DNA from: Nitrososphaerota archaeon
Lineage (GTDB): Archaea > Thermoproteota > Nitrososphaeria > Nitrososphaerales > JACPRH01
Length of the DNA: 47,624 nt
Direction of reading: 5' to 3'
Assembly: GCA_023379805.1 (NCBI GenBank)
Contig: JAMCPI010000011.1
Span: forward strand, 1-47,624
In this document: positions 1 to 47,624 of the stretch, one piece after another
Numbering within the stretch: position 1 is the stretch's first letter
Layout of the letters: each line of letters opens with the position of its first letter
The notes under the pieces: model-generated
Database searches by the model: none
Seen by the model: the letters and a program-made list of their open reading frames with translations, nothing else
Told to the model about the DNA's origin: nothing
Program-made: the position numbers and the translations under genes

Positions 1-238
1 AAGACAGCAGCTTGATTCCTATGCACATTTCAAGAGTATATAGAGCCCTCTCCTAGTATTTTTAGCACGCGTGCGTGCACCTCGAAGCATTGCAAATATC
101 GCTAAACAGGACCTGCATCACGACACAAACCGAAACTTACGATGCAAGGAACCAATTTATGCAAACGAAACTTTCCGCTAACTCAATAAATTGCACGTAA
201 CCGGTCGGCATCAAAATCATCGAAACGACGTCTAGGAA

Positions 239-248
239 CTTATTTTAA
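239..248 (+). promoter_or_regulatory. TATA-like box for the CoA operon
   Basis: The run CTTATTTTAA is centred about 29 bases before the ATG at 273. That spacing places the transcription start at or next to the start codon, so the mRNA is probably leaderless; no Shine-Dalgarno-like sequence precedes the ATG, which agrees. I see no gene in bases 1-238. Confidence 0.55.
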
Positions 249-272
249 TGCGGTTGTTTTCCTATACTTCAA

Positions 273-1178
273 ATGGAGACCTCAGCCTTTGCGCCAGCGC
301 ATATCACAGGCCTTGTCATACCAGACGAGATATCAAGTGATCCTCTCCACGCAGGATCTAAAGGCATCGGTTTCTCAATACAAGAAGGCGTAACCACCAA
401 GGTCAAAGCTCAGCATGGCACAGGCGAAGAAGTCAAGGTTAGGATTAACGGGAAACCAGCGCCTGACGCCAAAGTCTCCATAGAAGCAGCCAAAACAATC
501 CTAAGGAGAGCAGGCGGCAAGAAGTATAATCTCACCATAGAACATCTAGTACAGGTTCCTATTGGCGTCGGTTTCGGAACCAGCGGAGCAGCGGCGCTGA
601 GCCTCACGTTAGCTGTGAACAAAGCACTTGATCTAGGTCTTTCAACAGTTGAGGCGGCGCAGGCAGCGCATGTGGCTGAGGTCGCCTGCAGAACTGGTTT
701 AGGAACTGTTTTAGCTGAGCTCCACGGAGGTTTTGAGATAAGGGTCGCGCCCGGCGCCCCCGGCATCGGCGAACTCATCCATATCCCGCTGAATAGAGAG
801 TACTCGGTAGTTTTCTTAACATTCGGCGCGTTATCGACAGGCAAGATGCTGGACTCTTTGGAACAGAGACACGAAGCATACACGTTAGCTGAAAATCTTC
901 TTACTGGCTTCATGCAGAAACGCTCAGTCGAGAACTTTCTCTACGTTTCGAACCAGTTCTCACGTTTCCTAGCATTAAACGACAAGTTGGAGCGAGTCTT
1001 AACTACGACTGAGGGTGCAGGCTTCATCTGCGGAGTCGCATTGTTCGGTCAGACAGTGTTTACCATCGTGAAACCTGAAGAGACAGTAGAAGTTGAGCGA
1101 ACCTTTAAGCGGCTGATGACAAAAGGCGCTAAGATATTGATTACCCGGATAAGTGATCAGGGAGCAAGGGTGCTCTAG
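273..1178 (+). CDS. pantoate kinase (archaeal CoA pathway)
   Basis: GHMP-family kinase that phosphorylates pantoate to 4-phosphopantoate in the cytoplasm, the archaeal replacement for the bacterial PanC/PanK order. The N-terminus has the PAH...GSKGIGF pattern (residues 8-34) typical of pantoate kinases, and the glycine/serine-rich GHMP phosphate loop is at residues 95-110 (IGVGFGTSGAAAL). Its 301 residues match the usual family length. It is the first gene of a three-gene operon with phosphopantothenate synthetase and PanB, which makes the assignment much stronger than the kinase fold alone. The ATG at 273 fits a leaderless start. Confidence 0.9.
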   Translation: METSAFAPAHITGLVIPDEISSDPLHAGSKGIGFSIQEGVTTKVKAQHGTGEEVKVRINGKPAPDAKVSIEAAKTILRRAGGKKYNLTIEHLVQVPIGVGFGTSGAAALSLTLAVNKALDLGLSTVEAAQAAHVAEVACRTGLGTVLAELHGGFEIRVAPGAPGIGELIHIPLNREYSVVFLTFGALSTGKMLDSLEQRHEAYTLAENLLTGFMQKRSVENFLYVSNQFSRFLALNDKLERVLTTTEGAGFICGVALFGQTVFTIVKPEETVEVERTFKRLMTKGAKILITRISDQGARVL

Positions 1179-1977
1179 AGCATTGGAGATACCTAAATCA
1201 CATCCACGAGCAGAGTCACTTAGAATACGCGAAGCATTGAAAAAAGGGTTTGAAGAAGGTCTAGTAGTCGAACAGGGGCTTATGGCTCATGGGAGAGGAG
1301 AAGCCTTCGACTACCTGCTCGGCGAAAAAACTACCCCAATAGCTATTGATGCAATCAAGGCCGCCGCAGCCACCCTGCTGCTCGCAGAGAAACCGGTCAT
1401 TTCGGTCAACGGCAACGTCGCAGCCCTAACCCCGAAGGAGGTTGTACAGTTGGCTTATGCGGCTGGAGCCAAGATCGAGGTGAACCTCTTCTACAGGACG
1501 CATCAGCGGGAGAAAGCGATTGAAAAGCAGCTTAAAGCAGCCGGTGCCCGCGAAGTACTCGGAGTGAATCCCTCGGCAACGGCTGAGCTACCGGGGTTGG
1601 AGAGCCTGCGCCGCAAAGTAGATCAAAATGGGATAATGGTGGCTGACGTGGTGCTGGTTCCGCTTGAAGACGGAGACCGAACAGAGGCCTTGAGAAGACT
1701 CGGCAAGACAGTTATCGCCATCGATTTGAACCCGTTCTCCCGAACCGCTCAAACCGCCTCTGTAACCATCGTAGATAATTTGGTGAGAGCTATGCCGCTT
1801 CTCATGAAAGAGGTTAGTAGGCTCCGTGGGGAAAAGCTTGATAGCCTCCTAAGGATTGTTGATCGATTTGACAACAGGGCTAATTTGGGAAAATGTATAA
1901 GTTACATTGCTGAGAGGCTCATGCATATTTCGAAATCGACAGGAAAAGTGAGTGATAGTAGCAATGGTGAACAGTAA
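1153..1977 (+). CDS. 4-phosphopantoate--beta-alanine ligase (phosphopantothenate synthetase)
   Basis: ATP-dependent enzyme that joins 4-phosphopantoate and beta-alanine to give 4-phosphopantothenate, the step after pantoate kinase in archaeal CoA synthesis. Family signatures visible are IPKSHPRAESL (residues 13-23), HGRGEAFDYLLGE (46-58), PVISVNGNVAAL (81-92) and NLFYRT (111-116). Two starts are possible: GTG at 1153, overlapping the kinase gene by 26 bases, or an in-frame TTG at 1183 just after the kinase stop, which begins right before the conserved IPKSHPR. The later start is tidier, but neither has a clear ribosome site. The 3' end overlaps the start of panB, so translation is likely coupled. 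Confidence 0.9.
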   Translation: MIREQGCSRALEIPKSHPRAESLRIREALKKGFEEGLVVEQGLMAHGRGEAFDYLLGEKTTPIAIDAIKAAAATLLLAEKPVISVNGNVAALTPKEVVQLAYAAGAKIEVNLFYRTHQREKAIEKQLKAAGAREVLGVNPSATAELPGLESLRRKVDQNGIMVADVVLVPLEDGDRTEALRRLGKTVIAIDLNPFSRTAQTASVTIVDNLVRAMPLLMKEVSRLRGEKLDSLLRIVDRFDNRANLGKCISYIAERLMHISKSTGKVSDSSNGEQ

Positions 1978-2839
1978 GGTCACGGTCTCGGAAATCCTAA
2001 AGATGAAGAGGGAGAAGCGGAGAATCACCTGCATAACCTCTTACGACTACACTACCGCCAACTTAGCTGAGAAGGCAGGAATAGACCTAATTCTTGTCGG
2101 AGACTCAGCAGGCATGGTTGTCTTCGGCTACAACACCACCACCCCGGTAACAATGGATGAAATGATTCTCATCACCAAAGCAGTGACGAGGGGGAACAAA
2201 CGCTCCCTGATAGTAGGTGACATGCCCTTCATGTCCTACCAAGCGAGCGACGAAGACGCAGTTAGAAACGCTGGACGCTTCATCAAGGAAGGCGGTGTAG
2301 ACGCAGTTAAGATTGAGGGGGGGCTGAGAATGAAGAGCAGGGTTGAAGCGCTCATCCGCGCAGACATACCTGTAATGGGACACATCGGGCTCACCCCGCA
2401 AACCTCACCCCTATGGGGCACCTACCGCGTGCAAGGAAGAACCGAGAAGGATGGAGAAACCGTTCTGAGAGACGCAAAGGCCCTCGAAGAAGCAGGCGCA
2501 TTCGCAACAGTCCTAGAAATGGTAACCGCGGAAGTATCAAAGATGGTGACCGAGCGATTGAATATCCCGACAATCGGAATCGGCTCAGGTCCCTACTGCG
2601 ACGGACAGATAATCGTCCTAAACGACATGCTCGGGCTCTACGAAAAGTTCACTCCAAAATTCGTTAAACGATATGCCGAGCTAAGCAAAGAAATACAGAA
2701 GGCCCTTGAAAACTACAAAGACGACGTTGTTAACGGCCGCTTCCCCGGAGAGGAACAAACCTTCCACATGAAGGAACTCGACACCAAAACAGCACCACAG
2801 CAGCAGCCCACACAAAAGAAACAGGAGCAGCGCTCCTGA
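1964..2839 (+). CDS. panB: 3-methyl-2-oxobutanoate hydroxymethyltransferase (PanB)
   Basis: Transfers a hydroxymethyl group from methylene-folate or methylene-pterin to 2-oxoisovalerate, making ketopantoate for CoA. TIM-barrel family motifs are present: VGDSAG (45-50) and GDMPF (85-89), with metal-ligand Asp residues D47 and D86, KIEGG with E118, and GHIGLTPQ (139-146). The frame opens at GTG 1952, but ATG 1964 puts the start directly before the conserved SKVTVSEILKMK segment and is preferred. It is the last gene of the CoA operon and overlaps phosphopantothenate synthetase. The C-terminal 20 residues are Gln/Lys-rich and look like a disordered tail. Confidence 0.94.
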   Translation: MVNSKVTVSEILKMKREKRRITCITSYDYTTANLAEKAGIDLILVGDSAGMVVFGYNTTTPVTMDEMILITKAVTRGNKRSLIVGDMPFMSYQASDEDAVRNAGRFIKEGGVDAVKIEGGLRMKSRVEALIRADIPVMGHIGLTPQTSPLWGTYRVQGRTEKDGETVLRDAKALEEAGAFATVLEMVTAEVSKMVTERLNIPTIGIGSGPYCDGQIIVLNDMLGLYEKFTPKFVKRYAELSKEIQKALENYKDDVVNGRFPGEEQTFHMKELDTKTAPQQQPTQKKQEQRS

Positions 2840-2939
2840 CAAGGTGGGAAGGAAGGCGTAAGCCGAGTCGACCACTAACATCACCTACAGTGTCACGGTC
2901 AACCAAAAAAGACAGATAAGTCGAACCGGCTTCACCAAA

Positions 2940-3018
2940 CTTATTAATCCCCTCTTCAAATCAGCATGCCAAGATGCGGTTCTCCGCTCTTGTGGGCTTG
3001 CTAATTCGAGCTGATTAG
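2940..3018 (+). promoter_or_regulatory. smc promoter with possible 14-codon leader ORF
   Basis: A TATA-like CTTATTAATC at 2940-2949 lies 29-30 bases before an ATG at 2974. That ATG opens a 14-codon frame (MRFSALVGLLIRAD) ending in TAG at 3016-3018, five bases before the smc ATG at 3024. If transcription starts at 2974 the mRNA would begin with this mini-ORF and smc would be reached by reinitiation or through the weak AGGA just before its ATG. The geometry is seen in the sequence; use of the mini-ORF is inference. Confidence 0.4.
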
Positions 3019-3023
3019 GAAGA

Positions 3024-6000
3024 ATGGTCTTCATAAGAAAGGTGGAGGCCCGTGGCTTCAAGTCCCTCGGAGATAAAACGGTGGTAGTCAAGTTTGAACC
3101 ATCGTTCAATGCGATTACAGGCCCGAACGGCTCAGGCAAGTCCAACATTATGGACTCGATTCTTTTCTGCCTCGGGCAGAACAGCCCCAAGAAACTCCGC
3201 GTCGACCGGTTAACATCACTAATCTACGACGGCGGCCCAAGCGTCAGGAGACCACAGGCAATCAGAGTCTCCGTCACTTTAGACAATACAAAGAGACAGA
3301 TACCCATCGACTCCGACACCGTCACCGTCACACGGGAGCTGAGGCAAACCGGCGAAAACATCTATCTGTTGAACGGTAAACGCGTCACCAAAAACGTGAT
3401 GAATGAAACCCTGAGCATCGCTCTGATATCACCCGAAGGATTAAACTTCGTACCCCAAGGAATCATCACCCGGTTATCCGAGCTTGTACCTGACGAAAAA
3501 CGCGGGTTAATCGAGGAGATCGTGGGAGTAGCTCAGTTCGACGAAAAGAAGGAACGAGCTCTCACACAGCTCCGAGACGCAGACACTAAGCTTCAAGTCG
3601 CCTTAGCAAGAATCGGCGAAATGAAGACCCATGTTGATTCACTGGAGCGAGAGCGAAACGATCAGCTCAGACTAAAAATCTTGGAAGAAGACATCAGGTG
3701 GCTGAAAGCGGTTCTCGCTTCGCAGAACATTTCAAACGCGCGGCAGAGAATTAACAAGGAGAAGAAGCAGCTTGAAGAGTACAATGCCAGCCTAGGAAAA
3801 CTAACCAAGGATATTGAAACGCTCGACCAGAAGATCCAAGTCCTCGAAGACGAGCGTAAAGGCTTCGTATCAAACGTGATTGACGGCTCAGGTGGACAGA
3901 GAGTTGAGCTTGAGTTTGCAATTGGAAGAGCCGGAAGCGAAATTGAACGAATCAAACGAGAAACCTCGGAAGCCGAGATACTAGTCAAGAAGATTGAAGA
4001 GTCGCTCCCCCACCTCGCAAAAATGCTGGAGAAGCAGTCAAGCGAGACTGAAGCGCTGCAGAACCAGATACTGACAAATGAGAGCGAGGTCAAGGAGCTT
4101 GAGAAGACGAAGGATAATGTTGAAAACAGCTTCAGACTACTAAGCAACGAGCAGGTTAAGCTCCAAACAGTGGTAGAGAAGAAGGAGGCACAGGTTGAAA
4201 TCCTGAGGCAACGAATCACACTCTACAAAGGAAAGATGGATGAGAACCTCAGGCAGATCGGAGTCGGCCGCAACGACAAGATACTCGTCGCGGAGAGGCT
4301 GCAGGTTCTTCAAGAGAAATCTAAGACATTCCTTGAGACACTAGCCCACCTTGAAGAGCAGCTAACCAAGCTTGAGGAGCTCGCCCACCTCGAGGAGGAC
4401 TCATTGCAGAAGGTCGGCGCATCACTCACAGGCCTATCCGATCGTGAAACAAAGCTTCAGGATGAGGTGGGAAAAGCACTATCCATCCTCAACAAGGTCA
4501 GCGACACCGTGCTCCGATTCGAGACGCAGAGATCTGTCGCAGAGAAGGTTGCGGCTGAGGAGGTAGGGCTCCGCAGACTTGAGAGCCTCGCGAAGACCGG
4601 CGCGATTGAAGGATACATTGGAAAACTAAGCGACCTAATCACGTATCCGACAGAGTATGAGGCGGCTGTGGGTTCAGCTGGACGCCGCTGGATGAAAGCG
4701 ATAATTGTCAAAGATCTCCGAGCGATGCTGAAGACGGCCGAGGTCGCGAAGCGTTTCAAAACAGGCTGGTTCACCGTCATCCCCCTGTCAGAGGTCTCAA
4801 ACTCTAAACGCATCAGACCGCCGAGAGACACAGGGGTGCTCGGCACACTAGCCGAAGTGGTGAAGTGTGAAGATAATTACGGTGGACTAGTAAACTTCCT
4901 ATTTGGAGACATCGTACTTGTAAGGAGCCCGCGGGATGCTTACATCGCCTCATCCAAAGGTTTCAGAAGCGTCACAACTGCTGGAGACCTGTTCGAGCCT
5001 GGAAGCACAGCCTTCGAAAGCGGTTACTTAGCGAAGACGAATGAAATTTTGGCACTGGTAAAAGACGAAACGTCCTTCACTACAGTGAAAGGCGCGTTAA
5101 AATCACTCCAAGACACAATCTCGAAGCGAAAGAAAGATATCGATCTGTTGCAGGTCGAAGCAAAGCGGCTGAATGAAGAAAAGACTCGACGCAGCATCGT
5201 ATTAGAACGGGTGAAGGCTGAAACCAACACCATCACAGGCTTCATCAAAAAATACAGGAGAATGAAGAAACAGATTGACATACGTGTCGCACACCACACC
5301 CACAGCGTCGAAGCGGCTGACAAGAGAGTCCAGAGGCTTGAAGCAATCCAGAACAGTCTCAACAGTAAGATCGAGCGGTGCGAAGCCAAAATCGCCGAGA
5401 TAGCGCCACAAAAGGTCTCAGAGGAAATCAGACGCCTAGAAGGAGAGAAGAACGAGAAGAGGAGACTCATTGAAGAAACATCGATGCGGCTCCGTGAAGA
5501 TGTAACCCAGCTCAGCAAGGATCGAGGCAACCTTGACCACAACCTGAAGCCAAGTGTATCTCACCTCAAAGAACAGGTTGAGCAGTCTCAGGAGACACTG
5601 AAGGAGAAGAAGCAGATGATTGAGGAGGGTGCTGTGCGGCTGAACCAGCTCACCGAGGAGCTGAACCGGTTAAAGAGCGAGGAGAGCGAGACGCTGGAGA
5701 AATCTAAGAAGTCCAGACCGATACTTGAAAGCTACGACGATCGGCTTAACAGACTTAGACGTGAACGAGACAATTTGAAGAGATCCAGCACCAACATCGA
5801 GAAGGAGATTATTTCAAGCAGCAGAAGCGTAGAAGCCTTCAGCGAAACAGAACGGAGCCTCCTAGGCGAATTAACGCTGTACGGCTACAACGGCCCTTTG
5901 GAAACCTTTGAGACGGCCGGAGCCATCCTGCGTGAGCTAGGAAACGAATATGAGAAGCTGAAGAACCGTGTCAACCTCCTAGCAGTCGCCTCCTACCAAG

Positions 6001-6593
6001 AGGTCTTCTCAGGATACAAGAACCTCTCAGTCAGACGAAACCAGCTTGAAGAGGAGCGTAACTCTATTGTAAAGTTCATCGAAGGCATCGACGCCGAGAA
6101 GAGACATGTTTTCCTCACCGGTTTCGAGAAGATCGATAAAGAGCTCCGCATAATCTTCACGAAACTAACTGGAGGAGCAGCATGGCTTGAACTCGAAGAT
6201 CCTGACGAAATCTTCTCCAAAGGAGTCTTTCTGATGACCCAGTTCCTTGACAAGCTCCCAAGGGAATCCAGCGCAGTAAGCGGCGGCGAGAAAACAGTCT
6301 CAGCCATCTCATTCATTCTAGCGATACAATCAGTTTACCCATCACACTTCTACATGTTCGACGAGATTGACGCACACCTAGACGTCCGCAACTCTGAGCG
6401 ACTGGCTGACCTGCTCCGCGAACGAGCAGCGAACGCCCAGATCATAGCGGTCACATTGAAAGACACTGTGCTTGCACGTGCCTCCCTCGTCTACGGCGTC
6501 TACATGGAGAAAGGAACCTCGCAGATCGTGAAATACAGGCCTGACCTGGCGGTGGCTACAACAAGTGGAAAACAACAACAGCAACAACACTAA
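3024..6593 (+). CDS. smc: chromosome segregation protein SMC
   Basis: Structural-maintenance-of-chromosomes ATPase that dimerises through its hinge and, with ScpA and ScpB, organises and segregates the chromosome. Order of parts: ATPase N-lobe with Walker A GPNGSGKSN (33-41), long coiled coil, Gly-containing hinge at roughly 515-670 (GAIEGYIGKL start), second coiled coil, C-lobe with ABC signature VSGGEK (1085-1090) and Walker B/D-loop FDEIDAHLD (D1113, E1114). At 1,189 residues it has normal full length. A Gln/His run (KQQQQQH) closes the protein, and the scpA start lies inside this end. First gene of an smc-scpA-scpB operon. Confidence 0.96.
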   Translation: MVFIRKVEARGFKSLGDKTVVVKFEPSFNAITGPNGSGKSNIMDSILFCLGQNSPKKLRVDRLTSLIYDGGPSVRRPQAIRVSVTLDNTKRQIPIDSDTVTVTRELRQTGENIYLLNGKRVTKNVMNETLSIALISPEGLNFVPQGIITRLSELVPDEKRGLIEEIVGVAQFDEKKERALTQLRDADTKLQVALARIGEMKTHVDSLERERNDQLRLKILEEDIRWLKAVLASQNISNARQRINKEKKQLEEYNASLGKLTKDIETLDQKIQVLEDERKGFVSNVIDGSGGQRVELEFAIGRAGSEIERIKRETSEAEILVKKIEESLPHLAKMLEKQSSETEALQNQILTNESEVKELEKTKDNVENSFRLLSNEQVKLQTVVEKKEAQVEILRQRITLYKGKMDENLRQIGVGRNDKILVAERLQVLQEKSKTFLETLAHLEEQLTKLEELAHLEEDSLQKVGASLTGLSDRETKLQDEVGKALSILNKVSDTVLRFETQRSVAEKVAAEEVGLRRLESLAKTGAIEGYIGKLSDLITYPTEYEAAVGSAGRRWMKAIIVKDLRAMLKTAEVAKRFKTGWFTVIPLSEVSNSKRIRPPRDTGVLGTLAEVVKCEDNYGGLVNFLFGDIVLVRSPRDAYIASSKGFRSVTTAGDLFEPGSTAFESGYLAKTNEILALVKDETSFTTVKGALKSLQDTISKRKKDIDLLQVEAKRLNEEKTRRSIVLERVKAETNTITGFIKKYRRMKKQIDIRVAHHTHSVEAADKRVQRLEAIQNSLNSKIERCEAKIAEIAPQKVSEEIRRLEGEKNEKRRLIEETSMRLREDVTQLSKDRGNLDHNLKPSVSHLKEQVEQSQETLKEKKQMIEEGAVRLNQLTEELNRLKSEESETLEKSKKSRPILESYDDRLNRLRRERDNLKRSSTNIEKEIISSSRSVEAFSETERSLLGELTLYGYNGPLETFETAGAILRELGNEYEKLKNRVNLLAVASYQEVFSGYKNLSVRRNQLEEERNSIVKFIEGIDAEKRHVFLTGFEKIDKELRIIFTKLTGGAAWLELEDPDEIFSKGVFLMTQFLDKLPRESSAVSGGEKTVSAISFILAIQSVYPSHFYMFDEIDAHLDVRNSERLADLLRERAANAQIIAVTLKDTVLARASLVYGVYMEKGTSQIVKYRPDLAVATTSGKQQQQQH

Positions 6594-7257
6594 GCTTGAC
6601 GATTTCACCAAACCGCCGCTGAACCTGCTGACTAACCCAGATGAAATGCGGGGGCAGAAGCCGTGGGACGTCAATGTCTCACAACTACTTGACCTCTTCA
6701 TCAAAATAGTTGAAAAGATGGAGACACCTGATCTCCGACTCTGCGGTTCAGCCGCACTCTCATCCGCACTGATATACAGATTGAAGGTTGAGAGTCTCTT
6801 CCTCTTCGAGAAGCTGAAAGCAAGGCGGCAGGTTATCGATCGCGGCGAAGAACCACCGTACCTGCTCGATTTCCCCTACAGATACGAGCTCTCCACAACT
6901 TCTCTTGAAGACTTGGTTGCGACGCTGGAAGGCATCTTGGAGGAGATGCTGAGCTACGAGCCGGCTGAGAAGAGAGTTAAGCCCAGCATAATGGAGGCTG
7001 ACCCCATCTTCGAAATAGACACCTTCTCAACTCAGATACAAAAGGCGCTAGCGGATCTCAAACTCGACATAGCTAACGTTCTGCGTCTTCAGAAAACAAT
7101 CCTTTTCAGCGAATATGTGAAGAACATGGATCTGATGGGAAAAATCAGGACACTCCTGCTCCTACTCTTTACAGCCAACGATGGACTCATAAAGATGATT
7201 CAGCAGGAGGAGGACATCCTAATTACAGGAGCAGTACAAGATGTCCCTGGAAAATGA
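6565..7257 (+). CDS. scpA: segregation and condensation protein A (ScpA, kleisin)
   Basis: Kleisin subunit that bridges the SMC heads. The archaeal ScpA N-terminal motif KPWDVNVSQLLDLFI (residues 32-46) and the C-terminal winged-helix segment LLLLLFTANDGLIKM followed by QQEEDILI are both present, giving the expected 230 residues. The GTG start at 6565 overlaps the smc 3' end by 29 bases; residues 2-9 are Asn-rich and probably disordered, so the functional protein may begin near residue 10. Overlap with smc and scpB indicates coupled translation of the three condensin subunits. Confidence 0.9.
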   Translation: MENNNSNNTKLDDFTKPPLNLLTNPDEMRGQKPWDVNVSQLLDLFIKIVEKMETPDLRLCGSAALSSALIYRLKVESLFLFEKLKARRQVIDRGEEPPYLLDFPYRYELSTTSLEDLVATLEGILEEMLSYEPAEKRVKPSIMEADPIFEIDTFSTQIQKALADLKLDIANVLRLQKTILFSEYVKNMDLMGKIRTLLLLLFTANDGLIKMIQQEEDILITGAVQDVPGK

Positions 7258-7777
7258 AAACTCGGCGCGGGCAAGAATTGAGGCCGCATTATACGCAGCC
7301 GGACGCCCACTCGACCTCGTCGAACTAGCAAAGGCCGCAGAAATCACATCAGAGCGAAAAGCTTTGAGTATTGTGCGGGAAATTCAGAAGGACTTTAAAG
7401 AGAAGATGGTGGCAATCGAGATCGCGGAGATCGCCGGCGGAAAGTTCGCGATGCAGTTGAAAACAAAATACACCAAGGTGGCTAGAAGATTCTCGCTACG
7501 CCCACTCGTCTCGAACGCCGTGCTCAAAACCCTCTCATACATAATTTACCTGCAACCAGTCACAAGCAAAGACCTAGCTGATCGAAGAGGACCTCAAGCC
7601 TACGGCCATCTCAAACAACTCCTTGAACTCGGCTTCATCCACGCTGAACGCTCCGGGAGAACCAGAATCTTCAGAACAACCAGCACCTTCTCGGAATATT
7701 TCGGGCTAAGCGACGATCCAGACAAGATCCGGCGAAGACTAGCAGCACCACAGAAACGCGATGCTCAAAAGCTTTAA
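7241..7777 (+). CDS. scpB: segregation and condensation protein B (ScpB)
   Basis: Winged-helix protein that dimerises and binds the ScpA kleisin. Typical ScpB layout: first winged helix (ARIEAALYAAGRPLDL at about residues 9-25), a central strand region, then a second winged helix (LVSNAVLKTLSYIIYLQPV, DLADRRG.QAYGHLKQLLELGFI). Its 178 residues are near the archaeal norm. The start ATG overlaps scpA by 17 bases. The 3' end overlaps the TATA-like GCTTTAAAATAG that appears to drive the downstream eS8 gene. Confidence 0.88.
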   Translation: MSLENENSARARIEAALYAAGRPLDLVELAKAAEITSERKALSIVREIQKDFKEKMVAIEIAEIAGGKFAMQLKTKYTKVARRFSLRPLVSNAVLKTLSYIIYLQPVTSKDLADRRGPQAYGHLKQLLELGFIHAERSGRTRIFRTTSTFSEYFGLSDDPDKIRRRLAAPQKRDAQKL

Positions 7778-7780
7778 AAT
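7769..7780 (+). promoter_or_regulatory. TATA-like box before eS8
   Basis: AGCTTTAAAATA overlaps the scpB stop codon and lies about 48 bases before the TTG start of the eS8 gene, predicting a leader of roughly 20 bases. It would separate the ribosome/SRP/Trm1 genes from the smc operon. Confidence 0.4.
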
Positions 7781-7822
7781 AGCACCTATTCGCTGTCGAA
7801 GCGACTGGTTGGTATACAGGCT

Positions 7823-8206
7823 TTGATAAAGTCGGTTAAGAACCTGCGGAAGAAAAAGGAGACTGGGGGAAGAAGAATCCCCTACCGAGGACGCAGAGGC
7901 TTCGAACGTAACCGCTACGCTAGCGAAACAGCACTAGGCGAAAGAAGGGTTGTGAAGAGGGAGACTCGAGGCGGAGGATACAAACTCGGCCTCAGAACCG
8001 CAAGCCACGCTAACGTAGTTGAACCGTCCACCGGCAAGGTTACTAAAGCTAAAATCCTGAAGGTGTTGGCTAACCCGGCTAACCGGGACTACGAGAGACG
8101 CGGAGTAATCACAAAAGGCTGCTCCATCGAAACTGAGAAAGGTATCGCAAAAGTTGTCTCTCGACCCGGGCAGGACGGAGTGGTCAACGCCATTCTCGTA
8201 AAGTAG
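7823..8206 (+). CDS. 30S ribosomal protein eS8
   Basis: Archaeal/eukaryotic small-subunit ribosomal protein S8e. The basic N-terminal family signature is clear (TGGRRIPYRGRRGFERNR, residues 13-30), followed by ETALGERRV, the KTRGGGYKLGLR-like segment, and the C-terminal NPANRDYERRGVITKGC...GIAKVVSRPGQDG core. It has 127 residues, as expected. The only start in this position is TTG at 7823; residues 1-12 lack the usual MARWQGRS-type opening, so the N-terminus differs from most family members. Confidence 0.92.
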   Translation: MIKSVKNLRKKKETGGRRIPYRGRRGFERNRYASETALGERRVVKRETRGGGYKLGLRTASHANVVEPSTGKVTKAKILKVLANPANRDYERRGVITKGCSIETEKGIAKVVSRPGQDGVVNAILVK

Positions 8207-8227
8207 TAAAGTAGTGGCGCTGCGAAG

Positions 8228-8542
8228 ATGAAGGATTACGATCGGCTCGTAATCTGGGTGGATTACTTCAACTCGAATATAGGCCGATCGGAAGGAAGAC
8301 GCGTACCCCTAAGCATGGCTGTGAGAAACCCGACACTACAGGAACTAGAGGAAGCTGCGCGGCGAGCTGGATACGAATATGAAAGCCAAGAAGCAGCGTA
8401 CCCTAAGAGAATGAGAAACAAATCCGGCTACGTCTCAGTAAAACGTAGAAGAACTAAGGTGGAGACAATCAAAGAGCTAGCGGCTCTTCTATCCACAATA
8501 CGCGGTGAAGAGAGACGTGAAGGCAAGGGGCAAAGAGGCTGA
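8228..8542 (+). CDS. signal recognition particle 19 kDa protein (SRP19)
   Basis: Binds helices 6 and 8 of 7S RNA and helps assemble SRP54 on it for membrane targeting. The family opening (VIWVDYFNSNIGRSEGRRVP, residues 8-27) and the LEEAARRAGYEYE and YPKRMRNKSGYVSV motifs are visible. The C-terminus is basic and ends within the start of trm1. It lies 21 bases after eS8 and overlaps trm1, so the three genes probably share one transcript. Confidence 0.9.
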   Translation: MKDYDRLVIWVDYFNSNIGRSEGRRVPLSMAVRNPTLQELEEAARRAGYEYESQEAAYPKRMRNKSGYVSVKRRRTKVETIKELAALLSTIRGEERREGKGQRG

Positions 8543-9752
8543 TGCAGCAATTAACAACAATAACAGCGGTAGACAATCTGAAGATATTGTAACTATCAAT
8601 GAATCTGAAATTGCCGAAATCACCGAAGGAGACACAACCCTGTATGTACCCAAGTCTAGCCTAGATGCAACTGTTCCTCCGAAAGCCCCTGCGTTCTACA
8701 ATCCCTACGCAACACTGAACCGAGACCTCACAGTGGCAGCCTACCGCGTCTTCGCAGAAAGGAGAAGCGGCACCGTCACAATGGCGGATGTCTTAGCCGG
8801 AACCGGGGCAAGAGGAGTCCGGGTGGCAGTGGAGGTACCCAGAATAAATGAGATCTACATCAACGACGGGAATCCACGGGCCATAGAGCTCGCGAAGAGA
8901 TCAGCGGCCGTGAATAAAGTCGCCGACAAATGCAAATTCTCTGTGCAGGATGCGTGCAGACTCCTCATGGAGCACTCAGCCTATAAGAGCCGCTTCAACA
9001 TTGTCGATATAGATCCGTTCGGCTCGCCAGCACCCTATCTCGACTGCGCCCTCAGAGCCCTTGAGAAGGAGGGAATACTCTCCGCCACCGCAACCGACAC
9101 AGCAGCGCTTTGCGGCGTCTATCCCGACGTTGCGTACCGCAGATACAACGGCTACTCCCTGAGAACTGAGTACTGCCACGAAACAGGCATACGTCTACTG
9201 CTAGGCGCAGCCGCCCACCAAGCTATGCGGCTTGAACTCGGCATAAGCCCAATTTTCGTTCACCGAACCCGACACTACCTTCGCATCTACGTATCGGTTC
9301 ACCTCGGTGCAGGCTGGGTTGACCGAACCTACAGCCAGATAGGATTGATACAACACTGCTTCAAATGCAGCTACAGGTCAACCGCCGAACCGCTTCGCCT
9401 AGAGTGCCCCAAGTGCGGAGCAACTCTGAAACGTGCAGGCCCCCTGTGGATCGGTGAACTCTACGACAAAGAGTTCATCTGCACGATGGCTGAAGACTGT
9501 CAGAAGCATATGTTCAGAGAGGGGGTCAAGATGCTCGCCGCAGCGGCAGAGGAGACCGGTATGCCACCCACCTACTTCACCGCTGATCAGGTTGCAGCAG
9601 ACATCGGCGTCCGCTCACCAAGCCTCGACCATATAATTGCGCATCTCAGAGAGGGAGGCTTCAGAGCCTCTCGAAGCGCGCTGAACCCGAAGGGCATTAA
9701 AACAGACGCTCCTGCTGAAACAGTGAGAAGAGTAGTGAATCAGATAAGCTAA
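8505..9752 (+). CDS. trm1: tRNA (guanine(26)-N(2))-dimethyltransferase (Trm1)
   Basis: SAM-dependent enzyme making m2,2G26 in tRNA. A Rossmann methyltransferase core has VLAGTGARGVR near residue 95, INDGNPRAIELAKRSAAVN, and the catalytic DIDPFGSPAPYLD segment near 168. A C-terminal zinc ribbon follows (HCFKCSY ... LECPKCGATL). Its 415 residues are slightly long because of an Asn/Ser-rich N-terminal extension before the conserved AFYNPYATLNRDL. The start is uncertain: GTG 8505 or GTG 8517; the latter has GGTGA nine bases upstream. Its stop is one base from the stop of the convergent ftsJ-like gene. Confidence 0.93.
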   Translation: MKRDVKARGKEADAAINNNNSGRQSEDIVTINESEIAEITEGDTTLYVPKSSLDATVPPKAPAFYNPYATLNRDLTVAAYRVFAERRSGTVTMADVLAGTGARGVRVAVEVPRINEIYINDGNPRAIELAKRSAAVNKVADKCKFSVQDACRLLMEHSAYKSRFNIVDIDPFGSPAPYLDCALRALEKEGILSATATDTAALCGVYPDVAYRRYNGYSLRTEYCHETGIRLLLGAAAHQAMRLELGISPIFVHRTRHYLRIYVSVHLGAGWVDRTYSQIGLIQHCFKCSYRSTAEPLRLECPKCGATLKRAGPLWIGELYDKEFICTMAEDCQKHMFREGVKMLAAAAEETGMPPTYFTADQVAADIGVRSPSLDHIIAHLREGGFRASRSALNPKGIKTDAPAETVRRVVNQIS

Positions 9753-9753
9753 C

Positions 9754-10365
9754 TTAGTTGCGACCAACTGGTGGACGGTAGCCTAGAGCAACAAAGTACA
9801 TCTCGCTGGCCTGTCCCCGGCTCGCAGGAGGCTTGGCGATGAACACCTTTTCAAAAACTCCTTTAACCTGACGATGAAACTGATTCGTCGCCTCACCCTC
9901 AAAGACCTTCATGACTGCTGATCCGCCGCGTCGGAGAATATCCGGCATTAAATCAACAACCTTCGATACGAGATCGATTTGTCGTAGATGATCAATCTGC
10001 CAAACTCCGGTCACATCCGGAGCAAGATCTGAGAGAACTACATCAGCCTTGCGTGGAAGCATCTTCAGAAGCTCATCTTTAGTCGCCGGCGCAAGAACAT
10101 CACCCACCAAGAGGCGAATATTCTCCGAGATCGGCTTAATCGGCTCTAGATCTATACCGACTACGACACCAGCTCGCCCAACCTTCTCCGATGAAACTTG
10201 CAGCCAGCCACCAGGGGCAGAGCCAAAGTCAACGACAACGTAACCTGGCCGCAGAAGCCTGTAGGTTTTGTCGAGCTGCAGAAGCTTGTAGGCGGATCTG
10301 CTTCGATAGCCTTCCTTCTTAGCTAACCGCCTATACTGATCTCGTTTCGCATCCACTAGCCTCAT
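9754..10365 (-). CDS. rlmE: FtsJ/RrmJ-type 2'-O-ribose RNA methyltransferase (RlmE family)
   Basis: SAM-dependent 2'-O-methyltransferase of the RrmJ family, most likely acting on 23S rRNA. All four residues of the K-D-K-E catalytic tetrad are in place (K27, D113, K153, E188), and the SAM site is DFGSAPGGWLQ (46-56). Its 203 residues are the normal bacterial/archaeal length with no TRAM extension. The ATG start has GGTGTGAT five bases upstream. It follows the TFE-beta-like gene by 35 bases and is probably cotranscribed with it. Confidence 0.9.
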   Translation of the reverse strand: MRLVDAKRDQYRRLAKKEGYRSRSAYKLLQLDKTYRLLRPGYVVVDFGSAPGGWLQVSSEKVGRAGVVVGIDLEPIKPISENIRLLVGDVLAPATKDELLKMLPRKADVVLSDLAPDVTGVWQIDHLRQIDLVSKVVDLMPDILRRGGSAVMKVFEGEATNQFHRQVKGVFEKVFIAKPPASRGQASEMYFVALGYRPPVGRN

Positions 10366-10400
10366 GGCTAATCACACCAGTTTAAGCTATTGATTTCCAC

Positions 10401-10901
10401 TTATACCTTCTGAGTGAAGATCTTGTTGTAGATTGCTTCCTGAGTAGGCGAGATGTTCTGAGACTTCAGGTACTCTCGTGTGACCCATTCTGCGAGGGTC
10501 AGACAGGTGTAGGGCGTAATCACACCAGTTGGAGAGCATTTAATCTCCTCGGTGCAGGTTATGCAGGGGGCCTGTTCAATCGATTTGATCTGGGCTGGAA
10601 GCCGTAGAGGCGAGAGCTTGTAGGTCCATCTGCCGCCGTCAAGAACCTTCTCGCGTTTAATCATGCCCCGCTTCTCCAGCCGGATGGCGAGTCGAGAGCC
10701 GTCTCTGCTGGTCAAACTCAACTTCTTCCAGAGCTCACTCTGGAGAACGCCTTCTTTACCATGCTCCACTACTAGTTTGTATACTCTGGATGTAAAGTCA
10801 AGCAGCTCGTAATCGTCGTCATCGACTGCTGACGCTTCATCTTTGGCTTCGACTTCGATCTCTTCGCATTCTTCGTTCTGCTCGTTGTTGTTATCGTCCA
10901 T
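10401..10901 (-). CDS. TFE-beta / RPC34-like transcription factor with Fe-S-type cysteine cluster
   Basis: The protein has an acidic disordered N-terminus (about residues 1-30), a winged helix (YKLVVEHGKEGVLQSELWKK, then RLEKRGMIKREK, 41-85), and a C-terminal region with four cysteines, C113, C116, C122 and C133. That plan matches archaeal TFE-beta (homologue of RNA polymerase III subunit RPC34/hRPC39), whose cysteines hold a 4Fe-4S cluster and which aids open-complex formation with TFE-alpha. The next gene upstream encodes TFB, supporting a role in initiation. A TATA-like box sits 29 bases before the ATG. The alternative is a generic winged-helix regulator, but the cysteine spacing argues against it. 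Confidence 0.75.
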   Translation of the reverse strand: MDDNNNEQNEECEEIEVEAKDEASAVDDDDYELLDFTSRVYKLVVEHGKEGVLQSELWKKLSLTSRDGSRLAIRLEKRGMIKREKVLDGGRWTYKLSPLRLPAQIKSIEQAPCITCTEEIKCSPTGVITPYTCLTLAEWVTREYLKSQNISPTQEAIYNKIFTQKV

Positions 10902-10924
10902 TAGACCATCAAGTAGACTCCTTG

Positions 10925-10936
10925 GTTAAGTTTATT
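10925..10936 (-). promoter_or_regulatory. TATA-like box for the TFE-beta-like gene
   Basis: On the minus strand AATAAACTTAAC is centred about 29 bases before the ATG at 10901, consistent with a leaderless transcript. A second A/T-rich motif (ATATATAG) lies about 20 bases further upstream, close to the TFB stop. Confidence 0.5.
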
Positions 10937-10977
10937 CTACTAAATTAGACTATATATTTCTATCCGTAGCCTTCATT

Positions 10978-11943
10978 TCAGGCTGCAATCTTGAGGCACT
11001 GCTTTATCTCGTAGGATTCAAGTATTTCTCTGCACCTATTTCTGATCGTGACTTCAGTCACCTCTGCTACATCGGCTATCTCCCGCTGCGGAAGATGAGT
11101 GCCGAGCATAATCGAAGCCATATACACGTAGGCGGCAGCTAGACCAGCTGGGGCCTTCCCGCTGGAGATCTTGCTATCATTAGTTTCGCTTGCGAGGCGA
11201 AGAGCAACTCGCTCAACCTTAGTATCGATCCTCGCAAGATTCACTAGCTTCGAGATGTACTTGCAAATGGATGGTTGTGGCACATAATCTCGCTCGACCT
11301 CGTTCAACACGAGACGATAGTACTTTGCGACTGTCCGCTTATCAATCCGCGCAGCCCTAGAAATCTCCTTGAGAGATCTGCCAACGCCGCATTTACGGCA
11401 CGCCATATACACTGAAGCAGCGGCCATACCGGTTATCGACTTGCTTCGCGCAACCTTCATCTTAGCTGAGTCCCTATAAGTTTGTGCAGCCGTCTCCAAG
11501 ACATTCTTTGGAAGATTGAGCGCATCAGAGATCTCCGTGATCTTTGCAAGAACACTTGATAGGCTTCGCTCAGCTGTTGTGGTTCTAACCCTTCTCTGCC
11601 ATTTCTGCAGCTTGTAATACTGGTTTCTAGCGTCTCGATCCAAATAGTGTCCTTGAGAGTCACGCATACTGCCACCTATCTCGGTGGAGAGACCGAAGTC
11701 GTGTAGAGCAATCATTCGTGGTGAGCCGACGCGCACCTTCTTCGCCTTATCCTCAGGATCTATCGCTTTCCACTCGGGTCCCGTATCTTCAATATGTTCG
11801 TGAACTACGAAGCCGCAGGACGGACAAATCGCTTCACCTTGATAGTGGTCACCAATTAACCATCTGCCGCAGGTTGGGCAACGACTATCGCTGGTGTCTT
11901 CTACTTCTAGTTTTGCCAAATTTTTCACTCCGTGGAGAAGCAT
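10978..11943 (-). CDS. tfb: transcription initiation factor TFB (TFIIB)
   Basis: Recruits RNA polymerase to TBP-bound promoters. The N-terminal zinc ribbon has C22, C25, C40 and C43 (CPTCG ... CPSCG), followed by the B-finger/linker and two cyclin-fold repeats (TERSLSSVLAKITEISDALN onward, and KVERVALRLASETND onward). The C-terminal recognition helix segment EVTEVTIRNRCREI reads the BRE. At 321 residues it is standard length. The start is ambiguous: ATG 11943 (with GAAGG upstream) overlaps gar1 by 59 bases, while in-frame GTG 11928 and TTG 11919 give less overlap. Confidence 0.94.
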   Translation of the reverse strand: MLLHGVKNLAKLEVEDTSDSRCPTCGRWLIGDHYQGEAICPSCGFVVHEHIEDTGPEWKAIDPEDKAKKVRVGSPRMIALHDFGLSTEIGGSMRDSQGHYLDRDARNQYYKLQKWQRRVRTTTAERSLSSVLAKITEISDALNLPKNVLETAAQTYRDSAKMKVARSKSITGMAAASVYMACRKCGVGRSLKEISRAARIDKRTVAKYYRLVLNEVERDYVPQPSICKYISKLVNLARIDTKVERVALRLASETNDSKISSGKAPAGLAAAYVYMASIMLGTHLPQREIADVAEVTEVTIRNRCREILESYEIKQCLKIAA

Positions 11944-12154
11944 ATACCTTCTGTTTCAATATCCTCGTGATACGATCTGTCATAGGTACCGCTGAGATGT
12001 AGGGAGCCTTTACGGGGCCGAAGAGCTCAGCAGCCTTAGCAACCGGCCGACCCTTCTCATCGAAGAGGACTGTTCCCGGTCGGACATCGGTTTCAGCCCT
12101 AAGAATCAATCGCCCACTCCCCGCTAAGTGTAGGGCAGTACCAACTACGAACAT
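11885..12154 (-). CDS. H/ACA RNP protein Gar1
   Basis: Small beta-barrel subunit of H/ACA ribonucleoproteins, which guide pseudouridylation of rRNA; binds Cbf5. The 89-residue protein shows the Gar1 core (GTVLFDEKGRPVAKAAELFG followed by VKAPYISAVP, residues 27-56) and a short basic tail. Pairing of gar1 with tfb in overlapping order is a familiar archaeal arrangement. CCTTAAAG about 30 bases upstream of the ATG is a good TATA-like box for a leaderless gar1-tfb transcript. Confidence 0.88.
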   Translation of the reverse strand: MFVVGTALHLAGSGRLILRAETDVRPGTVLFDEKGRPVAKAAELFGPVKAPYISAVPMTDRITRILKQKVYASPRSEKFGKTRSRRHQR

Positions 12155-12180
12155 CTCGGAACTCGTGATCGATTAGATAC

Positions 12181-12188
12181 CTTTAAGG
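12181..12188 (-). promoter_or_regulatory. TATA-like box for gar1-tfb
   Basis: Minus-strand CCTTAAAG is centred 30 bases before the gar1 ATG (12154). No ribosome site lies between, which suits a leaderless mRNA. I see no gene between this box and 12367. Confidence 0.45.
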
Positions 12189-12367
12189 ATTCTTGACGAA
12201 AAGAATTAGCTGATAGGTCTATATTCATCACTAACAACAATATTCTTGATTACATATAATTGACATCCCAGAGTACAGCCTCGTCAACACCAGCCCGCAT
12301 CCGGTACAACCGTAATATCGAAAAATATTAACAATAGAGCCTATGTTGCGAACAGCCGCTTTAACCG

Positions 12368-13249
12368 CTAAAGGCGTTTTTCGTTTGATATCTCAACCTT
12401 GATGTCAGCTTCTGCTGATTTACATAGTTCTTCAAAGAGAGCTATCATTTTCTGACTTTGCTCTTTGTCGCTCAACCCTATTGCGAGGTTGAACTCTTGA
12501 GTGTTCAAGGGGTTAGCGATTTCAATACCGCAGTGTTCTCCATCCACTACTATGAAGCTGTATTCTAGAGCGCGTCTCTTAATCCTGACCTTGGTTGATT
12601 TGAGAAGAGCAACTGTAAGCGATTTTGATTCGGGGTTGTCTAATAAATCCCGTAATTGTGCGGTAAATGAAGCCCCACTCGGATTCCCGTCCAAAATGTT
12701 GAGCGCTACCCCCGTCCTAAACTTTCCCAGCAACAGTTTGCTCACTTCAGGCTCAAAGCACCTTGACACAACGAATATCTCACTTTTCGCTGAATTGATA
12801 AGCTTGAGAGATTCTCTTACAGCATCGTCATGGGTGCTGAACACCGTAGCCTTACGACTGCCCCCGTCAAGGCCACGTGCATTGATGAAGTTCTTGTTTA
12901 GGATAATTTCAGCGATTTTATCCTGCTCCTGCTGTGGAATCACTTTTGATCTTTTCAATTCATCAATTGCAAGGAGACTCCAGTAGCTATTCAACGCTTC
13001 TTCAAGCGGCTTTAGCTGCGTGTTAATCACAATTGCGCCCAGAGCTGTATACCTATAGAGACCGTTGTTTCTGCTGATTAATCCGAGCCTTACAAGCCGA
13101 TTGAGCCGCGTATAGTATTGTTTCTTGCTCAACCCGATGTTCTTGTGCGTAGAAGAGTCACCTTTCAACCCCGTCGCAGCCTGCATCAGAATCTTAATTG
13201 AGTGCTCATCGGCTAATGCGGATAATATATCTTCGAGCTCAGGCTTCAT
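12368..13249 (-). CDS. winged-helix transcriptional regulator with C-terminal sensor-like domain
   Basis: The N-terminal 80 residues form an archaeal winged helix (ILSALADEHSIKILMQAA, then LSKKQYYTRLNRLVRLGLIS, and a wing ending RYTALGAIVI). A helical linker leads to a C-terminal domain of about 150 residues (VFSTHDDAVRESLKLINSA, EIFVVSRCFEP, ALNILDGNPSG) resembling the PLD-like/TrmB-type effector domain of archaeal regulators, without an HxK catalytic motif. The frame opens at GTG 13291, but ATG 13249 lies 29 bases after a strong TATA-like box, so I place the start there (293 residues). The ligand is unknown. A palindrome upstream of the divergent gene at 13583 is a possible operator. Confidence 0.7.
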   Translation of the reverse strand: MKPELEDILSALADEHSIKILMQAATGLKGDSSTHKNIGLSKKQYYTRLNRLVRLGLISRNNGLYRYTALGAIVINTQLKPLEEALNSYWSLLAIDELKRSKVIPQQEQDKIAEIILNKNFINARGLDGGSRKATVFSTHDDAVRESLKLINSAKSEIFVVSRCFEPEVSKLLLGKFRTGVALNILDGNPSGASFTAQLRDLLDNPESKSLTVALLKSTKVRIKRRALEYSFIVVDGEHCGIEIANPLNTQEFNLAIGLSDKEQSQKMIALFEELCKSAEADIKVEISNEKRL

Positions 13250-13273
13250 TGAAGCCCGGTATGAAATATCGCA

Positions 13274-13282
13274 ATATTTATG
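13274..13282 (-). promoter_or_regulatory. TATA-like box for the winged-helix regulator
   Basis: Minus-strand ATAAATATT is centred 29 bases upstream of ATG 13249. It lies inside the longer open frame, which supports the internal ATG as the true start and a leaderless message. Confidence 0.55.
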
Positions 13283-13520
13283 CCTTGACACATCTGTTTT
13301 TCCGCAATAAGTTAAATGATTTGCAAATTGTTCAAAAGAAGAAACATCCTGATTAGTTCAACTTCGCATACAGCTTCTGAAGATACGCTCTAACCCAAAG
13401 ACAGCAGGACGAAACATAAGCATTTGTTACACCCCGCATTTTCTTCAAGGTGCTTAGCAGTAGGAGCGCCCGGTCCTCACCTTTGATCCAAAGAGGTTTC
13501 CACCAAAAGTGAATAGCATT

Positions 13521-13550
13521 AATTGTTTGCCCGAAATGGGACAAACAATT
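13521..13550. repeat. 12-bp interrupted palindrome (operator or RNA hairpin)
   Basis: AATTGTTTGCCC pairs with GGG-A-CAAACAATT across a GAAAT loop: nine outer plus three inner base pairs with one bulged A. It abuts the A/T-rich TATA-like run (13548-13560) of the gene starting at 13583. A related half-site, AATTGTTCAAA, occurs at 13326 near the promoter of the divergent regulator. Position suggests a repressor operator; a stable RNA hairpin is the alternative. Confidence 0.6.
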
Positions 13551-13582
13551 TAATTTAATCTCCCCAGCATTCTGAATAAAAT

Positions 13583-13789
13583 ATGTCAATGTATAAAACC
13601 GGCTTCAAAGATGCTCTTGAACTACTACAGAAACGGATCCGGCAAAGACAGGTCTCAAACATAGAAGATGTATTCACAGAAATAGAATCAATGAACGCGC
13701 GGATCAAAGATCTCCGATACCATGACCTGCAACTCGTGGAGATGCCTCAACCGGTGCTACGAGCACTGTTCGGAGTTGTTTCCAAATAA
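13583..13789 (+). CDS. small hypothetical protein, possibly frameshifted
   Basis: Unrecognised 68-residue, mostly helical, charged protein (YKTGFKDALELLQKRI, IEDVFTEIESMNARIKDL). ATG 13583 lies about 30 bases after an A/T-rich box, so a leaderless start is plausible. The frame stops at 13789, but the +1 frame continues for about 65 more residues of hydrophilic, helix-prone sequence up to 14000, including TVIKPIEQLNKQFTNINIQ. This suggests either a short complete protein or a gene broken by one frameshift near 13780. No function can be assigned. Confidence 0.4.
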   Translation: MSMYKTGFKDALELLQKRIRQRQVSNIEDVFTEIESMNARIKDLRYHDLQLVEMPQPVLRALFGVVSK

Positions 13790-14086
13790 CTGCCAGTTGC
13801 AGACAGTGATCAAGCCCATTGAACAGTTGAACAAGCAGTTCACTAATATCAATATTCAACGGCAAAAAGAGACCAACGAAAGACGCAACCAACATATTCT
13901 CTGCAGCCTGATAAAAGTGCCCACTACTACAAATATCAAAAGGCTAGACACCTACTCTATTAGAGGCATCGTTATCACCTCATCCGTCAAGCAGAGGTGA
14001 GGAGCGAGACTGAGATGAGCAGAAGAGAAGATGCAGTCTTGCATAGACACCCTTATTTGCATGGCTTTCTCTCGGTACGTTAAAGG
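13790..14086. other. stretch with only a possible out-of-frame gene remnant
   Basis: The only coding-like content is the +1-frame continuation described for the gene at 13583 (to about 14000), which has no start of its own. The rest, up to the uS10 promoter, shows no gene, tRNA or clear terminator on either strand. Confidence 0.4.
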
Positions 14087-14096
14087 CTAAATAATA
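14087..14096 (+). promoter_or_regulatory. TATA-like box for uS10
   Basis: CTAAATAATA is centred about 35 bases before the uS10 ATG (14127), giving a leader of only a few bases. The TAGGAG touching the ATG is too close to act as a normal ribosome site. Confidence 0.45.
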
Positions 14097-14126
14097 CTTC
14101 CCAGAAGCGCTGGTGTGACGTAGGAG

Positions 14127-14441
14127 ATGCCTCAGCTCGCCCGAATCAAGCTTACAAGCACGAACATAGAGAACCTGACACAGGTATGTCAAGACATCAG
14201 GAGTATTACTGAGAAGACTGGGGTAAAGGTTAGAGGACCACAACCACTTCCAACAAAGAAGCTAAAGGTAGTGACCAGAAAGGCACCTTCCGGCCAAGGA
14301 ACTAACACCTATGACCGATGGGAGATGCGGGTTCACCGCCGACTAATCGATCTTGACGCGGATGATCGAACCATGAGACAACTAATGAGACTACGAGTCC
14401 CTGAGGATGTCTTCATAGAAGTTAATCTTAGTATGCGTTAA
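14127..14441 (+). CDS. rpsJ: 30S ribosomal protein uS10
   Basis: Small-subunit protein S10. Clear family features: ARIKLTSTNIENLTQVCQDI at residues 5-24, the GPQPLPTKKLKVVTRKAP loop region, and TYDRWEMRVHRRLIDL near 68-83. It has 104 residues, normal for archaea. In many archaea this gene follows the elongation factor 1-alpha gene; here it stands alone with its own promoter, preceded by unrecognised sequence and convergent with the flavoprotein gene. Confidence 0.94.
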   Translation: MPQLARIKLTSTNIENLTQVCQDIRSITEKTGVKVRGPQPLPTKKLKVVTRKAPSGQGTNTYDRWEMRVHRRLIDLDADDRTMRQLMRLRVPEDVFIEVNLSMR

Positions 14442-14473
14442 GACCCTTTTCGATACTTCTCATTATCTTTAGA

Positions 14474-14509
14474 TCCCTAGAGTAATGCTATTCTCGCAGT
14501 CTCTAGGTC
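14474..14509. terminator. possible hairpin between convergent genes
   Basis: CCTAGAG (14476-14482) and CTCTAGG (14501-14507) form a 7-bp stem with an 18-base loop in the short gap between uS10 and the convergent flavoprotein gene, partly overlapping the latter's 3' end. The position suits a bidirectional terminator, but the loop is long and there is no T-tract directly after it. Confidence 0.25.
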
Positions 14510-15948
14510 GAGCTCTCATCAACTTCGGAGTGATGGTGATGCCGATGCTCTTGTGGCTCGAAGTTAGCGGGACGAAGGTTTCCAAAGGCCGCTACCACCG
14601 CTTCGCTTAGCGCAGGGTGAATAGTCTGAGCACGAGCTAACGGCGTATAATCCTCATCACCAGCATTCATCAGATAAACAATCTGCTGAACCAGCACAGC
14701 AGCCTCCGGCCCAATGACGTGAGCGCCAAGTATCTTCTGAGTCTCAGCATCCACAACCACCTTCACAAACCCGTCCTTCTCAGCCATCGCATACCCTTTC
14801 GCAACATCCGCGTATAGACCGATGCCGACGTATATCTGCCGACTCTTACCAGCCTCAGCCTCAGTTAAACCAACACTGCCAATCTGAGGATAGGCGAAGA
14901 TAGCGTGAGGCACAGCATGCTCGTCAACCGTAACATGCATGTTGAAGAGCGCGTTCTGAGCCACTACCTCAGACTCATAGTTGGCAGTATGCCGATACTG
15001 ATATCTTCCTATAGCATCACCTAGAGCCCAAATGTTCTTCTTAGATGTCTCAAGATACGTGTTCACCTTAATCCAACCCTTCGCATCCACCTCAACCCCA
15101 GTTCGCTCAACTCTGAGAAGATCCGCGTTAGATCTAATGCCCGCTGCGACAAGAACCTCTTCAACTGATACGTCGAATAATTTTCCTGAAACCCGATCAC
15201 GTATCGTCACCAGCTTCGAGCCACCGTCAGACTTCACCGAAACCGGCTCAGAGTTAGTTAAGACAAGCATCTTCTCAGACATTTTACGCTTCAATAGAGC
15301 TGACACTTCAGGCTCCTCATGCGGAACCAGCTCAGGGTTCCTCCCCACGATTGTGATCTCGGTGCCTATGCTTGAGAAGAAGTGACCCAGCTCGGCTGCG
15401 ATATACCCGCCTCCGATGATAACGAGGCTAGCCGGTTGCTTCTTGATGGAAAAGACGGTCTCGCTGGTGAGATAACCAGCATCGCTTAACCCTGGAATCT
15501 CAGGTATAATTGGGCGGGCGCCTGACGCTATCACAATTTTCTTCGCCGAAAAAATCTCCCCCTTCACCTGCATTGTGTAATCAGACACAAAGTAGCCGAC
15601 ATCATGGTAGAGCGTGACATTTGGATCCTGCTTGACAGCCTCCTCCATATGATGCCTATCCTCGAGCACTGCATCCCACATCCTTTTCATAATAAGGTCA
15701 AAGTCTACTCGCTCAATCTTCGCGTTAACACCGACCGCCGTAGCATCCTGTAGGAGCCGAATTACATCGGCGGGATAAATCATAATCTTAGAAGGTATAC
15801 ACCCCCGGTTCAGACAGGTTCCTCCAAGCGGCCCTTTCTCCACCAGAGCCACCTTCAAACCCTGTTCAAGGGCGGAGCCTGCAACATTCATCCCAGCGCC
15901 TGAGCCGATTACGATAAGATCGTAACTATCCAAGTAAACCACAAGCAA
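14503..15948 (-). CDS. dihydrolipoamide dehydrogenase-like flavoprotein disulfide reductase
   Basis: Class I pyridine-nucleotide disulfide oxidoreductase: FAD site VIGSGAGMNVAG (13-24), redox-active pair C45/C50 in GGTCLNRGCIPSK, NAD(P) site VIIGGGYIAAELG, FAD site WALGDAIG, and the C-terminal HPALSE bearing the catalytic His-Glu pair. This identifies the family, but not the substrate: lipoamide, mycothiol-like thiols and metal ions are all reduced by relatives. No 2-oxoacid dehydrogenase genes are nearby. The C-terminal tail is odd, with EHRHHHHS, a possible metal-binding stretch. Starts TTG 15948, GTG 15942 and TTG 15933 are all possible; the last gives the usual short N-terminus. Confidence 0.85.
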   Translation of the reverse strand: MLVVYLDSYDLIVIGSGAGMNVAGSALEQGLKVALVEKGPLGGTCLNRGCIPSKIMIYPADVIRLLQDATAVGVNAKIERVDFDLIMKRMWDAVLEDRHHMEEAVKQDPNVTLYHDVGYFVSDYTMQVKGEIFSAKKIVIASGARPIIPEIPGLSDAGYLTSETVFSIKKQPASLVIIGGGYIAAELGHFFSSIGTEITIVGRNPELVPHEEPEVSALLKRKMSEKMLVLTNSEPVSVKSDGGSKLVTIRDRVSGKLFDVSVEEVLVAAGIRSNADLLRVERTGVEVDAKGWIKVNTYLETSKKNIWALGDAIGRYQYRHTANYESEVVAQNALFNMHVTVDEHAVPHAIFAYPQIGSVGLTEAEAGKSRQIYVGIGLYADVAKGYAMAEKDGFVKVVVDAETQKILGAHVIGPEAAVLVQQIVYLMNAGDEDYTPLARAQTIHPALSEAVVAAFGNLRPANFEPQEHRHHHHSEVDESST

Positions 15949-16027
15949 CAGTCAGAATCTAAGCACAACAATATTAGCATAATGAAACTGCACTATAATT
16001 GAGAAGGGCAACGTGGGATAGGTTAAT

Positions 16028-16792
16028 CTATGGTATGAGGGCAGAAAACAGCGAATCCATCAGCAGCGTGACAAGGTCTCCTACCAGCAGCATCGTGAAA
16101 AAGCCTAATGTCATAAACAGGAGGAACGGGATGCCGGGTGTACCCCAAACGTCTTGCCCCTGCAGGAACTCTTCATCCTCATTAAGCATCCGGAACACGA
16201 ATTTACGCTTGCTCCCCACCTTCTTTTCAAGAGTAAGGTAGAAGCTGCCCTCCGAGGCATACTTCATCCTGTAGCCGAGGAAAACTACGACAACCTTCCT
16301 CCACCAAGACTCATCTTCGAACCCTGCGAAGATAGCCTCGCCTCTAAGAAGCCTCAAGAGGTTGCGGAGCAGAAAGTAAACTGGAAGAATTAACACCCAC
16401 ATAGTTGCGTTAGCAAGAACCATCACAAACGTAACAGGGTTAAACAACAGATACAACGGATCATGATACATCGCAGGTAGAGCATAGATAGGCGGAGCAT
16501 ACAGCGGCAAAACTACCGATAAGGAGAGCAAAGCAAGAGCATCCGCACCAGCGTAAAAACCTAAGCGGTAAAGCAGCAAAACAATACCAGCGGTACCACC
16601 TATTACTAGAAGAGTCGAAGCTAAATCAGTAACAACGCCAGCCGTTACGAACTCATAGAAATACAGTAGGGCACCGACTGAAGAAAAGCTGATCCAGAGC
16701 CTATCATCAATCTCACGGCTCCTTATATCGAAATAAGCGGCGGAGAGCAGCATCACCGCGGCCACGGCGATACGATACTCAATAATAATCAT
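16028..16792 (-). CDS. archaeal prepilin peptidase (A24 family, FlaK/PibD-like)
   Basis: Membrane aspartyl protease that trims class III signal peptides of pilins/archaellins. Two predicted catalytic Asp residues are visible: D22 in YFDIRSREIDD and D84 in FYAGADALAL, a GxGD-type site in its archaeal GAD form. The rest is at least five hydrophobic segments and a hydrophilic C-terminal third. The frame opens at TTG 16804, but ATG 16792 is exactly 30 bases after a TATA-like box, so it is preferred (254 residues). It sits about 8 kb from a pilus operon on the same strand whose pilins carry matching cleavage motifs. Confidence 0.8.
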   Translation of the reverse strand: MIIIEYRIAVAAVMLLSAAYFDIRSREIDDRLWISFSSVGALLYFYEFVTAGVVTDLASTLLVIGGTAGIVLLLYRLGFYAGADALALLSLSVVLPLYAPPIYALPAMYHDPLYLLFNPVTFVMVLANATMWVLILPVYFLLRNLLRLLRGEAIFAGFEDESWWRKVVVVFLGYRMKYASEGSFYLTLEKKVGSKRKFVFRMLNEDEEFLQGQDVWGTPGIPFLLFMTLGFFTMLLVGDLVTLLMDSLFSALIP

Positions 16793-16816
16793 TGATCCAC
16801 GCAAGAATTAGATGGA

Positions 16817-16826
16817 GAATATAAAC
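16817..16826 (-). promoter_or_regulatory. TATA-like box for prepilin peptidase
   Basis: Minus-strand GTTTATATTC is centred 30 bases upstream of ATG 16792, supporting that start and a leaderless transcript. Confidence 0.5.
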
Positions 16827-16860
16827 GTGAAATAAGGGAAAAGGAGGGGAGAAAGACCGT

Positions 16861-17532
16861 TTAGATTGTTAGCGACAAATCCTCAGTTTCTGAGAGGTAG
16901 AACATTAGCCCAATGGCGAGAGCCGCTGAAGCCACGTAAATGACGTAGAGCCACACGTAGATTCTGAACCCCTCCGCGAACAACACCACAGGCGCGACGA
17001 ATATTGCTAAACCTGCGAGAACCTTGAGATGAAGTGTTCTACTGGTCGCCCCCCAAATGTATAGTATGCCGTTGGCGAATATTGCGCCTAGGGCAATATC
17101 GCCTAGAAAGATTGATGTTAAGATCAGCCACGAAGGCAGGCTAACTAAGGGCCAGTCGCCTTTGACGAAGAGAGTGGCGAGTATCGCAACGAAGTTGTTG
17201 AAGACGACTATAATTGAGACAGCCATTTGGCAGAGCACGAGCATCTGAGAAACTTCGACGAACTGTTTTACCTTGGAGAATCTTAAGGTGAAATACATCA
17301 CTAGAACAGAGAAGGAAGTGTATATCATGAGCTTAGCTAAAACCATTCCTACGAGACCTAGCCGCCCGTACAGCATAACTGCTAATGGGTTCAGCTCATT
17401 TATGATGCCACCGGGGGTGTTCTGGATAAGCCACTGTGTAGAGGCGATGTCTAGGACTACAAAGAAGAGAAAGAGAAAGAGCAGGAGTATAACTGTCTGA
17501 ACGGTGAGGTCACGCCGATACCGAAATGACAT
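16861..17532 (-). CDS. DUF5658-like polytopic membrane protein
   Basis: A 223-residue protein with about six hydrophobic segments. The first helix carries LDIASTQWLI and is followed by ELNPLAVMLYGRLG; a TM Asp/Thr with a following E-NP motif is the DUF5658-type signature. Function of that family is unknown to me. It lies 57 bases upstream of the prepilin peptidase on the same strand and downstream of secreted and membrane surface proteins, so a part in surface assembly is possible but is inference only. Confidence 0.6.
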   Translation of the reverse strand: MSFRYRRDLTVQTVILLLFLFLFFVVLDIASTQWLIQNTPGGIINELNPLAVMLYGRLGLVGMVLAKLMIYTSFSVLVMYFTLRFSKVKQFVEVSQMLVLCQMAVSIIVVFNNFVAILATLFVKGDWPLVSLPSWLILTSIFLGDIALGAIFANGILYIWGATSRTLHLKVLAGLAIFVAPVVLFAEGFRIYVWLYVIYVASAALAIGLMFYLSETEDLSLTI

Positions 17533-17621
17533 ATCCAGCAGCCTCGACTATAATAATTGCAGAAATGCTTCTATCTATATTTTACCTTGAGTAAATGAGT
17601 AGGCCGGTGAATCCGAGAGGT

Positions 17622-18908
17622 TTAGATGATTTGGAAGGTCAAGGTCCGAACCTCTGAGAGAGCATTGCCTCCGATCCAGCTGTCCCAAACGAACACCTCC
17701 ACGATATAGGTTCCCCGTTCGCTGAAACGCTGCCCGATAGTTTGACCTACGAAGCCATTCACTTCAACTAAGGATGACTGACCGCCCATGAACACTAGGT
17801 TCCCTGAGATGTCCTTGATCTGTGTTATGAAGGTGAAGTTATGTGAGACAACATCATCATTAACAATTATCGCTCTAACTCTCACCATTGAGCCTGAGTA
17901 GAGCCATGGAGCAGGCTTATCGTTAATGTCGAAGACACCTGCCGTTGTAATCCTCATTGTGGAGCTGCCGAGCCTACCGAGCGTAAAGTTCGCGTTACCG
18001 CTAACACCCCAGTAGCTAGCCGTGACAGAGTAGTTTCCTACCTGATCACCCGGGAAGGGAACAGCTCGTACCGAAAATGTTCCGTTTGCACTCGGGGTAG
18101 CTGAATCCGTAAACCAGATGCTGCCTGAAGGGTTCTTCACCGCAACTGCTACTGGACCAGAGATCATGGGTGAGACGACCCCAGAGATATCTACGCTGCG
18201 ACCCGGAACATATCCTTGGCTGCTGATCGATACAGTAACTTTGACACCTACGTAAACGTCAACAACGGCAGATGAGAAGGGACCGTATGTTGCATTGATG
18301 AACCAGTGCCCGTTATCTATAGATCTAACCTTGTAGAAGTTGGGCTGCGCAAATGTACCGTCAGGCTTGGGAGTAATCTGGCCCACAGCTGTGCACTGAT
18401 CCGAGCAGGTCGCGTTCGTTCCTAATCTCAAGGTAACACGGTACCCCTCGATCAGCGGTGAAACTGTTCCAGCCACAGAAATCGTTTCACCGACCAAGTA
18501 CACTAGCTTGCTGCTGTTGAGAGTAAGCCGTGAAGGCGTCTTAACCTGAAAAGCGGTTCGGTTGCTTAAACCAAGGTAATGCACGGTTACTACGTAGGTT
18601 CCAGTAGAGTCCAAAGAGGAGATTGTGCCTACAGTTGCGCCGAAATCACCAGCCGGATCCAGCGTCAAAGATACTGAAGACCATTCCCCACCCGAAGGAT
18701 TTGCAACTGTGATCTTAACTGGCGCTGAAGTATCGGGGGGTTCCGGAATCTTACCGTAGATATAGACTGAGTCACCGGCTACGTAGATTGGCTTATCAGC
18801 ATAGATTGATATCTGCGAAAGAGCAGATGTAAGAGGCATCTGCGGAAAGATAGTCAAGACTAGTGAGACGATGAGTATCGCCGCAATAGTCCTCTTCAAG
18901 GTATTCAA
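17622..18908 (-). CDS. secreted multi-domain beta-sandwich (Ig-like repeat) protein
   Basis: A signal peptide (residues 1-29, hydrophobic core AAILIVSLVLTIFP) is followed by about three repeated domains of roughly 100 residues, each opening with a strand and the pattern Y..G..V.I.G (YVAGDSVYIYGKI, YLVGETISVAGTV, YVPGRSVDISGVV) and a final C-terminal domain of about 100 residues. These look like MG2/Ig-type domains of archaeal surface proteins. There is no C-terminal anchor, so it is secreted or held by partners. One Cys pair (CSDQC, residues 168-172) lies in a loop. The start is TTG 18908 or TTG 18899; a TATA-like ATAAATAC lies just upstream. Confidence 0.65.
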   Translation of the reverse strand: MNTLKRTIAAILIVSLVLTIFPQMPLTSALSQISIYADKPIYVAGDSVYIYGKIPEPPDTSAPVKITVANPSGGEWSSVSLTLDPAGDFGATVGTISSLDSTGTYVVTVHYLGLSNRTAFQVKTPSRLTLNSSKLVYLVGETISVAGTVSPLIEGYRVTLRLGTNATCSDQCTAVGQITPKPDGTFAQPNFYKVRSIDNGHWFINATYGPFSSAVVDVYVGVKVTVSISSQGYVPGRSVDISGVVSPMISGPVAVAVKNPSGSIWFTDSATPSANGTFSVRAVPFPGDQVGNYSVTASYWGVSGNANFTLGRLGSSTMRITTAGVFDINDKPAPWLYSGSMVRVRAIIVNDDVVSHNFTFITQIKDISGNLVFMGGQSSLVEVNGFVGQTIGQRFSERGTYIVEVFVWDSWIGGNALSEVRTLTFQII

Positions 18909-19031
18909 AATGCGCCCCGCTGAAGTATTTATCTTTAATAGAGCAGAAATACTATCACGATACTTTGCAGAATAACCTCTGCAGTAACGATGTTTTACTT
19001 CAAGATTGATTACCCCATAATCGCTGACCGG

Positions 19032-19517
19032 TTACGTGGATTGATATGGTCTAGCAGCTAATCGCTCGACAGCTCGTTGCATTAACGGTATGGCGAAGAA
19101 CATACCTATGATCACAATGCCTACCAGCGTAATTCCTCCGAAGACAGGGTGAATCCACCAAGATAGCGGGATTACAGCTATACCTGCTAGGAGGACTAGA
19201 CCGCCGTAGCCACCGTTCTTAACCAGCGTTAATCTAGATCTGCTTCGCGAAGAGGCGATTTGCACATATGAATCTACAGCGCGCTTGCCATCTACCAGCG
19301 CCTTAGCTAGAAAATAGATCATTGCCGCTAAGAAGGTGAAGCTAATTATCGGTGTCAGGCTCTGAGTGCTTTGGATTAAGGAGGTCATAGGAATGAACAC
19401 AGCTAGCCCGTAAAGCCAGACTAGGAAAGTCATTAACAGGTTTAGGATGAAGGATGGAAAACTGGAACGGAACTTAATATTATACTGATTTAAGGAGCGA
19501 GCTGTTTTTTCCACCAT
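19032..19517 (-). CDS. four-TM membrane protein, paralogue of the gene at 19779-20375
   Basis: Unrecognised family, 161 residues with four hydrophobic segments (about 20-45, 54-76, 101-121, 125-147). It aligns by eye with the first gene of its operon: FLVWLYGLAVFIPMTSLI against VLIWLIGNYVFIPISRGL, and WIHPVFGGITLVGI against FIHPALAAIVLLGV, then a basic C-terminal amphipathic stretch in both. Third gene of a three-gene operon, seven bases after the 85-residue membrane protein. No enzyme motif is visible. Confidence 0.6.
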   Translation of the reverse strand: MVEKTARSLNQYNIKFRSSFPSFILNLLMTFLVWLYGLAVFIPMTSLIQSTQSLTPIISFTFLAAMIYFLAKALVDGKRAVDSYVQIASSRSRSRLTLVKNGGYGGLVLLAGIAVIPLSWWIHPVFGGITLVGIVIIGMFFAIPLMQRAVERLAARPYQST

Positions 19518-19524
19518 CTACATA

Positions 19525-19782
19525 TCACCCCAGCATTACTCGCCTCACTACTGGCGAGGCGATAATATAGAACAGTGCAGAGGCGAGGATGACCACGTAC
19601 ACGAATGAAGCCAAGAAAAATATTGCAACAAGATTGCTAGCAGCATAATTAGGTAACCAAACTGACATATACGAATGCAGCGATGATACCACAAGAACAG
19701 GCGCAACTAGGTAGTAAGCGATAAACAGCACGTCCGGTATTAAGAGAATTAAAAATATGAGAGTGAGGGTTAAGACCCTCAT
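19525..19782 (-). CDS. small two-TM membrane protein
   Basis: An 85-residue protein with two hydrophobic segments (residues 3-33 and 48-73) joined by a short extracellular or cytoplasmic loop. Not recognised. The ATG overlaps the stop of the upstream four-TM gene (ATGA), so the two are translationally coupled; the next gene starts seven bases later. Middle member of the three-gene membrane operon. Confidence 0.55.
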   Translation of the reverse strand: MRVLTLTLIFLILLIPDVLFIAYYLVAPVLVVSSLHSYMSVWLPNYAASNLVAIFFLASFVYVVILASALFYIIASPVVRRVMLG

Positions 19783-20375
19783 CGACTTTCTTCGCCCCTT
19801 GCTCTGCTAGTTAGTCTATCAGTCCACTGTCTTGAGTACCGATCAACGACGTTTGACAATGCCCTTCCACTCCTGAACAGAGTTACAACGGCCCAAGCTG
19901 TTACACCGAGTAGAACTATTGCCGCCAACGCCGGATGTATGAAGTTTAGCTGCAGTGAGAAGAGTAGAAATGCCGCTGCGACCACCAGCACGTACAGCAA
20001 TCCTCTGAAGGCGGTCCTGTAGCTGCCCACTTCCTCAGCAGACATCTGTCCGGAACTCATGCTTGTCTGGTAAGCTGCTAACCCCGCGGCTGCATCAGCC
20101 AAATTTCTTAGTTCGTTGATGATGCTGAGCACCAGCACGAACATTGCTACAAGGATGATGATGCTTACTAGCTGGGTCACAGCGTACGCTTCGATGAACA
20201 GACCTCTTGAGATGGGAATGAAGACGTAGTTACCGATGAGCCATATCAGTACTGCGATGCCGACATTAATTGCGATTTTAGGAGCGTTGTCACGAAGCTT
20301 TTCAGTCGCTGAAACATACGTGTTTCTAGCCATATCTTGCGTACTCTTACGAGAGGGTCTACTTGCGGATGCCAT
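19779..20375 (-). CDS. four-TM membrane protein, first gene of a three-gene membrane operon
   Basis: Unrecognised 198-residue protein: basic N-terminus, four hydrophobic segments (about 35-58, 65-88, 125-146, 148-168), a Ser/Gln-rich loop in the middle (YQTSMSSGQMSAEEVG), and a charged C-terminal amphipathic helix (VVDRYSRQWTDRLTSRARG). Related to the third gene of the operon. ATG 20375 is the first in-frame ATG; a TATATA motif at 20388-20397 sits only 17 bases upstream, which would instead fit the second ATG at 20333 (184 residues). The operon lies directly downstream of the giant repeat protein. Confidence 0.6.
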   Translation of the reverse strand: MASASRPSRKSTQDMARNTYVSATEKLRDNAPKIAINVGIAVLIWLIGNYVFIPISRGLFIEAYAVTQLVSIIILVAMFVLVLSIINELRNLADAAAGLAAYQTSMSSGQMSAEEVGSYRTAFRGLLYVLVVAAAFLLFSLQLNFIHPALAAIVLLGVTAWAVVTLFRSGRALSNVVDRYSRQWTDRLTSRARGEESR

Positions 20376-20542
20376 TTCATCATCAGGATATATAAAGGAT
20401 AGAAGTTTGTATTAAGATTTTCCCGTTTTCATCAAACATTAATAATGTAAAATAGAATTCTTAAAGAGTATAGACTCTTCTTACTTTAATATATAATTTT
20501 TAGCGTTATTTTTCCCATGGGCAAACCTTGTCAGGTGGGCAG

Positions 20543-23326
20543 TTAACCTTCACCCAAGATATCACCTATATCACCTTCTCCGAAGCCTTCACCGTTGTTG
20601 CCGCCCTTGGCACCGCGTCGCCTTCTCCTAATCATAAAGAAGACAACAGCACCTACAGCCGCGACTACAACCGCTATTATCCCTATGAGAACAAAGAAGT
20701 TCAAGCCGAAGAATGCGGATCCAGGTGACCCGGCAGCAGTTTGAATCGTATCAGTTCCTGCAGACGCCGGTGTTACGTTAATTGTGAGTGAGGCTGATGT
20801 GGAGTTGTATCCAGCTTTGCTAGAGATGACCTTTATCTCGACTGAGCCAGCGTCGTTTGAGAAGAACACAGCCCGGCCTATGCCGTTTGCACCAGTTGCT
20901 CCGGCTTTACGGGCGAACGAACCGTGAGTCGCAGTCCAGTCCAGCGTCACGTTAGAGATAGGAGTATTGCCGCTGAGCACTGTGGCATTGATGTCTGTCG
21001 GTGCGGAGGCAACGATAGATGGTGCCGAGGATATTATCAACCGAAGTGGTAGAGCCTTTGTTTTAATCGTAACCGAGTCTGAGGCTGTGGAAAAACCGGT
21101 CTTGCTTATCACCGCAGTTACTATGGCCGAGGTTGCAGCGTTGTTCCGGAACTCAGCTGTAGCGGTTCCAGACTCGTCAGTAGACTTGTCTGACTTAATT
21201 ATGGTACCGTTCGTTGTCTTCCACAGGATTGCAGCGCCTGAGACAGGCACGCCTGAACTCTTGACTGAGAGCATTAGAGGGATGGTGCTGGTAGCGTTAA
21301 TCGTAGCCGCATCTGTTGAGATATCTGCTGTAAGCGGGTATAGTGCTGTTGTGAGTTTTGCTGAGGATCCTACAAAGCCTGAGGAGAGAGCACTGATTGT
21401 GGTGGTTCCGGGGCTATTTGTGGTGGTGAAGACGGCTCGCACAAAGGTTTCGCCTGCGTGCAGCGTGACTAAATTGTTAGCTTCGCCTATAGCTGGGTTT
21501 GAGGATGATATTGAGATTGGAATGTCCTTTCTGGCTTGAGCTGGCACACCGTTAGCATCCTGTATTTGTATCACTATAGCGTTATAGCTTTGACCGTCAG
21601 CTGTAAGCGTCGATGGTGAAGTGATAACTGTTAGCTTCGACGGAGTGGGTTGAACCGTCTTCACGTCAACAGATCCGGGGATGTAACCTGACGCGGAAGC
21701 AGATATTGTGGTGGTTCCTGCAACCAAGGTTGAACGGAAATCTGCGATAGCCATAGGCTTGCCGGACTGCAGAACTACAGTTCCATCGGTGCCACCTATA
21801 TCGGTTCTTGTAGAGGAAAGTGTTACAACGATGTCGGTTGGGGCATTTACAGGTTCCCCGTTGTCAGCTTGAAGCTGGAGAACAAGAGAGCGGTGGACCT
21901 GCCCGTCGGATGGGAGCTGGTTCGGCACGACTTCTACACTTATCTTGGTTGGCACCGAACCCGCTACATTCATCTTTGTGGAAGCTGTGCGAAAATCGGC
22001 GGCTGAAGCCGTTATCGTGGTGGTACCGGCCGCATGCGTAGAGTGGAAGGCTGCTACGCCGTAAGTTGAGCCTGAAGGGATTATTACGTCAGAGTCAACC
22101 GAGCCAATATCTGTGCTTGAAGACGCTAAGTGAACCGAGATGTCTCGGCTCGCCCTCGCCATCCGATCGTTAGCATTTCTTAACTCAACAAAAACTGCGC
22201 GATGAGCACTGTCGTCAGGAAGCACAGCTGGCGGCGCAATGTAAATGGCGAGTCTACCTGTATCGGCTAAACCGGCCCTGACAACATTGACGTCTGTGAA
22301 GCCTGAACTGTACTTCTGAGCAGTTGCGGTGATTTGAGCGGTTCCGGCGAAGCGCCCGTTAAAACGGGTCATGCTGTCCGTGTCACCGGATTTTATCGTG
22401 ACAACAGAATGTTCCGTCGAACCAACTGTTGTGTTAGATGAGGTGACTGCGACTCTGATATCACTGGGAGCTCTCACCGGCACACCGTTTGAGTCCTGCA
22501 GCTGGATCACGATAGAAGTATTCGCACCCGCACGCTCAGGAATCTGAGGTGGAGCACTATAAACAGCGAGCTTCGCCGCGATGGATCCTCTGATAGTGAG
22601 AGTATCGGAACCTATTGAATACCCTGATGCCGACGCGGTGATCTTTGTAGTTCCTGGAGTAAACGCTGTGTAGAAGAAGGCCTGTCCAAAGCTCTGCCCA
22701 GCATCTATTGTAATCGAGGAGTCGACCTTAGCGATTGACGGGATTGACGAGGAGAGCGATACGAGGATAGGGTCAGTCGCGCGAGCAAGTACACCATTGG
22801 CGTCGCTAAGCTGAACCACAATCAGGCCGGTTGCATTCGTCTCAGGTGGCAGCTGTTTAGGCGACAATTGTACAACTAGCTTCATCGGAGAACTACTCGG
22901 ATCGATGGTGGTGATGGTGGCGGTTCCAACTGTAAAGCCTGTTGCAGCGGCCGTGATGGTGGTTGCTCCAGGAGTAGTTGTTGACCTGAATTTTGCGATT
23001 GCAAAGTTAGTACCCTTCACTATTGTGAGTGTGGACTCAACGCTTCCCACCTCTAGCTTTGAAGACGAGAGAATAATCTGGGTGTCAGTGGGGGCAGGAA
23101 CAGGGGAACCTGTGCTGTTCTGCATCTGCACCACTACAATGTTGTACTCACCCCCGTTCGCAGGAATGGTGTTAGGCGCGGGAGTAACTGCCAAAATGAG
23201 TGCATCAGACTTCTGCGGCGAAGCCTGTGGAATCATAGGTAAAACAGCAAAGACGGAGAGAATCAGCAGCGCAACAACTACTGTTGCGAAGCATCGTTTT
23301 CTTAACGTGTAAACCTTAGGGATCAT
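20543..23326 (-). CDS. giant cell-surface repeat protein with C-terminal TM anchor
   Basis: A 927-residue surface protein: signal peptide (1-36), six tandem Ig-like repeats of about 100 residues, then two somewhat different Big_1-like repeats, a TM helix (LIGIIAVVVAAVGAVVFFMI region), RRRRRG, and a 20-residue Gly/Asp/Glu tail. Each of the six repeats has a conserved core: VVQLQDANGVPV-type strand, a SSS..IG or VGS turn, an F-STTTPGTTTITA-type strand and an ASGY tail. The architecture is that of invasin-like adhesins or S-layer-associated stalks. The tail is cytoplasmic by the positive-inside rule and could contact partner proteins. ATG at 23326. Confidence 0.75.
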   Translation of the reverse strand: MIPKVYTLRKRCFATVVVALLILSVFAVLPMIPQASPQKSDALILAVTPAPNTIPANGGEYNIVVVQMQNSTGSPVPAPTDTQIILSSSKLEVGSVESTLTIVKGTNFAIAKFRSTTTPGATTITAAATGFTVGTATITTIDPSSSPMKLVVQLSPKQLPPETNATGLIVVQLSDANGVLARATDPILVSLSSSIPSIAKVDSSITIDAGQSFGQAFFYTAFTPGTTKITASASGYSIGSDTLTIRGSIAAKLAVYSAPPQIPERAGANTSIVIQLQDSNGVPVRAPSDIRVAVTSSNTTVGSTEHSVVTIKSGDTDSMTRFNGRFAGTAQITATAQKYSSGFTDVNVVRAGLADTGRLAIYIAPPAVLPDDSAHRAVFVELRNANDRMARASRDISVHLASSSTDIGSVDSDVIIPSGSTYGVAAFHSTHAAGTTTITASAADFRTASTKMNVAGSVPTKISVEVVPNQLPSDGQVHRSLVLQLQADNGEPVNAPTDIVVTLSSTRTDIGGTDGTVVLQSGKPMAIADFRSTLVAGTTTISASASGYIPGSVDVKTVQPTPSKLTVITSPSTLTADGQSYNAIVIQIQDANGVPAQARKDIPISISSSNPAIGEANNLVTLHAGETFVRAVFTTTNSPGTTTISALSSGFVGSSAKLTTALYPLTADISTDAATINATSTIPLMLSVKSSGVPVSGAAILWKTTNGTIIKSDKSTDESGTATAEFRNNAATSAIVTAVISKTGFSTASDSVTIKTKALPLRLIISSAPSIVASAPTDINATVLSGNTPISNVTLDWTATHGSFARKAGATGANGIGRAVFFSNDAGSVEIKVISSKAGYNSTSASLTINVTPASAGTDTIQTAAGSPGSAFFGLNFFVLIGIIAVVVAAVGAVVFFMIRRRRRGAKGGNNGEGFGEGDIGDILGEG
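20553..23186 (-). repeat. tandem repeats inside the giant surface protein gene
   Basis: Eight domain-sized units of roughly 300 bases encode the extracellular part. Units one to six share the strand pattern ending in GTTTITASASGY or a close variant; units seven and eight (LTADIS... and LRLIISS...) have the NGT/NGIG turn and A.F.N.A.. pattern of Big_1 domains. Divergence between units is high at the DNA level, so the array is old rather than freshly amplified. Confidence 0.6.
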
Positions 23327-23907
23327 ATACTATCAGTCCAAAGCTCTAATGTCTATCCACGCGGTAGTAGCGGTACGAGTATTAAAGATGGCTTATCGCT
23401 CATTTAGTGCAACCAAGTCAAGCCGATAGTCAATATCAGTTAACCCTAGATTATTCAGATGTAAAGGAAGCGCATCGACCCAATGTATGACTCAGCCACA
23501 AGATGCTTCGGGGCCCAGCGTTCACCTTCCTAGGAAGCTTTGTACTGGTTTACAGTACCTCGTTCATACGTTCCTACAAAGGAGACCTAGCTACTCAGCC
23601 GTAGCACTAGTATCCCTTAGAGTTGTCACAATAGCAGACATAGGTATCAGAAGCAGCAAAACACTCACAGCCCACTCGAACGCTCAGTAAGCGGAGGCGT
23701 TCTGGCAGCCGTGGCGAAAGTAATATGATTGCTTTCCCAGAATGGTTCTTAATCTCATTCACGAGGATAGCCACCGCAGGAAGCCTCTTGGTCACGAAGA
23801 GAATACGCGACGTCCAAAACGTAAAGAACCGCCTTAACCGTGAACTCCCAACAACCCCGTCTGTAATCCAACCCTAGAATGATGAAACCGGGTCTCTCAC
23901 TCTTGAA
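23327..23907. other. long non-coding stretch with possible gene remnants
   Basis: No intact gene of convincing length. Short plus-strand frames look protein-like but are each cut by stops or frame changes: one from ATG 23503 (FTFLGSFVLVYSTSFIRSY), an overlapping frame (YSAVALVSLRVVTIADIGI) ending near 23690, and one from ATG 23725 (IAFPEWFLISFTRIA) ending near 23877. Together they could be remains of a membrane protein, but the evidence is weak. The minus-strand promoter of the giant protein (CTTTAATACTC near 23380) lies at its edge. Confidence 0.3.
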
Positions 23908-23918
23908 CTTTTAAATAG
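23908..23918 (+). promoter_or_regulatory. TATA-like box for the AbrB-type regulator
   Basis: CTTTTAAATAG, a good archaeal TATA-like match, is centred 38 bases before TTG 23952 and 53 before ATG 23967, predicting a leader of about 10 or 25 bases. Confidence 0.5.
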
Positions 23919-23966
23919 TAAATCTAGTAACTGGAAGCCGATCAATCCGGTTTGTCCGACATTCTT

Positions 23967-24185
23967 ATGGAAACAACAAGGCTCTCAGAAAAAGGGCAGG
24001 TAGTCATCCCGAAGGACTTTCGAGAGAAGATGGGCCTGAAACCTGGAAGCCGTTTCCTCGTCATTGCAACCGAGGACTCAATTATTCTTCAACGCATTGA
24101 GGTTGTCAAGCAGAAAATGGCTGTGGACGATATACTGAGCAAGGCAAGGAACCTCGCAGAGGGACTTTCTGGTGACAATACTTAG
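23967..24185 (+). CDS. AbrB/SpoVT-type DNA-binding protein
   Basis: Swapped-hairpin AbrB domain at the N-terminus: TTRLSEKGQVVIPKDFREKMG and then LKPGSRFLVIATEDSIIL, followed by a short helical tail (VDDILSKARNLAEGL). The domain is typical of transition-state regulators and of antitoxins. No toxin gene adjoins it, so a stand-alone transcriptional regulator is more likely. An in-frame TTG at 23952 could add five residues. It is the only plus-strand gene inside the surface module and is convergent with the last pilin gene (4-base overlap of 3' ends), so regulation of the pilus or surface genes is a reasonable guess. Confidence 0.8.
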   Translation: METTRLSEKGQVVIPKDFREKMGLKPGSRFLVIATEDSIILQRIEVVKQKMAVDDILSKARNLAEGLSGDNT

Positions 24186-24646
24186 GGCGCGTGGAAGCTT
24201 CGTTCGTAAACATTGCCGCGTAAAGTTGCTACCCTGACAATGTAAGTATGCTTAGCTATCCATCCTGAGAAGGAGCCTGAAATTGGCACCAAAACAGGCT
24301 CTGCTGACCTAGCTACTACAGTGGTCGGATTTACCCCGCCTGTACTGCCATCGATATATATTTGCGATACTTGTATAGGAATATCCGCAAAGTTTCTCAC
24401 ATAGACTGTCATTGATGAATTGTTGTTGAAAACTACGTCATCGATGGAAATACCTTCGCTCGCCTGAGCATTGCTTTGGAATATCGCGGTCGAATAGGAG
24501 GATTGTGCGCCGCCTTGAAATGATAAGGCCCAGTAGAGGACAACTGTCGCCATCATAACCGAAGCCAGCATAATGAGAAGATTACCGATGATGACTGATA
24601 TTCCTCGTCGCTGTTGGTGGAGATTCTGCCGTTGTGGTGGTATCAA
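24182..24646 (-). CDS. type IV pilin-like protein A
   Basis: A class III signal peptide: QQRRG at 11-15 followed by a hydrophobic helix (ISVIIGNLLIMLASVMMATV), cleaved by prepilin peptidase after G15. The mature 139-residue part is a beta-rich head (SMTVYVRNFADIPIQVSQIY). It is a paralogue of the pilin at 25976-26461 (DDVVFNNNSSMTVYVRN against EDVYFVDSTHLKVYVRN, and YIVRVATLRG against YTINVATTRG). TTG start overlaps the stop of the large pilin gene (TTGA). Last gene of the pilus operon. Confidence 0.75.
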   Translation of the reverse strand: MIPPQRQNLHQQRRGISVIIGNLLIMLASVMMATVVLYWALSFQGGAQSSYSTAIFQSNAQASEGISIDDVVFNNNSSMTVYVRNFADIPIQVSQIYIDGSTGGVNPTTVVARSAEPVLVPISGSFSGWIAKHTYIVRVATLRGNVYERSFHAP

Positions 24647-25995
24647 CTAGTTCTCACCGCAAGGAATGGAATACTTTGGCCGTAAGGATCGTTGGGGTTG
24701 CTGTTGTAGTTGCCTAGGAGCACTATTACACTCGCAAAAGAACTACCACTTGGAGAACCTGACCTTTGGCCTTGATTGTCTCTCGGATCCTGAGCCCCAA
24801 AATAGAGGGTAACAGTTTGGCCTGGCGCGATGATGATTGGGTCAGGGTACGCCGCGTTGTCATCGATTCCATCAAATGGGCAGACGTCATGACATCTTGG
24901 CCCTCCTGTTGGCGACTCAATTAGGTAGAACTCTGGAAAGCTTCCACGATCTGTTTGTAGGAAGGCAATCGCTGATGTCTCGTTTAATTTGATAGATTTT
25001 GTAAGATGAGTGTTTGTAACATTTACTTTCCAAATCGTGTACTTGCGTTGAGGAATAGAGAAGCCTGCTGACCACGTTACACCATTATTCTGTGACCATC
25101 TAAATGTTGATATTTGGACACGAATTGAACCAAAAACCTCCGGCGTACCTACCGTTGAGTCGCGGCCGAATGGAGTTACAACCCAAACGGTACGGTTTGC
25201 AAAATAGGAAGCACCTGTGTATCTTCCTTTGAAGGTTAAGTTTGAACCCGGCGATGGATTTGTAGTTCTATAGGTCCAACTGAATGTCGCGGTTTCACCT
25301 GAGCGGATGGAGTTAATCGTAGTTATCGTTGGAGGTGTTAAACTTGTTACGCTTGTGCAGCTGAGTGTTTTGTTGTAAGCGCAGCTAATGTCTGTTGCAG
25401 GGCTGATCCCGAGCGCGTAAAGCGCGTTATAAGCGGTGTTATTGTTGAAGACGAATAGTGTGACTCCTACGTCGTGGCTCCCAATCACTGAAGGCGGACT
25501 CGCGTCGAGAGTCATCCTTAAATTAGGTATTTGGGAGGCTGGCGCAATCCGGTAGGAAACAATGTTTCCCAGTTCTGAAACTAGTTTCAGAGTCATCTTC
25601 TTGCCGTAGGGTGCAGATCCGTTCACTACACCCATTCCACCGCTACCTATGTATGCGCTTACGTTATACAGTGCGTGCGTGTTTGGAGACGCTGTCTCAT
25701 TGATTACCCAGAGACGCACTAGGTGAACTGTTGACCCACCATTATTAGTCACAGTCAAGTTGATTGTGTTGTTTGGATTAACCGAAACACCTGAAATTGC
25801 GAAATTCTCGTTTCGCCGTTGGCTGTCAAGTTCGAACATAGAGTCTACAGCGGCGTTGTAGTCGTCAAGTCGAGCAAGGTACCACACATACAGCTGGCCC
25901 ATTGTAAAAACTAGAATGAAGACAAAAACTATTGTCGCTACGACTGTACCAATGCCGCGCCTTCCTTTTCTTATCTTAGTACTTCCATGAGCCAC
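24643..25995 (-). CDS. large type IV pilin-like protein (possible tip adhesin)
   Basis: A 450-residue protein with a class III signal: KGRRG (10-14) then the helix IGTVVATIVFVFILVFTMGQ, cleavable after G14. The mature part is far longer than a normal pilin: several beta-sandwich segments with NLTVTNNGGSTVHLVRLWVI and ITNHT-type strands, plus a Cys pair CSCT-like region near residue 205 and CHDVCPF near 380. A pilin-type N-terminus on a large head suggests a minor or tip pilin carrying adhesive function (inference). Starts 20 bases inside the 3' end of pilin B and overlaps pilin A by four bases. Confidence 0.7.
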   Translation of the reverse strand: MAHGSTKIRKGRRGIGTVVATIVFVFILVFTMGQLYVWYLARLDDYNAAVDSMFELDSQRRNENFAISGVSVNPNNTINLTVTNNGGSTVHLVRLWVINETASPNTHALYNVSAYIGSGGMGVVNGSAPYGKKMTLKLVSELGNIVSYRIAPASQIPNLRMTLDASPPSVIGSHDVGVTLFVFNNNTAYNALYALGISPATDISCAYNKTLSCTSVTSLTPPTITTINSIRSGETATFSWTYRTTNPSPGSNLTFKGRYTGASYFANRTVWVVTPFGRDSTVGTPEVFGSIRVQISTFRWSQNNGVTWSAGFSIPQRKYTIWKVNVTNTHLTKSIKLNETSAIAFLQTDRGSFPEFYLIESPTGGPRCHDVCPFDGIDDNAAYPDPIIIAPGQTVTLYFGAQDPRDNQGQRSGSPSGSSFASVIVLLGNYNSNPNDPYGQSIPFLAVRTS

Positions 25996-26461
25996 TTACT
26001 GTTGACCCCCTCGTAGTAGCAACATTGATTGTGTAGGTTTGACCATCAATCAGAGAGACACTGGTGGAGCTTACGTCTACATATACGTAGCCTGATGATT
26101 GAACGCCTAGTGATAGTTTCGACGCAATGGTACCAGCTTGGTGGTTAACATACACTTCGTCTACAACTATCTGAATCGCCCCTGTATTTCGCACATACAC
26201 CTTCAAATGCGTAGAATCAACAAAGTACACGTCTTCGACAACCAAACGCTCCTGAACTCGCTCAGTCCTTGATCTTATTGATGATGAAAAGCTGTCTCGG
26301 CTGGTTCCAACCTCGTTTAGTCCCCATAGAAGAACGACACCAGCCATGCTAGTGGTAATTAGCGTCATGATTACGACCGATAGAATGTAGCTTAAAGCAC
26401 GTCGCTGTTTCCGCCTCATCTCAAGCGGACTGGTTTGCCGCCACCTATAAGATTTAACCAA
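25976..26461 (-). CDS. type IV pilin-like protein B
   Basis: Class III signal peptide KQRRA (18-22) followed by LSYILSVVIMTLITTSMAGV; predicted cleavage after A22. The mature head of about 139 residues resembles pilin A of the same operon. The frame opens at TTG 26461, with an in-frame ATG at 26419 that would leave only seven residues before the cleavage site; either would yield the same mature pilin. It comes 24 bases after the second platform gene. Confidence 0.75.
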   Translation of the reverse strand: MVKSYRWRQTSPLEMRRKQRRALSYILSVVIMTLITTSMAGVVLLWGLNEVGTSRDSFSSSIRSRTERVQERLVVEDVYFVDSTHLKVYVRNTGAIQIVVDEVYVNHQAGTIASKLSLGVQSSGYVYVDVSSTSVSLIDGQTYTINVATTRGSTVSGSWKY

Positions 26462-26485
26462 TGGAGGACACCATCATCTCGCCTG

Positions 26486-27352
26486 TCAAGAGATTACTGA
26501 AGGCTGTATCACAATGGTGAAGATAAGCATGGACAGGATTAGCAGGGTGAGGACATGCTTTAGACCCGCCACAAGCGCGCCTTCGCTCATCTTGCCTGCG
26601 ATAAAGCCGGCCAATACTGATTCTATTACCGACATGTGGAAGAACCAGATGTAGTAGACTTGAGGGTTAATGTTGCTACCGAAGGGTGCTCCCGCCTTGA
26701 TAACTGCCGATATCTGGCTGAAGAAGGTTAGGAAAAGCACGACTACTACGAATATGTAGACGCCGAATGAGGCGTAGATAACCATCACGTAAGGGCTCAT
26801 CTGGCGCATTCTGTCACGTTCCATATCCTGAACTTCACGAATGTGAGAGTAGATAGTGTCAAGTATCTCATGTAGGTTGCCGCCCGAGTGACCCACTTCG
26901 CTCAGAAGAGCAACTGTCCTGTAGACCAACGGAGTATCGATTCGTTTCGCCATCTCGTCGAGCGCTTCAGTATACGGATGTCCCCACGTCATCAGAGCGA
27001 CAACTCGCTTGAGCTCCTTGGAAAGCGGGCCGTATTCAAGCCTTGCAGAATGCTCTATCGCCTTAGTGAAGGCCATGCCTGTCTTCTGGGAATCAGCAAT
27101 ATCTCGGATGAACTCAGGTAGCTTCGAGTCGACTGCTCGTTTCCATCTGCGGTTCATCATATCTAGTATTGATGGTGGAATGAGCGCGACGATGAGGGAA
27201 AGTACTAGCATATTGTCGAAGCCGGGGTGAGAATTGTACCCTGGCCAGACGAAGGTGGAAAATAGAAGCAGTGCTAGCGCCAAAATGACTGAGAGACCGT
27301 AAGCCAGCACCAAAATTCGCCGATTGATATGGAAAGCCAGCATTCGAATCAC
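26486..27352 (-). CDS. pilus platform membrane protein, TadC-like (T2SF domain)
   Basis: Integral membrane platform protein of type IV pilus/Tad systems. The T2SF domain is visible: KLPEFIRDIADSQKTGMAFT, then LSEVGHSGGNLHEIL (the G-x-L pattern of the family), with hydrophobic segments at about 12-34, 45-62, 195-220, 232-255 and 260-285. At 288 residues it is a half-size platform protein, and its partner gene overlaps it by four bases upstream. Such paired short platform proteins are typical of Tad and of the archaeal pili from which Tad is thought to derive. Confidence 0.85.
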   Translation of the reverse strand: MIRMLAFHINRRILVLAYGLSVILALALLLFSTFVWPGYNSHPGFDNMLVLSLIVALIPPSILDMMNRRWKRAVDSKLPEFIRDIADSQKTGMAFTKAIEHSARLEYGPLSKELKRVVALMTWGHPYTEALDEMAKRIDTPLVYRTVALLSEVGHSGGNLHEILDTIYSHIREVQDMERDRMRQMSPYVMVIYASFGVYIFVVVVLFLTFFSQISAVIKAGAPFGSNINPQVYYIWFFHMSVIESVLAGFIAGKMSEGALVAGLKHVLTLLILSMLIFTIVIQPSVIS

Positions 27353-28230
27353 TTTTGAGACATTGAGTCTATCATCAGTATGACTGCAACGCCAGCACCA
27401 GGTACTAATCCGTATATGATGAGCGGAACAAGTGTTGCGGGGCTGGTGCCTCCTATATCGCCTCCACCTATGGAAGACATTACAACCAGCATTACAATCA
27501 TGATGAGGGGGAACGCGACCAGTAAAGCCATGTAGATTTCTGAAACCATTACAAGCGTATCGATAAACTCCTTCATAATTGAACGCCTCAGCCTCATCAG
27601 ACTGCGAGACTCTTCCTCCAAATACCCAGTTAGAACCCCACCACCCTTAACAGTCGAAATTACGCCTTCCAACACACCGGAAAAGAGAGGAGAAATTTTT
27701 CGTCTAGCAACAGACCTCAGGGCTGTAATCATATCTTCACCGAGAACCTCCATGTCACGGTAGATCGCCCTTCCCTCACCGCCTAGACCGACTTCTCGCT
27801 CCTGCTCCAGAAGCGCAATCATCTTGAAGATCCGTTTCGGAGGCACACCTGCACTTGAAAGAATACTCATGAAGCTCAGGGTGAAGGGAAGACCTTCCTC
27901 TATCATCCTACGTTTCTTACCTGCCACAGTCGAGGGATAGAGGTAGAAGAGAGCGAAAACTATCATTGATCCAGATATACCTATTCCGATGCTCAAAACC
28001 GTCGAAAAGATCAGATTAAGTGTAAAGACATACGCTAGAACAAAGACGTTCAGAGCGACCCCGAAGAATGCGATGAGCGCCACCAGCACAATCATGCTCA
28101 CATAGGCTTCTACAGGTAGCATAAGTCCCGCCTTGTCCAGCACCTCTTGTAGACTATGGAAGCTGTTGTTGAATCGCTTGACCTGCTTACCGAAGAGCCG
28201 TTGCGAGAAGATAGCTAATTCCAGAATCAA
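27349..28230 (-). CDS. pilus platform membrane protein, TadB-like (T2SF domain)
   Basis: Second half-size platform protein, 293 residues, with the T2SF pattern GLPFTLSFMSILSSAGVPP and GVISTVKGGGVLTGYLEEE, and TM segments near 40-65, 75-97, 225-250 and 268-288. It overlaps the ATPase gene upstream and the TadC-like gene downstream by four bases each, so stoichiometric coupled synthesis is likely. The two platform proteins would form the membrane base that the ATPase drives. Confidence 0.85.
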   Translation of the reverse strand: MILELAIFSQRLFGKQVKRFNNSFHSLQEVLDKAGLMLPVEAYVSMIVLVALIAFFGVALNVFVLAYVFTLNLIFSTVLSIGIGISGSMIVFALFYLYPSTVAGKKRRMIEEGLPFTLSFMSILSSAGVPPKRIFKMIALLEQEREVGLGGEGRAIYRDMEVLGEDMITALRSVARRKISPLFSGVLEGVISTVKGGGVLTGYLEEESRSLMRLRRSIMKEFIDTLVMVSEIYMALLVAFPLIMIVMLVVMSSIGGGDIGGTSPATLVPLIIYGLVPGAGVAVILMIDSMSQK

Positions 28231-29792
28231 TATGCTTCAATCCGGATCTCGTTCATGAGATCGTCAGCATCAATGTAATACCTTCGCACAATGTCTGTCA
28301 CATCTGTGTATTTACGGATGTTCTTCTTCAACATCCATTCAAGCACTATTTTCCTGTTCTCAAGTTCCGAGTTAAGCCGCTCAACACTGTAGCCATTTGC
28401 TTTGGCGATCTTTTCCATTATGTATGATCGTCCAGCGTACTTGAAGGTGTCAGAAGGCTGATCGTATTGAAATACGTTATTTGTTATAAACTCGTTTGTC
28501 CGAGTATCTAAGCCGAGTATCTCAGTCATAGCCATTATACGTCTCGTCGGTTTCCCGGCAATGGTTACTCGTGACTGATGCAGAATATAGTTCACTGAGG
28601 GAACAAGCATCCTAGGAATACTCATTGGCGGTGAAGTTAACCTGTTGAAGACCGCTTGAACCGAGTCGGCGTGAACTGAGCTAAGCCCGGCGTGACCTGT
28701 CGAAATAGCTTGGAACAGGGTTGAGGCTTCAGCTCCTCGAACCTCACCTACAATGATGAAGTCGGGTCTCTGCCTCAAAGCTGCCTTTAACAGATCGTAA
28801 AGCGAAACCTCACCTACACCTGCGACCCCAGTTCTGGATATCGATTGAATCCAGTTTTTATGCGCTAAGTTGATTTCGGGGGTGTCTTCGATGCTGACAA
28901 TCTTTGCCTCTGGGCGAATAAACATTGATAGACAGTTAATTGTCGTAGTCTTACCTGAAGCAGTCCCGCCCGCTAGAAGAATTGAGGACTTGTTCTCAAG
29001 TGCGAGCCAAACCATTGCTGCCATCTCACTGCTGAGCGTCCCGAAGCGTAGGAGATCTACAACGCTGAACGGGTCTTCCTTGAACTTCCTAATCGTGAAG
29101 GTTGAGCCCTTCTTCGTCACCTCAGTGCCGTACGTCATCTGTATTCTGCTTCCGTCAGGGAGAGCTGCATCTATGAGGGGCTCAGCAACGGAAACATGCT
29201 TACCTGAGAAGTATGCCATTCTGAGGATAAACTTGTCAAGCTCCTCTGCACTATTGAACATCAGAGTGGTCGGAATCGACTCGTATTCTCGATGCCAGAT
29301 ATAGATAGGTATCTTGACTCCGTCACAACTAATATCCTCAATCATAGGATCCTTCATCAGTGGATCAATAATGTAGTAGCCAAGCAGATCGCGGTTAAGA
29401 TAATACATAATCTTGTCGAAGGTGCTCTTAGGCATCTTCACGTCGAAACGCTTCAGAATCTCAAGAACCTTGTTCTTCAGATATGAGTCTACGCTTTTAG
29501 TCTTTTCAAGTGTTCGAACATCAACTTCAAGTGCGATTTTTAACAGTTCTTTAACTCGTTTAAGAAGATCCTGCTCCTTCGGAATAAGAACCGGTTCGAT
29601 CACCGAGTAAATCATCGTTCCGCTTTCAGGGTTCTGAGTGATACCCACGTACACGAAAGGCTCGAAGATAGGGTAGGTCTCAACGAAAGTAGTTGACTCT
29701 AAAGACGTTTCTGATGTGGGCGGCGCATCTGGAGTAGGTTGCTCGAGCTGTTTAACTGGTTTAGGTTCTTTTCTCCGTCTAAGAAAGCTCAA
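28227..29792 (-). CDS. type IV pilus/Tad-like secretion ATPase
   Basis: Hexameric VirB11/TadA-type ATPase powering pilus assembly. Walker A is AGGTASGKTTT with K281; the Asp box/Walker B region DFIIVGEVRGAE and His box STGHAGLSSVHAD follow. An N-terminal domain of about 180 residues includes a Pro/Glu-rich start and DPMIEDISCDGVKIPIYIWH, the conserved archaeal secretion-ATPase lead-in. 521 residues is normal for archaeal pilus ATPases. TTG start; first gene of a six-gene operon. Absence of FlaF/G/H/J-type archaellum genes next to it argues for adhesive pili, not an archaellum. Confidence 0.9.
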   Translation of the reverse strand: MSFLRRRKEPKPVKQLEQPTPDAPPTSETSLESTTFVETYPIFEPFVYVGITQNPESGTMIYSVIEPVLIPKEQDLLKRVKELLKIALEVDVRTLEKTKSVDSYLKNKVLEILKRFDVKMPKSTFDKIMYYLNRDLLGYYIIDPLMKDPMIEDISCDGVKIPIYIWHREYESIPTTLMFNSAEELDKFILRMAYFSGKHVSVAEPLIDAALPDGSRIQMTYGTEVTKKGSTFTIRKFKEDPFSVVDLLRFGTLSSEMAAMVWLALENKSSILLAGGTASGKTTTINCLSMFIRPEAKIVSIEDTPEINLAHKNWIQSISRTGVAGVGEVSLYDLLKAALRQRPDFIIVGEVRGAEASTLFQAISTGHAGLSSVHADSVQAVFNRLTSPPMSIPRMLVPSVNYILHQSRVTIAGKPTRRIMAMTEILGLDTRTNEFITNNVFQYDQPSDTFKYAGRSYIMEKIAKANGYSVERLNSELENRKIVLEWMLKKNIRKYTDVTDIVRRYYIDADDLMNEIRIEAY

Positions 29793-29842
29793 GGCTCTCG
29801 CTCTACCCTAGTCACGAACGGGTGAGGGGTAGGTGGTTAAGA

Positions 29843-29853
29843 TTAAAAAGGCT
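29843..29853 (-). promoter_or_regulatory. TATA-like box for the pilus operon
   Basis: Minus-strand TTTTTAATCTT lies about 55 bases before the TTG start of the ATPase gene, giving a leader near 27 bases. It shares the 201-base divergent region with the promoter of the gene at 29994. Confidence 0.4.
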
Positions 29854-29958
29854 ATTCCCCTTCTAACGAAGAATATACCACCTGAAACTTCTTGCAGTGC
29901 ATCTAATTGTGGGTTGCTGCCCTCGAATCACCGTATGTGCGGTTTGGTATGAGGAAAA

Positions 29959-29968
29959 ACAATATAGT
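29959..29968 (+). promoter_or_regulatory. TATA-like box for the secreted protein gene at 29994
   Basis: ACAATATAGT is centred 30 bases before ATG 29994, a leaderless geometry. Confidence 0.5.
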
Positions 29969-29993
29969 CCAATAGTCACTGCAACCCCCCTGC

Positions 29994-30632
29994 ATGAGGA
30001 AAATCACTGCGTTCCTCACGATAGTGTCGATCATCGTCTGTGTATTCACCGCACCAGTGTTGGCGCAAACTGATGAGAAGCTAGGTACGATTACGGTAAG
30101 GAAGAGTGTGGTGAAGGTGACCGACGACGGGTGGATACTGACTCATCTGGAGGTGAAGAACAACGGCTCAGTTCCAATCTTCAAGATCGAGATATATGAG
30201 TACTACAACTCAGCCTTCACCTTAGGAAAGAACGTAACAATAGAATACAACGGTACAAAGCGTGTTCAAAGCATACCAGCCGCTTCCGGCGGCCAATTTA
30301 TACTCGAGATCGGCGAGCCGAGCCAGCTAGAGCCAAGCAAAACCGTGGACATCCATTACTGGAGCAGGTCAGAGAAAAGCGGTGATTTCCAGATACCCAC
30401 CAGCATTGTCTGGTACAGTTTCTCCTTCAAGGGAAATCTTCTTCGACAGAACATGTTTTCGAACGGTCTCCTAACGCACGTGAAAGGGCAAATGGAGCAA
30501 ACTATTGACACCATCCTACCATACGCTGTGTCTATTGCAGCATTTACAGCTACTCTGCTTGTTCTAGATTATATGCGGAGAAATCTGCGAGAGCCATCTC
30601 AACGAATAAAGGAGAAACGGCTATTCAAGTAA
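29994..30632 (+). CDS. secreted, C-terminally anchored protein divergent from the pilus operon
   Basis: A 212-residue protein: signal peptide with likely cut after VLAQ or VLA (residue 24), an extracellular beta-rich domain of about 140 residues (LTHLEVKNNGSVPIFKIEIY, typical of DUF11/CARDB-like strands), a TM helix near 172-195 and a basic cytoplasmic tail (RRNLREPSQRIKEKRLFK). Not recognised as a named family. It shares a divergent promoter region with the pilus operon, so co-regulation is plausible. Convergent with rpoP, ten bases apart. Confidence 0.65.
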   Translation: MRKITAFLTIVSIIVCVFTAPVLAQTDEKLGTITVRKSVVKVTDDGWILTHLEVKNNGSVPIFKIEIYEYYNSAFTLGKNVTIEYNGTKRVQSIPAASGGQFILEIGEPSQLEPSKTVDIHYWSRSEKSGDFQIPTSIVWYSFSFKGNLLRQNMFSNGLLTHVKGQMEQTIDTILPYAVSIAAFTATLLVLDYMRRNLREPSQRIKEKRLFK

Positions 30633-30641
30633 GTATCTAAT

Positions 30642-30815
30642 CTAAATTGATTTGATTTGCTTTACTACTGATGGTCGCGTCTTTTTCAGTATTCTGTATC
30701 CACAGATGCATTTTATCTCAGGTAGTTGAGCTAGTTGTGCAGAGGTAACTCTCGTGCCACAACGTACACATTCATACTCAACCTCGCCAAAAGCCTTATC
30801 TTCAGATTCGCTCAT
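30642..30815 (-). CDS. rpoP: DNA-directed RNA polymerase subunit P (Rpb12/RpoP)
   Basis: A 57-residue zinc-ribbon subunit of archaeal RNA polymerase, too short for ordinary gene calling. Visible: YECVRCGTRV with C16 and C19, then IKCICGYRILKKTRP with C36 and C38, the characteristic Rpb12 C-x2-C ... C-x-C-G-x-R pattern. ATG at 30815 starts MSESEDKAFG; the stop TAG is at 30642-30644. It stands between a secreted-protein gene and the glycosyltransferase gene and probably has its own promoter, or follows the transferase 55 bases upstream. Confidence 0.88.
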   Translation of the reverse strand: MSESEDKAFGEVEYECVRCGTRVTSAQLAQLPEIKCICGYRILKKTRPSVVKQIKSI

Positions 30816-30870
30816 TGACAAACCACTATCCTATCTATTCAACGGTTTTCAATCACTATATTTGTCTTTC

Positions 30871-31620
30871 CTACGTGGCTGGCGGAACTTCTTTCCGAGC
30901 CACGCCCTTAAGAGACATTTGTATTATTGATCCTGCGAACCTTAGGACTTCCCTGATGGAGAGCTTCGCTTTTCCTGCGCGGCGGGACTCGAAGGTGAAG
31001 GGGACCTCCACTATTTTTAGCCCTAGTTTTCCAAATATTGCTAGACACTCTACTTGGTAGGAGTAGCCTCGACTGTTTAACTTGTAGCTCAGCAGCCCCT
31101 CTACAGCTCGTCTATTCATTGCTCTGAACCCAGTTGTCATGTCTCGAACTGATATCCCTAGCATGAGATGGGCGAGAATGTTTGCGCCTTTGCTGATTAA
31201 TCGGCGATGCCACGGCCAACGGCTTGAGCCGCCGCCTTTAACGTATCTAGACGCTAAAGCTACGTCTGAACCTTCTTCTATAGCGGTGACTAACCGCACA
31301 ATATCTGGGGGAGGATGCGAGAAGTCGGCGTCCATTTGGACAAGGATGTCGAAGCGAAGGTCTGATAGGGCCCATGTGAAGCTGTCTACATAGGCTGAGC
31401 CGAGACCCATTTTGCCTGGTCGCTTAAGGAGGTGCACCTGTTTGTCGCTTCCCTGTATCTTCTCTACTGCTTTGGCAGTCCCATCTGGGCTGTTATCGTC
31501 CACTATGAGGATTTGATAGCCGCGGCCGCTTTCGGTCAGGACGCGGCGGATCTCTTGGATGAGTTTGGTAATGTTGTTTAGTTCGTTGTATGTGGGTATA
31601 ACTACCAGAACATCTGTCAG
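30871..31620 (-). CDS. DPM1-like family 2 glycosyltransferase (polyprenyl-phosphate sugar synthase), apparent CTG start
   Basis: GT2 enzyme that loads a sugar (mannose or glucose type) from a nucleotide donor onto polyprenyl phosphate for surface glycosylation. Motifs: VLVVIPTYNE at the N-terminus, VDDNSPDGT, DADFSHPP (metal-binding DxD region), ASRYVKGG and GFRAMNR. The first in-frame ATG/GTG/TTG is GTG 31503, which would delete the donor-binding VIPTYNE strand, so translation must begin earlier. An in-frame TGA at 31627-31629 limits the start to CTG 31620, and GGTGA lies six bases before it. No C-terminal TM domain. Follows the DegT aminotransferase by 22 bases. Confidence 0.82.
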   Translation of the reverse strand: MTDVLVVIPTYNELNNITKLIQEIRRVLTESGRGYQILIVDDNSPDGTAKAVEKIQGSDKQVHLLKRPGKMGLGSAYVDSFTWALSDLRFDILVQMDADFSHPPPDIVRLVTAIEEGSDVALASRYVKGGGSSRWPWHRRLISKGANILAHLMLGISVRDMTTGFRAMNRRAVEGLLSYKLNSRGYSYQVECLAIFGKLGLKIVEVPFTFESRRAGKAKLSIREVLRFAGSIIQMSLKGVARKEVPPAT

Positions 31621-31642
31621 TTGTCTTCACCGGTTCGAAAGA

Positions 31643-32767
31643 TTAGGTTGAAAGTGCGTCGCGCACTGTTGAGGCGATTGTCTTGATATTGTCTTGGGAT
31701 ACACGAGGGTGTACAGGCAGCGATAGGACGTGTCGAGACGCCCAGTCGGTTCTGGGAAGAGCAACCCGTCCAGTCTCAGTTTCAGAGTAAAGAGGTGTGC
31801 GGTGAACTGGTGGGTCATAGTAAACCGCAGCACCTATCCCGTTTGAGGAGAGATAGTCCTTGACTTTGTTTCTGTTCTCCGGGAGAGCCACTGTATAGAG
31901 CGACCAGTTGGCTTCACACTCACCCCCTTCACTTGGCAGAATAATCCGCTCCAATCCTTCAAGAAGACCAGTTAAGGCCGCGGCGTTTCTTCGTCTTGCC
32001 TCAAGAAAAGAGGGAAGCTTAGCCATCTGAACAGAGGCTATAGCGGCCTCCATCTCAGGTAGCCGAAGGTTTGCGCCAAGTACAGCGCTATCGTATCCAT
32101 GTATCATCCCATGGTTCCTAACCATCTTCAACCGTGCTGCAAGCGCATCGTCATTTGTGGTTAGGAAGCCACCTTCGCCTGAAGTGATGACTTTAGAAGC
32201 GTAGAGGCTGAAGCAACCGATGTCGCCGATGGTGCCTGTAGCGCGACCCCGGTAGTTTGCACCCAGAGATTGGGCCGCATCTTCAATAACTGAGAGCGAG
32301 TTCTTCTCAGCCGTCTCAGTTATCTGATCCATTTTTGCAGGGTGACCGTATAGATGGACAGGGATTATTGCACGACTTTTCCGGGTAATCTTCTTCTCAA
32401 GATCTTCAGGATCCATTGTATAATGATTCGTCTCAATGTCCACGAAAACCGGTTTCGCACCCGCAAGGAGAACAGTGTTAGCGGTTGCCAGAAAGGTGAA
32501 TGAGGGAACGAGCACCTCATCCCCAGCCTTTACGCCTAAGGCTAGGAGTGCTGCGTAGAGAGCTGATGTCCCAGAATTAACAGCCACCGCATACTTGGCG
32601 TTGGTAAAGGATTCGACGCTCTTCTGGAAACGCCGGACATACTCTCCGCCCTCAGCTGATGCGCTGGTTAATGCACCGCTCTCCAGAACCTTCATGACCT
32701 CAGCTCGCTCCTCATCTCCGATTATCGGGCTGTTGATAGGTATCATAGTCTTAGTGTTGGTAGTCAT
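31643..32767 (-). CDS. DegT/DnrJ/EryC1/StrS-family sugar aminotransferase
   Basis: PLP enzyme that makes amino sugars by transamination of a nucleotide-linked keto sugar (perosamine- or 4-amino-type; exact product unknown). Motifs: INSPIIGDEERAEV start, YAVAVNSGTSALYAALLAL, EDAAQSLGANYRGR with the ring-stacking Asp, and SLYASKVITSGEGG with the Schiff-base Lys. GTG 32782 is in frame, but ATG 32767 is preferred because it directly precedes the conserved opening. Operon partner of the GT2 enzyme; together they suggest a glycan on pili or surface proteins. Confidence 0.87.
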   Translation of the reverse strand: MTTNTKTMIPINSPIIGDEERAEVMKVLESGALTSASAEGGEYVRRFQKSVESFTNAKYAVAVNSGTSALYAALLALGVKAGDEVLVPSFTFLATANTVLLAGAKPVFVDIETNHYTMDPEDLEKKITRKSRAIIPVHLYGHPAKMDQITETAEKNSLSVIEDAAQSLGANYRGRATGTIGDIGCFSLYASKVITSGEGGFLTTNDDALAARLKMVRNHGMIHGYDSAVLGANLRLPEMEAAIASVQMAKLPSFLEARRRNAAALTGLLEGLERIILPSEGGECEANWSLYTVALPENRNKVKDYLSSNGIGAAVYYDPPVHRTPLYSETETGRVALPRTDWASRHVLSLPVHPRVSQDNIKTIASTVRDALST

Positions 32768-32806
32768 CTTTCCTACATACACCTCGGCGACGATAGACTT
32801 TAGGCT

Positions 32807-33871
32807 TTACTCATCCTTTTCGTAGACCTTGAGGAGGTCGGCTCGTCCTTTGAAGTGATCTCGGACGGGCTGGACGATTTTGTTAACTGATTCCGCCACA
32901 GCTAGCTTAAGGTCTGCAGGGTGGAGTCTCTTCTCTCTGTAGGTTACTTCAAGCTCCTGATAGCTGTTGAAGATTAGAGGGCCGCCGAATTTGCTAGGGC
33001 GATCCACCTTTAGTTCATTGGCTTGGTGGAATATGATGTACTTCGCTATCTCTAGGACAGGGTTGTCCTCAACTAATCCCTCAGGGCACCAAGCCTTCTT
33101 CAGCTTCGCCTTTATCTCCTCCTCGCTGTCGTGGATGAAAATGCAGGTCCACGGCTTAGACTTGCTCATCTTGCTGGAGATCACTTCATCAGTCTTCGAG
33201 TCCTCGTCTAACCCCAGATGCACAGGTTCAGCTAACCCAGGGAGAAGGTGATGATGCACCGCTATCGGAGTTCCCCAGCCGAGTTTAGGAAACGTTTCTC
33301 TGGCAAGCATGTGAACCTTTCGTTGATCCATGCCTGCGTGAGCAATATCGACTTCAAGCGCCTTGATGTCAACCGCCTGCATCGGTGGGTAAAGGTATTG
33401 GGCGAACTGGAGACCGTCTCGCTCACTCCGGCCCATAATGGTGAGACATCTGGTGTCCCGCGCTAAGGTAATCATCTTCGAGAAGCGAATGAAGTTCTCC
33501 CAGTAACTCTTGTCCTCAGCGTAGAGATCAGACCCATGAATGACTTCTACACCAGGGCAGAAGAACCTGAAAGCCTCCTTGTAATATTCGGCGGCGATCC
33601 TGATTTTGTCCCAGTCGCCGTTGAACTTGTTGTTGATATAGCTGTGCCAATCGGCGAGGAATACCCTGCTTTTGACACCTGCCTCGATGAAATCGTTAAT
33701 TTTGAAGCCTGTCACGATTAGGCTTCCAAGGTGGAGAAGCCCTGATATCTCCAGCCCGATGTAATGGTTCGGGTGAGGATTAGTTTCAAAGAGGTTTCTG
33801 AGATCCTGCATAGTAATGATCTCTTCAGTCGGAGGTCGAGCTAAAAGAGCAATCTTCTCGTCTATGCCCAC
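32807..33871 (-). CDS. tyrS: tyrosyl-tRNA synthetase
   Basis: Class I aminoacyl-tRNA synthetase of archaeal/eukaryotic type. HIGH equivalent is HLGS (47-50), KMSKS motif KMSKS at 234-238, and the Tyr-binding FLADWHSYINNK and GLQFAQYLYPPMQAVDI segments are present. At 354 residues it lacks the bacterial S4 tail, as archaeal TyrRS does. The GTG start at 33871 lies about 38 bases after a very good TATA-like box. It may head a short operon with the DegT and GT2 genes (39-base gap to the first). Confidence 0.93.
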   Translation of the reverse strand: MGIDEKIALLARPPTEEIITMQDLRNLFETNPHPNHYIGLEISGLLHLGSLIVTGFKINDFIEAGVKSRVFLADWHSYINNKFNGDWDKIRIAAEYYKEAFRFFCPGVEVIHGSDLYAEDKSYWENFIRFSKMITLARDTRCLTIMGRSERDGLQFAQYLYPPMQAVDIKALEVDIAHAGMDQRKVHMLARETFPKLGWGTPIAVHHHLLPGLAEPVHLGLDEDSKTDEVISSKMSKSKPWTCIFIHDSEEEIKAKLKKAWCPEGLVEDNPVLEIAKYIIFHQANELKVDRPSKFGGPLIFNSYQELEVTYREKRLHPADLKLAVAESVNKIVQPVRDHFKGRADLLKVYEKDE

Positions 33872-33903
33872 TTATATCCGCCGTTTTGTCTCTTTCGACA
33901 CCG

Positions 33904-33914
33904 TATTTATAAGT
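33904..33914 (-). promoter_or_regulatory. TATA-like box for tyrS
   Basis: Minus-strand ACTTATAAATA is one of the best TATA-like matches in the window, about 38 bases before GTG 33871. Confidence 0.6.
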
Positions 33915-34003
33915 TGAAGTAGATTCAGACGGTGTTCATACTCCAGGATTTGATTATGGAACTGCAAGGGATGTAGAAGCATTAGATTTTTTAGCGGGGT
34001 GCA

Positions 34004-34609
34004 ATGCTGGGCAGAAGGATGAAGATTATCGATTTATCGACTGACGAGGAAAAAATCAAAACGTTCTTTCGATTAGTCAGTCTAGGCTCTCTTGCCTTAA
34101 TAATTTCAACCGTAATATACGGCGTACTCGCAGCCAGCATACAAGGAATTAATGTCGTCGGCGAAACTCTGGTAACCTTCGAGTTCCCGCCTATCGCGGT
34201 TTTTCCCCTGTTCTACTCTAAACCTGTGACTTGGCTTGCCGCGGCGCTCTTAGCACTCTACTTCTCGACGCTTGAACTGAATGCTGAAAGGATTTCTGCG
34301 TGGCCAAAACCACTAAGAGATTTTCTGAAGTTCTGCGCCTTCTTCATAGGAGCAATGGCCTTCTATGAGGTACTCTTCAACTTCACGTTGTGGAGCGGAT
34401 TAATAGCTCACGACGCAATCATCGGTGAGTTAAACGTCGATGTGATAAAAAACCCGTTCCCGAACCCGAAGGCCCCGTGGAACATCGTCTTCGCAACGAA
34501 GCTCTTCACAATAATAATGGTTAACTCGGTATACTCGTTCTACTATCTTCAACGAATCGAGACGAAGAAAAACCAAGAGCCCCGGAATCAGCGTACAGCC
34601 CAAGCATAA
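34004..34609 (+). CDS. hypothetical multi-pass membrane protein
   Basis: A 201-residue protein with four to five hydrophobic segments (about 22-45, 60-90, 104-128, 163-183) and a conserved-looking motif NPFPNPKAPWNIVFATKLF before the last helix. I do not recognise the family. ATG 34004 or ATG 34019 could start it; a GGGGTG lies two bases before the first and 17 before the second. Its last 89 bases overlap the 3' end of the convergent membrane-protein gene. Confidence 0.6.
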   Translation: MLGRRMKIIDLSTDEEKIKTFFRLVSLGSLALIISTVIYGVLAASIQGINVVGETLVTFEFPPIAVFPLFYSKPVTWLAAALLALYFSTLELNAERISAWPKPLRDFLKFCAFFIGAMAFYEVLFNFTLWSGLIAHDAIIGELNVDVIKNPFPNPKAPWNIVFATKLFTIIMVNSVYSFYYLQRIETKKNQEPRNQRTAQA

Positions 34610-34943
34610 CGAGAACAAACAAAACCGTTCCCACCAAGTAGCCGGCTGCAGCCAACACCGCGAAAGAGCTGAAGCTCGATCCAACCAAAGTAAGCGCTGA
34701 ATAAGCCTGATATATGAAGATAATCAAATTATAGAGCGCCGCAGCCAAAGCAATACTTCGCGTGATCTCTACATTCCGTTTAGCCAAGATAAGCCCGCCT
34801 GAAACCAAACTAGCAATACTGGGCCAGATAAGAAGCGAATCACCTTGTCCCATTAGAACAACCGCGGCCCAGAAGAGCCCTGTAGCTAATAAGAGAAGCG
34901 CAACGATGGTTGAAAATCCGAGTATGCTCTTTGCACCTGCCAA
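34521..34943 (-). CDS. hypothetical four-TM membrane protein
   Basis: A 140-residue protein with four hydrophobic segments (about 8-31, 38-53, 61-82, 90-118) and a Ser-rich tail. Not recognised. TTG start at 34943. The C-terminal 30 residues are encoded opposite the C-terminus of the convergent gene, unusual enough that one of the two frames may really stop earlier or be wrong; the TM pattern supports the first 110 residues as real. Confidence 0.5.
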   Translation of the reverse strand: MAGAKSILGFSTIVALLLLATGLFWAAVVLMGQGDSLLIWPSIASLVSGGLILAKRNVEITRSIALAAALYNLIIFIYQAYSALTLVGSSFSSFAVLAAAGYLVGTVLFVLVMLGLYADSGALGFSSSRFVEDSRTSIPS

Positions 34944-35114
34944 CTCGATCTACTCACATCAAGGTTAAGAGCGACTCAATTTAACCATTTACTTCCTGCC
35001 AAACGGCTTGCTCAGCAGATATATTTTCTTCCCTCCGACGTACTGCGAGTATGTACCGGCGTGGAGCAAGAATTATAGGCGTTCGTCAAGCGTTTCTTTT
35101 TAGAGGTGAACCGT

Positions 35115-35318
35115 TTGAAAAGATATGTGGTTGCTCAGATTGCGCTGGGGTCACTAGTAATTACTGCAGGTCTTCTTGGGCTTATGCATGAATCAGGCTT
35201 TTTGCTTGTAGATTGGCGTCTTGCTGGTCCCCTTCTTGTAGTCGGTTTCGGCATATGGTTAATGCTGTGTTGCGTGAGCTACAGTCCGATGGACTATCGG
35301 CGACCTGAAAACAGTTAA
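35115..35318 (+). CDS. small two-TM membrane protein
   Basis: A 67-residue protein with two hydrophobic segments (about 4-26 and 34-53) and a short polar tail. The upstream GTG at 35106 is in frame, but GAGGTGA at 35103-35109 is a strong ribosome site spaced five bases before TTG 35115, which decides the start. Unknown function. Confidence 0.5.
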   Translation: MKRYVVAQIALGSLVITAGLLGLMHESGFLLVDWRLAGPLLVVGFGIWLMLCCVSYSPMDYRRPENS

Positions 35319-35377
35319 AACCATACGCCGTTCCACTCTTTTTCTGTTGAAATGGTCTAGTGTAAAGGTCGATCCAT

Positions 35378-36016
35378 TTGTCAAATGATAAACGCGCTGC
35401 AGATACGGCTATTGGCGCCGAAAGTAATGGTGATTCCTACCGTGCCCTGATAGCGGGTGTTAACAGCGTTTTAGATACTTTAATTGCAGTTTGGAGGTTA
35501 TCGCTGGCGGCGCTCATCGGCTCGCTGTAAGTTATGGGTGTGGTGGCCATCGTCGCGTGTTTCGCGGTGTTTCCGTGAGAATCTCTTTTTCTTGAAGGCT
35601 TCATGTTTCTATCCATAGCCGCTTGGGTCTTTTCTAGAAGCTTAACGGGTAGATGCTGCACCTGCTGCACAGTCGAGATTCCGCGGTGGAGGAGCATTCT
35701 AGATTCATTCATCAAGCTGGATAGCAGGGTGGACGCCTCCAAGGAAGGTGAAGGAGGGGTTGACAGCGTGATGCAGATTATGCTTGCGTCTGAGGAGTGG
35801 ATGCGCGTAATACGCAGAGAATTGTTCTCAATGCCATTATGGCCAATACTGGCCGCGGTAGTTCTGCTGCTTACAGTCTACACGGTAGACTCGACTACCA
35901 TGAGGATGATAGCCTTAGCATTTATCGGCTATATCTTCGCCTTAACTGTAGTGATTTACTACTGTAAACCAGAAGTTTCGACCTTGGCAGCGCAGAGTAG
36001 CCAAGTTCAAAGCTAA
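35378..36016 (+). pseudogene. probable degraded membrane-protein gene with two in-frame stops
   Basis: One reading frame runs from TTG 35378 to TAA at 36014-36016 with protein-like, hydrophobic sequence on both sides of a TAA (35528-35530) and a TGA (35576-35578). Fragments in order: a 50-residue opening (GVNSVLDTLIAVWRLSLAAL), a hydrophobic VMGVVAIVACFAVFP, then FMFLSIAAWVF, a soluble region, and two C-terminal TM helices. This pattern suits a four-TM gene broken by substitutions. Two stops of different type argue against recoding. The C-terminal part may still be translated separately. Confidence 0.4.
35768..36016 (+). CDS. small two-TM protein, possibly C-terminal part of the broken gene
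   Basis: An 82-residue product with a charged N-terminus (ASEEWMRVIRRELF) and two TM segments (LWPILAAVVLLLTVY and MIALAFIGYIFALTVVIYY). AAGGAGG at 35751-35757 precedes GTG 35768 by ten bases, so independent translation is possible even though the frame continues upstream through two stops. Function unknown. Confidence 0.4.
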   Translation: MMQIMLASEEWMRVIRRELFSMPLWPILAAVVLLLTVYTVDSTTMRMIALAFIGYIFALTVVIYYCKPEVSTLAAQSSQVQS

Positions 36017-36054
36017 CGTGGAAAACGTTTTGCAGACAATTTGAGGCGTTTCCA

Positions 36055-36340
36055 GTGACTGAAAGAGAAGACATTGAGACTCGACCAGACCTATATGTAG
36101 TGGCGCGCTTCTTAGAGAAGATAATTGTCAGCGGCGGTTCACGACGGAAAACAGATCTCCAGATGGCGGTAAGGCTAAACTTCAACGTATACATGAAGTA
36201 CCTGGAGTGGCTCGAACGTAAAGACCGCGTATGCACCTATGAAGAAGATGAACATTCGAAGTACGTCAGTGACACCTAAAGGATTGAAAACGTATCAAAC
36301 ACTCGTAGAGTGGATTAAAGAAGTAATAGGTACATCGTAA
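36055..36340 (+). pseudogene. winged-helix DNA-binding protein broken by a one-base frameshift
   Basis: The frame from GTG 36055 encodes a small archaeal winged helix (YVVARFLEKIIVSGGSRRKT, LQMAVRLNFNVYMKYLEWL) and stops at 36279. Removing one G near 36265 restores the family's expected wing and tail: KYSVTPKGLKTYQTLVEWIK, ending at TAA 36338-36340, for about 94 residues. So the gene carries a +1 insertion, a sequencing error, or a real shift site. The family (HTH_45-like) is common in Nitrososphaerota-type archaea as small regulators. Confidence 0.6.
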
Positions 36341-36393
36341 ATCCCGCATATCTTGACGCATGATTGCTACATGTATCGCTCTGAAGAGCCCGC

Positions 36394-38961
36394 TTAGCCG
36401 CTCCAGAAGAAGTCTTCTAGCTTTGTTGCACCTACAATTTCTTCGAATTCGTAACCTAGAGCGTCCAGTATCTGGTCGAATGTTCCACGCATATAGTCTT
36501 CATATTTCTTGGTGTCCACTTCATTCACACTGGCCATTGACACTGGTTTCACCCCGGCGGAGTTGGTTGTTTTCACGAAAGCGATAATGTCGCCTGCCTT
36601 AACCTCCTTGCCTTGCTTCATCAGGAGTTCAGCCGCTTTCACATGCTGAGGCTTCGTCTTTGTGTAGGCTTTTGGGGATTTGCTCATCATCACGTTGAAG
36701 GCGAGTTCCTCGATCGGCATCTCTTTGTTCTTCAACGCGAGGTACTTTTTGCGGAGCTGCGTCTTAATTTCTTCTCGTGCACGCTCGAAATCCGATTCTG
36801 TTTTGACGCGACTCAGGATTTCAACTGAATCGTAGAAGGCGTTTCGGATGAAGAGTGGGGTGTGGCTCTTTTTTCCTGTAAGGCCCTTCACATCTACGCT
36901 TCCATCCGGGAGTACTCCGAGATAGTTTTTCTTCCGTTGGCTGAAGGCTACGTAGCGGTAGACCTTATCAAGATCGAGCTCGATACCGAGCTTTTCGTCA
37001 GCCCACCGAGTTACGTCCTTGATCTTCTCGTCACCTGGACTCTTAAGGAAGAGCGAGTCGGTGTCACCGTAGACCACTGTGATTCCTAGTTCGCGGCACT
37101 TCTCTATTGTCTGCGTAATCGCGTATCTCCCTAGGGCTGCGGTCGCGTCGGCTGCAGGCAGATAGTATAGCGGGTAGATGTCTGCACCCATTACTCCGTA
37201 GCTTGCGTTCAGGATGACTTTCAGCGCTTGGGACACGACGTTTGCTAACGCCTTATCTTCAGGCCGTAGATCTTTCTGCTTTGAGAGGGGCTTGTAGTAG
37301 TTGACTCGGATGTCTCTGAGCGAGCCGATTACGGTTGAGGTGATGCCGCGTCGTTTCTTGCAGACCCAGTGGGATGTGTCTGGAATCTTGTTTGACCGGC
37401 ACTCTTCGTGTATGCAGCGCACCGTCTCGTATGATAGGTTGTAGACCTTGATCAGGCTTGGGTACAGACTGGCGAAGTCTACGACTGACACGTCGAAGTA
37501 GACGCCTTTAGTTGGCTCAACCACGATTCCCCCTTTGTATTTTTTGCCTTTGATAATTGGCTCTGAGACTACTGCTTGCTCGCGGGCTTCGAGGTCGCTT
37601 CTTCTCGGGATTAGGTCGTTGCGTCTACGGTGCTCAAAGTACATCATGCTTCGGATCCAGTTTGAAACCGCGATTCTTGCAACGTCGTCTATCGGCATCT
37701 TGGCTACTCGTGATATTACTACTAGCAGCTTCATGAGAATGTTGTCGTCGAAGCTTGTTAGCTGAAGCGTGATCTTTGAGTCTTGGTAGCAGTATTCGCC
37801 TAGTTCGTAAAGCGAGAGTTCGGCGAGAGGAACCTCAAGTTGTATCTTTCCTTCATCCAGAAGCGAGCTTGCTACCCCGTCCAACGTGTGTTCAGAGTAT
37901 CTGTTGTTGAATGCGTAAACTTGGACTGAGCGGTTGATGAAGGTCTTGTAGAGATCTAGATGCACGCCCGGTCGCACGTAAGCAATGTTGTTTCCCAGAG
38001 AGATAGGAACGTCGTCTTTGCTGAAGCCGATTTCGGGGCGCAGCGCCCGATGGTAAAGGTAGTTTAGGTCAAAATCATCCCCGTTGAAGGTTAAGATGAA
38101 CGGGTAGTGCACAATTCTTTCAAACACCACCTCAAGAAGATCCCGTTCACTGTCGAAGAATCTCACCTCGAAGCTGTCTTTCAAGGTTCGCCGCCCCTCT
38201 TCCACTCCTTTGCGCCGCAGCACCAACACTTCCCGTAGACCGTCACTACTCACCAGCGACACCGCAATCACCTGCTGCGCAGCTTCTTGAGGGTCAGGAA
38301 TTCTGTTCTCCTCAGCCGGGATCACTTCGATATCCAGCGCGACTCGGCGGAGCTCGGGAAGAGGTTGGCTGAGGAGCCATGCCCAGTCCTCGATGCTTTT
38401 CTTCAAATCAGGGTTTGATTCTTGAAGCGTTTTCTCCAACCCTTTCTGCACAGCCATTGGGAGACCGTACTGGATTGGGATTATCTTGGAGTTCTCAATC
38501 CTGTAGAAGGCTCCTACGGGGAACCCTTCGTCGTAGAGATAATTCTCGTAGTACTTGATGTCAGCCTCCCATGCCTCCACTAGGTCTCTGATGCTGACGC
38601 GGGCAGAGCCTCCGATTGCAAGTGGATCGGTTGCAACTATCTTGTACACCTCGGCGGTGCGGTCGTTCAGGAGGTCCTGCTTCTCAACCTTTTCAACTTT
38701 AACTACGTCGGATCTCTTCTTAATTTCGTTCAGCTGCGCCTCAGATGTTCGGTTACTCTTCACAAAGCAGTACGGCTTATGCCCAGTATCATCGTACCAT
38801 AAACGGATTCTTCGGTGCTCAGGATCGTAGAATTTAAGGACAGCTACCTTTCGCTCGCCGTCGTAGGTGGCTGAAACAAGTATCGAGTCGTTCAGCTCTG
38901 TAACACCGTTCTCAGATTCTTTAAGATCGGCCACATACGTCGACGTTTGCTGCTTAGACAC
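36394..38961 (-). CDS. family B DNA polymerase (PolB)
   Basis: Replicative/repair DNA polymerase with proofreading. The exonuclease motifs are ALDIEV (Exo I, about residue 208), TFNGDDFDLNYL (Exo II) and YCYQDSKI (Exo III, YxxxD). Polymerase motifs: A DFASLYPS (D495), B KVILNASYG, C YGDTDS (D633, D635), and KKNYLG. All key Asp residues are intact, so the enzyme should be active. The C-terminus has no PIP box I can be sure of; it ends LEDFFWSG. 855 residues is usual for TACK PolB. GTG start at 38961, nine bases after the predicted transcription start. Confidence 0.95.
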   Translation of the reverse strand: MSKQQTSTYVADLKESENGVTELNDSILVSATYDGERKVAVLKFYDPEHRRIRLWYDDTGHKPYCFVKSNRTSEAQLNEIKKRSDVVKVEKVEKQDLLNDRTAEVYKIVATDPLAIGGSARVSIRDLVEAWEADIKYYENYLYDEGFPVGAFYRIENSKIIPIQYGLPMAVQKGLEKTLQESNPDLKKSIEDWAWLLSQPLPELRRVALDIEVIPAEENRIPDPQEAAQQVIAVSLVSSDGLREVLVLRRKGVEEGRRTLKDSFEVRFFDSERDLLEVVFERIVHYPFILTFNGDDFDLNYLYHRALRPEIGFSKDDVPISLGNNIAYVRPGVHLDLYKTFINRSVQVYAFNNRYSEHTLDGVASSLLDEGKIQLEVPLAELSLYELGEYCYQDSKITLQLTSFDDNILMKLLVVISRVAKMPIDDVARIAVSNWIRSMMYFEHRRRNDLIPRRSDLEAREQAVVSEPIIKGKKYKGGIVVEPTKGVYFDVSVVDFASLYPSLIKVYNLSYETVRCIHEECRSNKIPDTSHWVCKKRRGITSTVIGSLRDIRVNYYKPLSKQKDLRPEDKALANVVSQALKVILNASYGVMGADIYPLYYLPAADATAALGRYAITQTIEKCRELGITVVYGDTDSLFLKSPGDEKIKDVTRWADEKLGIELDLDKVYRYVAFSQRKKNYLGVLPDGSVDVKGLTGKKSHTPLFIRNAFYDSVEILSRVKTESDFERAREEIKTQLRKKYLALKNKEMPIEELAFNVMMSKSPKAYTKTKPQHVKAAELLMKQGKEVKAGDIIAFVKTTNSAGVKPVSMASVNEVDTKKYEDYMRGTFDQILDALGYEFEEIVGATKLEDFFWSG

Positions 38962-38993
38962 AATAACTCAGCCTGAACACGGTTTCAACCGGG

Positions 38994-39002
38994 TTATATT
39001 TA
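38994..39002 (-). promoter_or_regulatory. TATA-like box for polB
   Basis: Minus-strand AAATATAAC is centred about 37 bases before GTG 38961, predicting a leader of about nine bases. Confidence 0.5.
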
Positions 39003-39067
39003 CTTTGGAGGCGGCGCGACGAGAGGAGCGTGGATCTGTGTCGCCACGTAACTATTGATAATTTTTT

Positions 39068-39108
39068 TGTAACATGTCTCGTAACAGTTATAACAGACGA
39101 TTGTTACA
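39068..39108. repeat. cluster of GTAACA-type inverted repeats in the polB/39146 divergent region
   Basis: TGTAACA (39068-39074) and TGTTACA (39102-39108) are inverted arms, with CGTAACA (39080-39086), the palindrome GTTATAAC (39087-39094) and paired GTCT/AGAC between them. The right arm runs into the ACATATTTC TATA-like box of the 39146 gene, so protein binding here would block that promoter. It looks like an operator; the binding protein is unknown. Confidence 0.5.
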
Positions 39109-39145
39109 TATTTCAGCGCCGTAACCGAGGCTCACACCAACAAAC

Positions 39146-39382
39146 ATGAAGCAGGTGAGCCAAAGGCCCCTGAAGGAACGTGCAAATTCAATGAAAGAAC
39201 GAATGCTAACGGTCTACAACCAATACGGGGACTTTGTATTCCCAGTGCTAACAATCATTCTGCTCACCACCCTCTTCTTTATCTGGTGGAAAGCACATAA
39301 GAAATCACTGAACAAAACTCTTCCCTTACCAACGGACACCGCGGACAGCAGTGGAACCTCATCTTATCCAAGTACTACATAA
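39146..39382 (+). CDS. small single-TM protein
   Basis: A 78-residue protein: basic N-terminus (residues 1-20), one TM helix (VFPVLTIILLTTLFFIWW, about 30-48), a Lys-rich turn and a Ser/Thr tail. Unknown function. ATG 39146 lies about 35 bases after ACATATTTC, so the leader is short. Its promoter overlaps the inverted-repeat cluster, suggesting tight control. An alternative ATG at residue 16 would remove the basic N-terminus. Confidence 0.5.
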   Translation: MKQVSQRPLKERANSMKERMLTVYNQYGDFVFPVLTIILLTTLFFIWWKAHKKSLNKTLPLPTDTADSSGTSSYPSTT

Positions 39383-39459
39383 CTTAATCTGAAACGCAGC
39401 CAATCTAATCTAGAGAACAGACAGATGTCCGCATCAAGTTATCTGCACCTAAAGGGTGA

Positions 39460-40152
39460 ATGGGCATATCTGAGAAGGCAGTAGTACTCATCTCAGGCGG
39501 CATAGATTCAGCAGTATGCTTATGGTGGGCTAGAAAACTAGGCTTGGATATCTTTGCGCTCACATTCAATTATCACCATCGAAACCCTCTTGAGATACGT
39601 GCAGCTGAGCGGTTGGCTGAGGCAGCTCCCGTCAAGGAGTACCGGGTTATTGGGCTTCCCTTTCTGAAGGAGGTCATTGACTGCCCTCCAGCAGGGCTTG
39701 GGCGGTACGATAGGAATGTGCCTGATAGTTATGTGCCTGCGCGAAATATCGTCTTCTACGGAGCCGCAGCAGGGTGGGCTGAGGCATTGGATGCGAGCTG
39801 GATTATCGGTGGACACAACAGGCTGGATCAGCAGCAGTACCCTGATTCAAGGCCTGAGTTCATCGAAGCGATGAACCGTGCAGTTAAGCTGGGGACGTTT
39901 ATTGGAGGTAGGAAGCCTTTGAGTATTATCACTCCACTCGCAGTCCTCTCGAAGGTTGAGGTGGTGAAGATGGCGCTTGAACTTAGTGTACCGCTGCATC
40001 TCACTTGGAGCTGCCACGGAAACGGCGAAAAAGCCTGTGGCCACTGCGACGCCTGCAGGCTGAGAAGAGAAGCATTCAACAGACTGGGCATAGAGGATCC
40101 TGCTGAGTACGGCATAAATCGAGGCGGTGCGCTGAATAATATAACGATATGA
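39460..40152 (+). CDS. queC: 7-cyano-7-deazaguanine synthase (QueC)
   Basis: ATP-dependent enzyme turning 7-carboxy-7-deazaguanine into preQ0, the precursor of archaeosine in archaeal tRNA. The PP-loop SGGIDS is at residues 12-17, and the C-terminal zinc site is WSCHGNGEKACGHCDACRLR with four Cys. The central GRYDRNVPDSYVPARNIVF segment carries the family PARN motif. 230 residues is normal. No other preQ0 gene (queD, queE) or archaeosine gene is adjacent. Its stop overlaps the SDR start (ATGA). Confidence 0.93.
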   Translation: MGISEKAVVLISGGIDSAVCLWWARKLGLDIFALTFNYHHRNPLEIRAAERLAEAAPVKEYRVIGLPFLKEVIDCPPAGLGRYDRNVPDSYVPARNIVFYGAAAGWAEALDASWIIGGHNRLDQQQYPDSRPEFIEAMNRAVKLGTFIGGRKPLSIITPLAVLSKVEVVKMALELSVPLHLTWSCHGNGEKACGHCDACRLRREAFNRLGIEDPAEYGINRGGALNNITI

Positions 40153-40904
40153 ACTTGAAGGGAAAGGTCGCGATTGTTACTGGCTCCAGCCGGGGCATCG
40201 GTCGATTCACAGCGTTAGAGTTGGCGCGCGCAGGTGCAGATGTGGTGATTAACTATCTCAGGTCGGGGGAGGAGGCGGAGAACGTGGCTGGAGAGGTTCG
40301 GGCTGCTGGGTCAAAGGCGTTGGTGGTGAAGGCTGATGTTTCAGTCCGCGGGGAGGTGGAGGCGATGGTTAGCCGCACGGTGCAGGAGTTCGGTGCAGTT
40401 CATATTCTTGTTAACAACGCGGGTTTCGCCTCCGGCAACGTCTGGGAGACTCCTTTCGAGGATATCACGGATGAGATGTGGCGTGGTCCGATGGAGGTTG
40501 ATTTGAAGGGTACTTTCCTCTGCTTACAGGCGGTGGCGCCGGCTATGAAGCAGCAGAAGGAGGGTAAAATAGTCAACGTGGCTTCTACACCTGCGCTTGC
40601 TGGGGACCTCCACGGCTTCGTCTATGCAGTAGCTAAGGCTGGAGTTCTAGGGATGACTAAGGCTTTAGCTTGGTCGTTGGCGCCGTATGTGCAGGTTAAC
40701 GCTGTTGCTTTGGGAAGCATTTTGACAGACTGGGTGGATTGGCTTAGTGATGAGGAGCTGCAGGCCTTTGTCAGTGAGACGGCGCTGAAGCGTTTCGGTA
40801 AACCTGAGGAGGTGGCAAGAGTAATTGCTTTCCTCGCCTCAAGCGGCTCAGACTATATGTCGGGTCAAACCCTTATTGTAGATGGCGGAACAGTGATGCG
40901 GTAA
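40149..40904 (+). CDS. short-chain dehydrogenase/reductase (FabG-like)
   Basis: NAD(P)-dependent oxidoreductase of the classical SDR family. TGSSRGIG cofactor loop (11-18), NNAG, a catalytic Ser in NVAST and YAVAK with the catalytic Tyr/Lys, and the PEEVARVIAFLAS..GQTLIVDGG C-terminal signature. The fold is certain, the substrate is not: 3-oxoacyl and sugar reductases look alike. N-x-x-x downstream of Rossmann strand 1 (INYLRS) hints at NADP preference. Coupled to queC by a four-base overlap, with no obvious shared pathway. Confidence 0.85.
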   Translation: MNLKGKVAIVTGSSRGIGRFTALELARAGADVVINYLRSGEEAENVAGEVRAAGSKALVVKADVSVRGEVEAMVSRTVQEFGAVHILVNNAGFASGNVWETPFEDITDEMWRGPMEVDLKGTFLCLQAVAPAMKQQKEGKIVNVASTPALAGDLHGFVYAVAKAGVLGMTKALAWSLAPYVQVNAVALGSILTDWVDWLSDEELQAFVSETALKRFGKPEEVARVIAFLASSGSDYMSGQTLIVDGGTVMR

Positions 40905-40946
40905 AAAAGCTGGACACCAGATAGGCTGAGTCGGTGTCGCGGGACG

Positions 40947-41513
40947 GTGGGACGATCGTATGTAAGAGCGGCCGGCTGGATTGGCGTGCTTAGCCCCCTT
41001 GTTGTTTCAGTTCTTGTCCTATCATCTATCTTAGTTTCACCGTGGTTCAGCTGGACTGAGAACGCTTTGAGTGATTTGGGGGTAAGCGGCTTGGGAGCAT
41101 TGTTGTTCAACACAGCGCTGATCACTGGAGGTGCGATGCTGATCATCTTTGCTGCAGGACTTTGGAGTGTTCTGCACGGGCGCCTCGCCCGAGTCGGATT
41201 GATGCTTCTGCTACTTGATGGAGCTGCGCTTAGCGCTATCGGCGTTTTTCCCGAGACTGCTGGCAGGATTCATCTTTATGTTTCAATCATGTTTTTTACG
41301 CTGCTAGTCCTGTCTCTTCTTGTTCAGGGGCTCTCGTATGCTCTTGAGATGCGTAACACTGTCACGGGGCTGTTTGGGATATTTTTAAGTCTCTTCTCAA
41401 TAGTTGTCTGGCTGTTTCAGTGGCGCGGCGTCGCTATTCCCGAAGCTGCAGCATACTTCGCGGGGGCAGTTTGGTGGATAACATTAAGCGTCAGAAGTAA
41501 CGATTTAGTATAA
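40947..41513 (+). CDS. DUF998-family membrane protein
   Basis: A 188-residue protein with six hydrophobic segments. The family hallmark is the loop SPWFSWTENALSDLGVSG (about residues 31-48), and FPETAGRIHLYVSIMFF follows at about 100. Function unknown for the family. The GTG start is 42 bases after the SDR stop; no ribosome site is clear. It may be cotranscribed with queC-SDR upstream or mobA downstream. Confidence 0.78.
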   Translation: MGRSYVRAAGWIGVLSPLVVSVLVLSSILVSPWFSWTENALSDLGVSGLGALLFNTALITGGAMLIIFAAGLWSVLHGRLARVGLMLLLLDGAALSAIGVFPETAGRIHLYVSIMFFTLLVLSLLVQGLSYALEMRNTVTGLFGIFLSLFSIVVWLFQWRGVAIPEAAAYFAGAVWWITLSVRSNDLV

Positions 41514-41539
41514 CGTAATTGTTCAGAAGTATGACGTAG

Positions 41540-42229
41540 TTGAGCTTCAGAAAGGCCCGTAGGTCTGGTGGCGGCAAGCCGAGCAGTCTCGGAGTGATTG
41601 TTCTAGCTGGGGGGAAGAGTAGCCGGCTTAGAGTCAACAAGGTTTTTCTGAATATCCGCGGTGAACCGTTGCTCAGCGAGGTTGTCCGGGTAGCTTCAGA
41701 TGTGACTGAGAGCATTATTTTGGCGATTGGAAGCGGAGATGATGAGGAGGAGTTTGCCGCAATTCTGCCAGGACGAGTGAAGATTGTGAAGGATACGGCG
41801 GAGGAGAAGGCGGCGTTATACGGTGTTTTCACTGGGCTTCAGGCCGTCGAAACCGATTTTGCAGTAGTCCTCGCAGCCGATCTTCCCTTCGTAAACTCGG
41901 AGGTTATCCGAATACTGAGTTACGAAGCCCGGGGTTTCGACCTAGCTGTCCCGAAGTGGCCCAATGGGGACATAGAGCCACTATACGCAGTCTACCGGGT
42001 GACATCTTCTCGAAAGGCGTTCAGCGACGCTATCGAAGCTGGCGGAGTTCGAATTCGAGATGCGATAGACCGGTTAGAGAAGGTGAATTATGTTCCGGTG
42101 GACCGTTTCCTACAGGTGGATAAGTTGTTACGCTGTTTCATCAATGTGAACACTAAAGCGGATCTGGAGATGGTGACGACTATACTGCAAGAAGAACCAA
42201 ACAAATCTGGACGGACGAGCGTTAGATAG
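41540..42229 (+). CDS. mobA: molybdenum cofactor guanylyltransferase (MobA-like)
   Basis: Nucleotidyltransferase that attaches a nucleotide to molybdopterin. The GT-A-type N-terminal loop IVLAGGKSSRL (20-30), then KVFLNIRGEPLLSEVV, ADLPFVNSEVI and VPKWPNGDIEPLYAVY are the MobA pattern. Residues 1-18 precede the usual start; TTG 41540 is the only early start, while GTG 41594 begins directly at VIVLAGG. Followed by moeA and mobB, which supports molybdenum/tungsten cofactor work over other sugar or CTP transferases. Confidence 0.87.
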   Translation: MSFRKARRSGGGKPSSLGVIVLAGGKSSRLRVNKVFLNIRGEPLLSEVVRVASDVTESIILAIGSGDDEEEFAAILPGRVKIVKDTAEEKAALYGVFTGLQAVETDFAVVLAADLPFVNSEVIRILSYEARGFDLAVPKWPNGDIEPLYAVYRVTSSRKAFSDAIEAGGVRIRDAIDRLEKVNYVPVDRFLQVDKLLRCFINVNTKADLEMVTTILQEEPNKSGRTSVR

Positions 42230-42256
42230 GTAGGAAGGAAGGAGAGAGTAGGCAGT

Positions 42257-43549
42257 TTGAAGAGTCAGCGTCTGCAGAAACGTTTTTTCAAGTTAATCAG
42301 TTTAGAGGATGCGCTTGGCAGAATTGAGCAGGCTACTAAGGATCAGCCTCGTGAAGTAGAGGTGGTGGGTACAGTTCACTGTCTAGGCAGAGTTTTAGCT
42401 GAAGATGTTGTAGCTGATACTGATTTACCGGATCATAACTGTGCAGCTATGGATGGCTTTGCTGTAAACACTAGAGATATTCAGGATGCTTCTGACCGGA
42501 ATCCTGTCAGGCTCACGATAAATGGGGAACTCTTCCCATCGGATCACCCTACCGATGCCTCGATCAGGCGCGGCGAAACGATGTACGTGACCTGTGGCGC
42601 GCCGATTCCGAAAGGAGCTAACGCGGTGTTGAAGATAGAGAACGCCCGTCAAAAGAAGAACAATGCTATTGTTGTTCAAATGCCGCTTGAGCCTAACCGC
42701 AACATCTGCTTGGTTGGTGAAGATGTTGAGAAGCAGAATCTTGTTTTGCCGAGGAATAGGTTGATTCGGCCTCAGGATATTGGGCTTCTCACTGCGTTAA
42801 ACCGGGTGACGGTTAAGGTCTTCAGAAGGCCTCGTGTCGCGGTAATATCAGTAGGAGATGAACTTGCTCAACCATTCAAAGCTACACCGAATATGATTGT
42901 TAACAACAACGCCTACATCATCACCAGCCTCATTGAAGCCTTCTACGGCGAACCGCTCATTGTCGGAATTGCTCGAGATAATGTGGAAGATATCTCTCAG
43001 AAGATTAATGCAGCGGCTCGCCAAGCTGACATTGTTGTCACGATCGCCGGTTGCTCAGTAGGTGTGAGGGACTTTGTACCCGATGCGGTTGAAGAAATAG
43101 GTGGAAGTGACGGTGGAGTTGTTTTTCAGGGGATCGCGCTTAGCGCCGGTAAGGTCAGTGGCTTCGGGTTGGTTCATGGTAAACCGGTTGTGATGCTTCC
43201 GGGTCACGTGGGATCGACTGTAGCCTCGTTTTGTCTGCTGGTTCTTCCGCTTCTGAACCGTCAGCTGGGCTTGGGTTTCGCTGATTATCTGCCGGTTGTT
43301 AGGTGTGTGCTTGATGAGCCTGTTAGGCCCGGTAAACCTGGGATTGAGGTGGTGTTACCGGTGAAGATGTATAGGCGTGGCGGGGAGCACCACGCGGTTC
43401 CGATGAGGAGACCGCTGTCAGTTCTGAAGAATCTGGTTGACGCGAACGGTTTCGCGTTGATCCAGCCTGGTGTCGCTCTGGATGCGGGGGCTGGTGTAGA
43501 TGTTAAGGTTTACAGCGGTCTTGAATTCTACGCTATGCGGGAGCAGTGA
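42257..43549 (+). CDS. moeA: molybdopterin molybdenumtransferase (MoeA)
   Basis: Inserts molybdate or tungstate into adenylylated molybdopterin. Signatures: ADTDLPDHNCAAMDGFAV (about 55-72), VTCGAPIPKGANAVLKIE, GDELAQP (family GDEL), NNNAYI and LSAGKVSGFG, and a C-terminal domain IV (VLPVKMYRRGGEHHAVPM). 430 residues is standard length without a fused periplasmic-binding domain. TTG start with a purine-rich GGAAGGAGAG 15-20 bases upstream. Middle gene of mobA-moeA-mobB. No molybdoenzyme is encoded in the window. Confidence 0.93.
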   Translation: MKSQRLQKRFFKLISLEDALGRIEQATKDQPREVEVVGTVHCLGRVLAEDVVADTDLPDHNCAAMDGFAVNTRDIQDASDRNPVRLTINGELFPSDHPTDASIRRGETMYVTCGAPIPKGANAVLKIENARQKKNNAIVVQMPLEPNRNICLVGEDVEKQNLVLPRNRLIRPQDIGLLTALNRVTVKVFRRPRVAVISVGDELAQPFKATPNMIVNNNAYIITSLIEAFYGEPLIVGIARDNVEDISQKINAAARQADIVVTIAGCSVGVRDFVPDAVEEIGGSDGGVVFQGIALSAGKVSGFGLVHGKPVVMLPGHVGSTVASFCLLVLPLLNRQLGLGFADYLPVVRCVLDEPVRPGKPGIEVVLPVKMYRRGGEHHAVPMRRPLSVLKNLVDANGFALIQPGVALDAGAGVDVKVYSGLEFYAMREQ

Positions 43550-43560
43550 TCTAGGAGCAG

Positions 43561-44094
43561 ATGAAGATTCTCTCGGTTATCGGCAGTAGCAAGTCCGGTA
43601 AGACCGCTACTGTGGAGTATCTTATCGCTAAGTTAACTGAGCGAGGGTTAAACATTGGATCAGCCAAACATGTTCACCACCCCAACTTCACTATTGATGT
43701 GGAGGGCAAAGACACCTGGAGACACGCTAAGGCGGGGGCTACAAGAGTTGTTTGTGTAGCAGAGAATGAGGTTACGGTTTTTCGGAAAGAGCATGGGCCG
43801 GATTACACGTTGGAGAAGCTTGAAGATCTCTTCAAAGATGGTGGATTTGACCTGATCATACTTGAAGGTTTTCACTGGCTCCTCACTAAACGAGAAGATG
43901 TCGTCAAAATAGTGTCGGCCAACGACGCAGCAGATGTTGAACGACTCCTAAACGGGACTAGCCCGCCGATTATCGCTATAACAGGACGGGTTTCCAACGA
44001 AGAGAAAGGGCCTTTGCACGGAATACCTGTAATCAACGTGAAGCAGAACGGCGAGCAGCTAGTCAAGTTGGTCTTAGAACAGTTCAATCTCTGA
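43561..44094 (+). CDS. mobB: molybdopterin-guanine dinucleotide biosynthesis adaptor (MobB)
   Basis: P-loop GTPase-like partner of MobA/MoeA. Walker A GSSKSGKTA (8-16), SAKHVHHPNFTIDVEGKDTW (34-53) and HAKAGATRV, and LIILEGFHW are classic MobB features. The ATG is 11 bases after moeA with AGGAG four bases before it, so it is clearly in the same operon. 177 residues, full length. Confidence 0.92.
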   Translation: MKILSVIGSSKSGKTATVEYLIAKLTERGLNIGSAKHVHHPNFTIDVEGKDTWRHAKAGATRVVCVAENEVTVFRKEHGPDYTLEKLEDLFKDGGFDLIILEGFHWLLTKREDVVKIVSANDAADVERLLNGTSPPIIAITGRVSNEEKGPLHGIPVINVKQNGEQLVKLVLEQFNL

Positions 44095-44097
44095 CAG

Positions 44098-44107
44098 TTA
44101 TTTTTTT
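44098..44107 (+). terminator. T-rich terminator after mobB
   Basis: TTATTTTTTT begins four bases after the mobB stop. Archaeal transcription commonly ends at such U-runs without a hairpin, and the next gene is convergent. Confidence 0.4.
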
Positions 44108-44133
44108 ACTGGACACATTTTTTCCGAGAACGT

Positions 44134-46038
44134 TTAGTGTGGCGGAAGCATCTTTCTGATCTCAGATCTTAGAAGGTCGCTTATCTTTTTGCCGTCGGCT
44201 TTGCCGCGTACCTTGGCCATTACTCGACCCATTAGTAGGCTGAACGCAGCATCGCCTTTCTCTTCGACGAATCCTTTGTTTTCGGCTAATACTTGTTGTA
44301 CTACCTTTAGAAGTTCTTGATCGTTGATGGCGGTTAACCCTAGTTTTGCAGCGGCTTCTTCGACGCTGCCGGCTTCACGTCGTAGGATTAAGCCAAGTAT
44401 TTCTGGAACTGCTTCTTTTGAGATTCGTCCTTGATCGAGTTGTGTGAAGAGTGATTTGAGTAGGCTACTGGTTAACGTAGAGGTGTCCAGTCCTTCTCTG
44501 GATAGGTTGACTAGCGTCTCGGTGAGGGTGGCTGCGATGAAGCTGGGGGAGACCTTTGTTTCGGCAGTAATCTGCTCAAACAGCTCAAAGTAGGGTGTGT
44601 CGTATACTTGGAGTGCGAGTTTTCTGCTAAGCGAGTATTTTGACATGTACTCCTCTATCTGTTCGTTCCAAGGCTTCGGAACCTCCTTTCTCAGTGTCTC
44701 AATTAGGTCTGGAGAGAGAGGTATTGGCGGGATATCGGTTTCAGGGTACATTCTTGCTGCTCCTGGTCTTGGCCTGATGAACCTTGTTTTGCCGTCAGGT
44801 GTCGCAGCGCGTGTCTCGGCGAGCACTCCTTTGAAGGCGTCTCGCATTCTCTGTAGTACTGCTTCACAGGCTTGGTGTAGCTTTCTATCTTCACCTGATA
44901 GTAGGAGGAAACCGTCCTGCTCAGCCAGCTGGAGATGCTGCCTCAACAGGTCTATCTCTGCGGCGGTGACCCCGTATCCTGGTAGCTCATCTGAGTGCAT
45001 TAGCCCGCCGAGGCCGAAGAAGCGTGCTACATCAGCTAGTTCTCGGCCCAGTCTGACATCAGGGTAGGGTTCTAGACCCAGTAGGCCTGCGGTTCCTTTC
45101 AACGGTATTGCTCTTATGTGTTCATCGCGTTTTAATGCCCGTTGCAGAACGGTGCTTCCGGTTTCTTTGAACAAGTTTGTTACGTCAATAGGCTCGACGT
45201 TGTAAACGTTGGGTGAGAGCCTTCTTTTTTCAAGCTCCTCTTTGATGCGGATAATCCCTATCTGTCTTTGAGCCTCGTATTCAACCACTTTTTCGAGCAA
45301 ATCCAGTTTCTGGACGCCTTTCACCTCGACCACGGCGCCGCCTTGAACTGAGACGTTGATGTCTTGACGAATTGTTCCCAGTCCACGTGAGACTAGGCGT
45401 GTTGAGCGTAGAAGCCTGCCTAGTGTTAAGGCGACCTCTAAGATATCTTTGGGTGTTCCAGTCACCGGGGCTAGAGCGATTTCAACCAGCGGAACTGTTA
45501 GGCGATCCAGGCTGTATCCGCGTACTCCTCCGGCCTCAGCGATTAGGCGGGCTGCATCCTCTTCAAGGCAGATGGTTTGGACGCCTACCTGTTTGCTTCC
45601 AACTTTAAGATCGCCTCCGAGGGCGGCGATTAGGGTGCGTTGGAAGCCTGTTGTGTTTGAGCCATCTATCACTATTTTCCGCATTACGTGTAGCTCGTCC
45701 ACTGTTTGGGAGTTGAGGGCGAGCGCGATTATGAGTACCGTGCGGATGGCCTCGGGGTTTAATGGGTGAGGAGGCTCCTCATCGGCTTCAACTAGGCAGG
45801 CTGAGTATTGTCCTGCGTCGTACTTGATTGTGAGTCCTTTAGCGAACTCGAATCTTGCCGCGGGATCTACTTCGCCTAGCTCGCTTTGTGTTGGCCTGAG
45901 CCGGCGGTAGATTGTATATCTGAAGTCCTTCTCCTCGAACTTTGCGCAGCTGCAGAACAGCTTTGTCTGGGTGTTGAGCTGCTGATGGATTTCAAGCCCA
46001 ACCTTCAAACCTATCTTTTCAGGATCTAGGTCGCTCAA
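44134..46038 (-). CDS. gatE: glutamyl-tRNA(Gln) amidotransferase subunit E (GatE)
   Basis: Archaea-specific transamidase subunit that binds tRNA(Gln) and activates misacylated Glu. The N-terminal GatB-like catalytic cradle is clear (VGLEIHQQLNTQTKLFCSC, residues 14-32, and EADEEPPHP, VMRKIVIDGSNTTGFQRT, ICLEEDAAR), an AspRS-like insertion follows near 280-400, then the YqeY tail domain (GRVMAKVRGKADGKKISDLL). 634 residues is the usual size. Four-base overlap with gatD, its obligate partner; the operon implies Gln-tRNA is made indirectly here. Confidence 0.95.
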   Translation of the reverse strand: MSDLDPEKIGLKVGLEIHQQLNTQTKLFCSCAKFEEKDFRYTIYRRLRPTQSELGEVDPAARFEFAKGLTIKYDAGQYSACLVEADEEPPHPLNPEAIRTVLIIALALNSQTVDELHVMRKIVIDGSNTTGFQRTLIAALGGDLKVGSKQVGVQTICLEEDAARLIAEAGGVRGYSLDRLTVPLVEIALAPVTGTPKDILEVALTLGRLLRSTRLVSRGLGTIRQDINVSVQGGAVVEVKGVQKLDLLEKVVEYEAQRQIGIIRIKEELEKRRLSPNVYNVEPIDVTNLFKETGSTVLQRALKRDEHIRAIPLKGTAGLLGLEPYPDVRLGRELADVARFFGLGGLMHSDELPGYGVTAAEIDLLRQHLQLAEQDGFLLLSGEDRKLHQACEAVLQRMRDAFKGVLAETRAATPDGKTRFIRPRPGAARMYPETDIPPIPLSPDLIETLRKEVPKPWNEQIEEYMSKYSLSRKLALQVYDTPYFELFEQITAETKVSPSFIAATLTETLVNLSREGLDTSTLTSSLLKSLFTQLDQGRISKEAVPEILGLILRREAGSVEEAAAKLGLTAINDQELLKVVQQVLAENKGFVEEKGDAAFSLLMGRVMAKVRGKADGKKISDLLRSEIRKMLPPH

Positions 46039-47372
46039 TCTTTAGGCCTCCGTTCAATCGGTGAGCGAGCAATATACTCGCCCGCGATGTTCTGCAGCAT
46101 CAGCGTCTTGGCTTCCTCAGCTGTCTTGGTGTTGCCCAGCGCCCACATCATCTTGACTAGCGCTGTCTCCGGGAACATATCGTCAAGCGGTGTGACACCG
46201 CGTCTAAGCAGATCTCGCCCAGTGTCGTACACGGTTAGTCTTACTCTACCCCAGATGCATTGAGAGGTCATTCCAACAAGAAGACCGTGCTCTGTTGCTC
46301 GTGCAACTGCGTCGTAGCACTGTTCACTCACATGACCGAGGCCTGTTCCTTCTAGAACGATGCCGCGGTATCCTGAGTCTACAAGGTAATCGATTATTTT
46401 CGGGTCGAAGCTCGGGTGGAACTTGATTAAAGCAACCTTTTTTTCAAACCGGTATCTTGCTTTGAAGCTCCGCTGCGGCTTATTTTTAGCTGGCAGGTCT
46501 TTATGGATTACTTCGAGTTCTCCGTTTCTGACGTAGGCTGCGGGTGAGGTGTCTATTGATTCGAAGGCGTCTCTGCGGCTGGTGTGGTTCTTCCGTATTC
46601 GGGTGCCTATGTGTAGAGCGACGGCTTCATCATCTATTGTGTGGTGCATTGAAACGTAAACGCCTGAAAACGGGGCCTTTGCAGCGGTTGTAACTGCGCC
46701 TATCAGGTTTAGCGCGGCGTCGGAGGAAGGTCTGTCAGTTGATCTTTGAGAGCCTACTAAAACAATCGGGATTGGGGTGCCTGCTAATGCGAAGCTTAGT
46801 GCGGCGGCGGAGTAGCCCATTGTGTCTGTTCCGTGGGCTATTACGATGCCGTCGTAGCTGTCTCTAATCATCTCGGCTGTTTTTTCAGCGATTTTTTCCC
46901 AATGGTCGGCGTTGATGTGTTCACTGTAGACGTTGAAGAGGAGCTCAGTGTGTATCTGGGCGTACTTCGCTATCTCGGGTACTACGAGGTAGAGTTCTTC
47001 AGCGGAGAATTGAGGGTGGACTCCGCCCGTTCGATAGTCAACGCGGCTGGCGATTGTGCCTCCTGTTCCTAGGATAACGACCTTTGGTAGCTGTGGGTCA
47101 AGTTTAGGAGTTTCAGGGCGCTTAAAGGCTGGAGAAGTACTCTTGGCGATCCAGCGGATTTCAAGTATATCGTTTACTTGGAGACCGATGTTGTAGCCGT
47201 TTTTAAGCTTCAAAACAATGTGTTGCTCATCAGCATGCTCGTATCTAGGCATCAAAGAGCCTTCAACAGTCATCCTTGTCGTTTTAACCTCGACTAAATC
47301 TCCGATGGACACCCCGGATTTCTTTAACAGTTCCAGCGAGGTTCCCCGGTATCCTTGAAGCTCCGCCACCAA
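46035..47372 (-). CDS. gatD: glutamyl-tRNA(Gln) amidotransferase subunit D (GatD)
   Basis: Type I asparaginase-like subunit that frees ammonia from glutamine for GatE. Asparaginase motifs are LGTGGTIASR (101-110, with the catalytic Thr pair region) and AHGTDTMGYS (179-188), plus DRPSSDAALN. An N-terminal SH3-like domain of about 75 residues precedes them. 445 residues, full length. The start is TTG 47372 or GTG 47369. AAAGGTTTAA at 47411-47420 lies about 43 bases upstream as the likely TATA box. Confidence 0.95.
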   Translation of the reverse strand: MVAELQGYRGTSLELLKKSGVSIGDLVEVKTTRMTVEGSLMPRYEHADEQHIVLKLKNGYNIGLQVNDILEIRWIAKSTSPAFKRPETPKLDPQLPKVVILGTGGTIASRVDYRTGGVHPQFSAEELYLVVPEIAKYAQIHTELLFNVYSEHINADHWEKIAEKTAEMIRDSYDGIVIAHGTDTMGYSAAALSFALAGTPIPIVLVGSQRSTDRPSSDAALNLIGAVTTAAKAPFSGVYVSMHHTIDDEAVALHIGTRIRKNHTSRRDAFESIDTSPAAYVRNGELEVIHKDLPAKNKPQRSFKARYRFEKKVALIKFHPSFDPKIIDYLVDSGYRGIVLEGTGLGHVSEQCYDAVARATEHGLLVGMTSQCIWGRVRLTVYDTGRDLLRRGVTPLDDMFPETALVKMMWALGNTKTAEEAKTLMLQNIAGEYIARSPIERRPKD

Positions 47373-47410
47373 TGCTTAGCTTACCGTGGAAAGCCCTCTT
47401 CTACGCAGAA

Positions 47411-47420
47411 TTAAACCTTT
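47411..47420 (-). promoter_or_regulatory. TATA-like box for gatD-gatE
   Basis: Minus-strand AAAGGTTTAA is centred about 43 bases before the gatD start, predicting a leader near 15 bases. The remaining plus-strand sequence to the window end (47421-47624) shows no gene I can support. Confidence 0.4.
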
Positions 47421-47624
47421 AACAAAAAATAGGCTGTTTACAAGCAGCACCCTCGCTGTCACAGTTCAAAGAAGAGATATCTTTACAAGTAGAACAAGTT
47501 AGATGCAGTTGGAGCTGTTCAGCTTCTTCTAACCTGCTGACCCTCATCTGCAAGTTTGTCTTGGATTCAAGAGTGTGTTCTGAATAGTTGTATGCGGAAA
47601 CAGGTTGCTGTGCAGATATGGTTA

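Follow-up and report, generated by a model that had tools for sequence, protein, structure and literature searches.

Why do three tightly packed genes for small membrane proteins sit beside a giant surface protein in a Nitrososphaerota archaeon, and does that neighbor account for them? The window (the whole 47,624-nt stretch of contig JAMCPI010000011.1 that was analyzed) carries, 167 bases upstream of the first of these genes, the gene for a 927-aa protein with Big_1 domains, a C-terminal transmembrane (TM) segment, and a basic tail. A SlaB-like protein is encoded downstream of the third gene, and the surface-protein region is flanked by a FlaK-like prepilin peptidase gene (positions 16028 to 16804) and a type IV pilus operon (positions 24182 to 29792; an ATPase, two TadC-like proteins, and pilin-like proteins). 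From this context, the original prediction took the three small proteins for a membrane base or export helper of the giant protein. The genes, which we call A, B, and C in their order on the minus strand, are as follows.

19779..20375, minus strand: gene A, first in the module (ORF call), a four-helix membrane protein of 198 aa with an N-terminal helix, WLIGNYVFIP in TM1, an IHP turn between helices 3 and 4, an RSGRALS motif, and a long C-terminal amphipathic helix
19525..19782, minus strand: gene B (ORF call), a two-TM hairpin of 85 aa with an Asp in TM1 (IPDVLF)
19032..19517, minus strand: gene C (ORF call, BLASTP, hhalign, AlphaFold2), a four-helix membrane protein of 161 aa whose loop and tail are shorter than those of A

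The last 4 bases of A double as the first 4 of B, and 7 bases separate B from C, which confirms the layout first described for the locus. Also confirmed is the pattern said to unite the outer two proteins, W-L-x-G-x-x-VFIP in TM1 followed by IHP: A reads WLIGNYVFIP, C reads WLYGLAVFIP, and both carry IHP. Homologues of B occur in genomes G001, G020, and G059. Two scans of the DNA itself were not used as evidence: a sigma-70 promoter scan gave the same counts as in shuffled sequences, and terminator-like sites numbered 3, versus 1.0 (standard deviation, 1.0) in shuffles.

All three proteins stay below the curated cut-offs of Pfam and NCBIfam, in agreement with the earlier description of the family as unrecognized. 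Matches to several candidate families are weak: the match of the window's A to PMT_4TMC falls below the curated cut-off, matches to DUF2207_C and LPG_synthase_TM are scattered (11 of 26 A proteins, best 1e-5; 3 of 25 C proteins, best 9e-6), and those to DUF373 are weak or scattered.

A and C as paralogues

By BLASTP, A and C share 25% identity over 154 columns (E = 9e-9), and when A is searched against the window's genome, only A itself and C match (C at E = 1e-5). The pair scores 114 by Smith-Waterman. Among 192 segments taken from other multi-TM proteins, the top score is 62, and none of 1,000 shuffles that preserve residue class (hydrophobic, polar, or charged) gets there either, the highest being 96. 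Profile-profile alignment by hhalign (26 A sequences versus 25 C sequences) relates the two families with a probability of 99.6 (E = 4.8e-24), so that the paralogy of the first and third proteins, proposed at the outset from matching segments, holds at the profile level. On sequence grounds, the two are paralogues that arose as copies of a single archaeal membrane protein with four helices and have since diverged.

The predicted structures bear out the four-TM plan anticipated for both proteins. AlphaFold2 places helices in A at residues 9 to 59, 64 to 108, 113 to 146, and 148 to 197 (pLDDT 76, pTM 0.53) and in C at residues 2 to 47, 54 to 88, 98 to 122, and 124 to 154 (pLDDT 64, pTM 0.48); these are single-chain models of moderate confidence, built from shallow alignments of eight sequences. 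In both models, IHP lies at a one-residue break between helices 3 and 4. By plain hydropathy, TM3 of A falls below the cut-off used. Searched against the PDB with Foldseek, the A model has no match under E 0.001 (which does not by itself mean a new fold); its best VIA-align hits are generic helical bundles (Z 9.2), and a sequence-profile search of the PDB with A and C returned nothing below E 0.008, a designed TM protein being the best match.

Conservation of the A-(B)-C module

Matches to the A family were found in 5 of 101 relatives (including a weak G029 protein), in 9 of 400 genomes within the class (2 of them broken fragments), and in 22 of 398 within the phylum (2 of them weak: G547, and G622, whose match is interrupted by stops). 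Two further classes yielded matches in 22 of 256 genomes (that of G606, where G835 has only a partial, C-sized match) and in 6 of 81 (that of G647). Those relatives that bear names are groundwater Thaumarchaeota assemblies and archaeon H03B2.

Our set of A-family loci comprises 38 loci from 14 archaeal families and excludes the distant G547 protein. According to ORF calls, C follows A on the same strand at 35 of them. The exceptions are L079, where both genes are present and the A call is lost to an overlapping frame; L096, where the contig stops before C and a B-like ORF is present; and L078, a second copy with A and without C. A small two-TM ORF (78 to 93 aa) occupies the B slot in 16 of the 35 A-C pairs and at L096, for a total of 17 loci, and 14 of the 17 copies carry an Asp in TM1, as read by eye. 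Pairs without B are spaced at most 89 bases apart, leaving no room for it. Comparison of gene order and sequence thus marks A-(B)-C as a conserved, co-inherited module, which upholds the earlier view of the three genes as one unit.

A wider four-helix superfamily

The G547 protein (locus L097), which aligns with the A profile at an hhalign probability of 96.4, provided the entry point to a wider superfamily. Its relatives, here termed D, occur in 41 of the 201 genomes searched in G547's class. Like A and C, D proteins measure about 160 to 200 aa and have four helices, and their profile aligns with that of A at 98.3 (E 1.8e-14) and with that of C at 97.9. Two additional forms connect through D: T, a tandem protein of 340 to 350 aa (the halves of the L013 copy are 39% identical, E 1e-27), whose halves align with D at 99.2, and F, a C-terminal domain of larger proteins (97.6 with D). 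F scores 7.2 with A and 8.7 with C and is linked to them only through D. No relatives of the L013 tandem protein turned up when 150 genomes from the window's class were searched directly; they surfaced via D.

As a control, we compared 96 membrane-protein profiles with A and C by hhalign, and all those outside the superfamily score at most 6.6; the only profiles to exceed this value are those of L097, the L013 tandem protein (44%), the C protein called in the wrong frame at L079, and the A and C cluster itself. Read by eye, a G-R pair recurs at the end of the last TM segment in A (RSGRA), D (YDIGR), and T (WDVGR) and is absent in C and F. From these profile relationships, A, C, D, T, and F appear as members of one wider four-helix archaeal superfamily that lacks a curated name. 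Beyond weak, scattered matches, the A, C, D, and T members scanned fall within no family in Pfam or NCBIfam, and a literature search, judged by titles and the openings of abstracts, found nothing on the family. Osmotic homeostasis is a known theme; the A/C/D/T/F family itself is not known.

Partners of D, T, and F

Directly after D stands a CitMHS/ArsB-type transporter (PF03600, PF02040) at 22 of 25 loci; 3 lack it, of which one (L165) precedes the trehalose synthase gene treT. A 26th D locus, L186, where no D ORF was called, lies outside the 25. The transporter thus looks like an obligate operon partner of D, while A, C, and D themselves match neither transporter model. The operon is conserved at L097 (positions 8248 to 10373) and at L167 to L188, running from D through the transporter to, usually, a soluble protein of 83 to 100 aa, whose L097 copy has no match in Pfam or NCBIfam.

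T is divergent from genes for an unnamed 126- to 150-aa protein and the trehalose synthase TreT (PF21269, NF041139) at all three of its loci, in three families.

L013, 9127 to 12140: tandem T locus with TreT
L162, 4923 to 7735: tandem T locus with TreT
L163, 4333 to 7210: tandem T locus with TreT

F is the C-terminal domain of four proteins related to di-myo-inositol-phosphate synthase (IPCT/DIPPS), in which a nucleotidyltransferase is joined to a CDP-alcohol transferase.

L160, 941 to 2878: F-bearing nucleotidyltransferase/CDP-alcohol-transferase protein
L161, 3210 to 5111: F-bearing protein of the same kind
L191, 3232 to 5091: F-bearing protein of the same kind
L192, 2546 to 4402: F-bearing protein of the same kind

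Two of them match the bifunctional IPCT/DIPPS model NF041135 across both enzyme domains (E 6e-77 and 5e-65); the matches end at residues 427 to 438 of proteins of 645 and 633 residues, and F lies beyond. The other two, from family f50, have 618 to 619 aa, and the one scanned matches NF041135 only over the nucleotidyltransferase half. In Pfam, the first two match NTP_transferase and CDP-OH_P_transf. Since the NF041135 matches lie below the strict equivalog cut-off, they do not prove the product, and the fused enzymes might synthesize a different inositol compound instead. Homologues of the bifunctional synthase thus either bear F at the C terminus or, as described below, adjoin A-C; the NF041135 model neither covers nor describes the four-helix domain.

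Genes adjoining A-C

Near A-C lie IPCT/DIPPS-like genes, MPGS (TIGR02460, over the cut-off), a GpgS-like gene, and MscS. Queries for these four kinds of genes gave 10 matches in 317 kb within 5 kb of A-C and 1 match in 415 kb of more distant and background sequence. Because the queries were drawn from near loci, 5 of the 10 near matches are the seed proteins themselves; without seeds, the count is 5 in 317 kb versus 1 in 415 kb, and one of the five (L071) shares a genus with its seed. HAD, small-protein, and GT4 queries were omitted from this count because they were too general or were defined at A-C loci. Suggestively, then, compatible-solute and mechanosensitive-channel genes are commoner near A-C, and the signal is modest. 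Many A-C loci have no such neighbor within 5 kb, namely, those of families f1, f13, f31, f43, f50, f75, f84, f88, and f97.

Genes for ClC, CorA, an Na/Ca exchanger, and VIT1 adjoin A-C in single lineages. When 104 genes near A-C and 104 far from it were scanned with Pfam (near-identical genes merged, L097 and ORFs shorter than 110 aa excluded), at least 9 ion-transport matches came from the near set versus at least 3 from the far set, a difference that is again suggestive. In the window itself, the osmolyte-enzyme and MscS queries match nowhere in the 47.6 kb; its genome carries a TreT, with no superfamily member beside it, and no match to IPCT/DIPPS or MPGS.

Several individual arrangements are recorded here as observations. 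At L092 (positions 3409 to 4461), an MscS-type channel with a C-terminal Ig-like match (Big_3_5, E 2e-5) is divergent from A. In family f18 (L033, positions 8264 to 11797; L034; L035), a divergent gene for a small HTH protein lies upstream of A-C and a GT4 glycosyltransferase gene lies downstream, the L033 copy being nearest to mannosylglucosylglycerate synthase (E 1e-19, below the cut-off). Subunits of the proton-pumping NADH dehydrogenase/Mrp-type antiporter kind adjoin A-C in three families (L069, L071, L081, L082, L088, and L096).

One likeness noticed by eye did not survive comparison. Proteins with the conserved TM helix of the MscS family (PF05552, MS_channel_1st_1) and tandem TM_helix proteins resemble A and C in being small archaeal proteins with repeated TM hairpins, in ending in a basic amphipathic helix, and in their osmotic theme. 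At the sequence level, kinship was rejected: hhalign of A versus 11 PF05552 proteins gave 2.2%, within the background of unrelated membrane proteins, and Pfam found neither the TM helix nor the MscS beta-domain in A, B, or C of the window or, among the matches listed, in A, C, and D members.

Proposed function and alternatives

Our tentative reading, which we hold at somewhat less than even odds, is that A-(B)-C forms a hetero-oligomeric unit that serves osmotic and ionic homeostasis, most probably by sensing or regulating from within the membrane. A and C would form the hetero-oligomer, joined in some lineages by the two-TM protein B; this is suggested by the obligate pairing of A with C and by the existence of the tandem form T. 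The unit would read tension, turgor, or ionic strength in the membrane and tune osmolyte synthesis and the transport of ions or solutes. The proposed part in osmotic balance derives from the gene partners of the superfamily, and, because no osmolyte gene adjoins the window's copy, its role is taken from the family. A broader version, which we consider doubtful, would make the four-helix domain a general osmotic sensor that, throughout Thermoproteota, links the state of the membrane to ion transport and to the making of compatible solutes, in four forms: the A-C heteromer (with or without B), the tandem at trehalose-synthase loci, the transporter-linked single protein, and a built-in regulator of di-myo-inositol-phosphate synthase.

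The main rival has A-C, together with B where present, acting as a small channel or transporter in its own right, for instance, a tension-gated release valve or an ion pathway for which B supplies the membrane Asp. Subunits of two to four TM segments in an obligate pair would suit this reading, as would the Asp seen in most copies of B, the channel and transporter genes (MscS, ClC, CorA, Na/Ca exchanger, and VIT1) among the neighbors of A-C, and the pairing of D with a CitMHS/ArsB transporter. Yet B is absent from more than half of the A-C pairs, alignments of A and C read by eye show no conserved charged residue in mid-membrane, and neither Pfam nor hhalign relates them to MscS or its conserved TM helix. 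The end of a biosynthetic enzyme is an odd place for a channel, and because the domain is fused to biosynthetic enzymes that are already membrane bound, sensing or regulating is more likely than conducting; we rate the channel as unlikely, with a real if minor chance of being right.

Less probable again is that the superfamily is a general membrane-organizing or lipid-binding scaffold domain without a specific osmotic role. Such a domain would fit the widely varying neighbors, the many loci with housekeeping genes only, and the lack of recognized catalytic residues; against it, the partners of T (TreT at 3 of 3 loci), F (four related enzymes), and D (the transporter at 22 of 25) are too narrow a set. 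The explanation from which the locus was first read, that A-C serves the giant surface protein as a base in the membrane or as an aid to its export, or else belongs to the nearby type IV pilus system, is now very improbable, and we reject it after comparing the neighbors at 38 loci. It had in its favor the position of the window's module, 167 bases after the Big_1 protein and between the pilus operon and the FlaK-like peptidase, as well as the genes for a pilus ATPase and TadC that also adjoin A-C at two f50 loci (L080 and L084). However, these two and the window make up all the A-C loci with pilus genes nearby (3 of 38), and the giant protein, the SlaB-like protein, a 223-aa membrane protein, and the peptidase are found near A-C in genus g1 alone, namely, in the window and the congener G001. 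In G001, moreover, a transposase-like ORF (TnpB type, judged by eye; L010, positions 9979 to 11298) splits C from the SlaB-like gene. Other A-C loci adjoin purine genes, respiratory subunits, channels, or osmolyte enzymes. A guess drawn from one context is thereby replaced by a reading based on many genomes, that of a unit for osmotic and ionic homeostasis.

To our knowledge, little is known about how archaea detect changes in osmotic conditions or turgor. With a fusion to a likely compatible-solute synthase, a trehalose synthase as neighbor, and an operon with a transporter, the superfamily offers a concrete, testable candidate for such sensing, and the F-fused enzymes allow a direct question to be put: does the four-helix domain control solute synthesis?
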